DNA of 57,957 nucleotides from a virus. Made by a program: the position numbers and the translations under genes. The notes beneath the pieces were generated by a model that saw only the letters and a list, made by a program, of their open reading frames with translations, was not told where the DNA came from and ran no database searches. Of the stretch, positions 1-57,957 are shown in pieces. Position 1 is the first letter of the stretch. The number at the start of each line of letters is the position of its first letter. The DNA lies in the IMG/VR virus record IMGVR_UViG_3300041583_000163, positions 1-57,957 of that record; one strand, written 5' to 3'.

Positions 1-173
1 TGGCGCCTGTTGCGGATGCTGCCGCTGAGCCGGTTGATGCTGCGCCTGTTGCGGAAACTGCGCCTGTTGCGGATGCTGCGCCCGTTGATGCTGCGCCCGT
101 TGATGCTGCGCCCGTTGATGCTGCGCCGACACCTACTGAGCCCCTCTTGACGGCGGGCACCGCTGAATCAAAC
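1..173. repeat. Left copy of the terminal overlap
   Basis: Bases 1-173 repeat 57755-57957, except that the left copy has three and the right copy five units of a 15-base repeat (coding VDAAP). The frame is the same in both, so the ends are one place in a circular or terminally redundant genome. It is probably an assembly overlap rather than a biological terminal repeat, because it lies inside a gene. Confidence 0.93.
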
Positions 174-3100
174 ACCGAGGTCGAGACAGTAGTGCCTGCG
201 GATGCAACGGATGCAACGGATGCAACGGATGCAACGGATGCAACGGATGCAACGGATGCAACGCCCCGCGTGCAGGCGCTCATTGAGCGGACAGAAAATG
301 CCGTGACGGACGCAGACTTAATGGGCGCAGTAGAAGCGCTCGTTGCTGCCGAAAAAGAGGGCACGCCAGCGGAGCAGGCGCAGGTGCGCGCGTACATAGC
401 TGAAGGTGAAAAGGTAGCGGACTTTAGGGAAAAGGTAGGCGCCGCTCGAAGTGAGGGGCGTAGGTTCCGAACACCGCAAGCCACAGCAGCGCCCACCACA
501 CCTGTCACACCCGAATCGTTGCGCCAGACCATTGCGCAGGTGACACGCTCCTTGGGGCTTCCAGCCAACACCATCTCAGTGCGGGACTCGGTGACGGAAG
601 TAGACCCCTCACAGCAGCCAGGGTCTCGGGCAGGGGCGTTCGTAGACGGGCAAGCCTTCGTATTTGCGGACGGCGTAAGCACCGGGATCGAAGGCCGAAA
701 GACCGTCTTTCATGAGCTGTTCCACAAGGGGCTGCGCACGCTTTTCCCAGGCGCCGATTACATGCGGGTGATGACCTCGCTGTACAACCAAAGCAAGCCG
801 GTAAAAGACCTCGCCGACGCGTGGCTGAACAATGCACAAAACAAAGCAGATGTGGCCGGCATGTCCGTACCCATGCGCCGCGCAGTTGCCGTAGATGAAG
901 TCTTGGCCGGCACGGCCGAGACGCGAAAGTCCCCCACTCTGCTGCGCCAGCTGGGAAATTGGATGGCCGGCATCGCGCAGCGCATGGGAATGACCGACCT
1001 TGCTACCAACATTCGCACTATGGGCATGGGGCCGCTGGAGGCATTCATAGACACCGCGCTACGTGCGGCAGGCAACAAAAACCCTTTGAGCACCCCTGCG
1101 GCCTCGATCGACACACGCTTCAGTACAGCGGGGCCATCCGCAAACCCGGACGTCCAACAAGCCCGAGACATTGTTAACCGACTGGTGCCCCTGGCAGAAC
1201 CTGCACCCGGCATCATCGACGTGACGCGCGACGCGCTCACAAGTGCCGCAGAGAACCCACGTCAAGCGCTGCGATCGGTGCGAGAGGCCACGGCCAACAT
1301 TGCGGAGCGATTTGGTCAGTCCATATGGTCCAACAACACCATCCTCACGGCCAACATCGCACGCGCAACCGTAGAGGCCAACATGACCGCCCCGCAGCAA
1401 ACAGACATGCAGCTGCGAGTGTCAACAGCCATCGCGGTGCACGCAGGGCATACCGCTGACTTGGCTATGACCGAGGGCTCTTTGCGGTACGACCCAACCA
1501 CCTACGGGTGGAAGACCGTGCGTTCGCAGTTCAACTTGCCCAACTTCCAAGAGGCGATACAGAAGGTGTCGACCAAGTATGCGGTCTCGATAGCAGAAGC
1601 TGAGCGCATGTGGCACGCCAGCAGCGAGGCCGGCCGGGTCCAAGAACTGCGTGCAAACAACAGCCGAGCCGAGCTGGCCGCACAGGCGTTTGAGGCTCGT
1701 GGCGACGCTGTGGGCGCCAAGCGGATGCGAGATACCATAAAGAGGCTTCAACGGACCTTGGATCAGGAGCGCGAGGGGCTTGAACTGTACCGCTTGATGC
1801 CTGAACTGCTGGAAGCCAGCAGGATCTGGGACGGCTTTCGCGGCAACATGCTGGACATCATGGTCGAGGGCGGTATGACATCTCAGGCGGAGGCTGAGGC
1901 GCTTTTTGATAACGCCGCCTACGTGCCGTTCTACCGCGATGAGCAGCTGGAGTCCTCTGCGGGACCAAAGACTTTCATCAGCGGCCTGCGTGTGCAACGC
2001 GAAAAGGGGATGACAGGCTCCGAAAAACCCGTTGCAAACCTGATCGACAACATCGTTCGCTGGTCCCATTACGCAGTGGAGCGCTCGGTCAGAAACCGCA
2101 AAGCGCTCGATATGATGGACGCCTCGGTTGAGATGGGTCTGGCCACACCTATTCAAGGCAAGCCCCAGCGTGGTGTGAATTCTGCTCGCGTGTACCGAGA
2201 CGGCAAGGAAGAGTTCTACGACGTCCAAGTGCCCGGCATGATGGAGGCGTTCAGCGGCATCGAGAGTATTGCCATCCCGCTCCTGAACCCGTTCACAAAA
2301 ATAGCTAACTTGCTGCGCGCGAACATCGTGCTGAACCCATTGTTCTCGTTGGTGCAGGTGCCCCAAGACGCCTTCGCAGCCATGTTTACCTCGGGGCTCC
2401 AGCCCAAGTTCGCACTCAGCATCCCCATGCGCGCAATGCGGGAGTTTGCCAAGGTGAGCGTGACGGGTACCAGCAAGACCTACGAGGAGCTGCGCAAGTT
2501 CTCGATCACAGGCCAGAAAGACATCTCAGCGGCCGTGCGGCGCAACGACAGCAACATCCGAGCCGGACTGGGGTCCCAGCCCAGCTATGTGCGCAAAGGG
2601 CTCAGCAAGCTGCACCAGATCTCGATGGCGTCTGACAATGCGGTGCGCCAAGCGGTGTACGAGGCAGCGATGGCGCAGGGTGTGCCCCGCGCACAGGCCA
2701 TGCGAAAAGCCACCGAGATCATCAACTTCCGCTACCGGGGCACCAACGGTGCGATCGGCGTGTTGTCTCAGGTGATACCGTTCATGACTGCGTACTTGGC
2801 AGCAACGAACGTCATGTACAAGACGATCACGGGCACTGGCGTCGCGCCAGCCGAACGCAAGGCAGCTCTGGGTACCTTGGCCGCAACCACGGCAGTCGTA
2901 ACGGCGCTGTCAGCCATCTACGCCATGATGGTGAGTGGCGACGATGGCTACGAAGAGGTGCCAGCCTACAAGCGCGACCGTGTCTTGCTGGTGCCTGGGC
3001 TGGGGGTGAGTATCCCGCTGCGCAACGACTTGTTCCTGCTGCCAAAGATCACGGGCGAGTATCTGTGGAACTCCTTGGCTGACAACGGGATGACCGACAG

Positions 3101-3869
3101 TGCCAAGTTCAAGACCGCTGTGCGTGACTCCGTGGTCAACAGCATGTTTAGCCCGACAGCAGTCCCTCAGTTGCTCAAGCCCGCAGCGGAGGTGATGGCC
3201 AACTACAGCTTCTTCACCAAGCGCGCCTTGATCAGCCCCTACGTGCAGCAGGTCGACGCATCATTGCAGTTCAGCGACAGTACCTCGGAGCTGTCCAAAG
3301 CCCTGGCGCCAATGTTTGGGCGCAATTCGGTATCCCCCATCGCGATGGACCACCTGATTCGAGGTTACCTGGGTACGACAGGCGGGCTGCTGTTGTATGG
3401 AACCAACAAAATATTTGGTCAGATCGGAGATGTCGAGCGTGCAGACCTAAACTTCCGAGACGCCATATCGACCTTCCCCGGGCTGGGCTCCTTAGTGACC
3501 AGAGAAAATGAGTCGGGTTTGGAGGCGGACTTCTACGAGCTGCGCAACGCCACGCTGCGCGCCAAGCGTTCGCTCGACAACATAGAGAGCCGACGCCCCC
3601 AGCAACGCGAAAGCTACCTTGCGCAGCCGAACGTCTTGGCTCGCCTGGAGCTGTCAGGCACAGTAGAGAGCATCAACACCGATCTTGCCGCCATCAACAA
3701 AGAGATACGGGGACTGAACGCACTGCCGGCCACAGCGATAAGTGCCGCTGAGAAGGGTGTGGCCATTGACGAGCTGAAAAAGCTCAAGGCAGACCTGCTG
3801 AAGAATGTGCGTCTGCCAGAGATGCGCGAGAAAGCGAACCTCTTCTCTATCACGGGCAGCGGGGGGTAG
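1..3869 (+). CDS. Giant polyvalent internal virion protein, C-terminal part
   Basis: This is the downstream part of one gene that begins at 56053; its frame runs open from base 3 and matches the frame at the right end of the window. Joined, the protein is about 1866 residues. After a proline/alanine/aspartate linker (VDAAP repeats) and seven DAT triplets (201-263) comes a metallopeptidase-like motif FHELFHKG (bases about 706-730), then long helical regions. Hydrophobic stretches near 2750-2960 could cross a membrane. The arrangement resembles the large polyvalent phage proteins with LPD38-type regions, which are thought to be injected with the DNA. Protease activity is inferred only from the HExxH motif. 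No start codon is needed here; TTG 147 is internal. Confidence 0.88.
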   Translation, partial: APVADAAAEPVDAAPVAETAPVADAAPVDAAPVDAAPVDAAPTPTEPLLTAGTAESNTEVETVVPADATDATDATDATDATDATDATPRVQALIERTENAVTDADLMGAVEALVAAEKEGTPAEQAQVRAYIAEGEKVADFREKVGAARSEGRRFRTPQATAAPTTPVTPESLRQTIAQVTRSLGLPANTISVRDSVTEVDPSQQPGSRAGAFVDGQAFVFADGVSTGIEGRKTVFHELFHKGLRTLFPGADYMRVMTSLYNQSKPVKDLADAWLNNAQNKADVAGMSVPMRRAVAVDEVLAGTAETRKSPTLLRQLGNWMAGIAQRMGMTDLATNIRTMGMGPLEAFIDTALRAAGNKNPLSTPAASIDTRFSTAGPSANPDVQQARDIVNRLVPLAEPAPGIIDVTRDALTSAAENPRQALRSVREATANIAERFGQSIWSNNTILTANIARATVEANMTAPQQTDMQLRVSTAIAVHAGHTADLAMTEGSLRYDPTTYGWKTVRSQFNLPNFQEAIQKVSTKYAVSIAEAERMWHASSEAGRVQELRANNSRAELAAQAFEARGDAVGAKRMRDTIKRLQRTLDQEREGLELYRLMPELLEASRIWDGFRGNMLDIMVEGGMTSQAEAEALFDNAAYVPFYRDEQLESSAGPKTFISGLRVQREKGMTGSEKPVANLIDNIVRWSHYAVERSVRNRKALDMMDASVEMGLATPIQGKPQRGVNSARVYRDGKEEFYDVQVPGMMEAFSGIESIAIPLLNPFTKIANLLRANIVLNPLFSLVQVPQDAFAAMFTSGLQPKFALSIPMRAMREFAKVSVTGTSKTYEELRKFSITGQKDISAAVRRNDSNIRAGLGSQPSYVRKGLSKLHQISMASDNAVRQAVYEAAMAQGVPRAQAMRKATEIINFRYRGTNGAIGVLSQVIPFMTAYLAATNVMYKTITGTGVAPAERKAALGTLAATTAVVTALSAIYAMMVSGDDGYEEVPAYKRDRVLLVPGLGVSIPLRNDLFLLPKITGEYLWNSLADNGMTDSAKFKTAVRDSVVNSMFSPTAVPQLLKPAAEVMANYSFFTKRALISPYVQQVDASLQFSDSTSELSKALAPMFGRNSVSPIAMDHLIRGYLGTTGGLLLYGTNKIFGQIGDVERADLNFRDAISTFPGLGSLVTRENESGLEADFYELRNATLRAKRSLDNIESRRPQQRESYLAQPNVLARLELSGTVESINTDLAAINKEIRGLNALPATAISAAEKGVAIDELKKLKADLLKNVRLPEMREKANLFSITGSGG
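201..263 (+). repeat. Seven tandem copies of a 9-base unit (DAT)
   Basis: The unit gatgcaacg is repeated seven times without a mismatch and codes for Asp-Ala-Thr. It lies in the linker of the giant virion protein just before the peptidase-like region. Perfect identity suggests recent expansion by slippage; loss or gain of units keeps the frame. Confidence 0.95.
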
Positions 3870-3938
3870 GCGCTCTTCTAGATCGTGCGTCAGGCAAGCG
3901 ACTGAACCAGACGCCGTACTGCCCTCTCACAATGGCAG

Positions 3939-3972
3939 GCTGTCCCTCTGCTTTAATTCGCAGAGGGACAGC
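3939..3972. terminator. Perfect 13-bp hairpin between converging operons
   Basis: GCTGTCCCTCTGC pairs exactly with GCAGAGGGACAGC across an 8-base loop. It stands between the stop of the late arm (3869) and the stop of the primase-helicase gene (4040). There is no T tract on either side, so it is not a textbook intrinsic terminator; a bidirectional stop or RNA-protecting stem is the likely role. Confidence 0.65.
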
Positions 3973-4039
3973 GGCTCTTAACCCTAGTTCTCGGACACGC
4001 CCCACGTTGATGCAGGGGACGAAGAACCCCTGGCCAACC

Positions 4040-7000
4040 TCAAGGCCCCCCCAAGGCCAGCTCAGCTTCATCGAATTCTCCCACAGGGGTCGTGTAGTGC
4101 AGGGTGCTCACCCGCATCTCGGGCGCATCGGTGCCGGCCGTCATGTTCTTGCGTTGATCGAACCGGATGCCGTATAGCTTGCCTGCCGCGCGACGCCCCG
4201 CCACCAGCTTGTCCATATGGCGCTTGAAGTCCGTGTAACCGTAGCTCATGGCAGCGCAGTGCTGGCGCAGCAGCTTCTCCTCGATCCAGATCTCCTTGAC
4301 TGAGTTGCGCGCATCTATCTCCACACGCCCCATGACTGCGGTACGCGTGCTGGTCTTGGTGGACAGGTCCAAACCAAGTTCGGTCTTCACGCCCCCCAGC
4401 TCGTCCTTGCGCACGGTGACGAAGCGCCCGTTGTTGTCCCCGATGTAGCTCGACAGGATGTCTTCGGCCGTGCGCACGTTCTTCTTCTGAGCTTCGCGGG
4501 CGTTCTTCACTAGCGTGCCCAGCGCGTCCATGACCGCCTCAATCGGGGTGTCGATCAGGTTGGCGTGCTTGGAGCCACACAAGATGGCCGCAGTCACCAC
4601 AGAGGTGCACGCAGCGTGCCAGTACCGCTCCTCGTCCACGAAACCGATGCGCTCCTTCACAATCAGGTAGGCCCTGTCCCACACGCGCTGCACTTCGCGG
4701 TGGTTCTTCACGACGTAGCGTACCCAGGCTTCTCCCGCCACGCCGTAGTTGCGCCGCATACTCTGCAAGGCATCTCGATCTTCTGGTGCCCAGTTGATCT
4801 GCTTGGTGGGCGTCCACTCCAGCATCCGCATAACCTCGCCGTTGGAGGCGTGTTTGCGTGCGCCCATCAGCACGTCGTGCATGTGGGTGTTGGATGTCAT
4901 TGTGCAAGTCAGCGCCCAGGTGCTGTTGTTGACGCGCTCCTTGTTGGCCCCGGACTCCATGCGCTCCTTGCCCTGGCCTTCGGAGATATTGAAAATGAAC
5001 TCGGGCACCCATGAAGCGTCGTTGCGCGCCTTGTCCGTCACCTCGTCGATCAGCAGCGGCATGCTATTGAGTAGACCCGCTCGCTGCTGCATAGCCACGT
5101 GGGATGTGCCTTTACCGGTTCGGTATCGCACAGGATGGCCCCAGACTGCCGCCTTGGCATTGAGCGTGAGGGACTTGCCAGTGCCCGACTCGGTCGATCC
5201 GATGTGCCAGACGAAACCCTCGTACTCGCTGAACTGCATCAGCGTGGAGCCGAAACTGTCCAGACAGAGCGCCAGCATCGTGTGCATCTTGCGCCGAATC
5301 ATCAGCTCCCAGAACTCGCGCCACTCCTCGACGGTGCCCTTGCCTGCTGTTGCACGGTTCAGGTTCTCCAAGCCCGGCATGGGTACGGTCACCACGGTGC
5401 CATCCGACTTGAAGATGCGGCTGTTGTAAACGAAGCTGCGGTCCTTTTGCCAGCCGTACTGCGTAGGGATGTCCACGGGCTTTTGCTGCATGCCGGCCTG
5501 CTCGACGGACCCGCGCACATAGGCGTAGAGGTACTGATCGTTGTACTTGCCGTTGGCAGCAGCCACGCCATGACTTGCAAGCACCTTGAGCAGCTCATCC
5601 TGGGATACGACCGTCTTCTGCGGCAGCAGTATCTGGATGTACTCCTTCTCGCGGTTGCCCTCTGCGTCCTCTGGGCCGCACGGCTTGATGGCCATCAGGT
5701 TGGCGTACACCTCTTGAGTGTCCATACGCAGCAGGTCGACAACGTACAGGTCATAAGGCAGCACGACAACTTGCACCTTGGACTTCTGGCCAGAGGCGTC
5801 GGTCAGTTCCACCGAGCGGTAGACGCCACCCCGTACACCATAGTCGAAGCCTTGCGGAGGCAGTGGGCGCGTGAAGCTGCGCGTTACCAGCAGGTTGGTG
5901 TCGTACTCGTCATCTGCGTCCACGGGCTCGGCCGGCGCCAGGATCTTGGTCGGAATCGTAATTTCACGACGTGCGTTGTCGACAGCCACCTCACGCCCGA
6001 GCGCCAGCGGGTTCGTGATCTTGCCCCAGTGGGCGCAGCCCGTGCAGATGCCTGGGTTCTCGCTGTCGAGCTTGACGCAGGGGTAGGGTCCCTTGATGCT
6101 GTTGAGCTTCTCGTGCATGCGCTCCACAGGGTATGGGTGCAGTGCAGACAGCTTCAGGGCATACTCATCTGCGTCTTCGCAGACTTTGGCCAGCGACAGC
6201 AGACCGCGCCACAGGGGCTCCATGCCCTCATCCTCGGCGTTGTTGCGGTAGTAGTCGAGCTGGCCACACCCACCCCCCTTCTCGGACTTCAGCCAGATGG
6301 TCTCAAAGCATGTGGTGCTGTTGCCCATGAGCGCCTCGGCCACGGCGGTGCGCGCCTTCGTGGGAGGCCGGCCGGGGAGTGACATGCCTGCTTGGGGAAA
6401 GCTGTCGGACGCCGCCTTGAACTCATCACGCAGCAGGCCGCGCACGGTGGCGGAGAAGCGCCGCAGGTCCACTTGAGCGTTACCCTCTTGGAGCATCTTG
6501 ACCGGGCGAGGCTCGCCGTATTTCTTCTTGAAGTTCATAGTGCCCGGCACCCGCAGCACGCGCGCAGCGTCGGCGGTGACTGTCATGTCTATGCTGAGCC
6601 CCTCTTGCTTGCACAGGCGCTTGAACGCTTCTGCCACGGGTTTCCACTGATCAATGTCAGCCACCTGGGTCAACGGCCAGTAAACGTGCAGCCCGCCGCC
6701 GGAGGCGATGATGTGCGGCATGCCGAAGGAGTCCAGTCCCGTCTTGGCCAGAAACGCGAATAGAGCCAAGCCCGCTTCCTTCTTGCTGTCGTAACCGTCC
6801 ATGTCTAGAAAGATCGCCTTGACGTGCTGGGCGTTGAGGGCCTTGCGGCCCTTTGATGGGTCCTCGAACGTAGCCAGGGCGAAGTACACGTCGCGCCCTG
6901 CCGTCAACCACTCACGAATGTGGGGCTTGGTGTCCGAGATTTTGAGCACGAAGCGGTGTTGCTTGCGCGGTGAATTTAGTTCGGCCACGCAGTAGTGGCC

Positions 7001-7048
7001 GTGATCTGGCGGCGGGAGTACCGCCGCCAGGAACTCAAGCGGTGTCAT
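4040..7048 (-). CDS. Primase-helicase, AEP-like primase plus DUF927-type ATPase
   Basis: A 1002-residue replication protein. The N-terminal part looks like an archaeo-eukaryotic-type primase: acidic motif FLDMDGYDS (about residue 80), SGGGLHVYW (about 116) and RVLRVPGT (about 165). A cysteine cluster near residue 330 (C-x10-C-x2-C) may bind zinc. The C-terminal half has a Walker A motif GSTESGTGKS (about 620) and Walker B LLIDE (about 666), in the style of DUF927 helicase-like domains. It would make primers and unwind DNA at the fork for the family A polymerase encoded at 12406-14496. It is the last gene of the leftward arm. The primase assignment rests on motifs by eye. Confidence 0.9.
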   Translation of the reverse strand: MTPLEFLAAVLPPPDHGHYCVAELNSPRKQHRFVLKISDTKPHIREWLTAGRDVYFALATFEDPSKGRKALNAQHVKAIFLDMDGYDSKKEAGLALFAFLAKTGLDSFGMPHIIASGGGLHVYWPLTQVADIDQWKPVAEAFKRLCKQEGLSIDMTVTADAARVLRVPGTMNFKKKYGEPRPVKMLQEGNAQVDLRRFSATVRGLLRDEFKAASDSFPQAGMSLPGRPPTKARTAVAEALMGNSTTCFETIWLKSEKGGGCGQLDYYRNNAEDEGMEPLWRGLLSLAKVCEDADEYALKLSALHPYPVERMHEKLNSIKGPYPCVKLDSENPGICTGCAHWGKITNPLALGREVAVDNARREITIPTKILAPAEPVDADDEYDTNLLVTRSFTRPLPPQGFDYGVRGGVYRSVELTDASGQKSKVQVVVLPYDLYVVDLLRMDTQEVYANLMAIKPCGPEDAEGNREKEYIQILLPQKTVVSQDELLKVLASHGVAAANGKYNDQYLYAYVRGSVEQAGMQQKPVDIPTQYGWQKDRSFVYNSRIFKSDGTVVTVPMPGLENLNRATAGKGTVEEWREFWELMIRRKMHTMLALCLDSFGSTLMQFSEYEGFVWHIGSTESGTGKSLTLNAKAAVWGHPVRYRTGKGTSHVAMQQRAGLLNSMPLLIDEVTDKARNDASWVPEFIFNISEGQGKERMESGANKERVNNSTWALTCTMTSNTHMHDVLMGARKHASNGEVMRMLEWTPTKQINWAPEDRDALQSMRRNYGVAGEAWVRYVVKNHREVQRVWDRAYLIVKERIGFVDEERYWHAACTSVVTAAILCGSKHANLIDTPIEAVMDALGTLVKNAREAQKKNVRTAEDILSSYIGDNNGRFVTVRKDELGGVKTELGLDLSTKTSTRTAVMGRVEIDARNSVKEIWIEEKLLRQHCAAMSYGYTDFKRHMDKLVAGRRAAGKLYGIRFDQRKNMTAGTDAPEMRVSTLHYTTPVGEFDEAELALGGP

Positions 7049-7063
7049 AGGGCGTCCCTGACG

Positions 7064-7282
7064 TCAGGCGAGGACGGAGGGAACCCGGGTCACCTCACCA
7101 AAGAGTTCTCTGATCTGCCAGCTCTCCCAACCAGCCCCACCTTTAAGGGGGTGCCTAAATATCTCGACGAATCGAAGCGCCACATGTTGTAGATCTTCAG
7201 GAGTTGCAGCCGCAACGCCGATGGTGTCTAAGTACCGTGCCAGCTCCTCATTGGTCAGCCCTGCAAGTTGAATTCTCGACAT
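7064..7282 (-). CDS. Small protein of unknown function (72 aa)
   Basis: Short helical protein starting MSRIQLAGLTNEELARYLD, ending 16 bases before the primase-helicase start. It overlaps the end of the upstream HTH gene by 28 bases, which suggests translational coupling. No motif recognised. Confidence 0.65.
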   Translation of the reverse strand: MSRIQLAGLTNEELARYLDTIGVAAATPEDLQHVALRFVEIFRHPLKGGAGWESWQIRELFGEVTRVPSVLA

Positions 7283-7548
7283 ATTGTTCTCCAGACGTCT
7301 TCGGTTGTTTTGTTGGTCGCGTGAGCCTGCTCCATGATCTTTATCATGCGAAGAACACGAGGCTTGAACGCCTTAAAAATCTCGCCGCCCTTCATCCAGT
7401 TGTACACGCTCTGGCGTGTGGCCCCGGTGGCAGCAGCGATCTTGGTGACAGGCAGGTCGAAGTAGATGGCCCAGCGACCCAGGGCAGCGCCCATGTGCGT
7501 CAGCGGTAGCTTCTTGACCTCAGTGACTACTTTTGGGTGGTATGGCAT
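7255..7548 (-). CDS. Small helix-turn-helix DNA-binding protein
   Basis: 97 residues. The middle part (PVTKIAAATGATRQSVYNWM, residues about 33-52) reads as a helix-turn-helix of the Cro/XRE or transposase-like kind: two helices around a glycine turn with SVYNW in the recognition helix. It lies between the SSB-like gene and the primase-helicase and follows a GC-rich hairpin. No good Shine-Dalgarno precedes the ATG. A regulator of phage or replication genes is likely, but its target is unknown. Confidence 0.75.
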   Translation of the reverse strand: MPYHPKVVTEVKKLPLTHMGAALGRWAIYFDLPVTKIAAATGATRQSVYNWMKGGEIFKAFKPRVLRMIKIMEQAHATNKTTEDVWRTICREFNLQG

Positions 7549-7556
7549 ATTGCGAA

Positions 7557-7576
7557 GGGGGCCGTAACAGGCCCCC
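7557..7576 (-). terminator. GC-rich hairpin between the SSB-like and HTH genes
   Basis: GGGGGCC and GGCCCCC form a perfect 7-bp stem with a 6-base loop, just after the SSB-like stop (7591) and just before the HTH start (7548). It lacks a T tract in the leftward direction, so it may only weaken transcription or hide the next start. Confidence 0.45.
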
Positions 7577-7590
7577 TCTCTGTTTAATTA

Positions 7591-8685
7591 TCAGTCGTCC
7601 CAACCGGACACAACAGACGCCAGATCCGATGCTGGGAGTGCTTCAGGCTTGGCCTTGGTGGTGCGCTTGGCAGGCTCACCATCCTCTTCCTCGACCACGG
7701 GGGCCTTGGCTTTGACAGACGGTGCGGGCTCGTCATCTTCTTCCTCGACCACAGGCGCTTTGGCCTTGGCTTTGACAGACGGTGCGGGTGCCTCGTCTTC
7801 TTCCTCGACCACAACGGCTTGGGCTTGGGCCTTGGCCTTCACGACAGGCTTCTTGACCTTTGGTGCGGGTACCTCGTCTTCTTCCTCGACCACGGGGGCC
7901 TTGGCCTTGCGCACGGGCGGTGCACCTGCAACCTCATCCTCGACCTTGGCGCTCGGTGCGAAAGACATCGTGACCGCTTCCAAGGCGGTGGGGGAATCCG
8001 CCAGCGTCTCGACTACGGACATCTCGGTGTCATCGAGCCAGCGCATGGCCTTGAACACCACCTTGACTGCGTCGACGGAATCACCCGTGTCGAACTTCAT
8101 GCGGGTAACTACCATGTCGGGGCTGTACTTCTGAGCAACGAGCCAACGCGCGTACTCTTGCAGTGGGCGCTTGTCCCCGTCGGCCTTGCCGAAGAGGCTG
8201 GTGGCCGGCACCGTGAAGCTCATGACTGGCGCATCTTCGCCGTATTCCATCAGATCACTTAGCGTTGCCACCGCGATGCGCTGCTGAAAGCGACAGGCGC
8301 GGCTGTTACCCAGGCCGGAGCCTGCGACGTTCTTCTCGCACTTGGCGCAGCTGCTGGCTTGGGGAGACTTGATCGAGGCATCTGGCGTTTCACCGTCACC
8401 GCTCCAGCAGTCAGGGCCTGTCGTGCTAGTCGGGTCATACTTCCCAAGAAACATCACGCGCCCGACCTTTGGTGCGGCCTTGACGATCGCCACGTCCAGA
8501 TAGCGCTCTTCGATCTGACCCACCTCTTTGCCGCCATCGAGCAAACGCCAGACGCCGTTCTTGATAGAGATGCGACGACCGCCGCTGCTGCTACCCGCGA
8601 GGGCCTTGGCGACTTCGGAGAGACCTGCGCGAGCCAGGATGTGTGCCGGCAGCTTGCCGGAGAAAATTGAAACTTCGTTGGCCAT
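7591..8685 (-). CDS. Putative single-stranded DNA-binding protein with acidic tail
   Basis: 364 residues. The body (1-260) has a cysteine group around residues 110-130 (CAKC and two further cysteines) and otherwise no motif I can name. The tail from about 265 alternates basic and acidic blocks, with repeated KAPVVEEED-type units, and ends in GWDD. Acidic C-termini and a place in the replication block are typical of phage SSB proteins such as T7 gp2.5, so an SSB-like role is inferred. Good Shine-Dalgarno (CAGGAG) before ATG 8685. Another single-strand or recombination mediator is possible. Confidence 0.85.
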   Translation of the reverse strand: MANEVSIFSGKLPAHILARAGLSEVAKALAGSSSGGRRISIKNGVWRLLDGGKEVGQIEERYLDVAIVKAAPKVGRVMFLGKYDPTSTTGPDCWSGDGETPDASIKSPQASSCAKCEKNVAGSGLGNSRACRFQQRIAVATLSDLMEYGEDAPVMSFTVPATSLFGKADGDKRPLQEYARWLVAQKYSPDMVVTRMKFDTGDSVDAVKVVFKAMRWLDDTEMSVVETLADSPTALEAVTMSFAPSAKVEDEVAGAPPVRKAKAPVVEEEDEVPAPKVKKPVVKAKAQAQAVVVEEEDEAPAPSVKAKAKAPVVEEEDDEPAPSVKAKAPVVEEEDGEPAKRTTKAKPEALPASDLASVVSGWDD

Positions 8686-8736
8686 TATTGGGCTCCTGAA
8701 TTGATAACTTGGGTTGAGGGGCGTTAGGTGTGTGCT

Positions 8737-9120
8737 TTAGGCGAGGTCTTTTTTCTCTGCAAGATGCAGCTCCTGTTTGAGTTGATGGCCCATGAAGGAC
8801 CACACTTTTAGCACTGCATTAGATCGAGCGATCTTGCGGCCGATCTCGGCGTCGAAGTTAGCGGGACTGGCGCAGGCTGACTTACCCGTGACAGTGAATC
8901 CGTTTTGCAGGACAAGGACGCAGAAGGTGAGAAGCGCAAGTTCTGCATGAGCGCCGGTTAATCGCGTCAATTCATCTTGACTGTGAAACGCAGCCTGAAC
9001 ACCGTCCTTTGCCGTGAAGTAATACACGCCGGCAATGTTTGCCTCAACGTCAGCAGGGGTCACGCGCGGCGCGGTCTTGCCCTTGGCTTGAATCTCTCGT
9101 TCGATGGTGTTGTCGTTCAT
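8737..9120 (-). CDS. N4 gp49 / Sf6 gp66 family protein
   Basis: 127 residues beginning MNDNTIEREIQAKGKTAPRV. The pattern with ANIAGVYYFTA, LALLTFCVLVLQNGFTVTG and SACASPANFD is the one I know from the phage gp49/gp66 family, whose function is unknown but which is very common in podoviruses and siphoviruses. I chose ATG 9120 over the upstream one because AGGA stands at the right distance before it and conservation starts there. Confidence 0.9.
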   Translation of the reverse strand: MNDNTIEREIQAKGKTAPRVTPADVEANIAGVYYFTAKDGVQAAFHSQDELTRLTGAHAELALLTFCVLVLQNGFTVTGKSACASPANFDAEIGRKIARSNAVLKVWSFMGHQLKQELHLAEKKDLA

Positions 9121-9143
9121 GATATTTCCTAGTTGGGTTGTGT

Positions 9144-9557
9144 TCACGATCCTGGCTTTCTAACGCTGATGGTGTATTTGGCGTCCGACACGAGGGACGG
9201 GATCGCCAGCTGTGGGTTATCTTCCAAGAACCGCTCGGTGTTCTTCTGCGCCAGCCTACCCTCGAAGAGGTCAAAGGCGCCGTGCTCGACAACGAATGCG
9301 CGAAAGGCGTCCAAATCCTGCACGCTGTAGCGTGTGGACTTGCCCATGACGATAGTGCCCTCGATGGTTCGTACAGACGTTACACCCAACGCCTTCAGGC
9401 ACTCTTTCATGGCGTTGGTGACGGCATCCATCTGTCCGTCGATCTTGGCGACATCGGCTTGGTAGGTGGCGGTAAGCGCCCCTTTGGCATCGCGCATCTT
9501 GCGGTAGACCTTGGCTAGACGATCCAGCGGGACCGTTGCTTTCTCGACTTCTGACAT
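9144..9557 (-). CDS. Conserved phage protein with N-terminal coiled coil
   Basis: 137 residues: a charged helical first half (about 10-60, likely coiled coil) and a mixed second half. The outline resembles Gp157- or Gam-like phage proteins placed next to replication genes, but I see no decisive motif. It sits between the gp49-like gene and the SNF2-like helicase and has a clear Shine-Dalgarno (AGGAG) before ATG 9557. Confidence 0.75.
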   Translation of the reverse strand: MSEVEKATVPLDRLAKVYRKMRDAKGALTATYQADVAKIDGQMDAVTNAMKECLKALGVTSVRTIEGTIVMGKSTRYSVQDLDAFRAFVVEHGAFDLFEGRLAQKNTERFLEDNPQLAIPSLVSDAKYTISVRKPGS

Positions 9558-9626
9558 TGCTTTCTCCTGTTTGAAAGTATAACGATTGACAATGATAACC
9601 CCAGTTTTGCGCTCTGGGTAGGCTCC

Positions 9627-11189
9627 TTATGAAATAATTTCGTTGCGGAACAAGTCGACCATAAGTGTGTGGTCGCTCACTTTCGCGGCAACCGCTTTGA
9701 ACATCTTCTGCTCCACGGGGCTACTCTCGATGTGGATGACGCGGACACTGGTTGACGTCTGCCCCTTGCGGTCTGCACGGGCTATGCACTGCACGTAAAG
9801 CTCCACGCTCATCACTGGCCCATAGAACACCACCGTGTCCGCAGCTGTCAGCGTGATGCCATGCGCCGTAGCCTGGGGCTGGAGTACCAGCACCCGCACT
9901 CGGTCGGAACTCTGAAAGTCGTCGATGATCTTGGCGCGCTTGCTGGCGCTTACATCTCCGTGGATCTGCTCGGCTACAATGCCGTGCTTGGTCAGGTCTG
10001 CGTAGATGGTCTCCATGCTGGCCCGGAACAACGCGAAGATCAGCACCTTGCGATCGGTCTCCTCTAGGATCTCGCGCAGCACACTCAGCCTGGGCTTGGC
10101 ATCGAACTCGATCACCTCTTGCATGTCCGTGATGGCAGCTCCGGCAGAAATTTGTAACAATTTACTTACAGCTACGCCCGCATTGACCGCAGAGATCGTC
10201 TCACCCGCCGTGTGCACCAGCATCTGGGTCTTGAGCTGGTTGTAGTATTTGGACTGCTGGGCAGACATCGCCACGTGGCGAGTCTCGGTGATGACAGGGG
10301 GCAGGTCTAGGCAATCTTTCTTGGCAAATCGGATCGCGGGCTGCAGCGCCTCGAACACCAGATCGCGCGCATTGGGCTTGGGCACCCACTTGAAATTGGT
10401 GATCTTGTTCATGACCTTCTCCTTCCAAGCCGTCACGAAGCGCGGCACCCGGTCAGGAGACACCAGCTTTGCCAAACCGAACGCGCCCACCGGGGACTGC
10501 GACGCCGGGGTGCCGGTCATCATCCACAGCAAGGTCTCGGGCTTAAGAATAGAGTTGAGCGCCTTCCAGCGTCTTGTAGTACTATTGGAGTAAGAATTCG
10601 CTTCATCCACGATCACCAGATCAAAGCGCCCATCACTGCGGACCTCTTGCGCGATCAGGTTCAAGCCGTCGTAGTTGACGATCACAAACTCGTAGTCCCC
10701 TTGGACCATCTCGATCCTGCGGGATGCCTGGGCGTGGTGCGCCACGATGGCGCTGCGGTGCATGATGCTGTTCATGATGTCTGCCATCCACGCGGTGTAC
10801 ATGATCGACATGGGGCACAGGACCAGCACCCGGCGCACGCGCTTTTGTTTCATCAGGTAGTCCGCCGCCCACAGCACGCTGATTGTCTTCATGGTGCCCG
10901 CATCGTTGAAGACGAAGCACCGGTTGTGCAGTGTGGCAAACGCTGCCGTATCTATCTGATGCTGCGCGGGCTTGTAGCGCCCGGGCCAGTCATAGCGGTG
11001 GACTATTGGGGATGGCACCTTGGTAAACCCCAGGTTGCGCAGCACCCGCACCTCATCGAGCCCTAGGTACACCAGCACCTCTGCACCCCCACCCTCGAAG
11101 GTCTGAACGACCTTGTGCTTTGGAATTATCGCGAGCTTCTCCGGGAACCGCGTGCGAAGCAGAACGGCCCGATCGTTGATTATTTGCAT
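9627..11189 (-). CDS. SNF2-like DEAD/H superfamily 2 helicase
   Basis: 520 residues with the superfamily 2 motifs in order: a Walker A-like loop FNDAGTMKT (about residue 96), motif II VIVDEAN (about 196), motif III MTGTPASQS (about 222), the second RecA lobe with KVLIFALF (about 375) and motif VI ARADRKGQ (about 470). SNF2-like phage helicases act as DNA translocases in replication or recombination. The Walker A loop is odd: methionine stands where glycine is usual. The start lies two bases after the stop of the small HNH gene, so translation is probably coupled. Confidence 0.9.
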   Translation of the reverse strand: MQIINDRAVLLRTRFPEKLAIIPKHKVVQTFEGGGAEVLVYLGLDEVRVLRNLGFTKVPSPIVHRYDWPGRYKPAQHQIDTAAFATLHNRCFVFNDAGTMKTISVLWAADYLMKQKRVRRVLVLCPMSIMYTAWMADIMNSIMHRSAIVAHHAQASRRIEMVQGDYEFVIVNYDGLNLIAQEVRSDGRFDLVIVDEANSYSNSTTRRWKALNSILKPETLLWMMTGTPASQSPVGAFGLAKLVSPDRVPRFVTAWKEKVMNKITNFKWVPKPNARDLVFEALQPAIRFAKKDCLDLPPVITETRHVAMSAQQSKYYNQLKTQMLVHTAGETISAVNAGVAVSKLLQISAGAAITDMQEVIEFDAKPRLSVLREILEETDRKVLIFALFRASMETIYADLTKHGIVAEQIHGDVSASKRAKIIDDFQSSDRVRVLVLQPQATAHGITLTAADTVVFYGPVMSVELYVQCIARADRKGQTSTSVRVIHIESSPVEQKMFKAVAAKVSDHTLMVDLFRNEIIS

Positions 11190-11190
11190 G

Positions 11191-11430
11191 TCAGTGCCCG
11201 TTGTCGCTCATGTTTGCCTTGGGAGCGCGCAGGCGCAGGTTGCCCTTGGTGCTCTTGCCGCCGGCCTTGAGCTTGACCTTGTGGTCGATGTGCTTGCCGG
11301 TACGGTCCACGCCGGCCTTGTCATACTTGCGTCTGGCTTTCTGGCGCTCGATCTGGTCTGCGGTCTCACCGCTCGCCTTCTGCAACTCGTAGGCTTTCTT
11401 GAAGTCGCGCTTACCGTTCTTCTGTACCAT
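11191..11430 (-). CDS. Small HNH-type protein
   Basis: 79 residues. The second half reads GKHIDHKVKLKAGGKSTKGN and continues with NLRL and a later asparagine, the layout of an HNH nuclease core (DH, N, then N). It is very short and rich in lysine. Placed between the Cas4/RecB-like nuclease and the helicase, it may belong to the replication or recombination set, not to a mobile element. Clear Shine-Dalgarno AAGGAC before ATG 11430. Confidence 0.75.
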   Translation of the reverse strand: MVQKNGKRDFKKAYELQKASGETADQIERQKARRKYDKAGVDRTGKHIDHKVKLKAGGKSTKGNLRLRAPKANMSDNGH

Positions 11431-11441
11431 GGGGTGTCCTT

Positions 11442-12110
11442 TCAGTGTCTGGGGTGTTGTTCACAGGCTTTGTGGGGGCACCAGCCACACAGTGGGCCGG
11501 GCTTTGGTGGGAACTGCTCGGAGGCGATCGCAGCCTCAATACGACCCAAGCGCTCGCGAACCTTCCACCATGCGCTTTCTACGTCATCGCGGACCATGCG
11601 CTTCTTACGCAAGTCGTTGTAGAGAAGGAACAGCAGGCCGGAGTTGACTTGGCGAATGTGACTGTAATGCGCGAACACAAAGAGCGACATGAACGTCATC
11701 TGATCAAGGTCGGGGTATTTGTTCTTACCCGTCTTCCAGTCCCAGACCCACGCCTTTAGGTCCTCATCGTCCAGCGTGACCACGTCAGCCTTGCCGCGCA
11801 GCCACACATCTTTGGCGAAGAACCCGCAGGGTTGCAGGGAGCGTGTCACACCGAACTCCATCTCGGCGACGTGTCGCCCCGTTTTGCTGAGTACCGCCTG
11901 CACCACGGGCGTGAACCGCGCGTGCTTCTCAGGGATGGGTGTGCGGTCGTTGATGTGGTCCTCCAGCGCCTTGTGCACCTCGTTGCCGTACCGTGCGGGC
12001 TCTGACTCCTCGTACGGATAGAGCTTCAGGATCTTGGTGGCCTGGAACTTGCGAGGGCAGTTCTCGAACTCTTTGAGACCGGAGTAGCTGTGTACGTAGG
12101 GTTTGCTCAC
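11442..12110 (-). CDS. PD-(D/E)XK exonuclease, Cas4/RecB-like, with cysteine cluster
   Basis: 222 residues from GTG 12110. Motifs: YSGLKEFENCPRKF near the start, GNEVHKAL (histidine), GKADVV (catalytic Asp), VWDWKTGK (D-x-K) and LDQM (glutamine), the order seen in the RecB/Cas4 nuclease family. One cysteine near the N-terminus plus C-x2-C-x4-C at the C-terminus could hold an iron-sulfur cluster. The GTG overlaps the upstream stop as GTGA and is preceded by GGAG, so I prefer it to the longer frame. It would digest or process DNA ends in recombination or host DNA breakdown. Confidence 0.88.
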   Translation of the reverse strand: MSKPYVHSYSGLKEFENCPRKFQATKILKLYPYEESEPARYGNEVHKALEDHINDRTPIPEKHARFTPVVQAVLSKTGRHVAEMEFGVTRSLQPCGFFAKDVWLRGKADVVTLDDEDLKAWVWDWKTGKNKYPDLDQMTFMSLFVFAHYSHIRQVNSGLLFLLYNDLRKKRMVRDDVESAWWKVRERLGRIEAAIASEQFPPKPGPLCGWCPHKACEQHPRH

Positions 12111-12409
12111 TTGAACTCCGCTGTCTGGATAGCCTGGGTCAGGCGCTTGCTGAAGCCTTTGACGAACGCCTCGTGCGCCCACCGAGGGTCGCCCATATCG
12201 TGCAGGATTGCATGTGTCAGCTCATGCCAGAAGGTCTCGGCGATGGCTGCATCTGTGCGTGGGGTGCCGGTATGCGTCACCGAGACTTTCATAAGTGCGG
12301 CCCCGGGCCTAACGGACCCCTTGTCGGTACCTCGACTGTCGTACGTCTCAACGCGATACTCGGTCTTGCCGAGCTTGAATTTATTAGGTAGCTCCATTGC
12401 GCTCGTCAT
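12107..12409 (-). CDS. Small zinc-peptidase-like protein (HExxH)
   Basis: 100 residues. Residues about 60-70 read FWHELTHAIL, the HExxH zinc-binding motif, here in a protein much smaller than most peptidases. It may be a short ImmA/IrrE- or SprT-like protein. It overlaps the DNA polymerase stop (ATGA) and the nuclease start (GTGA), so the three are translated together. Peptidase activity is inferred from the motif alone. Confidence 0.8.
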   Translation of the reverse strand: MTSAMELPNKFKLGKTEYRVETYDSRGTDKGSVRPGAALMKVSVTHTGTPRTDAAIAETFWHELTHAILHDMGDPRWAHEAFVKGFSKRLTQAIQTAEFK

Positions 12410-14496
12410 CCTTTTGCTAGGCCGTATCTACGGTGAAAGCCACCGTCAGCCGCCAGGGGCACCCCCGGCATGTACTTTGGTTCCTCGGTCATGCGCCGAA
12501 TCATCCAGGCCAGTGCTTGCGCACCCTGCGCCTCGGGCACCACCCCAACACCCTCGTCATGCACTGAAAACACAAGCGGGATGCGCTCCGCCACCCGAAG
12601 CAGGCCATCCGTCATCACGATCCTGGCCAGCCCTTGAGTAGCATTGTTGGTTATCTTGCCGGCGTACAGCTTTGTGCGCTCATCGCCGTAGACCCACTGC
12701 ATGCGCTTGCGGCCTTGTGAATCAGGCACGTCGTCAGCCACTTGACGCAGGTTAGGATACTTGATGCTCATGCCGCTGGGCAGCACGATCTCTTCTTTTC
12801 GGAACAGCAGAGCCCCTTTGTGGTTGTATTCCTGACCGTCGGCCAGCGCGCTTTGGATCAGGCTGGTGCACATGTCCCAGAACCCCTTGACCGGTGCGGC
12901 CGTGGCGCGGTAGATGTCGATGATCTTCTTGGCCGTCACGCAGTGGATCAGCAGTTCTTGAGTTGTGCAGTTGCGCTGTATCTCTTGCAGGGCCACCACG
13001 TTGTCGTCCCAGTCCAGAAAGCGTTCGATGTAGTTGGCGTCAACCCCCAGCGTCTTGGCGAACTCTTTGCGGTACAGAACCGGGGGCGCCCCCAGAAAAC
13101 CCACAAGCAGTTGAGCGGCGAAGCTGGCCCACCCCAGCCCATAGCCTGCACCGAGCAAAGCCGACTTTGCACTTTGGCGAAGTTCCGGGTGGCTTGTCTT
13201 GGTCATACCTGGGATGTTGAACATCTGCGCGCCGAACATGGCGTATGCGTCCTGACCCGATCGAAATATCTCCAGCAGGTCGTCATAGTCCGCAAGCCAA
13301 GCCAGCACGCGCGGCTCGATCTGAGACAAGTCGACCACCACCACGGTGGAGCCCTCGGGGGCCATGATAGCCTTGCGCAGAAAGCTGCCGCGCTTCAGGT
13401 TCTGCATGTTGATGGCTGCACCGGCCGCTGCCGTCCACCGCCCCGTGAGGGCTCCGTAGTAGTGCAGTGGTACAGGCAGCGTACCCCTGTGCGAGATGTC
13501 CAAGAATCGCTGTGCCCTGGTGCGCTCGGTAGTGGACTTGACCTTGAGACGGGCCTCGCTGAGCAGGACCACGTTGTCATCCATGTGCGCCAGCAGGGAC
13601 TGAAACCCCGCGTCTGTCTTGGCGAATGCGAAGTTCATGCCCACCGGATTCGGTGTCTTGACCGTCGGGCGCTTCTTCTTCAGCGGTGGCTCGACCCCCA
13701 GGCTGCGCAGGATCTCGGCAAACTTGTCGTTGCTGGCCAAGTCGCTATCACTGATGTTCAGGCGCTTCAGCAGACCCTCACGCGTCTCGCGCTCATCAAC
13801 CAAGGCATGCCCCAGCATCTCACCATCGAGCACCAGCAGTGGACGTGTGAACATACGCACCGTCATGTCGATCAGGCGCAGCTCCTTTTCTGGGTACAGC
13901 CAGTTGGCCTTGTCATAGGCCGCGTCCCACTCGACACCGTCTGCGTGGACTGGGTGCATCAACAAGAAGCGCTTGAACACCTCTTCGCAGAGATAAACGT
14001 CGTGGTTGCAATACACCGCCAGCTCGCGCTCGATGCGCTGGGGTAGCTCTTCTAGGCCGTCGGTCAGCATCAACGCCTCGCCCTTGTCGGGCAGTCTGAA
14101 TTCTTGAGCGAGCACCTTGAGTCCGTTGCGACCCTTGGTGCCCCGCAGCGCGCGGGCCATGGACAGCGTGTCGAAGATGAACGCCGGCTCGATGCCGTAG
14201 TGCCAGCTGAGAATGGCCACGTCGAACGCTGCGTTCTGACACACGACAGCCGTGCGGCCCCAGTCGTAGTAGGAGAAGACTCGGCGCAGCTCCTCGGGGT
14301 TGTACCACTGCGCGACAGCAGCGTGAGCGCTGAACTCTTTGAGAGATGCACCGAAGTCCTTGAACATCGGTGAGCGCACGTACTCCTCGGTCGTTTGCTT
14401 GCGCAGCGTGTACCCGTCAGGGCACCAATGCTGAGGTTTTGTGGAGTACCGAGTCTCCATGTCAAAAACAAGTATTTTATTGAAAGGAACACTCAT
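12406..14496 (-). CDS. DNA polymerase, family A, with 3'-5' exonuclease
   Basis: 696 residues from ATG 14496. The exonuclease half carries LVFDMETR (exo I), NAAFDVAIL (exo II) and YCNHDVYL (exo III). The polymerase half has motif A VVDLSQIEPR, motif B LRQSAKSALLGAGYG and motif C FSVHDEGV, so all catalytic residues are present. In motif B the residue matching E. coli Pol I Phe762 is leucine. It is the replicative polymerase. I start at ATG 14496 because it overlaps the upstream stop as ATGA and the conserved protein begins there; the longer frame only reads back into the HNH gene. Confidence 0.95.
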   Translation of the reverse strand: MSVPFNKILVFDMETRYSTKPQHWCPDGYTLRKQTTEEYVRSPMFKDFGASLKEFSAHAAVAQWYNPEELRRVFSYYDWGRTAVVCQNAAFDVAILSWHYGIEPAFIFDTLSMARALRGTKGRNGLKVLAQEFRLPDKGEALMLTDGLEELPQRIERELAVYCNHDVYLCEEVFKRFLLMHPVHADGVEWDAAYDKANWLYPEKELRLIDMTVRMFTRPLLVLDGEMLGHALVDERETREGLLKRLNISDSDLASNDKFAEILRSLGVEPPLKKKRPTVKTPNPVGMNFAFAKTDAGFQSLLAHMDDNVVLLSEARLKVKSTTERTRAQRFLDISHRGTLPVPLHYYGALTGRWTAAAGAAINMQNLKRGSFLRKAIMAPEGSTVVVVDLSQIEPRVLAWLADYDDLLEIFRSGQDAYAMFGAQMFNIPGMTKTSHPELRQSAKSALLGAGYGLGWASFAAQLLVGFLGAPPVLYRKEFAKTLGVDANYIERFLDWDDNVVALQEIQRNCTTQELLIHCVTAKKIIDIYRATAAPVKGFWDMCTSLIQSALADGQEYNHKGALLFRKEEIVLPSGMSIKYPNLRQVADDVPDSQGRKRMQWVYGDERTKLYAGKITNNATQGLARIVMTDGLLRVAERIPLVFSVHDEGVGVVPEAQGAQALAWMIRRMTEEPKYMPGVPLAADGGFHRRYGLAKG

Positions 14497-14963
14497 ATTT
14501 TTGCTTTCTGCATGTGTGCGCGCACAACGGCTTCTCTTTCCGGAGAGATACTGGCCCAAACACAGCCTCGGTCTTTTGCTCGTACACGAGCCAAAGAATT
14601 TCGGGCACTCACCGTATTGACACCCAGCGCCTCTGCAAGCACCCAAATCTTTGTTTTGGCATAGGGTCTGTTGCGTGATTGAACTTCGCGCGTAGCCCAG
14701 CGGCAGTTGCTCGGCGAATACCCTCGGCCTGTTTTTATTCGATCCAGCGTGTGTAGAACCGAAGGCCTGCGCCCAACATCTTCAAGAAAAGCAGGAAAAG
14801 AAGTTTGCCATTTCTTACACACCGTTATGCCGCGCGCGCCGTAGTAAGGGTAGTCGGCGGAACGCGTGTTGTAGCAACGATTCTTCATGGACTGCCACGC
14901 GCGGTACTCGGGTGACGACACCCGGCGGCCCTCAACCTGTTGAACTTCTCCGTGCTTTTTCAT
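14493..14963 (-). CDS. Putative homing-type HNH endonuclease beside the polymerase
   Basis: 156 residues. The sequence SPEYRAWQSMKNRCYNTRS, then YYGARGITVCKKW and NCRWATREVQ, is typical of a common phage family usually annotated as HNH-like endonuclease. The C-terminal part (about 110-156) may be a DNA-binding helix-turn-helix. It is inserted directly in front of the DNA polymerase, with TGATG and ATGA junctions on its two sides. Lone endonuclease genes next to polymerases are classic homing sites. Nuclease activity is inferred from family resemblance. Confidence 0.8.
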   Translation of the reverse strand: MKKHGEVQQVEGRRVSSPEYRAWQSMKNRCYNTRSADYPYYGARGITVCKKWQTSFPAFLEDVGRRPSVLHTLDRIKTGRGYSPSNCRWATREVQSRNRPYAKTKIWVLAEALGVNTVSARNSLARVRAKDRGCVWASISPEREAVVRAHMQKAKI

Positions 14964-15253
14964 CAGTGCTCCACACCGGTGCTGTTGGTCTCTGTGCTGA
15001 TAACATTGTCCAGCACTGCGGTGAGCAGAAAACGAACATCCTCGGACGGCACGTTAAAAGAGTGCACCGACAACTCCCTTACGTCTTCGTGCATGTGCAC
15101 CGACAGCATGGCGCCCTGGGGTTCTTCTCCGAAGCAGGACATCAGCATATTAAGGCCAACACGAAAAGCTGCAACCTCGGCCTGGGGAGCGGCCCCCATG
15201 TAGGCAAAGAATGCGAGTTCTTCGGGGGTCATGTTTTTAAGTAGGTTTTGCAT
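14963..15253 (-). CDS. Protein of unknown function (96 aa)
   Basis: Starts MQNLLKNMTPEELAFFAYMG; ATG 15253 is preceded by GAGG at a good distance, so I take it instead of an upstream ATG. It overlaps the VRR-NUC gene by 17 bases and touches the HNH gene start (TGATG). No motif recognised. Confidence 0.7.
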   Translation of the reverse strand: MQNLLKNMTPEELAFFAYMGAAPQAEVAAFRVGLNMLMSCFGEEPQGAMLSVHMHEDVRELSVHSFNVPSEDVRFLLTAVLDNVISTETNSTGVEH

Positions 15254-15539
15254 GGAGTGCGTCCTCAAGTTCCTGATAGTTGGTCTCATTGATCACGAGC
15301 GCAATGCCGCCAGCGTCAAGGATCTCGTCGATCTCTCTTTGCTGCAGTGCAGTCACGCCGTGCTTGGTGTGCACGGACTTGGTCTCTATGCCGATGTAGC
15401 GGCCCAGGTGGCAGCAGTAGAAATCGAGCTGCCCAGAGCGGCCATAGCCCCCCGTCGTGGGCTGGCGCCAGTACACCTCGTACTGTGTGAGTAGAGCGCG
15501 CACCCGCTTTTTAACTTGCGCCTCATGTGTCGCGGCCAT
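15237..15539 (-). CDS. VRR-NUC domain nuclease
   Basis: 100 residues, the usual length of a stand-alone VRR-NUC protein. SGQLDFYCC holds the catalytic Asp, GIETKS the E-x-K pair, and LQQREIDEI followed by AGG is the typical end. Such PD-(D/E)XK enzymes cut branched DNA, including Holliday junctions. In this replication block it probably resolves junctions before packaging. It overlaps both neighbours by about 17 bases. Confidence 0.9.
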   Translation of the reverse strand: MAATHEAQVKKRVRALLTQYEVYWRQPTTGGYGRSGQLDFYCCHLGRYIGIETKSVHTKHGVTALQQREIDEILDAGGIALVINETNYQELEDALHAKPT

Positions 15540-15855
15540 ACTTCTTCTCCATGGCGATCAGCAGGTCCACCTCGTGCTTGATCTTCTCCAGATCTTTGAT
15601 GCCGTCCTTTTCGCGCCAGCGGGTGATGCGCTTGATGATGCAGCCCTCTAGGTAACCCAGGTTGTTGGCGTGACTGAATTCCACCGGCTGGATCGTCTTG
15701 TTCTTGTAGTGGTCCCCCCCTACTTGAGTGGCCATCGGGTCTTGGGCACTGGGTTGCTGGAGGTAATCGTTAATACTGTTCAGCAGCGGATTGCGCTCCG
15801 TCTGCGTTTCACGCGCTTGAGTAGGCGCCCCGGGTGAGTATTTAGGTAAGTTCAT
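15523..15855 (-). CDS. DUF3310 family protein
   Basis: 110 residues. The second half contains VGGDHYKNKTIQPVEF, LGYLEGCIIKRITRW and LEKIKHEVDLLI, the well-known pattern of DUF3310, often called nucleotide kinase-like without biochemical proof. ATG 15855 follows AAGGACTATTCAA, an 18-base leader shared exactly with the gene at 15875-16120. An N-terminal extension of about 50 residues is poorly structured. Confidence 0.92.
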   Translation of the reverse strand: MNLPKYSPGAPTQARETQTERNPLLNSINDYLQQPSAQDPMATQVGGDHYKNKTIQPVEFSHANNLGYLEGCIIKRITRWREKDGIKDLEKIKHEVDLLIAMEKKYGRDT

Positions 15856-15874
15856 TTGAATAGTCCTTTCAGTG

Positions 15875-16120
15875 TTAAATCTCAACTGCGCGTTGTTTGC
15901 AAACTTTGCAGACTCTCTTTTTAACCCCATCGGGTTGCCAAGTGTGGTCTTTTTGAAACCCTATAGAGTCGCCATGGACACAGCACGGTGCGTCAAACAG
16001 CACTGCCAAGCCCACCATGTACTCACCTTTGTACCGGTACATCGGGTCCTCAACACCACCCCCGTACTGAATACCCCGCTCGTGGGGCTTTAAGGCCCAT
16101 TCGGTTTTGCCATCGGTCAT
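15875..16120 (-). CDS. Small protein with C-terminal cysteine pairs (81 aa)
   Basis: Begins MTDGKTEWALKPHERGIQYG; the C-terminal part has CCVHG and VCKVCKQ and may bind a metal. ATG 16120 has the leader AAGGACTATTCAA in front and overlaps the upstream stop as ATGA. Function unknown. Confidence 0.78.
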   Translation of the reverse strand: MTDGKTEWALKPHERGIQYGGGVEDPMYRYKGEYMVGLAVLFDAPCCVHGDSIGFQKDHTWQPDGVKKRVCKVCKQRAVEI

Positions 16121-16440
16121 TTGAATAGTCCTTTGATGTTTTCCTGTTGGCGAAGGTTTTGTTTTCGTACTCGGTATGCGTGACTGCGCTCCTTGGTCGT
16201 TATGGCCCTCTTGGGTTTGTCTCGTCTGGCCCCCATGGCGTACACCGCAGTGGTGTCTCGCCCCATGCCGTCGGGTAGCCACCCTTGGATGTGCATCAGC
16301 TGGCGCTTGTGTAGAGATCGAAGCAGACGCGCCGCCGTGACCGAACTCCAGCCCGTGGCAGCCACAATATCGCTGCTCGAAAAGGGGGCGCCGCGTAACA
16401 TACGCTCAAGCGCTGCTGCGTGGGCGATGCTTGATCTCAC
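16117..16440 (-). CDS. Winged-helix DNA-binding protein
   Basis: 107 residues. Residues about 20-50 (FSSSDIVAATGWSSVTAARL) form a likely helix-turn-helix and the following strands a wing; the C-terminal tail is strongly basic. Both ends overlap neighbours by four bases (ATGA). Probably a small regulator; target unknown. Confidence 0.75.
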   Translation of the reverse strand: MRSSIAHAAALERMLRGAPFSSSDIVAATGWSSVTAARLLRSLHKRQLMHIQGWLPDGMGRDTTAVYAMGARRDKPKRAITTKERSHAYRVRKQNLRQQENIKGLFK

Positions 16441-16844
16441 CTCAAAACTACCAAGGATTTGTACTGCTTATGGTCATCGGCACCAGGGCGCACCGACTCC
16501 CACGAATCCGGCGTGTAGGGGCGGTAAACAGACGGCCTTTTGACGATAGCTGTGCCTTCGGGAACCGGGGCTATTGTCTTGACTGACACCGTGACGGCCT
16601 TGTCTGGAAGCACACTACAAAAGCCATTGGCTTTGCAAAGCTCAGTCAGATCATACCGCCATTCAATACCCGGCCGGCCAGTCATCTTGCACAATCCTTT
16701 TGTGCGCAACGCTTTGATAAGCAGATCAATTGAATTCTGGCTCTTGCCGTATTTCGCAAGACCGGCAGCTATTTCTGCGCCACTGCTGCGGGGGTTATTG
16801 CGAAGAAAATCCACCACCTGTTGTTGGTAACTTTGCATGCCCAT
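16437..16844 (-). CDS. Winged-helix-like protein (135 aa)
   Basis: The N-terminus (MGMQSYQQQVVDFLRNNPRS, then SGAEIAAGLAKY) reads like a winged-helix domain of the kind in replication or regulatory proteins; the C-terminal half is proline-rich. ATG 16844 is chosen because GAAGGA precedes it; a longer frame would overlap the upstream gene. Together with the next gene it makes a pair of adjacent DNA-binding candidates. Confidence 0.75.
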   Translation of the reverse strand: MGMQSYQQQVVDFLRNNPRSSGAEIAAGLAKYGKSQNSIDLLIKALRTKGLCKMTGRPGIEWRYDLTELCKANGFCSVLPDKAVTVSVKTIAPVPEGTAIVKRPSVYRPYTPDSWESVRPGADDHKQYKSLVVLR

Positions 16845-16846
16845 GA

Positions 16847-17041
16847 TTATTCCTTCAAAAATGTTGGCAGCGGTGCCCAATGTGTCCAGTGGTCCGCAGC
16901 ACGGTAAATGCTGTACGTCGCAACGCCAGATGGCCGGTGAATCAGTTGCGGCTTGACGCCGCGTGGGGTGTCTGCGTCGATGTCAAGCCAGTGGTAAGCG
17001 CGGTCCACGGCTGCGGTGCCACTGCTGTTGATGGCGTTCAT
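16847..17041 (-). CDS. Small protein of unknown function (64 aa)
   Basis: Begins MNAINSSGTAAVDRAYHWLD. It starts in an ATGA overlap with the upstream 51-residue gene and its end carries the Shine-Dalgarno for the next. Rich in tryptophan and histidine; no motif recognised. Confidence 0.65.
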   Translation of the reverse strand: MNAINSSGTAAVDRAYHWLDIDADTPRGVKPQLIHRPSGVATYSIYRAADHWTHWAPLPTFLKE

Positions 17042-17193
17042 TTCTGCCCCGACAAAATCTCACGCTCAAGAACTTCCGACGCCTCAAAGATCCGCTTGTG
17101 CAGGTAGTCTGGCATCGGTTTCCCGCAACTGAAACCCCACGATTCGAGCGCGCTGAGTAGGCGCATGAGTTGCAGCAATTCGGGTGTGGTCAT
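17038..17193 (-). CDS. Small protein of unknown function (51 aa)
   Basis: Read from the sequence as MTTPELLQLMRLLSALESWG, continuing to LEREILSGQK. Both ends are ATGA overlaps with the neighbouring genes, which strongly supports it as a real coupled gene. Amphipathic helices, no known motif. Confidence 0.72.
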   Translation of the reverse strand: MTTPELLQLMRLLSALESWGFSCGKPMPDYLHKRIFEASEVLEREILSGQK

Positions 17194-17507
17194 GGCTTTT
17201 CCGCCTTGCTGGCGAGTATTGCGGCGTCGATAGCATCTTTGACGGTGTAAAGTCTAGATTTTCCTGGGGGCGGTACTTCTCGATCAGTGCCTGCGATTTC
17301 AGCCACACCCCCTCTTGCCGTAAAGCATGTTTCCACATAGGCGTATTCTGTTAGCCATTCAAGCCTCTCTGCATCTTGTAGCTTGTCGGCTAGCTTTGTC
17401 AGCACTGCTGCTTCGATTGCTTCAGCATATTCATGCATGTCGATTTCGTCTTCTCCGATTGATAGGCTTTGCCAGATTTCGTCAATCTCTTCTATTGTCA
17501 GTCTCAT
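17190..17507 (-). CDS. Acidic helical protein of unknown function (105 aa)
   Basis: Begins MRLTIEEIDEIWQSLSIGED; the middle KLQDAERLEWLTEYAYVE is like a motif seen in many small phage proteins. ATGA overlaps on both sides. Function unknown. Confidence 0.75.
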   Translation of the reverse strand: MRLTIEEIDEIWQSLSIGEDEIDMHEYAEAIEAAVLTKLADKLQDAERLEWLTEYAYVETCFTARGGVAEIAGTDREVPPPGKSRLYTVKDAIDAAILASKAEKP

Positions 17508-17875
17508 GGTTTCTCCTTTATGTTGTGTGCGGCTTCTATTGCTCGGGCAATGTTGATTGCATCGTCTGCGAATGTGCCTATGGCTGCTGCCATCTCGCGC
17601 AGGGTTAGCGGCTGCTGTGCTGGTGCTGGTAAAAGGGCAAAAACTGCTTCCGCAATTTCGTCAGCCATTTCAATCTCGCTGGCTGGAATAAAGTCGTCTT
17701 CTGTCATCGTGCCAACCTGCCACGCATTCCAAACACGAGTGCAGACGTAAACGCTTGTCAGGTGATCGCGCACCAAATCGGCAATCTGTTCGACCGTTAC
17801 AAGCGGCTGCCCGCTGGCAAGCTGCGCCTCTAAGTCCAGAACAGTTTTTGTGCGGGTACTGTTGATTGCGGTCAT
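17504..17875 (-). CDS. Acidic helical protein of unknown function (123 aa)
   Basis: Begins MTAINSTRTKTVLDLEAQLA, rich in alanine and acidic residues, mostly helical. It belongs to the same ATGA-coupled run (17038-18072). No motif recognised. Confidence 0.72.
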   Translation of the reverse strand: MTAINSTRTKTVLDLEAQLASGQPLVTVEQIADLVRDHLTSVYVCTRVWNAWQVGTMTEDDFIPASEIEMADEIAEAVFALLPAPAQQPLTLREMAAAIGTFADDAINIARAIEAAHNIKEKP

Positions 17876-18072
17876 GGCTTTTCCTTTTCTAACTGCGCCT
17901 CAAGAAAGGAAATGCGCTTTTGCAGCGGCTCAATTGCTTGGCGCATCTCGTACTCGGTGTGCAGCGGGGCTCCATCGGGCATCGCGGTGCCCAGGCCGTG
18001 CCTAGGCAGGCCATCACTCTCGAGGTATGCGAATTCTGTCTTGCCGTTGGTCTGTGTGAGTTCGTGAGACAT
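17872..18072 (-). CDS. Small protein of unknown function (66 aa), first of a coupled run
   Basis: Begins MSHELTQTNGKTEFAYLESD and ends in a short coiled-coil helix. ATG 18072 follows AGGATACACA. It comes after an intrinsic terminator at 18108-18134, so it may head a new transcript, or be reached by read-through. Confidence 0.72.
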   Translation of the reverse strand: MSHELTQTNGKTEFAYLESDGLPRHGLGTAMPDGAPLHTEYEMRQAIEPLQKRISFLEAQLEKEKP

Positions 18073-18107
18073 TGTGTATCCTGATTAAGTTGAGCTTGTA
18101 GTTTAAC

Positions 18108-18134
18108 AAAAAGATCACGGCTGAAGGCCCGTGA
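18108..18134 (-). terminator. Intrinsic terminator on the minus strand
   Basis: On the minus strand TCACGG pairs with CCGTGA across an 8-base loop and is followed at once by TCTTTTTG. It lies 20 bases after the stop of the small membrane protein gene, separating it from the coupled run that starts at 18072. Confidence 0.65.
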
Positions 18135-18154
18135 CCTGCTGATCCGATGAACGG

Positions 18155-18253
18155 TTAGTTGTTGAAATGCAGGTATAGAAGGGCGACGCCTGCGCATACG
18201 TTTAAGCCTGCCGCGAAGCCGAGCATGGCCCACAGAAAACAGTGCACACTCAT
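18155..18253 (-). CDS. Tiny membrane protein (32 aa)
   Basis: Read from the sequence as MSVHCFLWAMLGFAAGLNVC, then AGVALLYLHFNN: almost entirely one hydrophobic membrane-spanning helix. Its ATG overlaps the stop of the upstream 243-residue gene (ATGA at 18250-18253). Small single-span phage proteins often act on the host membrane; the actual role is unknown. Confidence 0.65.
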   Translation of the reverse strand: MSVHCFLWAMLGFAAGLNVCAGVALLYLHFNN

Positions 18254-18981
18254 ACCCAACCCTTCCCGAGGCCGTGCGCTACGATTGCCACGCTGCGCGC
18301 AGCTTGCTGACTGCCTGCACACAGCATGCAGGTGGAGCATGTGGCCCTGCGGCCTGCCTCTTCACTGGCTGGGCACAGAACCTCTTTGCCTTTGACAATC
18401 TCGCTCACGTCCTTGATGACGCGAAAGGTGCGGTAGCTGCGAGCCCATGCCTTCTTGGCGCCCTCCAAGGTGTCGGCGCTGACCATGGTCATCCATGGTT
18501 GCACGTCTGCGGTGGCGTGCCCGCTCTGGTGGGTGTAGCCTGTCCACCCCCGGGCTTTGCTGATGAGCTTGGCCCAGATGTGAGATGGCACAGCGGCCGG
18601 GTCGCCATAGGTACCCAGTCGGATGCGCTGGCCCCACCCAAGATCCTCGATGTCCGTCGGGGTGTCGCGCAGGGGGTACGCACCTTTCTGGTACTGATTG
18701 AACACGACCAGCGGGCCTTGGCCCATGTTGACGTAGCATGATCGCTTCTCGGCCAGCTTGCGCTCTGGGTCCAGAGTAGGCACACCCTTGTGCTTGCAGT
18801 CGCCGCAGATGCTGTAGTCCTCGCCCAGCTTGTTGGCCAAGATCGGGTCCATGTCGGAGCGCATGATGTAAGATTGAATCATCGAACCTGTTTTACGGTT
18901 GGACGAGTTCCAAATAGCAGCTGCGAATATCGGGGCGCCGTCGATCCTGGACGGGCCGTTGTATATGGTGATGCCGGGCAT
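18250..18981 (-). CDS. Conserved cysteine-containing phage protein, DUF7227-like
   Basis: 243 residues starting MPGITIYNGPSRIDGAPIFA. It has CGDCKHKG near residue 60, CYVN near 82, and CSTCMLC near 215, eight or so cysteines that could bind zinc or an iron-sulfur cluster. I know the outline from many phages and plasmids where it has no proven role; the DUF7227 label is from memory. Its leader holds copy 1 of the intercistronic hairpin. Confidence 0.82.
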   Translation of the reverse strand: MPGITIYNGPSRIDGAPIFAAAIWNSSNRKTGSMIQSYIMRSDMDPILANKLGEDYSICGDCKHKGVPTLDPERKLAEKRSCYVNMGQGPLVVFNQYQKGAYPLRDTPTDIEDLGWGQRIRLGTYGDPAAVPSHIWAKLISKARGWTGYTHQSGHATADVQPWMTMVSADTLEGAKKAWARSYRTFRVIKDVSEIVKGKEVLCPASEEAGRRATCSTCMLCAGSQQAARSVAIVAHGLGKGWV

Positions 18982-19003
18982 TGTGTATTCCTGATTGATT
19001 TGA

Positions 19004-19034
19004 GTTACCGCAGAACCGCTGCGGTGCCGGTGTT
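19004..19034 (-). repeat. Intercistronic hairpin element, copy 1
   Basis: In the transcript ACCGCAG-CGGTT-CTGCGGT, a 7-bp stem, preceded by CACCGGC. It lies between the stop at 19039 and the start at 18981 of the next gene. Copies 2-6 are at 19438, 20055, 21836, 23021 and 23631. Confidence 0.85.
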
Positions 19035-19038
19035 TTTC

Positions 19039-19422
19039 TTAAGCTGTCAGATCGTCTGGCACTTCGGCGGTGTCGCCGATCTTGCTGACCACGTGGCAGC
19101 GCATGGCTGCGACAAGCATAGTTGGGCCAACTGACCTGTTACCGCCTCGCATCCGGCACTCCCACTCTTTGAATGTGGCGATGTACCCGGACTGAATCTT
19201 CTCCCGCTCAATGATCGGCCCGCCTAGAGACCAGTCGGTCGAGTATTCAACATTGGAGAGATATTGCATCGACTCGGGAAAGTCGTCGTCTTTCGGGGTC
19301 GTGTAGACCCAAAAAGAGCGCTCTCCATAAATATGAATACGCAGGTCAGTAGCACCCTCGCATTTCGCCACCAGCCAATTAAGCTGGATGTTGGTGGCTT
19401 CTGACACTTTGACTTTGTTCAT
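19039..19422 (-). CDS. DUF2591 family phage protein
   Basis: 127 residues starting MNKVKVSEATNIQLNWLVAK, with YSTDWSLGGPIIERE and TMLVAAMRCHVVSKIGD. This is the pattern of DUF2591, a common phage protein of unknown function. Leader: hairpin copy 2, then AGGAG and ATG 19422. Confidence 0.92.
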   Translation of the reverse strand: MNKVKVSEATNIQLNWLVAKCEGATDLRIHIYGERSFWVYTTPKDDDFPESMQYLSNVEYSTDWSLGGPIIEREKIQSGYIATFKEWECRMRGGNRSVGPTMLVAAMRCHVVSKIGDTAEVPDDLTA

Positions 19423-19437
19423 TGTGTTTCTCCTGTG

Positions 19438-19469
19438 GTTACCGCAGAACCGCTGCGGTGCCGGTGTTT
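19438..19469 (-). repeat. Intercistronic hairpin element, copy 2
   Basis: Same element with the A-T closing pair (ACCGCAG / CTGCGGT). It ends six bases before the CAGGAG of the DUF2591 gene, close enough to affect ribosome binding. Confidence 0.87.
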
Positions 19470-19471
19470 AC

Positions 19472-19678
19472 TTACGAGGTCTTCGCTTTTATTGGTTGAA
19501 ATTGCGGGCACTGCGCATCACCCCAAGAGTTGTATTGGGCCACGTAGTGGTCTCGATCAAACATTCGGAGCACGTCAACTCGTGAGGGTTCTTTGCAAAC
19601 CCCCCGGTGGCATGCCCACGCTGAAAACTTGCAACTAAGAACTACTTTGTTGTCGACAGTTTTTGTGCAATTGCTCAT
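19472..19678 (-). CDS. Small cysteine-rich protein of unknown function (68 aa)
   Basis: Begins MSNCTKTVDNKVVLSCKFSA; five cysteines in 68 residues. AAAGGAG precedes ATG 19678. No motif recognised. Confidence 0.68.
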   Translation of the reverse strand: MSNCTKTVDNKVVLSCKFSAWACHRGVCKEPSRVDVLRMFDRDHYVAQYNSWGDAQCPQFQPIKAKTS

Positions 19679-19690
19679 GTCCGTTCTCCT

Positions 19691-20032
19691 TTAAGAGGTC
19701 TTCTTAGCCCGCACGTCAATGCGGAAGTACCCTGCCGTCGACACGGTGTGCGCGACGACCCTTTGCTTGCTGGGCTTCATGCTGATAGCCATGGCCTGCC
19801 AGTCGATCTTGGTGCCGCCGGGCACCTCGGACACGGTGCAGCGGAAGAAGTCGGACTCGTATGCGCGCTTGTTGTGTGAGATCAGCAGATCCTTGCACGC
19901 CGCCTCCTCGACCTTGAGCGCTGCGATGGCGCCCTTGATGTATGCCAGCCGGTCGACGGCCTGCTCTGGGGTTGCCATGGCCACGGGGGCGTTGGGGATG
20001 GTGCTGTTGATGGCTTCGATAAAGGTAGTCAT
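19691..20032 (-). CDS. Conserved phage protein of unknown function (113 aa)
   Basis: Begins MTTFIEAINSTIPNAPVAMA; a first helical half, then a beta-rich half with RCTVSEVPGGTKIDWQAMA. Many phages carry proteins of this shape whose role is not known. Leader: hairpin copy 3 and AGGA before ATG 20032. Confidence 0.75.
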   Translation of the reverse strand: MTTFIEAINSTIPNAPVAMATPEQAVDRLAYIKGAIAALKVEEAACKDLLISHNKRAYESDFFRCTVSEVPGGTKIDWQAMAISMKPSKQRVVAHTVSTAGYFRIDVRAKKTS

Positions 20033-20054
20033 TTTGTTTCCTGATGGGAGAGGT

Positions 20055-20085
20055 GTTGCCGCAGAACCGCTGCGGCGGCGGTGTT
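20055..20085 (-). repeat. Intercistronic hairpin element, copy 3 (compensated stem)
   Basis: Here the stem is GCCGCAG / CTGCGGC: compared with copies 1, 2 and 6 the closing A-T pair is G-C, changed on both sides. This is the one sign of covariation among the six. Confidence 0.85.
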
Positions 20086-20089
20086 TTTG

Positions 20090-20491
20090 TTATGCTGTGG
20101 GGAGCGTGAAGGTCAGGCCAAGCTGGCGCGCTACCGCTTTCATCTGCTCGTGGAAATCCCCGATGGTGTGCTCGCCATACTTACTGTCGGGCATATGGTT
20201 GTCGTGAGTTTGTTGCATCTGGTCGACCAAATTCGAGGCTTGCGCTGTATCGGGTACACCCGACTTGACCAATGCCTCGAATGGAGCCCCCCTCACGGCG
20301 ATTTTCCCCTCTAGCTCTCGGGTGTAGTGCTCATCGGCGATAAGCCACCCTGCGGCGCACTTGCGCCCCTCGGTGCCCCTGTACTGGCAGCTGATGTCAC
20401 ACTCTGGGTTGGTGCGCCCCGTGCTGGCTACGCCCTGCGTGGTGAGGTTTGTGAGTACTGTGTCGAACATTTGTTGAAGTGTGAGAGTCAT
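20090..20491 (-). CDS. Conserved phage protein of unknown function (133 aa)
   Basis: Begins MTLTLQQMFDTVLTNLTTQG. The centre CQYRGTEGRKCAAGWLIADE is a pattern I know from many phages of different hosts; the function is not known. The two cysteines may bind metal. Its start overlaps nothing; its N-terminal neighbour ends in an ATGA overlap at 20488. Confidence 0.82.
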   Translation of the reverse strand: MTLTLQQMFDTVLTNLTTQGVASTGRTNPECDISCQYRGTEGRKCAAGWLIADEHYTRELEGKIAVRGAPFEALVKSGVPDTAQASNLVDQMQQTHDNHMPDSKYGEHTIGDFHEQMKAVARQLGLTFTLPTA

Positions 20492-20691
20492 GTCTTTTCT
20501 CCTATGGTGTTTCCGAATAGCTGCGCCCTTGCTAAGTGGCGATACCTACACTGGTTGTTTGCGTCCGTGAAGGCGTAGCCGTTGCTCATGGTGTCGGTGC
20601 GCCAGAACTCGTTCCATTCACCTTGCAGCTCCTCTTCACAGATCAGGGTGAGGTTCTCTTGGCGTTGGCGAATACCAGGATATGCGGTCAT
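20488..20691 (-). CDS. Small protein of unknown function (67 aa)
   Basis: Begins MTAYPGIRQRQENLTLICEE. ATGA overlaps with genes on both sides (20488 and 20688). No motif recognised. Confidence 0.68.
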   Translation of the reverse strand: MTAYPGIRQRQENLTLICEEELQGEWNEFWRTDTMSNGYAFTDANNQCRYRHLARAQLFGNTIGEKT

Positions 20692-20855
20692 TTGTAGCTC
20701 CAGAAGATGAGTGCGGCCACAGCTGCAGCCGTGGTGATTACGATAGCGATGCCGTCCCAGTCAACGCGCTGGCGCTCCCCCAGTAGTGCGCGCTGTATGC
20801 GCAGGTCGTCGCTGCCGATGCGCACGCCGGAGCGTGTGGTGTATGGTGTTTTCAT
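20688..20855 (-). CDS. Small membrane-anchored protein (55 aa)
   Basis: Read from the sequence as MKTPYTTRSGVRIGSDDLRI and on, with a C-terminal membrane helix IAIVITTAAAVAALIFW. ATGA overlaps on both sides support it. Function unknown. Confidence 0.68.
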   Translation of the reverse strand: MKTPYTTRSGVRIGSDDLRIQRALLGERQRVDWDGIAIVITTAAAVAALIFWSYK

Positions 20856-21511
20856 AGTTCGATCTGTGTTGGGTCAAAGGTGGCAGCTGCGATGTTGGCC
20901 ATGCCCAGATACTGAAGCGCTTTGACATGCGTCTTGTCGCCATTGGTGTCAATGAGCACCTTCGAGCGGAACTCGGCCAGAGTGCCAAAGAAGCAGCTAC
21001 TGCGTACCCGGATAGCGTCTACGTGGTTGAAGAAATACGTGGTGCGTGCTTCAGTGCCTGCCCCTGCAATAGCCAGAAACGGATACCCCTCCTTTACTTT
21101 GGAGCCCTCGAAGCGGCAACCTACACCGAAGCGGCAACCTACACCGAAGCTGCACCGCGCACCGAAGCTGCACCGCGCACCGAAGCTGCACACCGCACCG
21201 AAGCTGCACCCCTCGCCGAAGCTGCACCACGCACCGAAGTTGCACCCCTCGCCGAAGCTGCACCACGGACCGAAGCTGCACCGCGCACCGAAGCTGCACC
21301 CCTCGCCGAAGCTGCACACCGCACCGAAGCTGCACCGATCACCGAAGCGGCAACCTACACCGAAGCTGCACCGCGCACCGAAGCTGCACCGCGCACCGAA
21401 GTTGCACCGCGCACCGAAGACACGGATGTCTGTGTAGTCCCCTGACGGGCACTGTCGAAAACCATCAACGATTGGGAAGGCGTCGAATTCTTCTTGTGTG
21501 TATTTTTTCAT
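20852..21511 (-). CDS. Cysteine-ladder hexapeptide-repeat protein
   Basis: 219 residues. After a short N-terminal domain (MKKYTQEEFDAFPIVDGFRQ) come about 17 six-residue units of the form S-F-G-x-x-C (residues about 31-133), then a globular C-terminal domain. A period of six with an aromatic residue at a fixed place points to a left-handed beta-helix, which would stack 17 cysteines in one row. I have seen related proteins in many phages and bacteria; the function is unknown. The repeat is also visible in DNA as an 18-base period. Confidence 0.85.
   Translation of the reverse strand: MKKYTQEEFDAFPIVDGFRQCPSGDYTDIRVFGARCNFGARCSFGARCSFGVGCRFGDRCSFGAVCSFGEGCSFGARCSFGPWCSFGEGCNFGAWCSFGEGCSFGAVCSFGARCSFGARCSFGVGCRFGVGCRFEGSKVKEGYPFLAIAGAGTEARTTYFFNHVDAIRVRSSCFFGTLAEFRSKVLIDTNGDKTHVKALQYLGMANIAAATFDPTQIEL
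21098..21423 (-). repeat. 18-base tandem repeat coding the S-F-G-x-x-C units
   Basis: Degenerate 18-base units around ccgaagctgcaccgc (plus strand) follow each other through the repeat part of the gene at 20852-21511. The units differ mainly at the two x positions. Confidence 0.85.
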
Positions 21512-21521
21512 GTCGTCTTCC

Positions 21522-21821
21522 TCAGATGTTTTGTAGGATGAACTGCCGCACGTCGGCGGGCAGGCTGTCGAAGCTAACGCGTTTGCCCAGGTGTCGCCCG
21601 GTCAAGAACTCGGGGTTCTCGCCGTGCTGACCAAAGCCTTGCGGGTGAAACGGCCTTACGCCGGCGGCGAGGTACGGGTAGACCATTTCGTAACTCGAAA
21701 GAAACCGGTAGCCCTTGAAGGCGATGGTGTACCGGTCGGCTGGGCCGTCTGGCCCTGTGTCGAAGATGCGGCAGGTCATGCGCTTGCCGTCGACGATGAT
21801 GGTGTTCTTGATTCGAGTCAT
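21522..21821 (-). CDS. Conserved phage protein of unknown function (99 aa)
   Basis: Begins MTRIKNTIIVDGKRMTCRIF and has FHPQGFGQHGE and LGKRVSFDSLPADVRQFI, a pattern common in phages but not characterised. ATG 21821 is chosen by its AGGAG; its leader carries hairpin copy 4. Confidence 0.82.
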   Translation of the reverse strand: MTRIKNTIIVDGKRMTCRIFDTGPDGPADRYTIAFKGYRFLSSYEMVYPYLAAGVRPFHPQGFGQHGENPEFLTGRHLGKRVSFDSLPADVRQFILQNI

Positions 21822-21835
21822 GTCGTTTCTCCTGA

Positions 21836-21866
21836 GTTGCCGCAGAACCGCTGCGGTGCCGGTGTT
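21836..21866 (-). repeat. Intercistronic hairpin element, copy 4
   Basis: Six-base stem (CCGCAG / CTGCGG) with an A-C mismatch at the outer position. It stands directly before AACTCAGGAG of the gene at 21522-21821. Confidence 0.85.
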
Positions 21867-21871
21867 GTTCT

Positions 21872-22021
21872 TCAGATGCTCTCTTCCCAACCCCAAGCGC
21901 TGAGGTTGGACGGCTGGTGCTTGCTGGTGTAGGCGTTCATCTGCACTGCCTTTGTCTTAGACAAGTGCGTCCACTCGGTGCGCTCTCCAGAGCGAGTGAT
22001 GGTGTAAAAGGTGTATCTCAT
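21872..22021 (-). CDS. Small protein of unknown function (49 aa)
   Basis: Begins MRYTFYTITRSGERTEWTHL; AAGGAAAACGTC precedes ATG 22021, whereas the longer frame has no such site. Short beta-rich protein; conserved-looking but unknown. Confidence 0.68.
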   Translation of the reverse strand: MRYTFYTITRSGERTEWTHLSKTKAVQMNAYTSKHQPSNLSAWGWEESI

Positions 22022-22031
22022 GACGTTTTCC

Positions 22032-22331
22032 TTAGCGGTAAAAGGTGACGTAGGTAATTTTGGCCAGCACTGCTGCCTTCGCATCTGCCCGGTTCTTGGC
22101 TCTCACGTATATCCGGGTGCCTTGAGCTGCTGGCGCGTTGAAGGCGCACCACATGGGCATGCCCATACCCCAGTACGTGCCGTCGGGGGCGTAGGCCGCA
22201 TTGACCATGTTGATGCGCTGTAGGTACAGCTTCAGGGTCATGTCGTACCTGTCCGAGTCGCCCATGGGGGATCCAAAGCGAGCGGGGCACGGGTCGTTGC
22301 GCAGGATGGTGTTGATGTTTGGCGTTGTCAT
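22032..22331 (-). CDS. Paralogue A of a tandem gene pair (99 aa)
   Basis: Begins MTTPNINTILRNDPCPARFG. It matches the gene at 23055-23354 along its whole length (shared blocks MGDSDRYDMT, PDGTYWGMG, MWCAFNAPAAQGTR, AVLAK). The two differ most around residues 40-50. AGGAG precedes ATG 22331. Function unknown. Confidence 0.85.
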   Translation of the reverse strand: MTTPNINTILRNDPCPARFGSPMGDSDRYDMTLKLYLQRINMVNAAYAPDGTYWGMGMPMWCAFNAPAAQGTRIYVRAKNRADAKAAVLAKITYVTFYR

Positions 22332-22356
22332 GTCATTTCTCCTGATGTGTATGCGC

Positions 22357-23007
22357 TTAAGCGCTGGTCGGGAACAGCTCTTCCTGTGTGTATGCGGGCT
22401 CGATGTCTATCGCTTGCGCCAGGGCGAGCATGGCTTCACAGGTGACGTACTCCTCCCCGTAGAAACCCCAGCATGAGTCCAGATGCTTGCGCTCAATCTC
22501 CTCACCGGCATCGTCACACTCGATGCGCTCAATGACGTAGCCGTAGACCTCACCCCTCAAATACATGGCGAACTCGTCAACCACGCCGTCGATGTACTGG
22601 TGAGCCTTGTCGCGCTGCTTGGGTGATAGGCGCTTGTTGCCCCATTCTTTGAGGGCGTCTTTGTCCGTCATGTAGGCCCAGCCGCTGCGCCCGCTGTCCC
22701 AAGGGCATTGGTACGGGTTCTCGCGCAGTCGTGTGCCGTCGGGCAGCAAGCTGCCGGTGCTTATGGTGGCCCCACTGTGGACGTAGGCCCACACCCGCAC
22801 GCCGACCAGCAGGCCGCTCTCGATGTCTTGCCCGATCTGGTCAAGCTCGTCGTGGGTGCAGGGCTGGTTGCCCAGCGTGTTTCGTGCGCTGCCTCGGTAG
22901 GCTATTCTGACGATGTCGCTCTCGGGCGGCTCTGCGTTATCGTCCTGGTAGATGCTGGCCACGATGTTGGCGTGGGTGGTGCTTGCGATCTCTTTGACTT
23001 TGTTCAT
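22357..23007 (-). CDS. Conserved phage protein of unknown function (216 aa)
   Basis: Begins MNKVKEIASTTHANIVASIY. It is acidic and ends in a conserved-looking part (DSCWGFYGEEYVTCEAMLAL) that I have seen in other phage proteins. ATG 23007 has AGGAG before it and hairpin copy 5 just upstream. An anti-restriction or DNA-mimic role would fit an acidic early protein but there is no evidence for it. Confidence 0.8.
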   Translation of the reverse strand: MNKVKEIASTTHANIVASIYQDDNAEPPESDIVRIAYRGSARNTLGNQPCTHDELDQIGQDIESGLLVGVRVWAYVHSGATISTGSLLPDGTRLRENPYQCPWDSGRSGWAYMTDKDALKEWGNKRLSPKQRDKAHQYIDGVVDEFAMYLRGEVYGYVIERIECDDAGEEIERKHLDSCWGFYGEEYVTCEAMLALAQAIDIEPAYTQEELFPTSA

Positions 23008-23020
23008 GTTGAACTCCTGA

Positions 23021-23052
23021 GTTGCCGCAGAACCGCTGCGGTGCCGGTGTTC
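23021..23052 (-). repeat. Intercistronic hairpin element, copy 5
   Basis: Identical core to copy 4, again just before AACTCAGGAG. Both copies adjoin genes of one of the two paralogues, so they may have been duplicated together. Confidence 0.85.
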
Positions 23053-23054
23053 TC

Positions 23055-23354
23055 TTATCGGTAAAAGGTGACACTGGTCAGTTTGGCCAGCACTGCTGCC
23101 TTCGCAGCGGCGCGGTCCTTGGCTCGCACATACACTCGGGTGCCCTGAGCTGCTGGCGCGTTGAAGGCGCACCACATGGGCGCGCCCATGCCCCAGTAGG
23201 TGCCGTCGGGGCCGTAGTACCAGCCGATGAAGTTGACGCGCTGTAGGTACAGCTTCGGGGTCATGTCGTACCTGTCCGAGTCCCCCATGGGGGCGCCGAA
23301 GCGGCTGTTGCGGGGGTCTGTTCTCAGTATGGTGTTGATGTTGGGCGTCGTCAT
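23055..23354 (-). CDS. Paralogue B of a tandem gene pair (99 aa)
   Basis: Same length and layout as the gene at 22032-22331: MTTPNINTILRTDPRNSRFG at the start and VTFYR at the end. Most residues are shared. The pair is separated by the 216-residue gene. Function unknown. Confidence 0.85.
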   Translation of the reverse strand: MTTPNINTILRTDPRNSRFGAPMGDSDRYDMTPKLYLQRVNFIGWYYGPDGTYWGMGAPMWCAFNAPAAQGTRVYVRAKDRAAAKAAVLAKLTSVTFYR

Positions 23355-23355
23355 G

Positions 23356-23610
23356 TCAGAGGTCCTCCCAAAAAAGGATGTTCACGTCGCCCTCGGCCAC
23401 GCCAATGACGCTTACGTTGTCGGGGGTGTAGTGGAGGTGGTCAAAGTCGTCCGCGTCCTCCGGGTCGGGGTTGCCGTTCCAGTCGTCGCAGCATTCGGCG
23501 AGACCCTGCGACTTGGCGTGTTCGAGACTCTCGGCCAACACGGTTGAAATCCAGATCGTGCCGGTGTTGTTCGACTCCCGGCAGAACACGGTGTAGGGTT
23601 TCAGTGTCAT
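23356..23610 (-). CDS. Acidic conserved phage protein (84 aa)
   Basis: Begins MTLKPYTVFCRESNNTGTIW; very acidic in the second half (DDWNGNPDPEDADDFDHL). Its stop lies one base before the start of paralogue B. Leader: AGGAG and hairpin copy 6. Function unknown. Confidence 0.78.
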   Translation of the reverse strand: MTLKPYTVFCRESNNTGTIWISTVLAESLEHAKSQGLAECCDDWNGNPDPEDADDFDHLHYTPDNVSVIGVAEGDVNILFWEDL

Positions 23611-23630
23611 GTCTTTTCTCCTGATGGTTT

Positions 23631-23663
23631 GTTACCGCAGAACCGCTGCGGTGCCGGTTGTTT
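23631..23663 (-). repeat. Intercistronic hairpin element, copy 6
   Basis: Seven-base stem with A-T closing pair as in copies 1 and 2, with one extra T in the flank. It lies between the stops/starts of the genes at 23672 and 23610. Confidence 0.85.
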
Positions 23664-23671
23664 GACACTGG

Positions 23672-23884
23672 TTACTCTGTTCCGGGGAACTCGGCGTCCC
23701 AGTCGATTGGTGCGAAGCTCTTGCGGTCACGCTCGTCTTCTTCAGCGTGTCGCTGCTTTGTAGCCTCGCGTTTGATGCGGTCACGTTCTTGGCGCTCTCT
23801 CTTTTTTATCAGCGCCGGGGGCTCTACCTTCGGGGGTGTGTCGTCCCACCCCCTCATGATCTGGGGCAGTGTTGGTGCGTTCAT
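23672..23884 (-). CDS. Small charged helical protein (70 aa)
   Basis: Begins MNAPTLPQIMRGWDDTPPKV, followed by a strongly charged helix (KKRERQERDRIKREATKQRH). ATGA overlap with the upstream gene at 23881. Possibly RNA- or DNA-binding by charge; otherwise unknown. Confidence 0.7.
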   Translation of the reverse strand: MNAPTLPQIMRGWDDTPPKVEPPALIKKRERQERDRIKREATKQRHAEEDERDRKSFAPIDWDAEFPGTE

Positions 23885-24219
23885 TTATCGACTGCCGGCG
23901 GTAGTTCCATAGAGCCTGTATCTCGGGATGCTTTGAAGCGCGCTGTGGCAGCGCGTATTAGGGGTAGTGGCACGCCTGGGCCGAAGTCGATGTTTATGTT
24001 GCGAGCGCTCAGCTTGGGGTGGCACCAAGTCATGGCGTGCTTACTTGATAGGGTCAAACTGGTTAGCTCCCCCGCCGCCATGCTGTCTAGTGCGGCGCTG
24101 ATCCGGGCCAATTCACTTACCGCATAGTCGGGGCTATCCACCCACCACCGCCCGGTGTCGATGAACGTGATGCGTGGTGTCACCCACATAGCGGTGCGGG
24201 TTCTGTATGTCTTGTTCAT
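23881..24219 (-). CDS. Protein of unknown function (112 aa)
   Basis: Begins MNKTYRTRTAMWVTPRITFI. ATG 24219 overlaps the upstream stop as ATGA, so I prefer it to the longer frame. Mixed alpha/beta; no motif recognised. Confidence 0.72.
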   Translation of the reverse strand: MNKTYRTRTAMWVTPRITFIDTGRWWVDSPDYAVSELARISAALDSMAAGELTSLTLSSKHAMTWCHPKLSARNINIDFGPGVPLPLIRAATARFKASRDTGSMELPPAVDK

Positions 24220-25457
24220 TTGGCTAGCTCCTCGTCGATGGCGGCGCAGGCCGCATGGTAGGCAGCGAGTTGCTGCGAATACTGGATCTGTACGGCCTCG
24301 GGCACTTCGCTGTCTCGGACAAGCGCGGCGCGGTCCTTGCGTGTCATGTGCAGGTCCTCCACCCGCTCGAAGATCCACGTGTCGCGGTGAAACATAAACA
24401 TAGGCATGTCCCCCAACTTACGGCCACCCCACTTACCTGTGAAGCGGTCTCGGGGCTTGGCGTGCTCAATGCTGGCGAGATCTTGGCGCACATACCAAAG
24501 CTCGAGCAGACGGTCCATTGGACGAGGACCCAGTGTTTCGTACATGTCGGGGTGGTACAGCATGTAAGTGGGCGTCTGAACGATTCGGTTCTCCGGCGTG
24601 TCGCTGCTGTTCACACGATTGAGCACGGCCAAGTTAGCCACACGAACAAGCACTGCCAACGCCATTCGAGCCGACAAGGCCCACTCGGAGCTGGCCCGCC
24701 CGTAAGGCGTCATGTCTCCTCGGAAGCGGCGCACGTCGTTGCGTACGACGGCAATCTGATTGGCCAAAGAGCTGTTGTTGTACCAAGGGTGCTTGGGGTA
24801 CGGTGTGGCCACTCTGCGGGCGCGGTGCCTGGGTTCTTTGACAGCTGGGAGTATGGGTAGAAAGTGGCGCTCTCTGAGGTTGTGTGACCTGATAGATGTG
24901 TCTCGGTCGGGGTCAGCTCTTCGGGCAGCGTTGCGAGCGCGCACGTCTGCGATCCGCTCTCTGGCGTTCATGGGCACCACGTCGCCCCTATGCCACCATG
25001 TCCAGCGTCTGAGTGACGCGTAGTCGGGATAGTCGGCTCGTTTCTCGGGAGGGGTGTCGGGGGTGTCGGCGCGCCCCCTGCGGTCGAGTTCTATCTGCGC
25101 GGCGCTCTCACTTATGCGGCCCCGGGTGGCCTCTAGGTGTATCTGACTTGCCGGGAGATTCTTGAGCGCGCCCGCCCTTTCTGAGTGGTATTGGGGTTGG
25201 CACGCCTTGCAAATGGAGCTGAAGCGGTGACTTGGGTTGCCCAGAGGGTCTGTGTTTCCGGTCTGTTTTGCTTGCGCTGCGGTCAGGGTTCGCCTGAAGG
25301 ACTGGGTGTTCTTGGCCTCTTTGCACTTGAGGCAGACGATTTTTGTCTTCGAGCATGCGTTGCACGTGAAGGGTTCGTTCAGGATATTGAAGGCTTGCTT
25401 GCGTTTCACGCTGCCGCAAGCGGTGCAGAGTGTGTGTAGGGTGGTGGTCTGTTTCAT
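24216..25457 (-). CDS. Zinc-ribbon protein of unknown function (413 aa)
   Basis: Begins MKQTTTLHTLCTACGSVKRK. Four C-x2-C pairs in the first 90 residues (CTAC, CNAC, CLKC, CKAC) suggest two zinc ribbons; the rest is basic and rich in arginine with no motif I can name. It is the first gene after the promoter at 25470-25510, with a very short leader and no Shine-Dalgarno, so it may be translated almost leaderless. A host-takeover or regulatory role fits its place but is speculation. Confidence 0.8.
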   Translation of the reverse strand: MKQTTTLHTLCTACGSVKRKQAFNILNEPFTCNACSKTKIVCLKCKEAKNTQSFRRTLTAAQAKQTGNTDPLGNPSHRFSSICKACQPQYHSERAGALKNLPASQIHLEATRGRISESAAQIELDRRGRADTPDTPPEKRADYPDYASLRRWTWWHRGDVVPMNARERIADVRARNAARRADPDRDTSIRSHNLRERHFLPILPAVKEPRHRARRVATPYPKHPWYNNSSLANQIAVVRNDVRRFRGDMTPYGRASSEWALSARMALAVLVRVANLAVLNRVNSSDTPENRIVQTPTYMLYHPDMYETLGPRPMDRLLELWYVRQDLASIEHAKPRDRFTGKWGGRKLGDMPMFMFHRDTWIFERVEDLHMTRKDRAALVRDSEVPEAVQIQYSQQLAAYHAACAAIDEELAK

Positions 25458-25464
25458 GTCTGAA

Positions 25465-25510
25465 GTATGGCATAAATTATAGCGGTAGGTGTGTCGACGT
25501 ATGGCATAAA
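25465..25510 (-). promoter_or_regulatory. Early promoter with two 12-base direct repeats
   Basis: A perfect -10 box (TATAAT on the minus strand, 25476-25481) lies about 18 bases before the start codon. The 12-mer gtatggcataaa occurs twice, at 25465-25476 and 25499-25510, 34 bases apart and flanking the -10 region. No good -35 box is seen, so the upstream copy may bind an activator, or both may bind a repressor. Confidence 0.6.
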
Positions 25511-25581
25511 GTAACTAATTGGTAAATCTGCCGGATAGGGGGGTGTGCGAACGGGGCAGGCTTAACCTCGCGTGGCACCCT

Positions 25582-25834
25582 TAAGTCGTTGATTTATAAG
25601 GGAAAATTTGGTATGTGCAGCAAGGTACACCGGCGCTGTGGAGAACTTTTAAAAACAAAAACAAAAACAAAAACAAAAACAAAAACAAAAACAAAAACAA
25701 AAACAAAAACATAACTATATATATATCTTTAAAGTTAAATAGTATTTATATAGGTAGTGTCCGTCACTCACCGCCACCAAAAACCCCCGCTATATCAACG
25801 ACTTAGGTATGTCACGCGGGGTCCTCAACCCCGC
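25582..25834. other. Candidate replication origin region
   Basis: A non-coding stretch with a 12-base inverted repeat (taagtcgttgat at 25582-25593, atcaacgactta at 25794-25805) enclosing ten AAAAAC units and an AT-rich tract, then a GC-rich hairpin (GCGGGGT-CCTCA-ACCCCGC, 25816-25834). Repeats, easily melted DNA and a place among early genes fit an origin, but nothing proves it. Confidence 0.4.
25651..25710 (+). repeat. Ten perfect tandem copies of AAAAAC
   Basis: 60 bases of exact 6-base units, followed by an AT-rich tract (ataactatatatatat). It is non-coding and stands out sharply from the GC-rich surroundings. Copy number is likely to vary by slippage. Confidence 0.96.
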
Positions 25835-25945
25835 TCTTGAGTCCTCCCATCACGGCAAATTCGGTATTTTATGCGACGCTAAGCAGGCACCACTGCCCCT
25901 GGAAGCCCCGGCCCACCTCAATCTCAGGCGTTTTGGAACCATTTT

Positions 25946-26146
25946 TCAGCTGTCACGGTCGAGGTCTTGCGCCTCTAGGGCGCAGCGTATGCACTGCTCG
26001 TCTGACGCATCCCACCCGGGGGCGGTGTACACGCCCTCAAAGACGAACCCGCCCTCGTGTGTCCGTTTTCGGTAGAGGGTGAACGTGGTGCGGCGCCCGT
26101 TCATACTCACGTTGCGCCTCCCCACTACTCGGAAGTTCTCGGTCAT
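25946..26146 (-). CDS. Small protein of unknown function (66 aa)
   Basis: Begins MTENFRVVGRRNVSMNGRRT; basic first half, acidic second half with two cysteines. Joined to the upstream gene by an ATGA overlap. No motif recognised. Confidence 0.7.
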   Translation of the reverse strand: MTENFRVVGRRNVSMNGRRTTFTLYRKRTHEGGFVFEGVYTAPGWDASDEQCIRCALEAQDLDRDS

Positions 26147-26400
26147 GGCTCGACCTCCCCATAGGCGCTGGGGATCTCACGCCCGCTGTGGGCGCAGATG
26201 CGGGGCGGGCCTTCCCAATGAATAAACACTGCGACAGCGATCCAGTCGCGCCCCGTCTCGCGACGGATCAGGCGGTAGTGCTCTCGGGCGGCCTGGGCGT
26301 CTATCACCTCGCCGTCCAGCATCATTAGGGCGCACTGATACACGCCGGGCCATGCGTAGCCCCCGGACCTGATGAAGTCTTTGAGGTCCGCTTTTTTCAT
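26143..26400 (-). CDS. Small protein of unknown function (85 aa)
   Basis: Begins MKKADLKDFIRSGGYAWPGV. ATG 26400 overlaps the upstream stop (ATGA), favouring it over the longer frame. No motif recognised. Confidence 0.72.
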   Translation of the reverse strand: MKKADLKDFIRSGGYAWPGVYQCALMMLDGEVIDAQAAREHYRLIRRETGRDWIAVAVFIHWEGPPRICAHSGREIPSAYGEVEP

Positions 26401-26552
26401 TGCGCTGCCTCCAACTGGCGGGCCAGCCGGTACAGGCTCGGGGGTACGCCTCTCAGGGCGCAATACCGCTTCGCGGCGTAGTCACCCCACACCTTGCGTT
26501 CTTGCGCGGCTCTGACGGCGTGGTAGGCCTCTGGGGTACGTGTTGTGGTCAT
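26397..26552 (-). CDS. Small protein of unknown function (51 aa)
   Basis: Begins MTTTRTPEAYHAVRAAQERK. AAGGAAACCTC precedes ATG 26552; this is the first of a three-gene coupled run to 25946. Basic and helical; unknown. Confidence 0.68.
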   Translation of the reverse strand: MTTTRTPEAYHAVRAAQERKVWGDYAAKRYCALRGVPPSLYRLARQLEAAQ

Positions 26553-27336
26553 GAGGTTTCCTTGTTCGTGCCGAACTGGCACACCGTAGGCGTGTTGGTG
26601 CCTATGGTGTGCCCCCTGTTGCCAAGGAGCATTCGTTCTCGGGGTGTCTTTTGACACTGGTTGTGGCGCAGTGGCGCCTTGTTGTGTCGGAACCGCGCGG
26701 CAAACCACGCGGTTCCGCTCTGAGGTTATGCATAACTTGCATAACACTATGCTTGCTGACTGATTCTCAAATGCCAGAACTGCCGCACACGTAGTCGTGA
26801 TGTTCGTTTGAGACTGTCAGCACCATGCGCCAGTAACCCTAGCACTCGCGGAATTCCGGGTTTGGATATCTGTCAAGCTGTAAACATTCGCCCATAGCAA
26901 AGCGCCCGCTCGGTGTCTGTACCGCTCGGGTTTGGGATTACGTGGGGTTTTTTGATGCGTGGCGCATCGAATGATTACAGCGCCTGATAGTCAGTCCGCG
27001 CCCATGTTGGCGGGTGATAGTTCGGTGGCGCATGGCGGCGCCTTAGATGGCGCCTCATAAAGTGGAATCTGCGCAGCGTTAGAACGCGGTGAAAATAACA
27101 ACGAAAGCAAACCGGGCAAGCGTATTAAACGGTTACGGGTTTGCATTGTCCGACCCAGGCGCGCGATGCGACAGGGGGGAAATGGTATTTTCAGCGGGTG
27201 CTTCGCTGCGCAGATTTTTAAAGGGCAAGCCTAGGGGTGATGCGCTACCGAACATGGCGCGCATTGCGGCATGAGGGAAACGAATACACCGACAACATAA
27301 GGGTAAACCCTTACAAGGAGGGGCCGGAACGATACC
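26553..27336. other. Long non-coding region with hairpin and palindrome
   Basis: No convincing gene. It holds a 10-bp hairpin (CGGAACCGCG / CGCGGTTCCG, 26688-26717), the palindrome GTTATGCATAAC at 26725-26736 followed by a half copy TTGCATAAC, a short stem GATGCG-TGG-CGCATC near 26953-26967, and a GGCGCC-rich stretch near 27034-27053. These may form a control region for the three-gene run at 25946-26552. A weak plus-strand frame at 27089-27274 lacks a ribosome site and I do not call it. Confidence 0.5.
26725..26745. promoter_or_regulatory. Palindromic operator candidate
   Basis: GTTATGCATAAC is a perfect 12-base palindrome, followed directly by TTGCATAAC, which repeats its right half. This looks like a protein-binding site upstream of the 26397-26552 gene. 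Confidence 0.45.
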
Positions 27337-27374
27337 GGGTTTCCCATGCGCAGCAAGCCACGCATGGGAAACCC
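27337..27374 (-). terminator. Perfect 14-bp hairpin after the 199-residue gene
   Basis: GGGTTTCCCATGCG pairs exactly with CGCATGGGAAACCC across a 10-base loop, about 24 bases after the stop at 27398 in the leftward direction. No T tract follows; a second smaller stem (CCCC-CGCAA-GGGG) adjoins it. Probably a transcription stop or an mRNA-protecting stem. Confidence 0.6.
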
Positions 27375-27397
27375 CCCGCAAGGGGTCTAAAGCGCCT

Positions 27398-27997
27398 TCA
27401 GAAGGGGGGCAGCGCGTCCTCTGGGGGGGTAGTAGCCTTAGAGGGCTTGGAGGGCTTGGAGGGCTTGGAGGGCTTGGAGGGCTTTGCAGCGAGCGCAGCA
27501 AGCGCAGCGTCAAGGTCAATTTTCAGCCGGGCATTCTCACTTTCCAACCGTGCAATGGTTTCCTTGGCGGTTTCCATGTCATTTGCCACCCTAGGTTTAG
27601 GGGCCACGAAAAACCCCTCAAACACAGTGAACATGGAAGACAAGGCGGCATCGTGTGCCATCTGGTCAAACTGGCATGACTTACCAGCGTAACGCTTACC
27701 CTTGCCACATTCCATGGCCAATGCCGCCCATGCGCGGCCAATTTTCCGGGCGGTACCCTTGCCCTCCTTTGCCCAACTCCACAGTGCGGGCACTAGTGTG
27801 CCATTGTGCTGCGCAGCTTCAACGAAATCATTCGAGTTGCCGCCCGACACCAGGAAGATAGAAAAACGCGGGGCAATGGCACCCCACAAACGTTCCGTCT
27901 TCTCCTGGTGCCCCTTGCTGGGGGACAGGATATCTAACGCCTGTTTGTCGCCTAGCACCAATGGGATGGTTTGGGTTTGCTTGCTTGCGTTTGTCAT
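27398..27997 (-). CDS. Protein of unknown function with coiled coil and KPS repeats (199 aa)
   Basis: Begins MTNASKQTQTIPLVLGDKQA. Residues 1-130 look like a folded helical domain; 130-165 are a likely coiled coil; a five-fold lysine-proline-serine repeat follows (9-base DNA units at about 27441-27485). It is the first leftward gene of the divergent control region, so it is probably made early. A 15-base palindrome lies in its leader. Function unknown. Confidence 0.8.
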   Translation of the reverse strand: MTNASKQTQTIPLVLGDKQALDILSPSKGHQEKTERLWGAIAPRFSIFLVSGGNSNDFVEAAQHNGTLVPALWSWAKEGKGTARKIGRAWAALAMECGKGKRYAGKSCQFDQMAHDAALSSMFTVFEGFFVAPKPRVANDMETAKETIARLESENARLKIDLDAALAALAAKPSKPSKPSKPSKPSKATTPPEDALPPF

Positions 27998-28017
27998 GGT
28001 GAGTTACCTGATTAGTT

Positions 28018-28032
28018 GATAGCGGCGCTATC
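28018..28032. promoter_or_regulatory. Operator candidate GATAGCG-G-CGCTATC
   Basis: A perfect 7-base inverted repeat around one central base, 20 bases upstream of ATG 27997. The single-base centre cannot form an RNA loop well, so a DNA-binding protein is the likelier reader. Confidence 0.5.
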
Positions 28033-28092
28033 GGGGTTGTGTCGAATCGACCAATGAAATGTAGCACGGCAAGCCTTATTACGTGGCGGTTT

Positions 28093-28321
28093 TGTCAAAC
28101 GATGGGCCGATGCGCGCCAGAACGGCCATGGGGTCGAGGGTACGGGGTGGCACCCCCCATATTTTTGACGTGGCGCCCCCGCGCGCATGTACTGTGTTTC
28201 ACAGCAACGCTCACGTAAATTGTCAAACTCCAGTCAACCCAATCCCAGAAAACGTCAGCGCACACCAAACAGCCACACCCCCCGGGGCTATCAAAAAAAT
28301 CAAGCCTAATTTCTGTCAAAC
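28093..28321. promoter_or_regulatory. Three TGTCAAAC sites in the divergent control region
   Basis: The 8-mer TGTCAAAC occurs at 28093-28100, 28221-28228 and 28314-28321, all in one orientation, in the non-coding stretch between the divergent genes. On the minus strand it contains TTGACA, the -35 consensus, but no fitting -10 box follows. They may be regulator sites for the early/late switch. Confidence 0.4.
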
Positions 28322-28345
28322 CCCCAACGCCACAAAGCGCGTGAC

Positions 28346-28384
28346 GAAAAAAAGCCCCCCATGCTTGCCTGCTTGGGGGGCTCT
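28346..28384 (-). terminator. Intrinsic terminator facing leftward
   Basis: On the minus strand AGCCCCCCA pairs with TGGGGGGCT and is followed by seven Ts. It sits just upstream of the small terminase gene and faces against late transcription. It would stop antisense transcripts from the late arm from entering the early arm. Confidence 0.7.
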
Positions 28385-28414
28385 AAAATCCTTTGCAGGA
28401 CATCAGGAGACGCA

Positions 28415-29089
28415 ATGACTGCCAAGCGAACTTGGCCTCACCACACCTTCAGTGTACACTGCGCACACCCCGGGGGCAACCCCATCGCTAACTCCAAGCG
28501 CTCACACATGTTCGACAGCCTCCTGGCCTTGCAGATCGAGACCGAAGACACCGCAGCCCCGCTGCTGGTGAAGGACGCCACGTCCACCCAGGTCCTAAAC
28601 GCTCTGTACAGCAGCGCCGGCACAGACAACCCATTTGCAGAGTTCGGTGCGCCCTCGGACGAAGAGATCGACATTGCCATGCACAGCAGGGACGCCCGGG
28701 CCGCGTTCACCACGCTGATCACCGAGCCCGACGACGACAAGAAGAAGCTGGCGCTAACAACCATCAAAGCGCCCGAAGCAGTCCAGCATCTAGTCGCAAG
28801 CCTCACAGCATATGACTGGGAGTTCATTGAGCAGGCCAAGGGCATCCGGGGCAAGGTAGTAGCCACCCTGCTCAACGAGTTGGAGCACCCCGACGCTCGC
28901 ATCAGGTTGAAGGCCGCACAGCTCTTGGGGCAGGTATCCGAGGTCAGCCTATTTACCACCAAGGTCGAGGTGAAGACCACAGTCACCCATGACAGCACAG
29001 AGATCGATGTCCGGGTAGCAGAGCGCCTGCAACGCCTTCTGGACAGTACCGTGGTGGTCGAGGTACTGGAGGCGCCTAGTGGAACTTAA
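28415..29089 (+). CDS. Putative terminase small subunit
   Basis: 224 residues from ATG 28415, chosen by CAGGAG at the right spacing. Mostly helical, with a repeat-like section NELEHPDARIRLKAAQLLGQ in the C-terminal half. No motif proves its role; position just before the large terminase, overlap of 11 bases with it, and size fit a small terminase subunit, which recognises the packaging site. Confidence 0.75.
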   Translation: MTAKRTWPHHTFSVHCAHPGGNPIANSKRSHMFDSLLALQIETEDTAAPLLVKDATSTQVLNALYSSAGTDNPFAEFGAPSDEEIDIAMHSRDARAAFTTLITEPDDDKKKLALTTIKAPEAVQHLVASLTAYDWEFIEQAKGIRGKVVATLLNELEHPDARIRLKAAQLLGQVSEVSLFTTKVEVKTTVTHDSTEIDVRVAERLQRLLDSTVVVEVLEAPSGT

Positions 29090-30674
29090 AGGGCTCACGC
29101 AGGCGCAGATACAGCTGCTGATCACCAGGATCCCGGACCTGCCGCTCGCCGAGAAGGTGGCGCTCCTGGAGGAGCTAGAGCAGTTTGATCTGGCCAACGC
29201 ACGCAAGGCGGCACGGGATGACTTTCTGGTCTTCTGCCACAGAGTGGACCCCGCCTTCAAGGAAGGCCCCCACCACCGCCACATGCGCCCCCTGCTCCAA
29301 GACATGGCAGGTACTTGGTCTGGCACAGAAGAGATCCCGGAACACGCCCTGCGCTTGACCGTCTCGCTGGCGCCCCGGTTTGGTAAGAGCCACTTTGTGG
29401 CCTACCTGTATGTGGCGTGGTATCTGGGGCACAACCCGAACCATCAGATCATGATGATCACGCACACCGCAGATCTGTCAGAGAGTTTCGGGAAGAAGGT
29501 CCGGGATATGATTGACAGCCCGGTGTACCAAGACATCTTCGATCGCTCGGTGCAGGTGTCCCGAGATAAAAGTGCAGCAGGAAACTGGACCACGGTGCAA
29601 GGCGGTGTGTATCTGGCGTTGGGTGTCGGTGGTAACGCTGCCGGCAAAGGCGCAGACCTGCTCGTTGCAGATGATCTGGTGTCCGAGCAGGCCGTGCTGT
29701 ACGGAAACCCGGCGGTGGCTTTTGAGACGGCGTGGACCTATATGCAGGTCGGTCCTATGCAGCGTTTGATGCCCGGAGGTCGAATGGTTTTCATTGGGAC
29801 CAGGTGGGGGAAGGCGGACCCCATTGCCAAGGCCATACAGAGCGCTCGAGACAAGCGAGGTGACGGTGCCTTGCAGTGGCATGAGGTCAACTTCCCCGCC
29901 ACCATGGAGGTTGAGCGCGAAGGCGAGATGCAGACCGTCTCCCTGTGGCCCGAGCAGTGGCCGCTCCAAGAACTGCTGGCAAAGAAGGCTGGCATGCGCC
30001 CTATGTTCTGGTCGGCGCAGTACATGCAGGACCCCACGAGCGACAACGTGGCGCTCTTAAAGCGTGAGTACTGGCAGATCTGGCCCCATGAAGACCCGCC
30101 CGAGGTGGACACCATCATTCAGGTCTGGGACACGGCGCATGAGACCAAGAACCGCAGTGACTTCAGTGCCTGCGGCACCTTTGGGGTGTTCTTCAACACC
30201 GAGACCAACCGCAACGAGATGATCCTGCTCAACGCGATCCGAGATCGCTGGGAGTTCCCAGAGCTAAAGCTGCGCGCCCGTGAGCAAGCCGCCGAGTGGA
30301 AGCCCGATCACCTGCTGATTGAGAAGAAGGCCGCAGGCGCCCCACTGATCCAAGAGCTTCGCAGGATGGACCTGTTTGTTGAGGAGTACTCTCCCAGCCG
30401 AGGCAAGGTCGGACACAGCAACGACAAGTACGCCCGCGTCAACTCGATCACGCCAATCTTTGAGGACGGCTGCGTCTGGATGCCAGACACCAAATGGGCC
30501 AGAGATGTGCGTGAGGAGTGCGCCGACTTCCCCAGCGGCGAGCACGATGACTATGTTGACGTTGTGTCCATGGCCTGCATGAGATTTCGCCAAGGCGGCT
30601 ATTTGCGTTTGTCGGACGACGCTGATGATGAGGATAATGAGCCCACCTCTCCGCGCATTGCCGCCTACTATTGA
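29079..30674 (+). CDS. terL: Terminase large subunit
   Basis: 531 residues from GTG 29079. ATPase: Walker A-like APRFGKSHF (about residue 103), Walker B LLVADD (about 198). Nuclease: QVWDTAHE (Asp), LIEKKAAG (Glu) and GEHDDYVD (Asp pair). It pumps DNA into the prohead through the portal and cuts it. The length is normal for the family. Confidence 0.96.
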   Translation: MELKGLTQAQIQLLITRIPDLPLAEKVALLEELEQFDLANARKAARDDFLVFCHRVDPAFKEGPHHRHMRPLLQDMAGTWSGTEEIPEHALRLTVSLAPRFGKSHFVAYLYVAWYLGHNPNHQIMMITHTADLSESFGKKVRDMIDSPVYQDIFDRSVQVSRDKSAAGNWTTVQGGVYLALGVGGNAAGKGADLLVADDLVSEQAVLYGNPAVAFETAWTYMQVGPMQRLMPGGRMVFIGTRWGKADPIAKAIQSARDKRGDGALQWHEVNFPATMEVEREGEMQTVSLWPEQWPLQELLAKKAGMRPMFWSAQYMQDPTSDNVALLKREYWQIWPHEDPPEVDTIIQVWDTAHETKNRSDFSACGTFGVFFNTETNRNEMILLNAIRDRWEFPELKLRAREQAAEWKPDHLLIEKKAAGAPLIQELRRMDLFVEEYSPSRGKVGHSNDKYARVNSITPIFEDGCVWMPDTKWARDVREECADFPSGEHDDYVDVVSMACMRFRQGGYLRLSDDADDEDNEPTSPRIAAYY

Positions 30675-30686
30675 TCAAGGATACCA

Positions 30687-33212
30687 ATGGCCACCAGTAC
30701 ATCTTTTGAGAGCAAGGTCCGTGAAGAGGACATGCTGTTTGACGACCCCAAAGAGATGCCTTCGGTGTCCATAACGCTGGAGCCCGAAGAATCCACAATG
30801 GTGGAGTTTGAGGATGGCTCCGTTGTCATTGATCTGGACCCCGAGCTTGACGACATTGAGGCGTCCGAAGACGAATTTGACGAGAACTTGGTGGGTGTGC
30901 TGCCTGCTGCTTCGGTGATGACGATCGGTCAAGACCTTTTGTCCGAGATTGATGACGACCTAAATGCTCGTCGGGACTGGGAGCGCACCTACAAGGACGG
31001 CATTGAGCTGCTGGGCCTGAAATATGAGACGCGAACAGAGCCTTGGATCGGGGCTTGCGGCATTTACCACCCCATGATTCTTGAGGCGGCGGTGCGTTTT
31101 CAGTCTGAGACCATGATGGAGACGTTCCCGGCCCACGGCCCGGTGCTGACCAAGGTGCTCGGCAAGGAAACCCGGGAGAAGCTAGCGGCTGCTGCCCGCG
31201 TTCGAGCTGACATGAACTACCAGCTGACCGAGCGCATGATCGAGTTCCGAGATGAGCATGACCGCATGCTGCTCAATCTACCAATCATCGGTTCCGCGTT
31301 CAAGAAAGTGTACTTCGACCCTACTAAGGGGCGCATGGTGTCGAAGATGATCGACGCGGACAACATGATTTTGCCCTACGGGGCCACCAATGCTCGTGCG
31401 GCCGAGCGCGTATCGCATCGCCTGCGATACACCAAGAACAAACTGAACGCTTTAATCGCCAGCGGCTTCTATGCAGAGTCCGACTTGGGCGACCCGCAGC
31501 GCATGCAGTCCGATGTACAGGAAGAAAAGGACCGTATCACAGGTATTGACGACCTGAATGATGATCGTTTCACGGTCTATGAGTGCGTGGTGCTGCTCAC
31601 GATCGACGAGGACAGCTATGCCACCGGATTGGCGCTTCCCTATGTGGTCACCATCTGCCGAGACAACGATGCGGTGCTGGGTATCCGCCGCAACTGGCGC
31701 CAAGAGGACAAATTCCAGCAAGCGCGTCAGCATTTTGTGCAGTATGACTACATTCCGGGCATGGGTGCTTACGGACTGGGCCTGATTCACCTGATTGGCG
31801 GGTATGCCAAGGCCGGAACATCCATTATTCGCCAGCTGGTCGACGCCGGCACGCTCTCGAACCTGCCGGGGGGCCTTAAATCCAAGGGTATGCGGATCAA
31901 GGGGGACGATCAGCCCATTAGGCCGGGAGAATTCCGAGATGTAGACGTGGGCTCGGGCACCGTGCGGGACAACATCATCCCGCTGCCGTACAAAGAGCCC
32001 AGCACTGTCTTGCACATGCTGCTGAAAGACCTGATTGAGGAAGGTCGCCGTCTGCCCGGCATGGCAGACATGAAGATCAGTGATATGTCGTCTCAGGCCC
32101 CTGTGGGCACCACGCTGGCCTTGATTGAGCGCCAGCTGAAGGTGATGTCGGCAGTGCAGGCCCGCACGCACAACAGCCTGAAGGAAGAGTTCAAGCTGAT
32201 CAAGCAAGGTGTGTCAGACAACGACGAGTCCCCGTATGACTACGAGCCGGCTTCAGGCAAGAAAGGCGACCGAGCCGCCGATTACGCACTGGTGGATGTG
32301 GTCCCCGTAAGCGATCCCAACGCGGCCACGATGACGCAGCGGTTGATTCAGTATCAGGCCGCGATCCAGCTATCACAGTCCGCACCCCAGCTGTACGACT
32401 TGGCCCTGCTGCACCGAGACATGCTGGAGACCATCGGTTTCAAGAACGCTGCCAAGCTGGTGCCTCTGAAAGAGGACATCAACCCCATGGACCCAGTGGT
32501 GGAGAACATGCGCGTGCTTCGCGGCGACCCGATCAAGGCGTTTTTGTACCAGGACCACGCCGCACACATGCAAGTGCACCAAGCTGCGATGCAAGACCCC
32601 GTGATGCAGCAAACCATGGGACAGAACCCGAAGGCGCAGATGATGATGGGCGCTATGCAGGCGCACCTTGCTGAGCACATGGGGTTCATGTATCGCCAAG
32701 AGATCGAGGCCGAGCTGGGCGTGGTGCTGCCGCCAGAGGACGAAGAGATGCCGCCAGACATCGAGGCTGCGGTGTCTAAGCTCATGGCCCGCGCCGCTAT
32801 GCGGCTCCTACAGCGCAAGCAAGCCCAGGCGCAAGCGCAGCAAGCGCAGCAGGCCCAGCAAGATCCCGTTGTCCAGATCCAGATGCGCGATGCCGACCGC
32901 AAAGACAAGCTGGCCGAATCCACAATGGCCAAAACGCAAGCCGACATCGCAGACATGGCCAACAGGAGCGGGCAAGAAACCGCCCGCAAGGACATGCTGG
33001 CCAAGGCAACTGTGGCCAAAACGCAAGCGGACATCGCAAACATGGCCGACAAGAGCGAGCGAGAAGACAAAAAGCTGGCGTTGGATGCGGGTCGCAGCGT
33101 GGATGAAATTGGCCTGCAAGAGCAAGCCCAGATGGCGCAGCAAGACAGAGATGCCGCCGCGCAGCTGATGCAGCGGATGCAGCAGCAGAACGCTGATGGG
33201 CGTGGCCGATGA
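30687..33212 (+). CDS. Portal protein
   Basis: 841 residues. The acidic N-terminal 90 residues are followed by the portal body with WERTYKDGIELLGLKYE and EPWIGACGIYHPMILEAAVR, as in large podovirus portals. The C-terminal 130 residues are a glutamine-rich coiled coil with a near-duplicate unit (AKTQADIADMANRS and AKTQADIANMADKS). Twelve copies would form the DNA channel at one capsid vertex. Confidence 0.93.
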   Translation: MATSTSFESKVREEDMLFDDPKEMPSVSITLEPEESTMVEFEDGSVVIDLDPELDDIEASEDEFDENLVGVLPAASVMTIGQDLLSEIDDDLNARRDWERTYKDGIELLGLKYETRTEPWIGACGIYHPMILEAAVRFQSETMMETFPAHGPVLTKVLGKETREKLAAAARVRADMNYQLTERMIEFRDEHDRMLLNLPIIGSAFKKVYFDPTKGRMVSKMIDADNMILPYGATNARAAERVSHRLRYTKNKLNALIASGFYAESDLGDPQRMQSDVQEEKDRITGIDDLNDDRFTVYECVVLLTIDEDSYATGLALPYVVTICRDNDAVLGIRRNWRQEDKFQQARQHFVQYDYIPGMGAYGLGLIHLIGGYAKAGTSIIRQLVDAGTLSNLPGGLKSKGMRIKGDDQPIRPGEFRDVDVGSGTVRDNIIPLPYKEPSTVLHMLLKDLIEEGRRLPGMADMKISDMSSQAPVGTTLALIERQLKVMSAVQARTHNSLKEEFKLIKQGVSDNDESPYDYEPASGKKGDRAADYALVDVVPVSDPNAATMTQRLIQYQAAIQLSQSAPQLYDLALLHRDMLETIGFKNAAKLVPLKEDINPMDPVVENMRVLRGDPIKAFLYQDHAAHMQVHQAAMQDPVMQQTMGQNPKAQMMMGAMQAHLAEHMGFMYRQEIEAELGVVLPPEDEEMPPDIEAAVSKLMARAAMRLLQRKQAQAQAQQAQQAQQDPVVQIQMRDADRKDKLAESTMAKTQADIADMANRSGQETARKDMLAKATVAKTQADIANMADKSEREDKKLALDAGRSVDEIGLQEQAQMAQQDRDAAAQLMQRMQQQNADGRGR

Positions 33213-33409
33213 TTGACGACTTCGCCGAATACGTGGTGAAACTACTTGATGAGGAGCGCGCCTCGCGCGTTCACTCGTTACTCATGGGCGGCGCAGACCT
33301 TGCCGCCTACAAATACGGTTGCGGTGAGATTCACGGCCTAGACATCGCAATCGCTCACATTAAGGCTGTGCAAAAGAAAGCTGAGGACGTCAATGACGCA
33401 GATGATTGA
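33209..33409 (+). CDS. Small protein of unknown function (66 aa)
   Basis: Begins MIDDFAEYVVKLLDEERASR. Overlaps the portal stop as ATGA and the next gene by 17 bases. Small helical proteins at this place occur in related phages; role unknown. Confidence 0.78.
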   Translation: MIDDFAEYVVKLLDEERASRVHSLLMGGADLAAYKYGCGEIHGLDIAIAHIKAVQKKAEDVNDADD

Positions 33410-33857
33410 AACGCTAGAGCGCCCGGGACTTATATTGCCCAGAGGTGTGTTACCCGTACCTACTGTGAAGGAGGTATCAGACGAGGAGTTCGAGAATGCG
33501 CCGGCCGAGCAACGTGGGCGGCAGATCCCAGAGCCTTGCGGCTACAAGATCCTGTGCGCAATTCCCGATGCGGGCGACACCTTTGAGAACTCCAACATTG
33601 TCAAAGCCGACATGGTTCGCAAGAACGAGGAGATTGGCACCACCGTGCTCTTTGTGGCCAAGGTAGGACCGCTGGCATACCTCGATGAAGCCAAGTTCCC
33701 TACAGGGCCTTGGTGCAAGGAGGGTGACTTCATTCTTGTGCGTACCTATACCGGCACGCGTTTCAAAATCCGTGGCACCGAATGGCGGCTGATCAGTGAT
33801 GATCAGGTTGAAGCCGTGGTGCTTGATCCGCGCGGTATCACCCGCGCAGCAGCATAA
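33393..33857 (+). CDS. GroES-like co-chaperonin candidate
   Basis: 154 residues. From about residue 48 the order of strands resembles Cpn10: GYKILCAIP, then a mobile-loop-like part (about 60-78), TTVLFVAKVG, GDFILVRTYTG, and RGTEWRLISDDQVEAVV. T4 gp31 and other phages encode GroES analogues that help GroEL fold the capsid protein. Position between portal and scaffold supports a head-assembly role. GAGGACGTCA precedes ATG 33393. This is a fold guess from the sequence pattern. Confidence 0.82.
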   Translation: MTQMIETLERPGLILPRGVLPVPTVKEVSDEEFENAPAEQRGRQIPEPCGYKILCAIPDAGDTFENSNIVKADMVRKNEEIGTTVLFVAKVGPLAYLDEAKFPTGPWCKEGDFILVRTYTGTRFKIRGTEWRLISDDQVEAVVLDPRGITRAAA

Positions 33858-33866
33858 GGAGACAAG

Positions 33867-34856
33867 ATGCCTGGAAAAGAAAAAGTGGGTTTCCCACACG
33901 AAGAGTTCGATCGTGACTTTGACGTCATTGACAACATTGAGGAGCCGAAAGACGTTGTCGTCGATCTGCTGGAGAACCGTGACGAGTTTGAAGTCAACGT
34001 GGTTGACGACACCCCGGAAGCGGACAAGCGCGCCCGCCCGTTGCAACGCGACGTACCGGAGCCGACCGACGACGAGATGGCCAACTACGGCCAGAAGGCC
34101 CGAGCCCGCATTGGTGAGCTGACCCACGCCCGTCACGATGAGCGTCGCAAGCGCGAAGCGCTGGAGCGCGAGCACAACGCGGTTCTTGAGCACACCCGCA
34201 TGTTGCATCAGGAAAATCTGAACCTGCGCAAGGCATACACCGACGGCTCGGCCGAGTACTCCAAGATGAGCACTGCTTCTGCTGAAGCAGAGGTGGCATC
34301 GGCCCGGGCAAAGTTGCTTACGGCCAATCAGACGCTCGACCCCGATGAGGTCACGGCGGCACAGGAGGCGCTGTATGACGCCAAGCTCAAGCTAAGCAGC
34401 GCAAAGGAATTCCGAGCACCTACGGTTGCGCAAAGCCCAAATGTGGTACAAACGCAGCAACAGACGCAAACGGAAGCGCTGGACCCGAAAACAAAAGCCT
34501 GGATGGCTGAGAACTCGTGGTTCACCAATCCCCGACACGTCGCCGAAACCAGCTACGCACTAGGGCTGCATCAAGAAATCGTGCAAGACGGGCGTCATGC
34601 GTCCGGCAGTGATGGGTATTACGAGCAGATCAATGCTCGCATGAAGCAACGGTTTCCAGAGCTTTACTCCTCGAACGACACCGCAGGTAATGAGCCAGCG
34701 ACTCGCCGCAAAGCAGCCTCACCGGTTGCCGCCGTCGAGCGCACACAGTCAGGCAAGCGCCGAGTCACCTTGACCCAGTCGCAAGTCAATCTGTGTAAAA
34801 GGCTAAACATCACCCCGCAGCAATACGCTGCACAGTTGTTCGGAAAAGGAGAATGA
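33867..34856 (+). CDS. Scaffold-like head assembly protein
   Basis: 329 residues. Acidic N-terminus, a long coiled coil (about 70-180), then WFTNPRHVAETSYALGLHQE and a basic C-terminus, as is usual for scaffold proteins of tailed phages. It lies before the capsid genes. Scaffold proteins guide assembly and leave the head before packaging. Confidence 0.85.
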   Translation: MPGKEKVGFPHEEFDRDFDVIDNIEEPKDVVVDLLENRDEFEVNVVDDTPEADKRARPLQRDVPEPTDDEMANYGQKARARIGELTHARHDERRKREALEREHNAVLEHTRMLHQENLNLRKAYTDGSAEYSKMSTASAEAEVASARAKLLTANQTLDPDEVTAAQEALYDAKLKLSSAKEFRAPTVAQSPNVVQTQQQTQTEALDPKTKAWMAENSWFTNPRHVAETSYALGLHQEIVQDGRHASGSDGYYEQINARMKQRFPELYSSNDTAGNEPATRRKAASPVAAVERTQSGKRRVTLTQSQVNLCKRLNITPQQYAAQLFGKGE

Positions 34857-35302
34857 GCATGGTTACACGAAGCACCCGCGAACAAGAGGTTCGCGCATCA
34901 GACGAGCGAATTGATTACGCTCCACCAGATCAACTTCCCGTTCCCCAGGCAGAGCCCGGCTGGAGCTTCCGATGGGTTGCCACTCACGTGCTGGGTGACG
35001 CCAACGGTCGCAACGTGTCGCAGCGGTTCCGTGAGGGCTGGGTTCCAGTCAGGGCTGAAGACTACCCCGAGTTGCTACACCTCAAAGACAAGGATGGCAA
35101 CGTCGAAGTGGGTGGCCTGATGCTCTGCAAGAACGCAGAGGAAAAAGTGATTTCTCGACGTCGGTACTACGCAAACAAAAGCGCGCAGCAGATGTCGAGC
35201 GTGGACGAGCAGTACATGTCTCAAAACAGCGCCCTTATGCCCAAGTTCAGCAAGGTTAAAACCAGCGTGACCAAGGGCCGGGGTTTCGGAAATGGTTCTT
35301 AA
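34853..35302 (+). CDS. Conserved head-region protein of unknown function (149 aa)
   Basis: Begins MSMVTRSTREQEVRASDERI, overlapping the scaffold stop as ATGA. The centre has WVATHVLGDANGRNVSQRFR. I know similar proteins between scaffold and capsid genes in other podoviruses without a known role. Confidence 0.82.
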   Translation: MSMVTRSTREQEVRASDERIDYAPPDQLPVPQAEPGWSFRWVATHVLGDANGRNVSQRFREGWVPVRAEDYPELLHLKDKDGNVEVGGLMLCKNAEEKVISRRRYYANKSAQQMSSVDEQYMSQNSALMPKFSKVKTSVTKGRGFGNGS

Positions 35303-35316
35303 ACTAGGAGTTCAGT

Positions 35317-35922
35317 ATGGCTAAAACTTCAGCCCCCTACGGCCTCAAGCCAATTCGTCGTGCCGATGGCATTTCTTACGCAGGTGCTGTTGAGCAGTAT
35401 CTGATTGACCCTGCCGGTGAAGCTACCAACCTCTTTACGGGGCAAGTGGTCACCATTGGTGCGGACGGCTTCATTGCCCTGGCTACCACTACCGGTGCAG
35501 ATGGCAGTGGAAACAACTTCCCTGTCGGCACCATTGGGGTCTTTATGGGCTGTGAGTACATCAATGCTCAGGGGCAGTTGATCAATGCACCCAACTACCC
35601 ATCGGGCTATGCAGCTCCAACCGGTACGCAGATCAAGGCTTTCGTGGTCAATGATCCTAACGTGCTCTTTCAGGCCCAGATGGACGGGGTGATTGACCAG
35701 TCGGATATTGGCGCCAACACCTTCTTCGCGGCTGCGCAGTCGACCTCGACGGGCACCGTTCGTACCGGCAACTCCACCAGCGCCATTGAGTCGACCACCG
35801 TTACTACTGCTGCGGCCTTCCGTATCGTGGCTGCAGTGTCTCCAATTGGTGACGCCTTCCCCGACGTGTTGATCAAGTTCAACCCCGGTTTCCATAGTTT
35901 CACCAACGCCGTCGGCATCTAA
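35317..35922 (+). CDS. Head decoration or minor capsid protein candidate
   Basis: 201 residues, beta-rich, beginning MAKTSAPYGLKPIRRADGIS. Place directly before the major capsid gene and composition (glycine, threonine, few charged residues) fit a surface or decoration protein of the head. Confidence 0.85.
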   Translation: MAKTSAPYGLKPIRRADGISYAGAVEQYLIDPAGEATNLFTGQVVTIGADGFIALATTTGADGSGNNFPVGTIGVFMGCEYINAQGQLINAPNYPSGYAAPTGTQIKAFVVNDPNVLFQAQMDGVIDQSDIGANTFFAAAQSTSTGTVRTGNSTSAIESTTVTTAAAFRIVAAVSPIGDAFPDVLIKFNPGFHSFTNAVGI

Positions 35923-35933
35923 GGAGTCACACC

Positions 35934-36842
35934 ATGGCAATTTCCCGCGCACAAATGCTTAAAGAGCTGCTCCCCGGCCTGAACGCCTTGTTCGGCCTGG
36001 AGTACAAGACCTACACCGAAGAGCACAAAGAGATCTTCGAGACCGAGTCCAGTGAGCGCTCCTTTGAAGAAGAAGTGAAGCTGTCTGGCTTTGCCACCGC
36101 CCCAACAAAAGCTGAAGGTGCGGCCATGGCCTTTGACAATGCACAGGAGGCATTCACCTCCCGCTATGTGCATGAGACTATTGTGCTGGGCTTTTCGGTG
36201 ACCGAGGAAGCCGTAGAAGACAACCTTTACGCCTCCGTGGCAGCTCGCTACACCAAGGCCCTGGCCCGCGCCATGGCCAACACCAAGCAGGTCAAGGCCG
36301 CTGCGGTGCTGAACAATGGTTTCAATGCTGCCTTTGCTGGTGGTGATGGCGTCTCCCTGTTCAGCACACAGCACCCCTTGGTTGGTGGCGGTGTGAACTC
36401 CAACACCCCGGCCATTCCGTCGGACCTCAATGAGACTGCGCTGGAGAATGCTGTGATCCAGATCTCTCAGTGGGTGGACGAGCGTGGCCTGCTGATCAAC
36501 GCCCGTGCTGTGAAGGCAGTGGTGCCCACTCAGTCTCAGTTCATCATTGAGCGCTTGATGAAGACAGACCTGCGGGTTGCCACGGCGGACAATGACATCA
36601 ACGCGCTGCGGTCCACTGGGGCCATCCCCCAGGGCTACCGAATTAACCACTACCTCACGGACCCCGATGCTTGGTTCCTTTGCACTGATGTTCCCAACGG
36701 CCTCAAGCACTTTGAGCGTGTTGCCCTGAAGACAGGAAGCGATTCCGATTTTGACTCTGGAAACATGCGATACAAGGCAAGGGAGCGTTACAGCTTCGGT
36801 TTCAGCGATCCTCTGGGCATGTTTGCCTCCCCAGGTGCATAA
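35934..36842 (+). CDS. Major capsid protein
   Basis: 302 residues. The pattern with EYKTYTEEHKEIFETESSER, VHETIVLGFSVTEEA and LFSTQHPLVGG resembles the Mu gpT-like capsid group (HK97 fold), also found in marine podoviruses. It is followed by a strong terminator, as fits a highly made protein. No N-terminal processing region is evident. Confidence 0.92.
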   Translation: MAISRAQMLKELLPGLNALFGLEYKTYTEEHKEIFETESSERSFEEEVKLSGFATAPTKAEGAAMAFDNAQEAFTSRYVHETIVLGFSVTEEAVEDNLYASVAARYTKALARAMANTKQVKAAAVLNNGFNAAFAGGDGVSLFSTQHPLVGGGVNSNTPAIPSDLNETALENAVIQISQWVDERGLLINARAVKAVVPTQSQFIIERLMKTDLRVATADNDINALRSTGAIPQGYRINHYLTDPDAWFLCTDVPNGLKHFERVALKTGSDSDFDSGNMRYKARERYSFGFSDPLGMFASPGA

Positions 36843-36863
36843 AGCACACTAAGGTACTACAGA

Positions 36864-36886
36864 AGGCCCACTTCGGTGGGCTTTTT
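36864..36886 (+). terminator. Intrinsic terminator after the capsid gene
   Basis: GCCCAC-TTCG-GTGGGC with a stable UUCG tetraloop, followed by five Ts. It ends or reduces transcription after the capsid gene, so the genes beyond may need read-through or their own promoter. Confidence 0.88.
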
Positions 36887-36953
36887 CACGTCTGGTGTTT
36901 TTGGAGACTTGTAGGTTTATGTGATATAAACTAGTCTTACCAACAGGAACCCC

Positions 36954-38498
36954 ATGAGCCCACACCTAGCTGCACTCTCTCAAGACATCCAGGAGCTGTA
37001 CGATTTTTCAGAAGCCCTTTACCTAGGGGCGCTCACCAGAGTTCAGAACATTCGTTGCAAAGAGCACGGGGTTTTCTCACAGTACACCGGAGCTTTGCGG
37101 AAGGGAATAGGCTGCCCGCACTGCGGAAACGCAGCTAGAGGCGTGTCTAAAAGCAAGAGCGCAGGTGACTTCTTTTTACGTGCCGCCGCAACACATTTGG
37201 GTTTTTACACATACCCTCCGCAAGTGTTCCAAGGCATGAAACACCCCATACAAGCTGTTTGCCCTACTCACGGAGTTTTTAGTATCAAGGCGCTGAAGCA
37301 TTTGTATGACAAGCAAGGGTGCCCAGAATGCGGCGCCTTGAAGCGGGGTATTAGGCTAACGGATGTAAACGTGGGCGCTATGGCCGCAGCTACCAGCATT
37401 GCAAAAAACAGACCCCTGTTTTTTCAGCGTTCCGCCGAAATGCACAAAGGCTTCTATGACTACAGCCAAAGTGACTATCAAGGTGCCCGTAAAAAGCTGG
37501 ACATACTCTGCCCAAAGCATGGTGTTTTCAGTCAACTAGCAGGATCACACATGCGGGGTATGGGCTGCATGAAGTGCAGCAACACCAAGTCCAAAGAAGA
37601 AGACCGCATCTTCCAGCTGATGACCATCTACACCCCCACGCTGCAACGGGACCGCATCCTCATCAAACCCAAGGAGCTGGACATCTACATGCCCGAGCGT
37701 CAGCTGGCCATTGAGTACTGCGGGATGTACTGGCACAGCCACTTCACTGCTGAGGATGAGAAGCGGGACAAGAAGAAGCACATGGCCAAGTACCTTGCCT
37801 GCAAAGAGGCGGGGGTGCGCCTGCTGACCATCTATGAGTCCGAGTGGCTAGAGCATGAATACGCCCTGCGCCGGCTGCTTCGCAACGCTGCTGGTAAGTC
37901 CCGGGGTAAGCTGATGGCACGCAAGTGCGAGCTGCGCAAGGTGGAGGCCCCCGAGGCACGGGCGTTCTACAACAAGTACCACCCGCAGGGCGGCGCAGGC
38001 GCCGGAGAGCACTATGCACTGTTCTGGAAGGGAAAGATCGTGGCCTGTATGCGCTTCGTCTTGGGTGCCAACGACCGAGGCACGGGTGCTGCAAAACGCA
38101 CATGGACCTTGGGGCGCTACGCCACCCGGATCACGGTGGCAGGCGCTGCATCCAGGCTGTTCAAAGCCTTCCTGACAGAGTTCACGCCAGCAGAGGTGAA
38201 GAGCTTCTCGGACAACCGCTACTTTGACGGCGGCATGTACACACAGCTAGGGTTTACCCTAGAGGCAGATGTGATCCCGGACTACCAAGTGTGGAGCCCC
38301 AAGATCGGGGTGCGTCCAAAGTCGCATTACCAGCGCCGCGTTTTGCCTAAGCGATTGTTGGAGCATGGGATCGAAGACAGCTTTGACCCCGAGACAGACC
38401 CCCGCACGGAGCAGGACATGACCTTTCTGATGGGCGCAGGCCGCATCTACGATTGTGGTAAGAAGCGCTGGGTATGGACAGCTGCCCCCAAGCAGTGA
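36954..38498 (+). CDS. Homing endonuclease with zinc-finger repeats
   Basis: 514 residues. The N-terminal 215 hold three repeats of the type C-x2-HG-x-F with a later C-x2-C, likely zinc-binding DNA readers. Residues about 240-265 (KELDIYMPERQLAIEYCGMY, then WHS) fit a PD-(D/E)XK or VSR-like nuclease core. The C-terminal part (about 325-440, with SFSDNRYFDGGMY and LGFTLEAD) looks like a GNAT-type fold often attached to such phage endonucleases. CAGGA precedes ATG 36954. It is inserted after the capsid terminator and is probably a selfish gene. Confidence 0.88.
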   Translation: MSPHLAALSQDIQELYDFSEALYLGALTRVQNIRCKEHGVFSQYTGALRKGIGCPHCGNAARGVSKSKSAGDFFLRAAATHLGFYTYPPQVFQGMKHPIQAVCPTHGVFSIKALKHLYDKQGCPECGALKRGIRLTDVNVGAMAAATSIAKNRPLFFQRSAEMHKGFYDYSQSDYQGARKKLDILCPKHGVFSQLAGSHMRGMGCMKCSNTKSKEEDRIFQLMTIYTPTLQRDRILIKPKELDIYMPERQLAIEYCGMYWHSHFTAEDEKRDKKKHMAKYLACKEAGVRLLTIYESEWLEHEYALRRLLRNAAGKSRGKLMARKCELRKVEAPEARAFYNKYHPQGGAGAGEHYALFWKGKIVACMRFVLGANDRGTGAAKRTWTLGRYATRITVAGAASRLFKAFLTEFTPAEVKSFSDNRYFDGGMYTQLGFTLEADVIPDYQVWSPKIGVRPKSHYQRRVLPKRLLEHGIEDSFDPETDPRTEQDMTFLMGAGRIYDCGKKRWVWTAAPKQ

Positions 38499-38591
38499 CA
38501 TAATCACGTAACCCCGGACTTCCGGTGTATCTGACGGCTCCGGGCCGACGACATGCAGACAGATACGCCTCAATGCATGCAAGGGATTATC

Positions 38592-38810
38592 ATGGGTAGC
38601 ACTACTTTTTCCGGCCCGGTCAACTCAGACAACGGTTTTGTGGGCTCAGTGCAGCTCCCTACCTTCACGGTGGCAAGCGCGCCCGCAGCGACGGGTCTGA
38701 CGGGCACCAGCATCTTTGTCTCCAATGGCCGCGCAGGCGCCCCTACTGTGGCGGTTTCGGATGGCACCAACTGGATCTCTTCGGCCGGCGTCACCATCGC
38801 TGCTGCATAA
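38592..38810 (+). CDS. Small beta-rich virion protein candidate (72 aa)
   Basis: Begins MGSTTFSGPVNSDNGFVGSV; ATG 38592 follows AAGGGATTATC. Low charge, glycine/threonine/valine-rich, like tail-fibre or capsid fibre pieces. Conserved-looking VSNGRAGAPTVAVSDGTNW at the centre. Confidence 0.8.
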   Translation: MGSTTFSGPVNSDNGFVGSVQLPTFTVASAPAATGLTGTSIFVSNGRAGAPTVAVSDGTNWISSAGVTIAAA

Positions 38811-38820
38811 GGGGTGCCAC

Positions 38821-38973
38821 ATGAACAAGATGTTCAAACCAGCCTCGGCTGAAGAACTGGCCGCACGGGGTATCTTTCCATCAGCGCCCGTTGAGACTGC
38901 GCAGCTCGTGGAACCTATCGTCGCAAAGGTCGTAAAGCCCAAGAAGGCTTCGACCAAAGGTGATGTCCTGTGA
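38821..38973 (+). CDS. Small protein of unknown function (50 aa)
   Basis: Begins MNKMFKPASAEELAARGIFP; AAGGGG precedes ATG 38821. A basic tail. It overlaps the next start as GTGA. Confidence 0.72.
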   Translation: MNKMFKPASAEELAARGIFPSAPVETAQLVEPIVAKVVKPKKASTKGDVL

Positions 38974-39248
38974 GCGTTCAAACAGACGTTAAAAGCGTAC
39001 CCGTCACGGTCACCGCGACCGTGTATGGAGCAAGGACCCGTCTCAAGGGCATGCTGGTCATGCCGGGGGCTTCGACCGGATCGGTTGTTGTTCGAGACGG
39101 GGGTGCCTCAGGCGAGGTGCTGCTTAACATCCCGACGATCGGGGGCGAGTCTACGTTTTCTGTGATCATTCCGGGTGAGGGTGTCCTTTGCACGGTAGAC
39201 ATTCATGTGACGCTTAGCAACGCGACGGCCAACGTGTTCCATGGCTAA
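38970..39248 (+). CDS. Small beta-sandwich-like virion protein candidate (92 aa)
   Basis: From GTG 38970: MSVQTDVKSVPVTVTATVYG onward. Alternating hydrophobic residues suggest an all-beta fold. Likely a structural head or tail piece; no specific family recognised. Confidence 0.78.
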   Translation: MSVQTDVKSVPVTVTATVYGARTRLKGMLVMPGASTGSVVVRDGGASGEVLLNIPTIGGESTFSVIIPGEGVLCTVDIHVTLSNATANVFHG

Positions 39249-39504
39249 AACACCAGCTTGGACCCGCAAGGAAGGCAAGGACCCCAAGGGGGGTCTGAAC
39301 GCCAAGGGTCGAGCCAGCTACAACAAAGCGAATCCGGGCAAGCCGGGGCTGAAGGCCCCTGCACCAACGCCCAAGACTCCAAAAGACGCTGCGAGGAAGA
39401 AGTCCTTTTGTGCTAGAAGCGCAGGGCAAGCTAAGATGTTTCCAAAAGCAGCTAAAGATCCCAACAGCCGATTAAACGCAGCGAGGAAAGTATGGAAATG
39501 CTAA
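39241..39504 (+). CDS. DUF6321-like basic protein
   Basis: 87 residues: MAKTPAWTRKEGKDPKGGLN, then KSFCARSAGQ, DPNSRLNAARKVWKC. This is the pattern of DUF6321, a small lysine-rich phage family of unknown role. The last 12 bases overlap the HNH gene that follows, and a second version of its 3' end remains after that gene (39989-40047). Confidence 0.88.
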   Translation: MAKTPAWTRKEGKDPKGGLNAKGRASYNKANPGKPGLKAPAPTPKTPKDAARKKSFCARSAGQAKMFPKAAKDPNSRLNAARKVWKC

Positions 39505-39986
39505 TTGAAAACTGGGTTTCTGTGCATGGCTACGAAGGGCGCTATGAAATTAGTGACCAAGGAAGGGTTAAGTCTGTTCAAAGGTTTCGGCGCGGTAAGT
39601 CTGGCTGTATGGTGCCCATACCCGAAAAAATTATGCGGCCTGCCACTAAGAAGCGTTCTGCTAATGGGCGCACACTACCTTACATGGAGATAAAGTTTAG
39701 GGACGGTGGTACAAGAACGGAGCCGTCTCGTTCGTTTTTAGTGCATAGGCTTGTAGCTCAAGCTTTTGTCGGTGAGCTATACGAGGGCGCTCAAGTGGAT
39801 CACATCGACGGTGACCATCAAAATAACCACCGTAATAATTTGCGTATTTTATCGACTAAAGAACACGGGCGTTTGCATCCTTGTTTTGTAGATAAAGCGC
39901 GAAATGCTTCAATGCAAGCCGCAGCAAAAGCTAAATTAAGTGCTATGCGCATATCTGGGGAACTCGTAGGGCGGCACCGTGTGTAA
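39492..39986 (+). CDS. HNH homing endonuclease with NUMOD4 domain
   Basis: 164 residues. ENWVSVHGYEGRYEISDQGR at the start is NUMOD4; LVHRLVAQAFVG and VDHIDGDHQNNHRNNLR form the HNH core. GAGGAAAGT precedes ATG 39492. It is inserted at the 3' end of the DUF6321-like gene, and has a lower GC content and different codon use from its neighbours, a sign of recent transfer. Confidence 0.93.
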   Translation: MEMLIENWVSVHGYEGRYEISDQGRVKSVQRFRRGKSGCMVPIPEKIMRPATKKRSANGRTLPYMEIKFRDGGTRTEPSRSFLVHRLVAQAFVGELYEGAQVDHIDGDHQNNHRNNLRILSTKEHGRLHPCFVDKARNASMQAAAKAKLSAMRISGELVGRHRV

Positions 39987-39988
39987 CG

Positions 39989-40047
39989 GCCAACGAACCG
40001 AACAGCCCACCCGCAAGGCGCTCTCTCTCAAAGCCTGGAAATGTTGA
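39989..40047 (+). pseudogene. Displaced 3' end of the DUF6321-like gene
   Basis: After the HNH gene, the frame ending at TGA 40045-40047 reads RKALSLKAWKC, matching the intact end ARKVWKC of the gene at 39241-39504; in another frame just before it reads NEPNS, matching DPNS. It is the old 3' end, cut off by the HNH insertion and now drifting. Confidence 0.65.
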
Positions 40048-40048
40048 C

Positions 40049-40300
40049 ATGGAAATTACACTCTGGACTGCCCTTCTTACCGTGGGTATTGCTGCCGTGA
40101 GCTGGGTTCTCAAAGACAAGGCGGCAGAGTTGCAACGGGTGACGATCCTCCTGAACAAAACGCGAGAAGAGCTACCTCGGGACTACGTGACCAAGGCCGA
40201 AGTGCATGCGGACATCAACCGCGTTATAGTCCGGCTGGAGGCGCTTGACGCCAAGCTGGATCGGCTCCTTGAGTCCAAGTTTGTCGTCCGCAACCTTTAA
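40049..40300 (+). CDS. Small membrane-anchored coiled-coil protein (83 aa)
   Basis: MEITLWTALLTVGIAAVSWV forms a membrane helix; a charged helix with regular heptads follows. Similar small proteins occur in many podoviruses. A spanin-like or membrane-assembly role is possible, but it lies far from the lysis genes. Confidence 0.8.
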   Translation: MEITLWTALLTVGIAAVSWVLKDKAAELQRVTILLNKTREELPRDYVTKAEVHADINRVIVRLEALDAKLDRLLESKFVVRNL

Positions 40301-40311
40301 GGAAAAGCACC

Positions 40312-40515
40312 GTGAAACCACAATTCGCTCCAGGCAAAGACATGTCAGACATGTCACCGCAAGATGTTGCTGACGCCAAGCGCCGTGCCAAGGACAGCAA
40401 AGCGTATGACAAGGCCACGACGACCAAACCAGCGCCCAAGAAGATGAAGGCCGGCGGATCTGTGCGAGGTGACGGCTGCGCCAAAACTGGTAAGACCAAA
40501 GGGCGCATGCGCTGA
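40312..40515 (+). CDS. Small basic phage protein (67 aa)
   Basis: From GTG 40312, with AAGGAAAAGCACC before it. The end, KKMKAGGSVRGDGCAKTGKT and then KGRMR, is a motif common in small phage proteins. It shares KMKAGG with the repeat protein at 42051-42479. Function unknown. Confidence 0.8.
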   Translation: MKPQFAPGKDMSDMSPQDVADAKRRAKDSKAYDKATTTKPAPKKMKAGGSVRGDGCAKTGKTKGRMR

Positions 40516-40523
40516 TCTGAACA

Positions 40524-40919
40524 ATGGCCGAAACCGCAACAAAGACCGATCCTGCCAAGTGGGAGCGGGCCAAGACAGCAGCCAAGGCCAAGATGGGCGG
40601 CAAGCACAGCGCTCGCGCCATGCAAGAGGCCACGCGAATCTACAAGGCCGGGGGTGGCGGGTACTCCGGGGCCAAGTCCTCAAGCAACAAGCTGTCCAAG
40701 TGGAGCAAGGAAGACTGGGGTACTAAGTCAGGAAAGCCGTCTACACAAGGCCCCAAGGCCACGGGTGAGCGGTACCTACCCAAGAAGGCACGAGACTCGC
40801 TCAGCTCGTCTGAGTACGCCGCCACCACCAAAGCCAAGCGCGCGGGCACCAAGGCGGGCAAGCAGAACGTGGCACAGCCCAAGAAGATCGCAAAAAAGAC
40901 TGCCGCCTTTCGCGACTAA
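40524..40919 (+). CDS. DUF5872-like basic protein
   Basis: 131 residues. TDPAKWERAKTAAKAKMGGK, HSARAMQEATRIYKAGGGGY and LSKWSKEDWGTKSGKP form the DUF5872 pattern, a lysine-rich phage family of unknown function. Strongly basic; DNA-binding is plausible. Confidence 0.9.
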   Translation: MAETATKTDPAKWERAKTAAKAKMGGKHSARAMQEATRIYKAGGGGYSGAKSSSNKLSKWSKEDWGTKSGKPSTQGPKATGERYLPKKARDSLSSSEYAATTKAKRAGTKAGKQNVAQPKKIAKKTAAFRD

Positions 40920-40936
40920 TCAACCAAGGAGCTGTC

Positions 40937-41107
40937 ATGGCCACCAAGAAACCGAACCCATTCCTAGAGATGATCGCCGCCAAGAAGGCGGGCAAGAAGG
41001 ACGCGAAGCCTGTCAAAGGTGGCAAGCCCACCAAAGGCGTCAATCCATTCGCCAAGACCGCGCCGCCTAAGAAGGGCGTGAACCCCTTCGCCAAGATGAA
41101 GAAGTAA
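40937..41107 (+). CDS. Small lysine-rich protein (56 aa)
   Basis: Read from the sequence as MATKKPNPFLEMIAAKKAGK, ending with KKGVNPFAKMKK; the unit G-V-N-P-F-A-K occurs twice. AAGGAG precedes ATG 40937. More than a quarter of residues are lysine, so it probably binds nucleic acid. Confidence 0.78.
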   Translation: MATKKPNPFLEMIAAKKAGKKDAKPVKGGKPTKGVNPFAKTAPPKKGVNPFAKMKK

Positions 41108-41110
41108 GAC

Positions 41111-41791
41111 ATGGCCACCTCGGGTACCTCCGCGTTCAACCTCGACCTCACTGAAATCCTCGATGAGGCCGCAGAAAGATGTAATTACGAGTTGCGTTCG
41201 GGGCATGACTTCAAGACTGCACGGCGCAGTTTGAACCTGTTGTTCGCTGACTGGAGCAATCAGGGGCTGCATATGTTCACCTTCGAGCAGCTTAATATCC
41301 CCTTGGTGCCGGGAACCACTACGTACGATCTGCCAGTGGACACCGTGGACATCATGGATGCGGTCATCCGAACCGGTACGGGCACGAACCAGTCCGACCT
41401 TGTGATTTCTAGAATTGCGCTGCCGACGTATCAGTCGATCCCGAACAAAAACAACACGGGTCGTCCGTTGCAGATGTTCATCCAGCGCTACACCGAGCCA
41501 AAGGTGTCATTCTGGCCGGTGCCTGACACCTCGATTCCATACACGTTCGTGTACTGGCGCCTGCGCCGCATTCAAGATGCCGGTACGGGTGTGAACACTC
41601 AGGACATGCCGTTTCGGTTTGTGCCGGCCATGGTGGCCGGGCTTGCCTACTATCTGAGCATGAAGCTGCCCGGGGGCTTGGAGCGTATGGGGATGCTAAA
41701 AGCTATGTACGATGAGACCATGCAGAACGCGATCGAAGAAGACCGTGAGAAAGCACCCATGCGTCTCGTGCCTTACATAGGTTTCAGATGA
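41111..41791 (+). CDS. Head-tail adaptor protein candidate
   Basis: 226 residues starting MATSGTSAFNLDLTEILDEA, with RSGHDFKTARRSLNLLFADW. The pattern resembles podovirus head-tail connectors (P22 gp4 or T7 gp11 type), which sit under the portal and bind the nozzle. It comes before neck and tail genes, as expected. Confidence 0.87.
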   Translation: MATSGTSAFNLDLTEILDEAAERCNYELRSGHDFKTARRSLNLLFADWSNQGLHMFTFEQLNIPLVPGTTTYDLPVDTVDIMDAVIRTGTGTNQSDLVISRIALPTYQSIPNKNNTGRPLQMFIQRYTEPKVSFWPVPDTSIPYTFVYWRLRRIQDAGTGVNTQDMPFRFVPAMVAGLAYYLSMKLPGGLERMGMLKAMYDETMQNAIEEDREKAPMRLVPYIGFR

Positions 41792-42042
41792 CACAGCGTT
41801 TTGCCGCCGGCCGACGAGCACATGGTTTTTGCGCCACCTGCTCCTTTCGGTACTTGCTGTCAGACTTGAGAGAGAACATCGTGCGTGGACGCCCAACAGG
41901 CGTGCTGGCATGTCCGACGTGTTACGACCCAGACCATCCTCAAAACTGGCTGGGGAGTTTCCCCGTTGATGATCCCCAGGCGCTTCGACGCCCCCGTCCC
42001 GATCCCGCGCTCGAAGCGTCGCGGGAAATTCCACCAAGTTAG
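41788..42042 (+). CDS. Zinc-ribbon phage protein (84 aa)
   Basis: Two cysteine pairs (CATC and CPTC, about 30 residues apart) make a zinc ribbon; CYDPDHPQNWLGSFPVDDPQ is a pattern I have seen in many podoviruses next to adaptor genes. Role unknown. Overlaps the adaptor stop as ATGA. Confidence 0.87.
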   Translation: MTQRFAAGRRAHGFCATCSFRYLLSDLRENIVRGRPTGVLACPTCYDPDHPQNWLGSFPVDDPQALRRPRPDPALEASREIPPS

Positions 42043-42050
42043 GGTTTACC

Positions 42051-42479
42051 ATGATGCACGACATGAAGAAGATGAAAGCTGGCGGCATGACCAAGATGAA
42101 AGCCGGCGGCATGACCAAGATGAAAGCCGGCGGCATGACCAAGATGGCCATGGGCGGTACCGCGATGATGCCTAAAATGAAAGCTGGTGGCGCCACCCAC
42201 AAGATGCCTGATGGCAAGATGATGGCGGGCAAAATGCACAAGATGAAGGCTGGCGGTATGGCCGAGAAGACCGTGAACAAGATGCCAGATGGCTCGATGA
42301 TGGCGGGCAAAATGCACAAGATGAAGGCTGGCGGTATGGCCGAGAAGACCGTGAACAAGCACGAGTCGCGGCTGCACCCTGGCAAGACAATGACCAAGAT
42401 GGCCATGGGCGGTGGTATCAAGATGCGTGGTACTGGTGCAGCTACCAAAGGCACCAAGTCCCGTGGGCCAATGGCATAA
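42051..42479 (+). CDS. Methionine/lysine/glycine repeat protein
   Basis: 142 residues made mostly of KMKAGG-type units. Two tandem 26-residue units (KMPDG, MMAGKMHKMKAGG, MAEKTVN) come from near-identical 78-base repeats. About a fifth is methionine and a fifth lysine. No known domain. It may bind DNA or membranes by charge, or form part of the virion interior; I cannot say more. Confidence 0.85.
   Translation: MMHDMKKMKAGGMTKMKAGGMTKMKAGGMTKMAMGGTAMMPKMKAGGATHKMPDGKMMAGKMHKMKAGGMAEKTVNKMPDGSMMAGKMHKMKAGGMAEKTVNKHESRLHPGKTMTKMAMGGGIKMRGTGAATKGTKSRGPMA
42201..42356 (+). repeat. Two tandem 78-base repeats
   Basis: Copies at 42201-42278 and 42279-42356 differ at a few bases only. They code for the 26-residue units of the methionine/lysine/glycine protein. 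Confidence 0.92.
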
Positions 42480-42491
42480 GAGGCGCCCCCA

Positions 42492-43187
42492 GTGAACTAC
42501 ACAGATCTTTCGGCCAGCATTCGCGCCTACACAGAAAACGACTTCCCGGACTCGTTGCGGGCGGATGGTACGTTTTTCAGCACCGAGCAGCAGATCAATC
42601 TGTTTATCGTGCAGGCCGAGCAGCGCATATTCAACAACATTCAGTTCCCCTCGCTTCGCAAAAACGTGACGGGTACGGTGAACATGAATAGTAAATATGT
42701 GGCCTGCCCGCTGGACTTTTTGGCGGTGTATTCACTGGCGGTTATTGATGCTACGGGGCAGTACACGTTCCTGATCAACAAAGATGTGAACTACATCCGA
42801 GAGGCGTACCCGAACCCGACGGCGACAGGTCTGCCCAAGTACTACGCGTTGTTTGGCCCTGCGGTCTCGGGAGTGGTCATCACGCCCGAGCTGACCTTCA
42901 TCCTCGGCCCGACCTCAGACGCCAGCTACGTCTCCGAGCTGCACTATTTTTACTATCCAGAATCCATCACAACGGCCGGAACTTCCTGGCTAGGTGATAA
43001 TATCGACTCAGTCTTGCTGTATGGGGCGCTGGTAGAGGCATACACATTCATGAAGTCTGAGGTCGACATCGTCACGGGCATCGACGCCAAGTACAAGGAA
43101 GCGCTCAACTTGGCCAAGCGTCTCGGGGATGGTTTAGAGCGGGGCGATGCTTACCGCAACGGGCAAGCCCGAGTTCGGGTCACCTGA
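42492..43187 (+). CDS. Neck or adaptor protein candidate, SU10-adaptor-like
   Basis: 231 residues from GTG 42492, starting MNYTDLSASIRAYTENDFPD. It contains FIVQAEQRIFNNIQFPSLRK and a later YGALVEAYTFMK. It looks like the adaptor proteins of phage SU10 and marine podoviruses. It would join head and tail. Confidence 0.85.
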   Translation: MNYTDLSASIRAYTENDFPDSLRADGTFFSTEQQINLFIVQAEQRIFNNIQFPSLRKNVTGTVNMNSKYVACPLDFLAVYSLAVIDATGQYTFLINKDVNYIREAYPNPTATGLPKYYALFGPAVSGVVITPELTFILGPTSDASYVSELHYFYYPESITTAGTSWLGDNIDSVLLYGALVEAYTFMKSEVDIVTGIDAKYKEALNLAKRLGDGLERGDAYRNGQARVRVT

Positions 43188-43218
43188 GTACCTCGCAATC
43201 GAATATAAGGACTCACTG

Positions 43219-43410
43219 ATGCTGATCACCACCACACACGGCCCCATGGACGACGCGCTGCTTGAGCGCAAGACGGGCGTAGTAGACAACGAAATCGAGT
43301 GTACAGACTGGACCGAGTACTGGTTGTCTGGTGAGCTGGTACACCGCTCAGTGCATGTTCGATTGAAGACGTCCCCCGTGCTGTTCGCTGAAGCGGCAGC
43401 TATTGCATAA
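43219..43410 (+). CDS. Conserved small phage protein (63 aa)
   Basis: MLITTTHGPMDDALLERKTG and WTEYWLSGELVHRSVHVRLK form a pattern that recurs in podoviruses near neck genes. ATG 43219 has TAAGGA before it; the longer frame has none. Role unknown. Confidence 0.83.
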   Translation: MLITTTHGPMDDALLERKTGVVDNEIECTDWTEYWLSGELVHRSVHVRLKTSPVLFAEAAAIA

Positions 43411-43421
43411 AGGAAAATACC

Positions 43422-43901
43422 ATGGCAAATACCCAGGCGATGACCACGTCGTTCCTTCGAGAACTGCTGACGGCCACCCACAACTTCAGCACAGTCAACG
43501 TGGCCCACACTGCCGACACGGTGGACTCCTTCAAGGCAGCGCTGTTTGTTACCACTGCCACGATCAATGCGGCCACTACGGCATATTCGACGACCAACGA
43601 AGTCACAGGCACCGGCTACACAGCGGGCGGTGTGGCTGTCACAAACTCCACGAATCCGCTGGGCGCTAACACTTCGGCAACTGCAGGGGTTGCGTACTGG
43701 ACACCCGGAGCATCTATTTCCTACACGGACGTGACGCTCTCAACTGCTTTTGACACGGTGTTGATTTACAACTCCTCGCAAGGCAACCGGGCGGTTAGCG
43801 TTCACACCTTTGGCTCGCAGACAGTTACTGCGGGGACCTTTACGCTGACCATGCCCGCGAACTCGGCAACTTTGGGCTTGCTCCGTCTAGCCACAACGTA
43901 A
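43422..43901 (+). CDS. Beta-rich structural protein (159 aa)
   Basis: Begins MANTQAMTTSFLRELLTATH; rich in threonine, alanine and glycine, ending LTMPANSATLGLLRLATT. Likely a tail or fibre component. Similar proteins occur beside fibre genes in related phages. Confidence 0.83.
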   Translation: MANTQAMTTSFLRELLTATHNFSTVNVAHTADTVDSFKAALFVTTATINAATTAYSTTNEVTGTGYTAGGVAVTNSTNPLGANTSATAGVAYWTPGASISYTDVTLSTAFDTVLIYNSSQGNRAVSVHTFGSQTVTAGTFTLTMPANSATLGLLRLATT

Positions 43902-43911
43902 GGGGTAGGAC

Positions 43912-44490
43912 ATGGCACTCGGCTGGGGTGACAACGCGTGGGGGGATAACGGCTGGGGCGGTACGCTGGAGATCTCCGGCGTTTCTGCTGCGGCTGCGCC
44001 GGGTGGTACTGGGACCTCCACGGCCCTCTCAATACTGGGCACCCAGGCCGCAGGCAGTGTTGGCTCGGTAGCATCGAGTGCTGTCGTCGCGCTTAGCGGC
44101 GTTCAGGCCAACGGGTTTGCAGGCACACCAAGCACGGCCCGCACCGTAGCACTTTCTGGCAATCAGGCAGCGGCCGAGGTAGGAACAGCAGCACCAGTAC
44201 GTACGCGCAGCCTCTCGGGTGTGCAAGCCACAGGGCTAATCGGGCAGCTAACTGCTACTCAGGGCGTCCAGGCACGTGCCGCTGTCGGAACGGTGGGCAC
44301 CAATGTATTCGTGGCGCTGACGGGTGTCGCCGGCACAGGTGCAGCGGGTAGCTTGCAGGTGCAGCGCACAAACGCGATACTGGGTCAGATAGCCGCCGGC
44401 GCTGCTGCGCGGGTAGGGGTCGACAACTGGATTCTCATTGACAACACGCAGGACCCCGGCTGGGTGGTGTTCGACACCAGCATAATTTAG
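43912..44490 (+). CDS. Repeat-rich fibre-like protein (192 aa)
   Basis: After MALGWGDNAWGDNGWGGTLE come about six loose repeats of the type LSGVQATGxxG (period near 22), without charged residues. This is like glycine/alanine-rich fibre shafts. The C-terminus (NTQDPGWVVFDTS) may be a cap. Confidence 0.83.
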   Translation: MALGWGDNAWGDNGWGGTLEISGVSAAAAPGGTGTSTALSILGTQAAGSVGSVASSAVVALSGVQANGFAGTPSTARTVALSGNQAAAEVGTAAPVRTRSLSGVQATGLIGQLTATQGVQARAAVGTVGTNVFVALTGVAGTGAAGSLQVQRTNAILGQIAAGAAARVGVDNWILIDNTQDPGWVVFDTSII

Positions 44491-44498
44491 GAAGCAAA

Positions 44499-45440
44499 AT
44501 GGCAAGTACCTACTCCCCCGACCTCCGCATAGAGCTGATTGGTACTGGTGACCAAGCAGGAAACTGGGGTTCCACGACCAACACCAACTTAGGCACTCTG
44601 ATTGAGAAAGCCATTGTGGGCGTAGCCGCTGTGTCGGTTGTAGCAACGCCGCAGGCACTTACAGCCGCAAACGGTCTGGCAGATCAGGCGCGGCAGGCCA
44701 CGCTGGTGCTGACGACAACCACCACTGCAGACTTCTCGGTACTCGCACCCCCCACGCCCAAGCAGTACGTGGTGTACAACAACACGGCATACGTAGCCAC
44801 GCTGGGCAACGCTACAGCAGTTAACGGAACGACCCCCGCAGGCGGAGCCACAGTCACGGTGGCAGCGGGCAAGATCGCTAGTTTGTGGACAGATGGCACA
44901 AACTTCTTTGGGCAGAACACTGTTGCCGGGGATGTTACGCTTGCTGGGGTTCAGACGCTGACGAATAAAACGCTTGCTTTTGCCGCCAACACATTGACAG
45001 GTGTTGCGTCCACGGGGGCCAATACCTTCACAGGCGCGCAGATACTGTCGGATCAGAGGTTGTCGCGCTCTTTGTTGATCGACACAGGCTACCCGGTTCT
45101 TGACAAGGGTAACTCCGGTACAGCCACGCAGACGTATGACTATACACAGGGCAGCATTCAGACAGCTACCGCCACGGGTTCGCACACGGTAGCGTTTAGC
45201 AACTTCCCACCCACAGGCAATCTTGGCGAGTTGCTGTTTATTCTGACTAACGGGGGCGCGTTCACCGTCACGTGGCCCGGTAGCATTTTGTGGATGAAGC
45301 CCGATGGCACGACTACTTCTTCCATCTCGGTGTATTTGGCGGCTAACAGTGGCCGGACAGCTCTGCAGACATCGGGAGTGGACCAGTTCTTTTTCTGGAC
45401 CAGAAACGCCGGGACTACTGTCTACGGGAAGTTGATATGA
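44499..45440 (+). CDS. Tail fibre-like protein (313 aa)
   Basis: Starts MASTYSPDLRIELIGTGDQA and continues GNWGSTTNTNLGTLIEKAI, a sequence known at the N-terminus of many phage fibre proteins that attach to the tail. The rest is beta-rich with a likely C-terminal domain. It overlaps the propeller-like gene as ATGA. Confidence 0.87.
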   Translation: MASTYSPDLRIELIGTGDQAGNWGSTTNTNLGTLIEKAIVGVAAVSVVATPQALTAANGLADQARQATLVLTTTTTADFSVLAPPTPKQYVVYNNTAYVATLGNATAVNGTTPAGGATVTVAAGKIASLWTDGTNFFGQNTVAGDVTLAGVQTLTNKTLAFAANTLTGVASTGANTFTGAQILSDQRLSRSLLIDTGYPVLDKGNSGTATQTYDYTQGSIQTATATGSHTVAFSNFPPTGNLGELLFILTNGGAFTVTWPGSILWMKPDGTTTSSISVYLAANSGRTALQTSGVDQFFFWTRNAGTTVYGKLI

Positions 45441-46447
45441 GTCTTTTGCAGTTAACGTCACTGGGGGTTGTTGCTAAAAAAATCGACATAGCAATAGCAC
45501 ACAATAGTGCCCCCTTTATTTCAGTCTACCCTTGGTCTTCTGGGTTCGGCACCAAGTACGCCAACCCGTCAACAGCAGTTCCAAGTGCCGGGCTTGGCGT
45601 GGCTTTCAGCCCTTCTGGCAATGACATAGCAATAGCACACATTGATGCCCCCAACATCTCAGTTTACCCTTGGTCTTCTGGGTTTGGTACTAAGTACGCC
45701 AACCCCTCAACAGCGATCCCAAATGTCGGGCTTGGCGTGGCTTTCAGCCCTTCTGGCAATGACATAGCAATAGCACACATTGGTGCCCCCAACATTTCAG
45801 TCTACCCTTGGTCTTCTGGGTTCGGCACCAAGTACGCCAACCCGTCAACAGCGATCCCAAGTGCCGGGCGTGGCGTGGCTTTCAGCCCTTCTGGCAATGA
45901 CATAGCAATAGCACACGATATTGCCCCCAACATTTCAGTCTACCCTTGGTCTTCTGGGTTCGGCACCAAGTACGCCAACCCGTCAACAGCAGTTCCAAGT
46001 AACGGGCTTGGCGTGGCTTTCAGCCCTTCTGGCAATGACATAGCAATAGCACACGAGGGTGCCCCCTTTATTTCAGTCTACCCTTGGTCTTCTGGGTTCG
46101 GCACCAAGTACGCCAACCCCTCAACAGCGATCCCAAATATCGGGAATGGCGTGGCTTTCAGCCCTTCTGGCAATGACATAGCAATAGCACACAATAGTGC
46201 CCCCAACATTTCAGTCTACCCTTGGTCTTCTGGGTTCGGCACCAAGTACGCCAACCCGTCAACAGCGATCCCAAGTGCCGGGCGTGGCGTGGCTTTCAGC
46301 CCTTCTGGCAATGACATAGCAATAGCACACAATGATGCCCCCAACATCTCAGTTTACCCTTGGTCTTCTGGGTTCGGCACCAAGTACGCCAACCCGTCAA
46401 CAGCAGTTCCAAGTAACGGGGTTGGTGTGGCTTTCAGCCCTTCTTAA
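45437..46447 (+). CDS. Seven-repeat beta-propeller candidate, likely receptor-binding
   Basis: 336 residues. After about 15 leader residues, the whole protein is seven units of 46 residues (138 bases), each of the form DIAIAH-xx-AP-x-ISVYPWSS, GFGTKYANPSTA, then a variable P-x-x-G-x-G and VAFSPS. Seven WD40-like units of this length fit a seven-bladed beta-propeller. The units are nearly identical in DNA, while the changes fall in two short places per unit. It lies between tail-fibre genes and the fibre-assembly-like genes, so it is probably a tip or receptor-binding protein. The fold is inferred from repeat number and length. Confidence 0.88.
   Translation: MSLLQLTSLGVVAKKIDIAIAHNSAPFISVYPWSSGFGTKYANPSTAVPSAGLGVAFSPSGNDIAIAHIDAPNISVYPWSSGFGTKYANPSTAIPNVGLGVAFSPSGNDIAIAHIGAPNISVYPWSSGFGTKYANPSTAIPSAGRGVAFSPSGNDIAIAHDIAPNISVYPWSSGFGTKYANPSTAVPSNGLGVAFSPSGNDIAIAHEGAPFISVYPWSSGFGTKYANPSTAIPNIGNGVAFSPSGNDIAIAHNSAPNISVYPWSSGFGTKYANPSTAIPSAGRGVAFSPSGNDIAIAHNDAPNISVYPWSSGFGTKYANPSTAVPSNGVGVAFSPS
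45485..46446 (+). repeat. Seven near-identical 138-base tandem repeats
   Basis: The start gacatagcaatagcacac recurs at 45485, 45623, 45761, 45899, 46037, 46175 and 46313, exactly 138 bases apart. The last unit ends at the stop codon. Confidence 0.97.
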
Positions 46448-46450
46448 AAA

Positions 46451-46762
46451 ATGAACAAACAAGAAACACTAAAAACATCTTTGCAGCAACGCAAAGAAGA
46501 GATATTCGGTTACCAACTGAACATCGACAACTACACATTGATGGTTTCAAGGCTCCCATCCGTCTGGCCTGAAGACATGCTCAAATTCCGAGGGGCCGAT
46601 CTTGCCACGCTGGTCGCCAACATTCAGGACGAAGCGCAGATCATGCTGGTAGCAGACCTTATCTTTCGAGACAAGCTAGCAGCCACACTGATGACCGAAA
46701 AGCTGGAGCAGCGAAAAGCACTGTTGGTGCGCGACATTCTGGCTGAACAAATTAAGGACTAA
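46451..46762 (+). CDS. Conserved protein next to tail-fibre genes (103 aa)
   Basis: Begins MNKQETLKTSLQQRKEEIFG; helical, ending EQRKALLVRDILAEQIKD. It starts three bases after the propeller gene's stop. It may assist fibre assembly. The family is common in phages but I know no role. Confidence 0.8.
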   Translation: MNKQETLKTSLQQRKEEIFGYQLNIDNYTLMVSRLPSVWPEDMLKFRGADLATLVANIQDEAQIMLVADLIFRDKLAATLMTEKLEQRKALLVRDILAEQIKD

Positions 46763-46764
46763 AT

Positions 46765-47256
46765 ATGTTTTACATACGACTTGCCGACAACAAATATCCG
46801 CTCACGGAGACGCAAGTCCGTGCCGCGTTCCCCAACACGAGTTTTCCCAAAGACCTGGGTGAGCCTGAAGGGTACGCCGCCATTGTGTTCAAGCCTGCGC
46901 CAGCAGTCGATCAGACCCTTCAGCAGGTAGTTGAGACAACCCCAGCGCTCGTTAACGGCGAGTACGCCCAGCAGTGGCGTGTGCTGAACCTGACTGCCGA
47001 AGACGTAGAAGCCAAGCGCCTTGCATCAGTCCCTGCGACCGTGACACCAAGGCAGATTCGACAGGCCCTGAGCGCATTCGGGCTGCGCTCCGCAGTAGAA
47101 GACGCTGTGGCGGCCGGCAGTTTAGATCTTCAGGATTGGTGGAACTACGCAAGTGAGTTAGAGCGCAGCAACACGCAGGTCAACGCCATGGCCACGAGTT
47201 TAGGAATCACCTCCTTGCAGCTGGACGATCTGTTCGTAGCCGCCAGCAAGATCTGA
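46765..47256 (+). CDS. Tail-fibre assembly-like protein (163 aa)
   Basis: Begins MFYIRLADNKYPLTETQVRA, with FPNTSFPKDL, an N-terminal domain common in phage fibre-assembly or chaperone-type proteins. A helical C-terminal half (TPRQIRQALSAFGLRSAVED) is like DUF4376-type regions. The function is inferred from family context. Confidence 0.83.
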   Translation: MFYIRLADNKYPLTETQVRAAFPNTSFPKDLGEPEGYAAIVFKPAPAVDQTLQQVVETTPALVNGEYAQQWRVLNLTAEDVEAKRLASVPATVTPRQIRQALSAFGLRSAVEDAVAAGSLDLQDWWNYASELERSNTQVNAMATSLGITSLQLDDLFVAASKI

Positions 47257-47263
47257 GGTTAAG

Positions 47264-47740
47264 ATGATCCCATTACTCCCCGCTATTCTCTCCACGCTGC
47301 TGGCGAACAACCTGCCGAAAGTGGCGCAGGCGGTGCTGGACAGGGGTCTGGACTACGTGCAAGAAAAGACTGGCATCGAGATCAAGCCTGATATGTCGGG
47401 CGAGGAGATCACAGCGCTGCGTGATGCCGCCCAGAAGCACGTCGAGCTGGCCAACCAGGACCGCGCAGATGCCCGCGCCATGCAGGTGGCTGCACTGCAG
47501 CAAGAAGACAGCTTCTCCAAGCGCTTCGTAATGTACCTCACCATCTTCTGGTCCGTGGTGTCTTCGCTCTACATCGCGGGTATCACATTCATCGAGCTGC
47601 CTATAGCCAGCACACGCTTCGCAGACACGATCCTTGGTTTTCTGCTGGGCACAGTCATTAGCGCCTTCGTGCAGTTCTGGGTGGGTTCATCCAACGGCAG
47701 CCACAAGAAGACTGACCTCATGGGCGGAGGCCGAAAATGA
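47264..47740 (+). CDS. Holin candidate, 3TM-holin-like
   Basis: 158 residues. Membrane helices at about 92-113 (MYLTIFWSVVSSLYIAGITF) and 122-142 (ILGFLLGTVISAFVQFWVG); the N-terminal part is amphipathic. It directly precedes and overlaps (ATGA) the endolysin gene, as holins do. It would time lysis by opening the inner membrane. Confidence 0.85.
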   Translation: MIPLLPAILSTLLANNLPKVAQAVLDRGLDYVQEKTGIEIKPDMSGEEITALRDAAQKHVELANQDRADARAMQVAALQQEDSFSKRFVMYLTIFWSVVSSLYIAGITFIELPIASTRFADTILGFLLGTVISAFVQFWVGSSNGSHKKTDLMGGGRK

Positions 47741-48405
47741 TCCCTTTGAGCCCGGATCAGTTGATGCTGGCCACGGGGTCGAACCGCGCCAACGCGGAGT
47801 TGTTTCTGCCCTTCTTGCAGGGCACCTGCAAAGCCTATGACATCACGAGCCCACTGCGTGTCGCGGCGTTCCTGAGCCAGATCGGGCACGAGTCTGGTGG
47901 GCTATCCCAGCTCGAAGAGAACCTGAACTACTCGGCCATGGGCCTTGCGGCCACATGGCCCACACGCTTTGCACAACGCGACATGTCGGGTGCCTACCTG
48001 AAAGACGCCAAAGGGCGCCACCTGCCGACGGAGCGCGCGCGACTGTTTCATCGCAAGCCCGAGATGATTGCAAACTCCGTGTACGCCAACCGAATGGGCA
48101 ATGGCTCCGAGGAGTCTGGCGACGGATGGCGCCACCGGGGCTTCGGCCTGAAACAGCTGACTGGCAAGAACAACCAGCGTGCGTGCGGGCGCGCCATTGG
48201 GGAGAACTTTGAACTACACCCCGAGCGCTTGATGCTGCCAGTGAACGCGGCACTTTCTGCTGGATGGTTCTGGTCGGTGAACAAGCTTAACCGGCTGGCT
48301 GACACTGGTGATGTCCGAGGGATGACGCTCGCAATCAATGGCGGTACTATAGGGCTTGCCCAGCGCGAGGCGCTGTACCAGCAGGCGCTTCCTGCGTTCG
48401 CATAA
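47737..48405 (+). CDS. Endolysin, GH19 chitinase-like
   Basis: 222 residues. AFLSQIGHESGGLSQLEENL holds the family's catalytic glutamates, and GDGWRHRGFGLKQLTGKNNQ is the typical core. GH19 enzymes of phages cut peptidoglycan sugar bonds. No signal peptide is seen, so it depends on the holin. Confidence 0.93.
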   Translation: MIPLSPDQLMLATGSNRANAELFLPFLQGTCKAYDITSPLRVAAFLSQIGHESGGLSQLEENLNYSAMGLAATWPTRFAQRDMSGAYLKDAKGRHLPTERARLFHRKPEMIANSVYANRMGNGSEESGDGWRHRGFGLKQLTGKNNQRACGRAIGENFELHPERLMLPVNAALSAGWFWSVNKLNRLADTGDVRGMTLAINGGTIGLAQREALYQQALPAFA

Positions 48406-48413
48406 GGACCGTC

Positions 48414-50462
48414 ATGCCCCTTCAAAAACTTCAGCTGCGTCCAGGACTGGTGCGAGAGGGCACCTCTTTGTCAAACAAGGGGGGTTTTTTCGACGGGGAC
48501 AAGATCCGGTTTCGGTGGGGATACGCAGAAAAGATCGGTGGTTGGATAAGCGATACCGGGCGCGCTGACGCGACGCTGCAACCCCCAGTAAACCCTGCAC
48601 CACTTAGGCCCGCCTCTTTCTGGGGCATCTGCCGCTCACTTCGCGGGTGGCTCACGCTTGCAAACCTGAACCTGTTGGGGTTGGGCACTCACCTCAAGTA
48701 TTACATTCAGAACGGCCCTGGGGGCAGCTTCTACGACATCACACCACTCAGAGCCACCACGGCCGCAGGGGACGTCACATTCGCAGCCACCACGGGCTCC
48801 ACGACGCTCACGGTAACGAACACAACACACGGTGCCCAGGCTCATGATTTTGTGACTTTCAGCGACGCTGTGTCCTTGGGCGGCGTCATCACGGCGGGCG
48901 TTCTAAACGCAGAGTTTCAGGTCGTCTCGATACTCACAGGGGACACCTACACCGTGGTGGCAGGGGTTGCGGCGGATGCGAGTGATACGGGCGACGGAGG
49001 AGCCGCTGCTGTAGGCGCGTACCAAGTCACAACCGGGGGTGAAATATACACAGTCAATGTGGGCTGGGGTGCGGGCGGTTGGGGCGGTGTCAACACGGGG
49101 TTTGCGGCAACGGGCTGGGGGGACGCCTCGTTTGCAGGCTTGGGCATTGGCGCCCAGCTGCGCTTGTGGAGCGACAAAAACTTCGGTGAGAACTTGATAC
49201 TCAACTACCGAGGTGGCCCTTTGTACTTTTGGGCGGTCAACAACTCGCCCACCGTCTTTGATCGGGCGCAGACACTGGGGCCCGGCGCCAGCGTAGTGGT
49301 CAAGAACGTCCTGACAGGCTCGGGCACCACCACGGTATCCGTGGACACGTCTTGCCCGCTGATGGCCAACTATGTGATTGTCTCAGACTCATCGCGATTC
49401 ATCATCGCTTTCGGGTGCAACGACTACGGATCTACCGTACAGACGCCCATGCTTGTGCGCTGGTCGGATCAAGAAGACTTCTCGGTCTGGGCGCCTGCAA
49501 TAACCAATCAGGCCGGCAGCTACACGCTCAGCAGCGGCTCCACCATCATCACAGCGCTACAGACACGTCAGGAGATTCTGGTCTTCACAGATGCCTCGGT
49601 GTACGCCATGCAGTACCTGGGCCCGCCCTTTGTCTGGGGCTTTCAGCTGGTGGGCGATAACATCTCCATCATGGGTCCTAATGCGGCCGTTAGCGTCAAC
49701 AGCATTACGTACTGGATGGGTGTTGATAAGTTCTACACCTACTCGGGTCGGGTCGAGACACTCCCCTGTTCTGTGCGGCAGTACGTTTTTGATGATCTGA
49801 ACTTGGACCAGAAGTTTCAGTTCTTTGCAGGAACCAACGAGGGATACGACGAGGTTTGGTGGTACTACTGCTCCATTACGGGTGACAGTGGTCTGGGCAC
49901 TGCGGCAAATCCCAACACAGTGGTGGACCGATATGTGATTTACAACCACCTGGAACGCATCTGGTACTACGGAACCTTGAGCCGAACGGCGTGGTCTGAC
50001 GACCCGCTACGGAACACCCCTACGGCTTCGGGCTACAACGGCCAGCTTCTCTATCACGAGAACGGTGTTGATGATGGCACCACCTCCCCGGACAGCCCAA
50101 TTGTCTCGTACGTGGAGTCCTCGGACTTTGATATTGGAGACGGGCACAGCTACGGGTTTGCTTGGCGCATCGTGCCAGACATTTCTTTCGATGGGTCTTC
50201 GTCGGACAGCCCCACTGCCAACTTTACAATACGTCCTCGGCGAAACCCGGGTGCGGCGTATGGGCCGGACAACAACCCCAGCGTAACCAGCAAAAGCGAC
50301 TACCGCCAGCGCGGGAGCTACAAGGTACAGCTGTTCACGGAGATTGTCTACGTACGGGCTAGAGGCCGACAGCTTTCGCTCTCCGTGGGTTCTTCAGAGT
50401 TGGGCGTGAAGTGGCGGCTGGGCATCCCGAGACTTGACGTACGCCCTGACGGCAGAGCTTGA
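48414..50462 (+). CDS. Tail nozzle / tail tubular protein
   Basis: 682 residues. MPLQKLQLRPGLVREGTSLS, later RWSDQEDFSVWAP, VFTDASVYAMQYLGPPFVWG and YWMGVDKFYTYSG are typical of podovirus tail nozzle proteins (P22 gp10 / T7 gp12 type). It forms the tube below the adaptor. Length is normal. Confidence 0.9.
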   Translation: MPLQKLQLRPGLVREGTSLSNKGGFFDGDKIRFRWGYAEKIGGWISDTGRADATLQPPVNPAPLRPASFWGICRSLRGWLTLANLNLLGLGTHLKYYIQNGPGGSFYDITPLRATTAAGDVTFAATTGSTTLTVTNTTHGAQAHDFVTFSDAVSLGGVITAGVLNAEFQVVSILTGDTYTVVAGVAADASDTGDGGAAAVGAYQVTTGGEIYTVNVGWGAGGWGGVNTGFAATGWGDASFAGLGIGAQLRLWSDKNFGENLILNYRGGPLYFWAVNNSPTVFDRAQTLGPGASVVVKNVLTGSGTTTVSVDTSCPLMANYVIVSDSSRFIIAFGCNDYGSTVQTPMLVRWSDQEDFSVWAPAITNQAGSYTLSSGSTIITALQTRQEILVFTDASVYAMQYLGPPFVWGFQLVGDNISIMGPNAAVSVNSITYWMGVDKFYTYSGRVETLPCSVRQYVFDDLNLDQKFQFFAGTNEGYDEVWWYYCSITGDSGLGTAANPNTVVDRYVIYNHLERIWYYGTLSRTAWSDDPLRNTPTASGYNGQLLYHENGVDDGTTSPDSPIVSYVESSDFDIGDGHSYGFAWRIVPDISFDGSSSDSPTANFTIRPRRNPGAAYGPDNNPSVTSKSDYRQRGSYKVQLFTEIVYVRARGRQLSLSVGSSELGVKWRLGIPRLDVRPDGRA

Positions 50463-50466
50463 CACC

Positions 50467-50721
50467 ATGCCAACACCACAGAAAATAGCCCCACCGCAGC
50501 TGCCCGTAGCGCCTTTGGAATACGACCGGAGGTACATGGAGCAGCTGCTGAATTCGCTGCGGATCTACTTCAACCAACTGAGTAGCGTGTCCGCGCTGAG
50601 TGCCGCCGCCCTGAATCTTGACTTGCGAACGCTGCCTACCGAAGCGGCGCTGGCCACACTGCGCAGCGGGGACGTGTACCGAGACACGACCGCAGGTGAC
50701 GTGCTCAAGATTAAGACCTAA
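50467..50721 (+). CDS. Small conserved phage protein (84 aa)
   Basis: MPTPQKIAPPQLPVAPLEYD and YMEQLLNSLRIYFNQL form a known phage pattern: a proline-rich start, a helix, and a short hydrophobic end. It may be a fibre- or tail-attached protein. ATG 50467 is where the conserved part begins. Confidence 0.82.
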   Translation: MPTPQKIAPPQLPVAPLEYDRRYMEQLLNSLRIYFNQLSSVSALSAAALNLDLRTLPTEAALATLRSGDVYRDTTAGDVLKIKT

Positions 50722-50743
50722 AATCGGTCAACGAGGTACACCC

Positions 50744-52347
<1,604 letters not shown>

Positions 52348-52351
<4 letters not shown>

Positions 52352-52752
52352 TTGTGCAGCACGTCCCGCTTGAATGGGTGCAGGCTACATGGCCGCGTGT
52401 CGAGCGTTTTGTTGAGCAGGGTATTGCGGGCGTCTCGGACGAATACACAGCCGCTGAACTTCGGACATTGGTTGCCGCAGGGCAGATGGTGCTCCTCGTG
52501 ATGGTGGACGCCGCACAGATTCACGGTGCTGTTGTGGTGCAGATTTTCAACCGTCCTCGCCAGCGCGTGGCGTTTGTAGTGTCCATTGGGGGGAGTGGCA
52601 TCAGCACCAAAGACACCTTCGCACAGCTCAAGGGTGTTCTGTTGTCGTTCGGCGCTACGGTTCTAGAGGGTGCAGCAAGCGCCGCTGTGGCACGTTTGTG
52701 GAGCCAGTATGGCGCCACCGAAAAATACCGAATTGTTGGAGTTGATCTATGA
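52348..52752 (+). CDS. Conserved phage protein, possibly GNAT-like (134 aa)
   Basis: From GTG 52348 (GTGA overlap). Strand and helix order around VAFVVSIGGSGISTKDTFAQ and an N-terminal EWVQATWPRVERFVEQG remind me of acetyltransferase-like phage proteins found among virion genes. Acetyltransferase activity is not shown. Overlaps the next gene as ATGA. Confidence 0.8.
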
Positions 52753-55700
52753 ACTATTCACGCCGTGAGTTGTATGCAGCAGGCGAGCCGTTTGGGGAGT
52801 CAGCAACCCGCCGGGAAGTCGGGGGCCGTATTGTCTATGGCGGTGGAGGCGGGGGCAACACGACGGCTACGTCGAACACCTCAAACGTACCGGCCTACGC
52901 CGAGGGTGCTTTCAAGGACATGCTGGGCCGGGCAGACGCTCTGTCGAATGCGCCCTTTGTGCCATATGGCGGCGAAAGAAACGCTCAGTTCACACCCTTG
53001 CAGCAACAAGCATTTGGTAGTGCTGCCGGGCAGCAAGTAGCACCTCAGGTCGGGCAGGCGTCGGGCCTTGCCGCTGCCGCGTCTCAGCAAGCGATGGGTT
53101 CTGGCCAATTCGGTCCAGGCACCTTTACCCCGATGGGTGTGCAGGCACCGCAGCTCTCCAACTTTCAGATGGGGCCGGCACAGCAAGTCAGCTCAGAGCG
53201 TGTCAACGCGCAAAACATTGAAGCGGCACAAACCGGATACAACCCAAACATTCAGCAGTTTCAGATGGGGCCTGCGGAGCGCGTCGGGACAACCTCGTTT
53301 ACGCAGCCGGGGGCTGCGCAGCAGTTCATGAACCCGTACATGCAGAACGTGGTGAACATACAGACGCGCGAGGCGCAGCGAAACGCTGACATTGCGGGCA
53401 CCCAACGTGGTGCAGATGCTGTTCGAGCAGGAGGCTTCGGGGGTTCTCGCCAAGCGATCATGGACGCCGAGGCGCAGCGTAACCTGTCACAACAACTTGG
53501 AGACATCCAGGCCACAGGTAGCCAAGCCGCCTTCCAGCAGGCACAAAACCAGTTCAACGCTGAGCAGGGTATTGGGCTGCAAGCTGCCCAGGCGAACCAA
53601 CAGGCCGGACTCACGACGGGGCAGCAAAACTTGTCTTCCAACTTGAGCACACAGCAGTTGGGGGTGCAAACAGGACTGCAGACGGCACTGGCTAACCTGA
53701 GCAATCAGCAGCAATCAAACGTCCAGAACGCTGCAAACAATTTGCAGGCGCAGGGCATGAACCAAGAGTCGGCGCTTCGCGCGGCACTGGCTAACCAGCA
53801 AGCAGATTTAACAACGGGGCAACAAAACCTAGCCGCTCAGCTCAGCACACAGCAGCTTGGTGCTCAGACGGGCATGCAGGCGCAGCTGGCTAACCAGCAG
53901 ACGGGCATGGACGCACAGCGGGCATTTGAGCAGTCACGTCAGTTTGGACGGTCGTCAGAGATACAAGGTGCTCAGGCAGCGTTGCAAGGTGCCAATACGC
54001 TGGGCCAGTTGGGCCAGCAGCAGTTTGGCCAGCAGATGGACATAACCCAGCAGCAGAACAACTTAGGCAACCAGCAGCAGCAGAACGTCCAGCGCATCCT
54101 TGACCAGCAGTTTGGGGACTTCCAAGCCGAACGAGATCGGCCATTCCAGCAGATTGGCTTTCAGTCAGACTTGCTGCGCGGCGCGGGGTCGACCACACGC
54201 ACCATGGCCCCAGGCCCATCAGCGCTGTCTCAGATAACTGGGGCAGGCGTTGCCGCAGCAGGGCTCGGCGCATTCAAAGCCGAAGGTGGCATAGTAAGCG
54301 CTCGGGGCTACGCCGAAGGCGGTGAGATTGAAGGCGCTCGCTACGCAGGTGGTTTTGCCGCAGGTGGTATCACAGAACCCTTGGCACTCCCAGATCGGCT
54401 GCGTACCTTGTCGGATCAGCAGCTGTCGCAGTTCGCGCAGCAGAACAAGGAAGACTTGTTCTCGATGGCCTTGGCCAAGTCCGAGACGGACGCTCGCGCA
54501 CGAATGCGCCAGATGGGTGCGCCCACCCAAGCCCCACAGGGCACCGTGATGGACGAGGTGTCGGCCGAGATGGCGCCGCAGGCAGACCCGATGATGGGCG
54601 GCATTGCCGCAGGCGCACCTGACATGGACTTTGCCGATGGTGGCATTGTGGGTTTTGCAGAAGGCGGCACTTCCTCGCAGTTCATGCAAGATCTGTCGCA
54701 ACTCCCCGCGCGGTTTGACGCGTTCAAGGAGCGCACCCGAATCAGCGACGCAGAGAAAAAAGCCCGAGAGGACGCTTCTAGAGCATTTCGTGACGAGCGA
54801 ATGTCCGAGCGGCAAAAGACCAGCTTCGGTAACTACCTCTTCGGTTCTCCCGAACGCGAGGCCGAGGGGTTGGCAAACATGCAAGCGCAGGATGCGGCGG
54901 CTGCGGCGGCCCTGGCAGATAGAGAAGCACAGGCCAACTACGGCAACGAAGGTCGACGCACGCCAACAACCCTTGCCGCGCCGGCATCTCAAAGTCGCCC
55001 CAATCAAGCACCTGGAGCTGGCCAAGGTATTGCAGCCGCAGTACCCCCCACGAGAGCGCCCGCTGCGCCGGCGGCGTCAGGCGGACAAGGCATTGCAGCT
55101 GCGGCGCGTGTCGCACCGGGTGCAGCACAGGCACCTCAAACTGCTGCCGAACTTATGGCTCAAATGCGAGCGCTGTCTGGAGCAGACGTAGCAGAAGGCC
55201 GGATGCGTGCAGATCAGCAAGAAATCAACGCGCTGGGTGCCAAGGGCTCCGAACAAGACAGGGCTGACTTCGAGGCAGAGGTCGCGCAGCGCTCCGTGCT
55301 GGGGGCTGAACGCGAGAAGCGTTTGAAGACTCAAGAAGATCGGGCCGAGGCGGGTGACAAAAAGAGCTTCAACATGGCGCTGGTAGAAGCCGGGCTGGCC
55401 ATCATGGGCGGACAGTCTCCTAACGCACTGACCAACATCGCCGAGGGCGCCAAAGCAGGCGTCAAGGGCTTTCAGGCGCGGCTGGACAAGTACGAGACCG
55501 AGAAGCAGCGCCTTGATGACGCCCGAGACCGCATTGACGAACTTCGGCGTGCCGAGGGTATGGCCGACGGCAAAGAGAAACGCTTGTTGGGCCGTGAGAT
55601 CCGCACCACGGAGCTGGCAGGCAAGCAGGCGCTTGCTAAGATAAACGTTGACATCTTCGGAGCCACGCAAAAGCAAGCCGACAGTGCTGCCAAAGCGGCG

Positions 55701-56045
55701 TTTGAGCGGGATGCTGCTGCAGTGGCTGCTGCGCTGCAGCAGGCCAGCACCGAGCGGACGGCGGAGATATACAGGCCTCCCGGTGATGGCGGCGCTCGAT
55801 CAGCGCTTACCCTAAGCAAAGAGGAGACCCGCGTACTTCTCGGACGTCAGACGTCTATACAGAGAGACCTGAATGGTGCTCTTAAGAGCCCCTTCCGAGA
55901 AGAAGATAAGCAGCGAAAGGCGGCTTTGATTGTGGAGCTTGATGAGATACGTTCGTTGCTTAGGTCTGGGGCGGGTCAAGCGCCTGCTGTAGACTCAAAC
56001 GTGACTCGCTTGCGCTTTGACGCGCAGGGCAACCCGATCCAATAA
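52749..56045 (+). CDS. Large glutamine-rich internal virion protein (1098 aa)
   Basis: Residues about 60-480 are glutamine/alanine-rich helical repeats (LANQQADLTTGQQNL, AQLSTQQLGAQTGM and similar). Glycine motifs near 510-530 and 620-640 (AEGGIV, YAEGGE, FADGGIVGFAEGG) are common in phage internal and tape-measure-like proteins. The C-terminal third is charged coiled coil. Such large proteins form the inner core and are ejected into the host. Overlaps its upstream neighbour by four bases. Confidence 0.88.
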   Translation: MNYSRRELYAAGEPFGESATRREVGGRIVYGGGGGGNTTATSNTSNVPAYAEGAFKDMLGRADALSNAPFVPYGGERNAQFTPLQQQAFGSAAGQQVAPQVGQASGLAAAASQQAMGSGQFGPGTFTPMGVQAPQLSNFQMGPAQQVSSERVNAQNIEAAQTGYNPNIQQFQMGPAERVGTTSFTQPGAAQQFMNPYMQNVVNIQTREAQRNADIAGTQRGADAVRAGGFGGSRQAIMDAEAQRNLSQQLGDIQATGSQAAFQQAQNQFNAEQGIGLQAAQANQQAGLTTGQQNLSSNLSTQQLGVQTGLQTALANLSNQQQSNVQNAANNLQAQGMNQESALRAALANQQADLTTGQQNLAAQLSTQQLGAQTGMQAQLANQQTGMDAQRAFEQSRQFGRSSEIQGAQAALQGANTLGQLGQQQFGQQMDITQQQNNLGNQQQQNVQRILDQQFGDFQAERDRPFQQIGFQSDLLRGAGSTTRTMAPGPSALSQITGAGVAAAGLGAFKAEGGIVSARGYAEGGEIEGARYAGGFAAGGITEPLALPDRLRTLSDQQLSQFAQQNKEDLFSMALAKSETDARARMRQMGAPTQAPQGTVMDEVSAEMAPQADPMMGGIAAGAPDMDFADGGIVGFAEGGTSSQFMQDLSQLPARFDAFKERTRISDAEKKAREDASRAFRDERMSERQKTSFGNYLFGSPEREAEGLANMQAQDAAAAAALADREAQANYGNEGRRTPTTLAAPASQSRPNQAPGAGQGIAAAVPPTRAPAAPAASGGQGIAAAARVAPGAAQAPQTAAELMAQMRALSGADVAEGRMRADQQEINALGAKGSEQDRADFEAEVAQRSVLGAEREKRLKTQEDRAEAGDKKSFNMALVEAGLAIMGGQSPNALTNIAEGAKAGVKGFQARLDKYETEKQRLDDARDRIDELRRAEGMADGKEKRLLGREIRTTELAGKQALAKINVDIFGATQKQADSAAKAAFERDAAAVAAALQQASTERTAEIYRPPGDGGARSALTLSKEETRVLLGRQTSIQRDLNGALKSPFREEDKQRKAALIVELDEIRSLLRSGAGQAPAVDSNVTRLRFDAQGNPIQ

Positions 56046-56052
56046 GGCCCCC

Positions 56053-57957
56053 ATGACAATCGAAGCTGTGCTGTCGGACGGACGCGTCCTTGAGTTTCCT
56101 GACGGCACGCCGTCTTCGGTCATACAAGCCACGGTCAAACGTCTGGTAGCAGCTGCGCCGAACCCCAACGCAAACAAGACGTTCCTCGGAGACATTGGCA
56201 CTTCGCTCAAACAGGGCGCATTGGGGTCTACCAAGGCGCTGACCAATGTGTTCGGCGCGGACAACGCGGCGTCTCGTGCACTCCAAGCGCGTGTGGATGC
56301 GGCCCAGACGGAGTTCAGTCCTGCGCGTCAGGAAGAGCTGAAGATGCAGGCCGAGCGCATGAAGGCCGCTGAGGCATCCGGCAGCATGATGGAAGAGATT
56401 AAGGCAGCTGCAAAAAGTGTTGCGGAGGCACCGCTGCAGTCTGCTGCCCAAGCCATCGGCTCATTCGCACCATATGTACCCGCCCTGATAGCAGGCCCTG
56501 GAGCGGCAGCACTGGGCTTAGCTGGAAGAAGTTTGGCTATTGCCAAGGCCATAACCAGGGTGGCCCCCAAGTACATCGGCACCGCACAAGGTATGGGCGC
56601 TGTCAAGGGCGCGATCTACGACGGCGTGTATCGAGAAGAGCTGAAAGCGGGCACCGACGACGCCGCTGCAAAGGCCAAGGCGCAGAAGGCACAGGAGTTC
56701 TTCGGAGCCAACCTAGACCAGATAGCATTGGGTGGGATATTCGGCCGGGTTGCAGCTTCTACAGGTCTTGAGCGGCTGCTTGTCCCCGGTGCTGTGCGTA
56801 CTGCAGGCGTTATCCCGCGTGTGCTGGGTACCGTAGTGCCCGAGGCGCTCGGCGAGGCGGCACAAGGTGGCCAAGAGCGATTGGCGCAGAACATAGCTTT
56901 GCAGCGCGAGGGCTTCGACGTCCCTACGCTGCGCGGTGTGGCCGGCGGTGCTACACAAGAAGGTCTTACCGGTGCCTTGGGTTCAGGTGTTGTGGCAGCT
57001 GCACTGGGGCCGACGGGTACACCACAGGGCACCCCACCGACTGCAAGCGATGCAGAGACCGCCCAAGAAGAAGCAGACCAGCGTGCACGTGAAGATGCGC
57101 GTGCAGCCGGCCGCACAGAGCGTGCTGATGCCGAGGTAGGCCCCGAGGCCATACGCGGACGCTCCTATGGAGACCTGACGCAGCAACTCGAAGCGCTTAA
57201 GACGCAGCGACGCACCCCTGACATCACGGAGCAGATGCGCCTAATTCGAGCGCAGATGAGCGAGATGAACGTGCAGTCGGTCAACGCGCAGCGTGAAGCC
57301 ACCATACAGGCCAGACGCGAGGCGGGCATGGCCGCGCGAAGTGCGTTTTCTGCCACAGACCCTCAGCAGGTTGAGATCGGTGGGCTTGGAAGGCCCGGTA
57401 TTGCCCCGCAGCCCGCAGCAGATGCGCAGCCCGTTGCGGCCACAACGCAAGAACTCGAGGCCGCTGGTCAAGAGCGCTTACCCCTGCGTCGAACACCTGA
57501 AGGCGTTGATACCTCGCCTGTCATACCCGAGCCCGTGTTGCGCACCAAACCCGAGAAGATCGCACCCCCCGAGATAAACGTCGAAGACGTCGGGGAAGGT
57601 GTTGTTAAGTACGGACAGGGCACCTCGGGGCAGACGTTTATCACCGAAGTGCTGGCGCTTCGAGAAGCGGGAACGCAGACGCCTGAAACACGCAAGGCAC
57701 TCGTTGGGAAGTCGACAAATAAGGCAGTCATATACGACGCCCTGATTCCTGAAGTGGCGCCTGTTGCGGATGCTGCCGCTGAGCCGGTTGATGCTGCGCC
57801 TGTTGCGGAAACTGCGCCTGTTGCGGATGCTGCGCCCGTTGATGCTGCGCCCGTTGATGCTGCGCCCGTTGATGCTGCGCCCGTTGATGCTGCGCCCGTT
57901 GATGCTGCGCCGACACCTACTGAGCCCCTCTTGACGGCGGGCACCGCTGAATCAAAC
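56053..57957 (+). CDS. Giant polyvalent internal virion protein, N-terminal part
   Basis: 635 residues to the window end, continuing in frame at base 174 on the left. It starts MTIEAVLSDGRVLEFPDGTP, a small domain seen at the front of other large phage virion proteins. Two hydrophobic glycine/alanine-rich stretches (about 136-175 and 245-315) may help membrane passage. A charged coiled coil and a long proline/alanine linker with VADAAP and VDAAP repeats follow. The whole protein is about 1866 residues and would be packed in the head and injected. Confidence 0.9.
   Translation, partial: MTIEAVLSDGRVLEFPDGTPSSVIQATVKRLVAAAPNPNANKTFLGDIGTSLKQGALGSTKALTNVFGADNAASRALQARVDAAQTEFSPARQEELKMQAERMKAAEASGSMMEEIKAAAKSVAEAPLQSAAQAIGSFAPYVPALIAGPGAAALGLAGRSLAIAKAITRVAPKYIGTAQGMGAVKGAIYDGVYREELKAGTDDAAAKAKAQKAQEFFGANLDQIALGGIFGRVAASTGLERLLVPGAVRTAGVIPRVLGTVVPEALGEAAQGGQERLAQNIALQREGFDVPTLRGVAGGATQEGLTGALGSGVVAAALGPTGTPQGTPPTASDAETAQEEADQRAREDARAAGRTERADAEVGPEAIRGRSYGDLTQQLEALKTQRRTPDITEQMRLIRAQMSEMNVQSVNAQREATIQARREAGMAARSAFSATDPQQVEIGGLGRPGIAPQPAADAQPVAATTQELEAAGQERLPLRRTPEGVDTSPVIPEPVLRTKPEKIAPPEINVEDVGEGVVKYGQGTSGQTFITEVLALREAGTQTPETRKALVGKSTNKAVIYDALIPEVAPVADAAAEPVDAAPVAETAPVADAAPVDAAPVDAAPVDAAPVDAAPVDAAPTPTEPLLTAGTAESN
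57755..57957. repeat. Right copy of the terminal overlap, with five 15-base units
   Basis: Matches 1-173 exactly apart from two additional units coding VDAAP (five here, three there). The joined genome would be about 57,784 bases if the right copy is taken. Confidence 0.93.

Follow-up and report, generated by a model that had tools for sequence, protein, structure and literature searches.

What does a phage do with a gene made of one unit repeated seven times? The question is raised by the window, i.e. the whole stretch of 57,957 nucleotides analysed here (IMG/VR virus record IMGVR_UViG_3300041583_000163). In it, the initial annotation had singled out an open reading frame at positions 45437-46447 (plus strand) as a candidate seven-bladed beta-propeller, and possibly a new type of receptor-binding protein. 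We consider it likely that this gene encodes a seven-bladed, WD40-like, distal receptor-binding module of a tail fibre, which is diversified by selection and by shuffling of its units without the help of a phage-encoded retroelement.

The repeat array and the closure of the ring

The reading frame of 336 amino acids is present exactly as described, and so are its seven near-identical 46-residue units. The repeat array (45485-46444, plus strand) consists of seven 138-bp units of 46 codons each, the last being two codons short. In agreement with the matrix of unit comparisons, Tandem Repeats Finder recovers a period of 138 and 7.0 copies with 90% matches, 0 indels and a score of 1570, which is well above chance expectation. 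Any two units differ at 2-21 of 138 nt, and the longest exact repeat within the array measures 134 bp.

Unit 7 lacks two residues because the stop codon comes right after VAFSPS. The N-terminus of the protein falls within blade 1, and the C-terminal VAFSPS is precisely the strand that is missing from this blade. It follows that the seven units are circularly permuted and joined by "velcro" closure, the usual way in which propeller rings close. The putative ring-closing strand a (GVAFSPS, 46424-46444, plus strand) is read from the sequence and is also modelled as a strand (E328-333) by AF2.

Predicted fold

In WD40-like propellers, multi-stranded blades, usually seven of them, close into a ring. 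When AF2 was given an alignment of the window protein with 45 natural relatives (46 sequences), it returned a model with a pLDDT of 94, a pTM of 0.91 and a regular repeating strand pattern; according to DSSP three strands per blade are clear while the outer strand is weakly marked. The best Foldseek match of this model in the PDB is the designed seven-bladed WRAP propeller 7bid (E 3.2e-19, TM 0.73/0.84). The WRAP designs are followed by other WD40 propellers and by lactonase propellers, the latter ranking below the WD40-type matches. A phmmer search with the window protein likewise found WRAP designs and, at 1.8e-32, 2ymu, the WD40 structure of a highly repetitive propeller. Among the nearest viral models are "WD40/YVTN" proteins of uncultured Caudovirales and one protein from Pseudomonas phage POR1. 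Together with the blade profile described below, these results strongly support a closed seven-bladed WD40-like propeller, as predicted in the initial annotation. A solenoid-like model obtained by AF2 without an alignment was set aside in favour of the alignment-based one, since its confidence was low (pLDDT 41.7) and its fold matches meaningless; such failures can happen with near-identical repeats.

The annotation had called for a comparison with WD40-type families. Similarity to 2ymu and the WRAP designs is evident, whereas the strict WD40 family Pfam PF00400 yields no match to the window protein, related propeller models match only below their cut-offs, and Lactonase PF10282 scores 10.8 bits against a cut-off of 21.7. 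Strand c of the blades ends in YPWS, not WD. Because a strict Pfam WD40 match is missing, the product is called WD40-like here. In 2ymu and the WRAP designs (7bid, 7big, 7bif and 7bie; the WRAPs being seven-bladed), near-identical WD40-like blades close into a ring, as they are predicted to do in the window propeller. However, these proteins are cellular or designed, whereas the window propeller is viral and adjoins tail genes, and its variation is limited to one face.

A widespread family

Propellers of this kind had been presumed rare in phage tails. The data do not support this: with two blades as query at least 578 loci were found in IMG/VR, so that hundreds of viral contigs carry the family and the window gene is not a one-off. 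Cultured relatives include Pseudomonas phage POR1 (Orf76), ZRG1 and CGphi29. Of 104 distinct complete genes, 87 have 7 blades and 6 have 14 according to a blade profile (93/104 in all); some of the genes with other counts belong to distant relatives, whose blades the profile recognises only in part. An example with 14 blades, separated by a mid-protein linker, is encoded by MW202701.1 (Podoviridae sp. ctYwJ313; UOF80687.1, "WD40 repeat protein"), where a partner gene (see below) and a tail assembly chaperone adjoin the propeller. This protein and other database homologues belong to the same family as the window propeller, but their blades are less uniform. In MW202701.1 the propeller was annotated from its motif only and the partner as hypothetical, and a function is given for neither. 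A survey of highly repetitive propellers includes some viral ones, although the word "phage" is absent from its text (PMC9218822), and a literature search found no paper describing the propeller and its partner as a module. What is new is the partner gene, previously undescribed; the propeller fold and its mode of evolution have known parallels.

The link to the tail fibre

The gene upstream of the propeller (44499-45440, plus strand, 313 aa) is tail-fibre-like, and its stop codon shares 4 nt (ATGA) with the propeller start. The claim that the propeller sits with tail-fibre genes holds in so far as the upstream counterparts in relatives match tail-fibre, virion, Mtd_N, collagen and S74 families. 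However, the window's own upstream gene has no match to any annotated tail-fibre family; its sole match is phrog_31104 (8e-11), a family of unknown function, so in the window the link is one of position and homology only.

The upstream genes of relatives commonly finish in similar tip-like domains. At split loci this fibre-tip domain ends the upstream gene and at fused loci it immediately precedes the propeller (51% identity, E 9e-31), which means that gene order in the former equals domain order in the latter. Thus L024 combines Mtd_N, the tip domain and the propeller in one polypeptide, L063 has its propeller fused to a tail fibre in a similar way but without Mtd_N, and in phage ZRG1 a related propeller is joined to the tail terminator via a Pro-Asp-rich linker. 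On the downstream side, beyond the partner, lies a tail-assembly-chaperone-like gene (46765-47256, plus strand, 163 aa) that resembles L001:3236-3694 (E 9e-9), which in turn matches PF16778 at 4.8e-21. A homologue comes after 46/84 distinct partner genes.

These fusions and neighbours in relatives point to receptor binding on a tail fibre as the best-supported function of the putative adhesin, and to its presence in the virion. To this extent the proposal of a receptor-binding protein stands, while the rarity that made it seem a new type does not. One could instead regard the propeller as a structural or decoration domain of the virion with an affinity for particles, mucus or sugars, whose variation has causes other than primary host recognition. 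Weak adhesion domains occur on many virion proteins, and the tail terminator that bears the ZRG1 propeller would be an unusual site for a primary receptor binder. However, most relatives lie directly downstream of fibre-like genes, about half precede tail-assembly-chaperone-like genes and the direct fusions join fibre-tip and Mtd_N domains, so that we rate a mere decoration as unlikely.

Propellers within phage host-recognition proteins, a setting that resembles the role proposed for the window protein, are known from the endosialidase tailspikes and from phi11. The propeller of the former is enzymatic, that of the latter is a five-bladed platform domain, and to our knowledge neither is made of near-identical units. 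In phi11 the propeller domain is part of the receptor-binding protein Gp45 (PMC4901313).

A partner gene

The gene that follows the propeller (46451-46762, plus strand) encodes 103 amino acids with the motif YQ(I/L)NIDNY ... EQ(K/R)KA, which in the window reads YQLNIDNY ... EQRKA. No convincing match was found in Pfam, PHROGs, NCBIfam or the PDB. PDB 9l08 was rejected as a homologue of the partner, as no single stretch passes alone despite an overall value of 6e-4, and so was a match of NCBIfam MAG6090_repeat on P0001, where the best stretch has just 11 residues.

With the partner as query, 419 viral loci were found, and in bacterial genomes a single relative, on a MAG contig (L163). All distinct copies with sufficient upstream sequence (90/90) lie downstream of a propeller. 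Judged by gene order, the partner is to all appearances dedicated to the propeller. Conversely, when distinct complete propellers were fetched independently, 37/44 had a partner. It accompanies 36/40 of the free-standing propellers versus 1/4 of those with a long N-terminal extension, although these numbers are small, and propellers fused directly to a fibre are mostly without it. An exception to this trend is L162:1136-3970, which has an N-terminal extension of ~600 aa yet keeps the partner. Some copies in tandem propeller arrays (L006, L043) have no partner. L115 and L117 each hold two propeller-partner pairs, and the tandem arrangement of two pairs, seen in L115, L116 and L117, points to joint duplication of propeller and partner. 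The partner may be an adaptor or a folding helper.

Variation is confined to one face

Amino-acid differences between the units of the window all fall within two hypervariable stretches that recur every 138 bp: codons 7-11, the b-c loop (45503-45517 in unit 1, plus strand), and codons 32-38, the d-a loop (45578-45598 in unit 1, plus strand). In the model of unit 2, codons 7-11 (residues 69-73) lie between strands b (63-68) and c (74-79); residues 94-100, encoded by codons 32-38, run into strand a (98-103). Given the antiparallel geometry of the modelled blade, the two loops are predicted to share one face, the one known in WD40 domains as the "top". The opposite face, with the a-b and c-d loops (SPSGN and SSGFGTKY), is constant. 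The variable loop codons of the window units have a pN/pS of 1.76; in all other codons the 21 unit pairs show 60 synonymous versus 0 nonsynonymous differences, counts that do not depend on the order of the units. The same positions stand out family-wide, where the three most variable columns map to these loops with entropies of 3.25-3.48 bits. With a mean blade-to-blade identity of 0.892, the window copy ranks 1/89 among family members (median 0.71). Its peculiarity is this extreme uniformity of the blades combined with the confinement of all variation to one face.

An array of near-identical repeats might also be an assembly artefact or a pseudogene, that is a repeat collapsed or expanded from short reads and without function. 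A unit of 138 bp is close to typical short-read length, and the exact repeat of 134 bp adds to this suspicion. However, the independent contig L005 shows the same seven units, and the family keeps to 7 or 14 blades. The explanation is largely refuted by the synonymous/nonsynonymous pattern of the framework, and its probability appears negligible.

Change between related phages

The sister phage L005 shares 98.2% identity with the window across the 2 kb upstream and 94.8% across 6 kb including the propeller. Genes downstream are 91-98% identical, the propeller 87.8%. The residues that differ are concentrated in the top loops (40/84 sites versus 9/225 elsewhere, p=1.8e-18), and to judge from this alignment the variable face appears to have been rebuilt on a retained framework. 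The top-face bias recurs, at two to four fold, in several other pairs of relatives whose flanking sequences are roughly 80-98% alike. In the L095-L114 group, by comparison, the top face changes little among close phages, so diversification is not universal.

Recombination probably shuffles the units. Among pairs of biallelic sites in the array, 55/91 break the four-gamete rule (Rm at least 4), for example the pair formed by a three-base N/F difference in codon 11 and a three-base I/V difference in codons 31-32, although this mosaic signal could be partly chimeric if the contig is a short-read assembly with a wrong unit order. For similar fungal WD40 arrays, assemblies from short reads have proved unreliable, with uncertain unit order (PMC12222747). 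With this proviso, the window units look like mosaics, and the pattern is consistent with exchange between units.

A retroelement could also have written the variation: in a DGR, the variable codons would arise by adenine-directed reverse transcription off a template repeat. In the window and L005, nearly all hypervariable codons (7, 8, 34, 35 and 37) follow the pattern NNY, their third base hardly changing; AAY codons could be the source of most changes in the window; and one relative (L024) carries a fused Mtd_N, the N-terminal domain of a classic DGR target. However, RVT_1 was found neither in the window nor in 21 related records, several of which are fragments, no template-like copy exists outside the propeller gene within the window, and adjacent adenine-rich codons, e.g. 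GACATAGCAATAGCACAC, remain fixed. Variation restricted largely to the first two bases is a property of the most uniform arrays; elsewhere in the family the third base is about as variable (mean of 2.6 distinct bases, against 2.7 and 3.1 for the first two). In view of the missing reverse transcriptase and template copy, a DGR is very unlikely and was rejected. Mtd of Bordetella phage BPP-1 is itself a hypervariable receptor binder, but its variation is carried by a C-type lectin fold and diversified through a DGR, whereas the window gene is predicted to encode a propeller and no RT was found with it.

The closest known case in mode of evolution appears to be that of the fungal HNWD receptors HET-D and HET-E. 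Their near-identical WD40 repeats undergo concerted evolution, while a few codons per repeat on the binding face diversify under selection (PMC12222747). The window propeller combines the same traits: repeats that are almost alike and, on one face, a small number of codons that diversify. This is a likeness and not membership, since HNWD proteins are NLR sensors with variable repeat number, whereas the window protein is a free-standing phage propeller whose family is mostly fixed at seven; an NLR architecture (NACHT/STAND core) is absent from the window ORF, which contains the propeller only. The parallel invites the idea of a non-virion scaffold inside the cell, the variable face of which would bind host or rival-phage proteins for counter-defence or exclusion, as in HNWD sensors. 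WD40 propellers usually serve protein-protein contacts, and the pattern of variation is indeed like that of the fungal NLR sensors (PMC12222747). However, the fusions to tail proteins in relatives, the position within the structural gene block and the overlap with the upstream fibre-like gene leave an intracellular role highly improbable.

A model for the propeller module

In the preferred reading, the propeller would be the distal, receptor-binding module of a phage tail fibre. Framework strands and bottom loops would stay nearly constant, so that, as we propose, the ring always closes. Codons 7-11 and 32-38 of every unit, lying on one face, would be under diversifying selection and would be shuffled by recombination from unit to unit and among related phages; two variable loops on each of seven blades could thus provide a large combinatorial binding surface. 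The partner protein would most likely fold the free-standing propeller or attach it to the fibre tip.

Phages must keep altering their host-binding tips, and DGRs are a well-studied targeted route to such variation. The propeller system looks like another such route, in which a repeat scaffold folds whatever its variable face holds, and like a common phage way to change binding targets without a mutating retroelement. It is quite possible, although we put this forward as a generalisation, that propeller and adaptor form a widespread retroelement-free system of antigen variation in environmental phages, a two-gene module borne on diverse fibre tips whose scaffold evolves in concert while recombination and selection rewrite the binding face and host recognition changes. 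The propeller reading would account for a large set of phage genes labelled just "WD40" or hypothetical, and the partner is a protein family to add to Pfam, PHROGs and NCBIfam, from which it is missing. The phage propeller moreover parallels fungal allorecognition receptors and may be a natural template for symmetric binding scaffolds.

Other features of the genome

Positions 1-127 of the window are identical to 57755-57881, inside a 15-nt tandem repeat with unequal copy number at the two ends, and the ORFs 3-3869 and 56017-57957 resemble a single gene split by the contig ends. These two features make it probable that the genome is nearly complete, with a circular or a terminally redundant form. 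An HNH/homing-endonuclease-like gene (36954-38498) lies directly behind the major capsid gene, and a 142-aa ORF built of KMKAGGMTK-type repeats (42051-42479) is located between structural genes. A 46-nt element containing the interrupted palindrome CCGCAGAACCGCTGCGG is dispersed in six copies (19001, 19435, 20052, 21833, 23018 and 23628) and is possibly regulatory. Further repeats comprise an 18-nt unit in ~17 copies (21109-21419), in overlapping ORFs of both strands, and ten perfect copies of AAAAAC (25651-25711).
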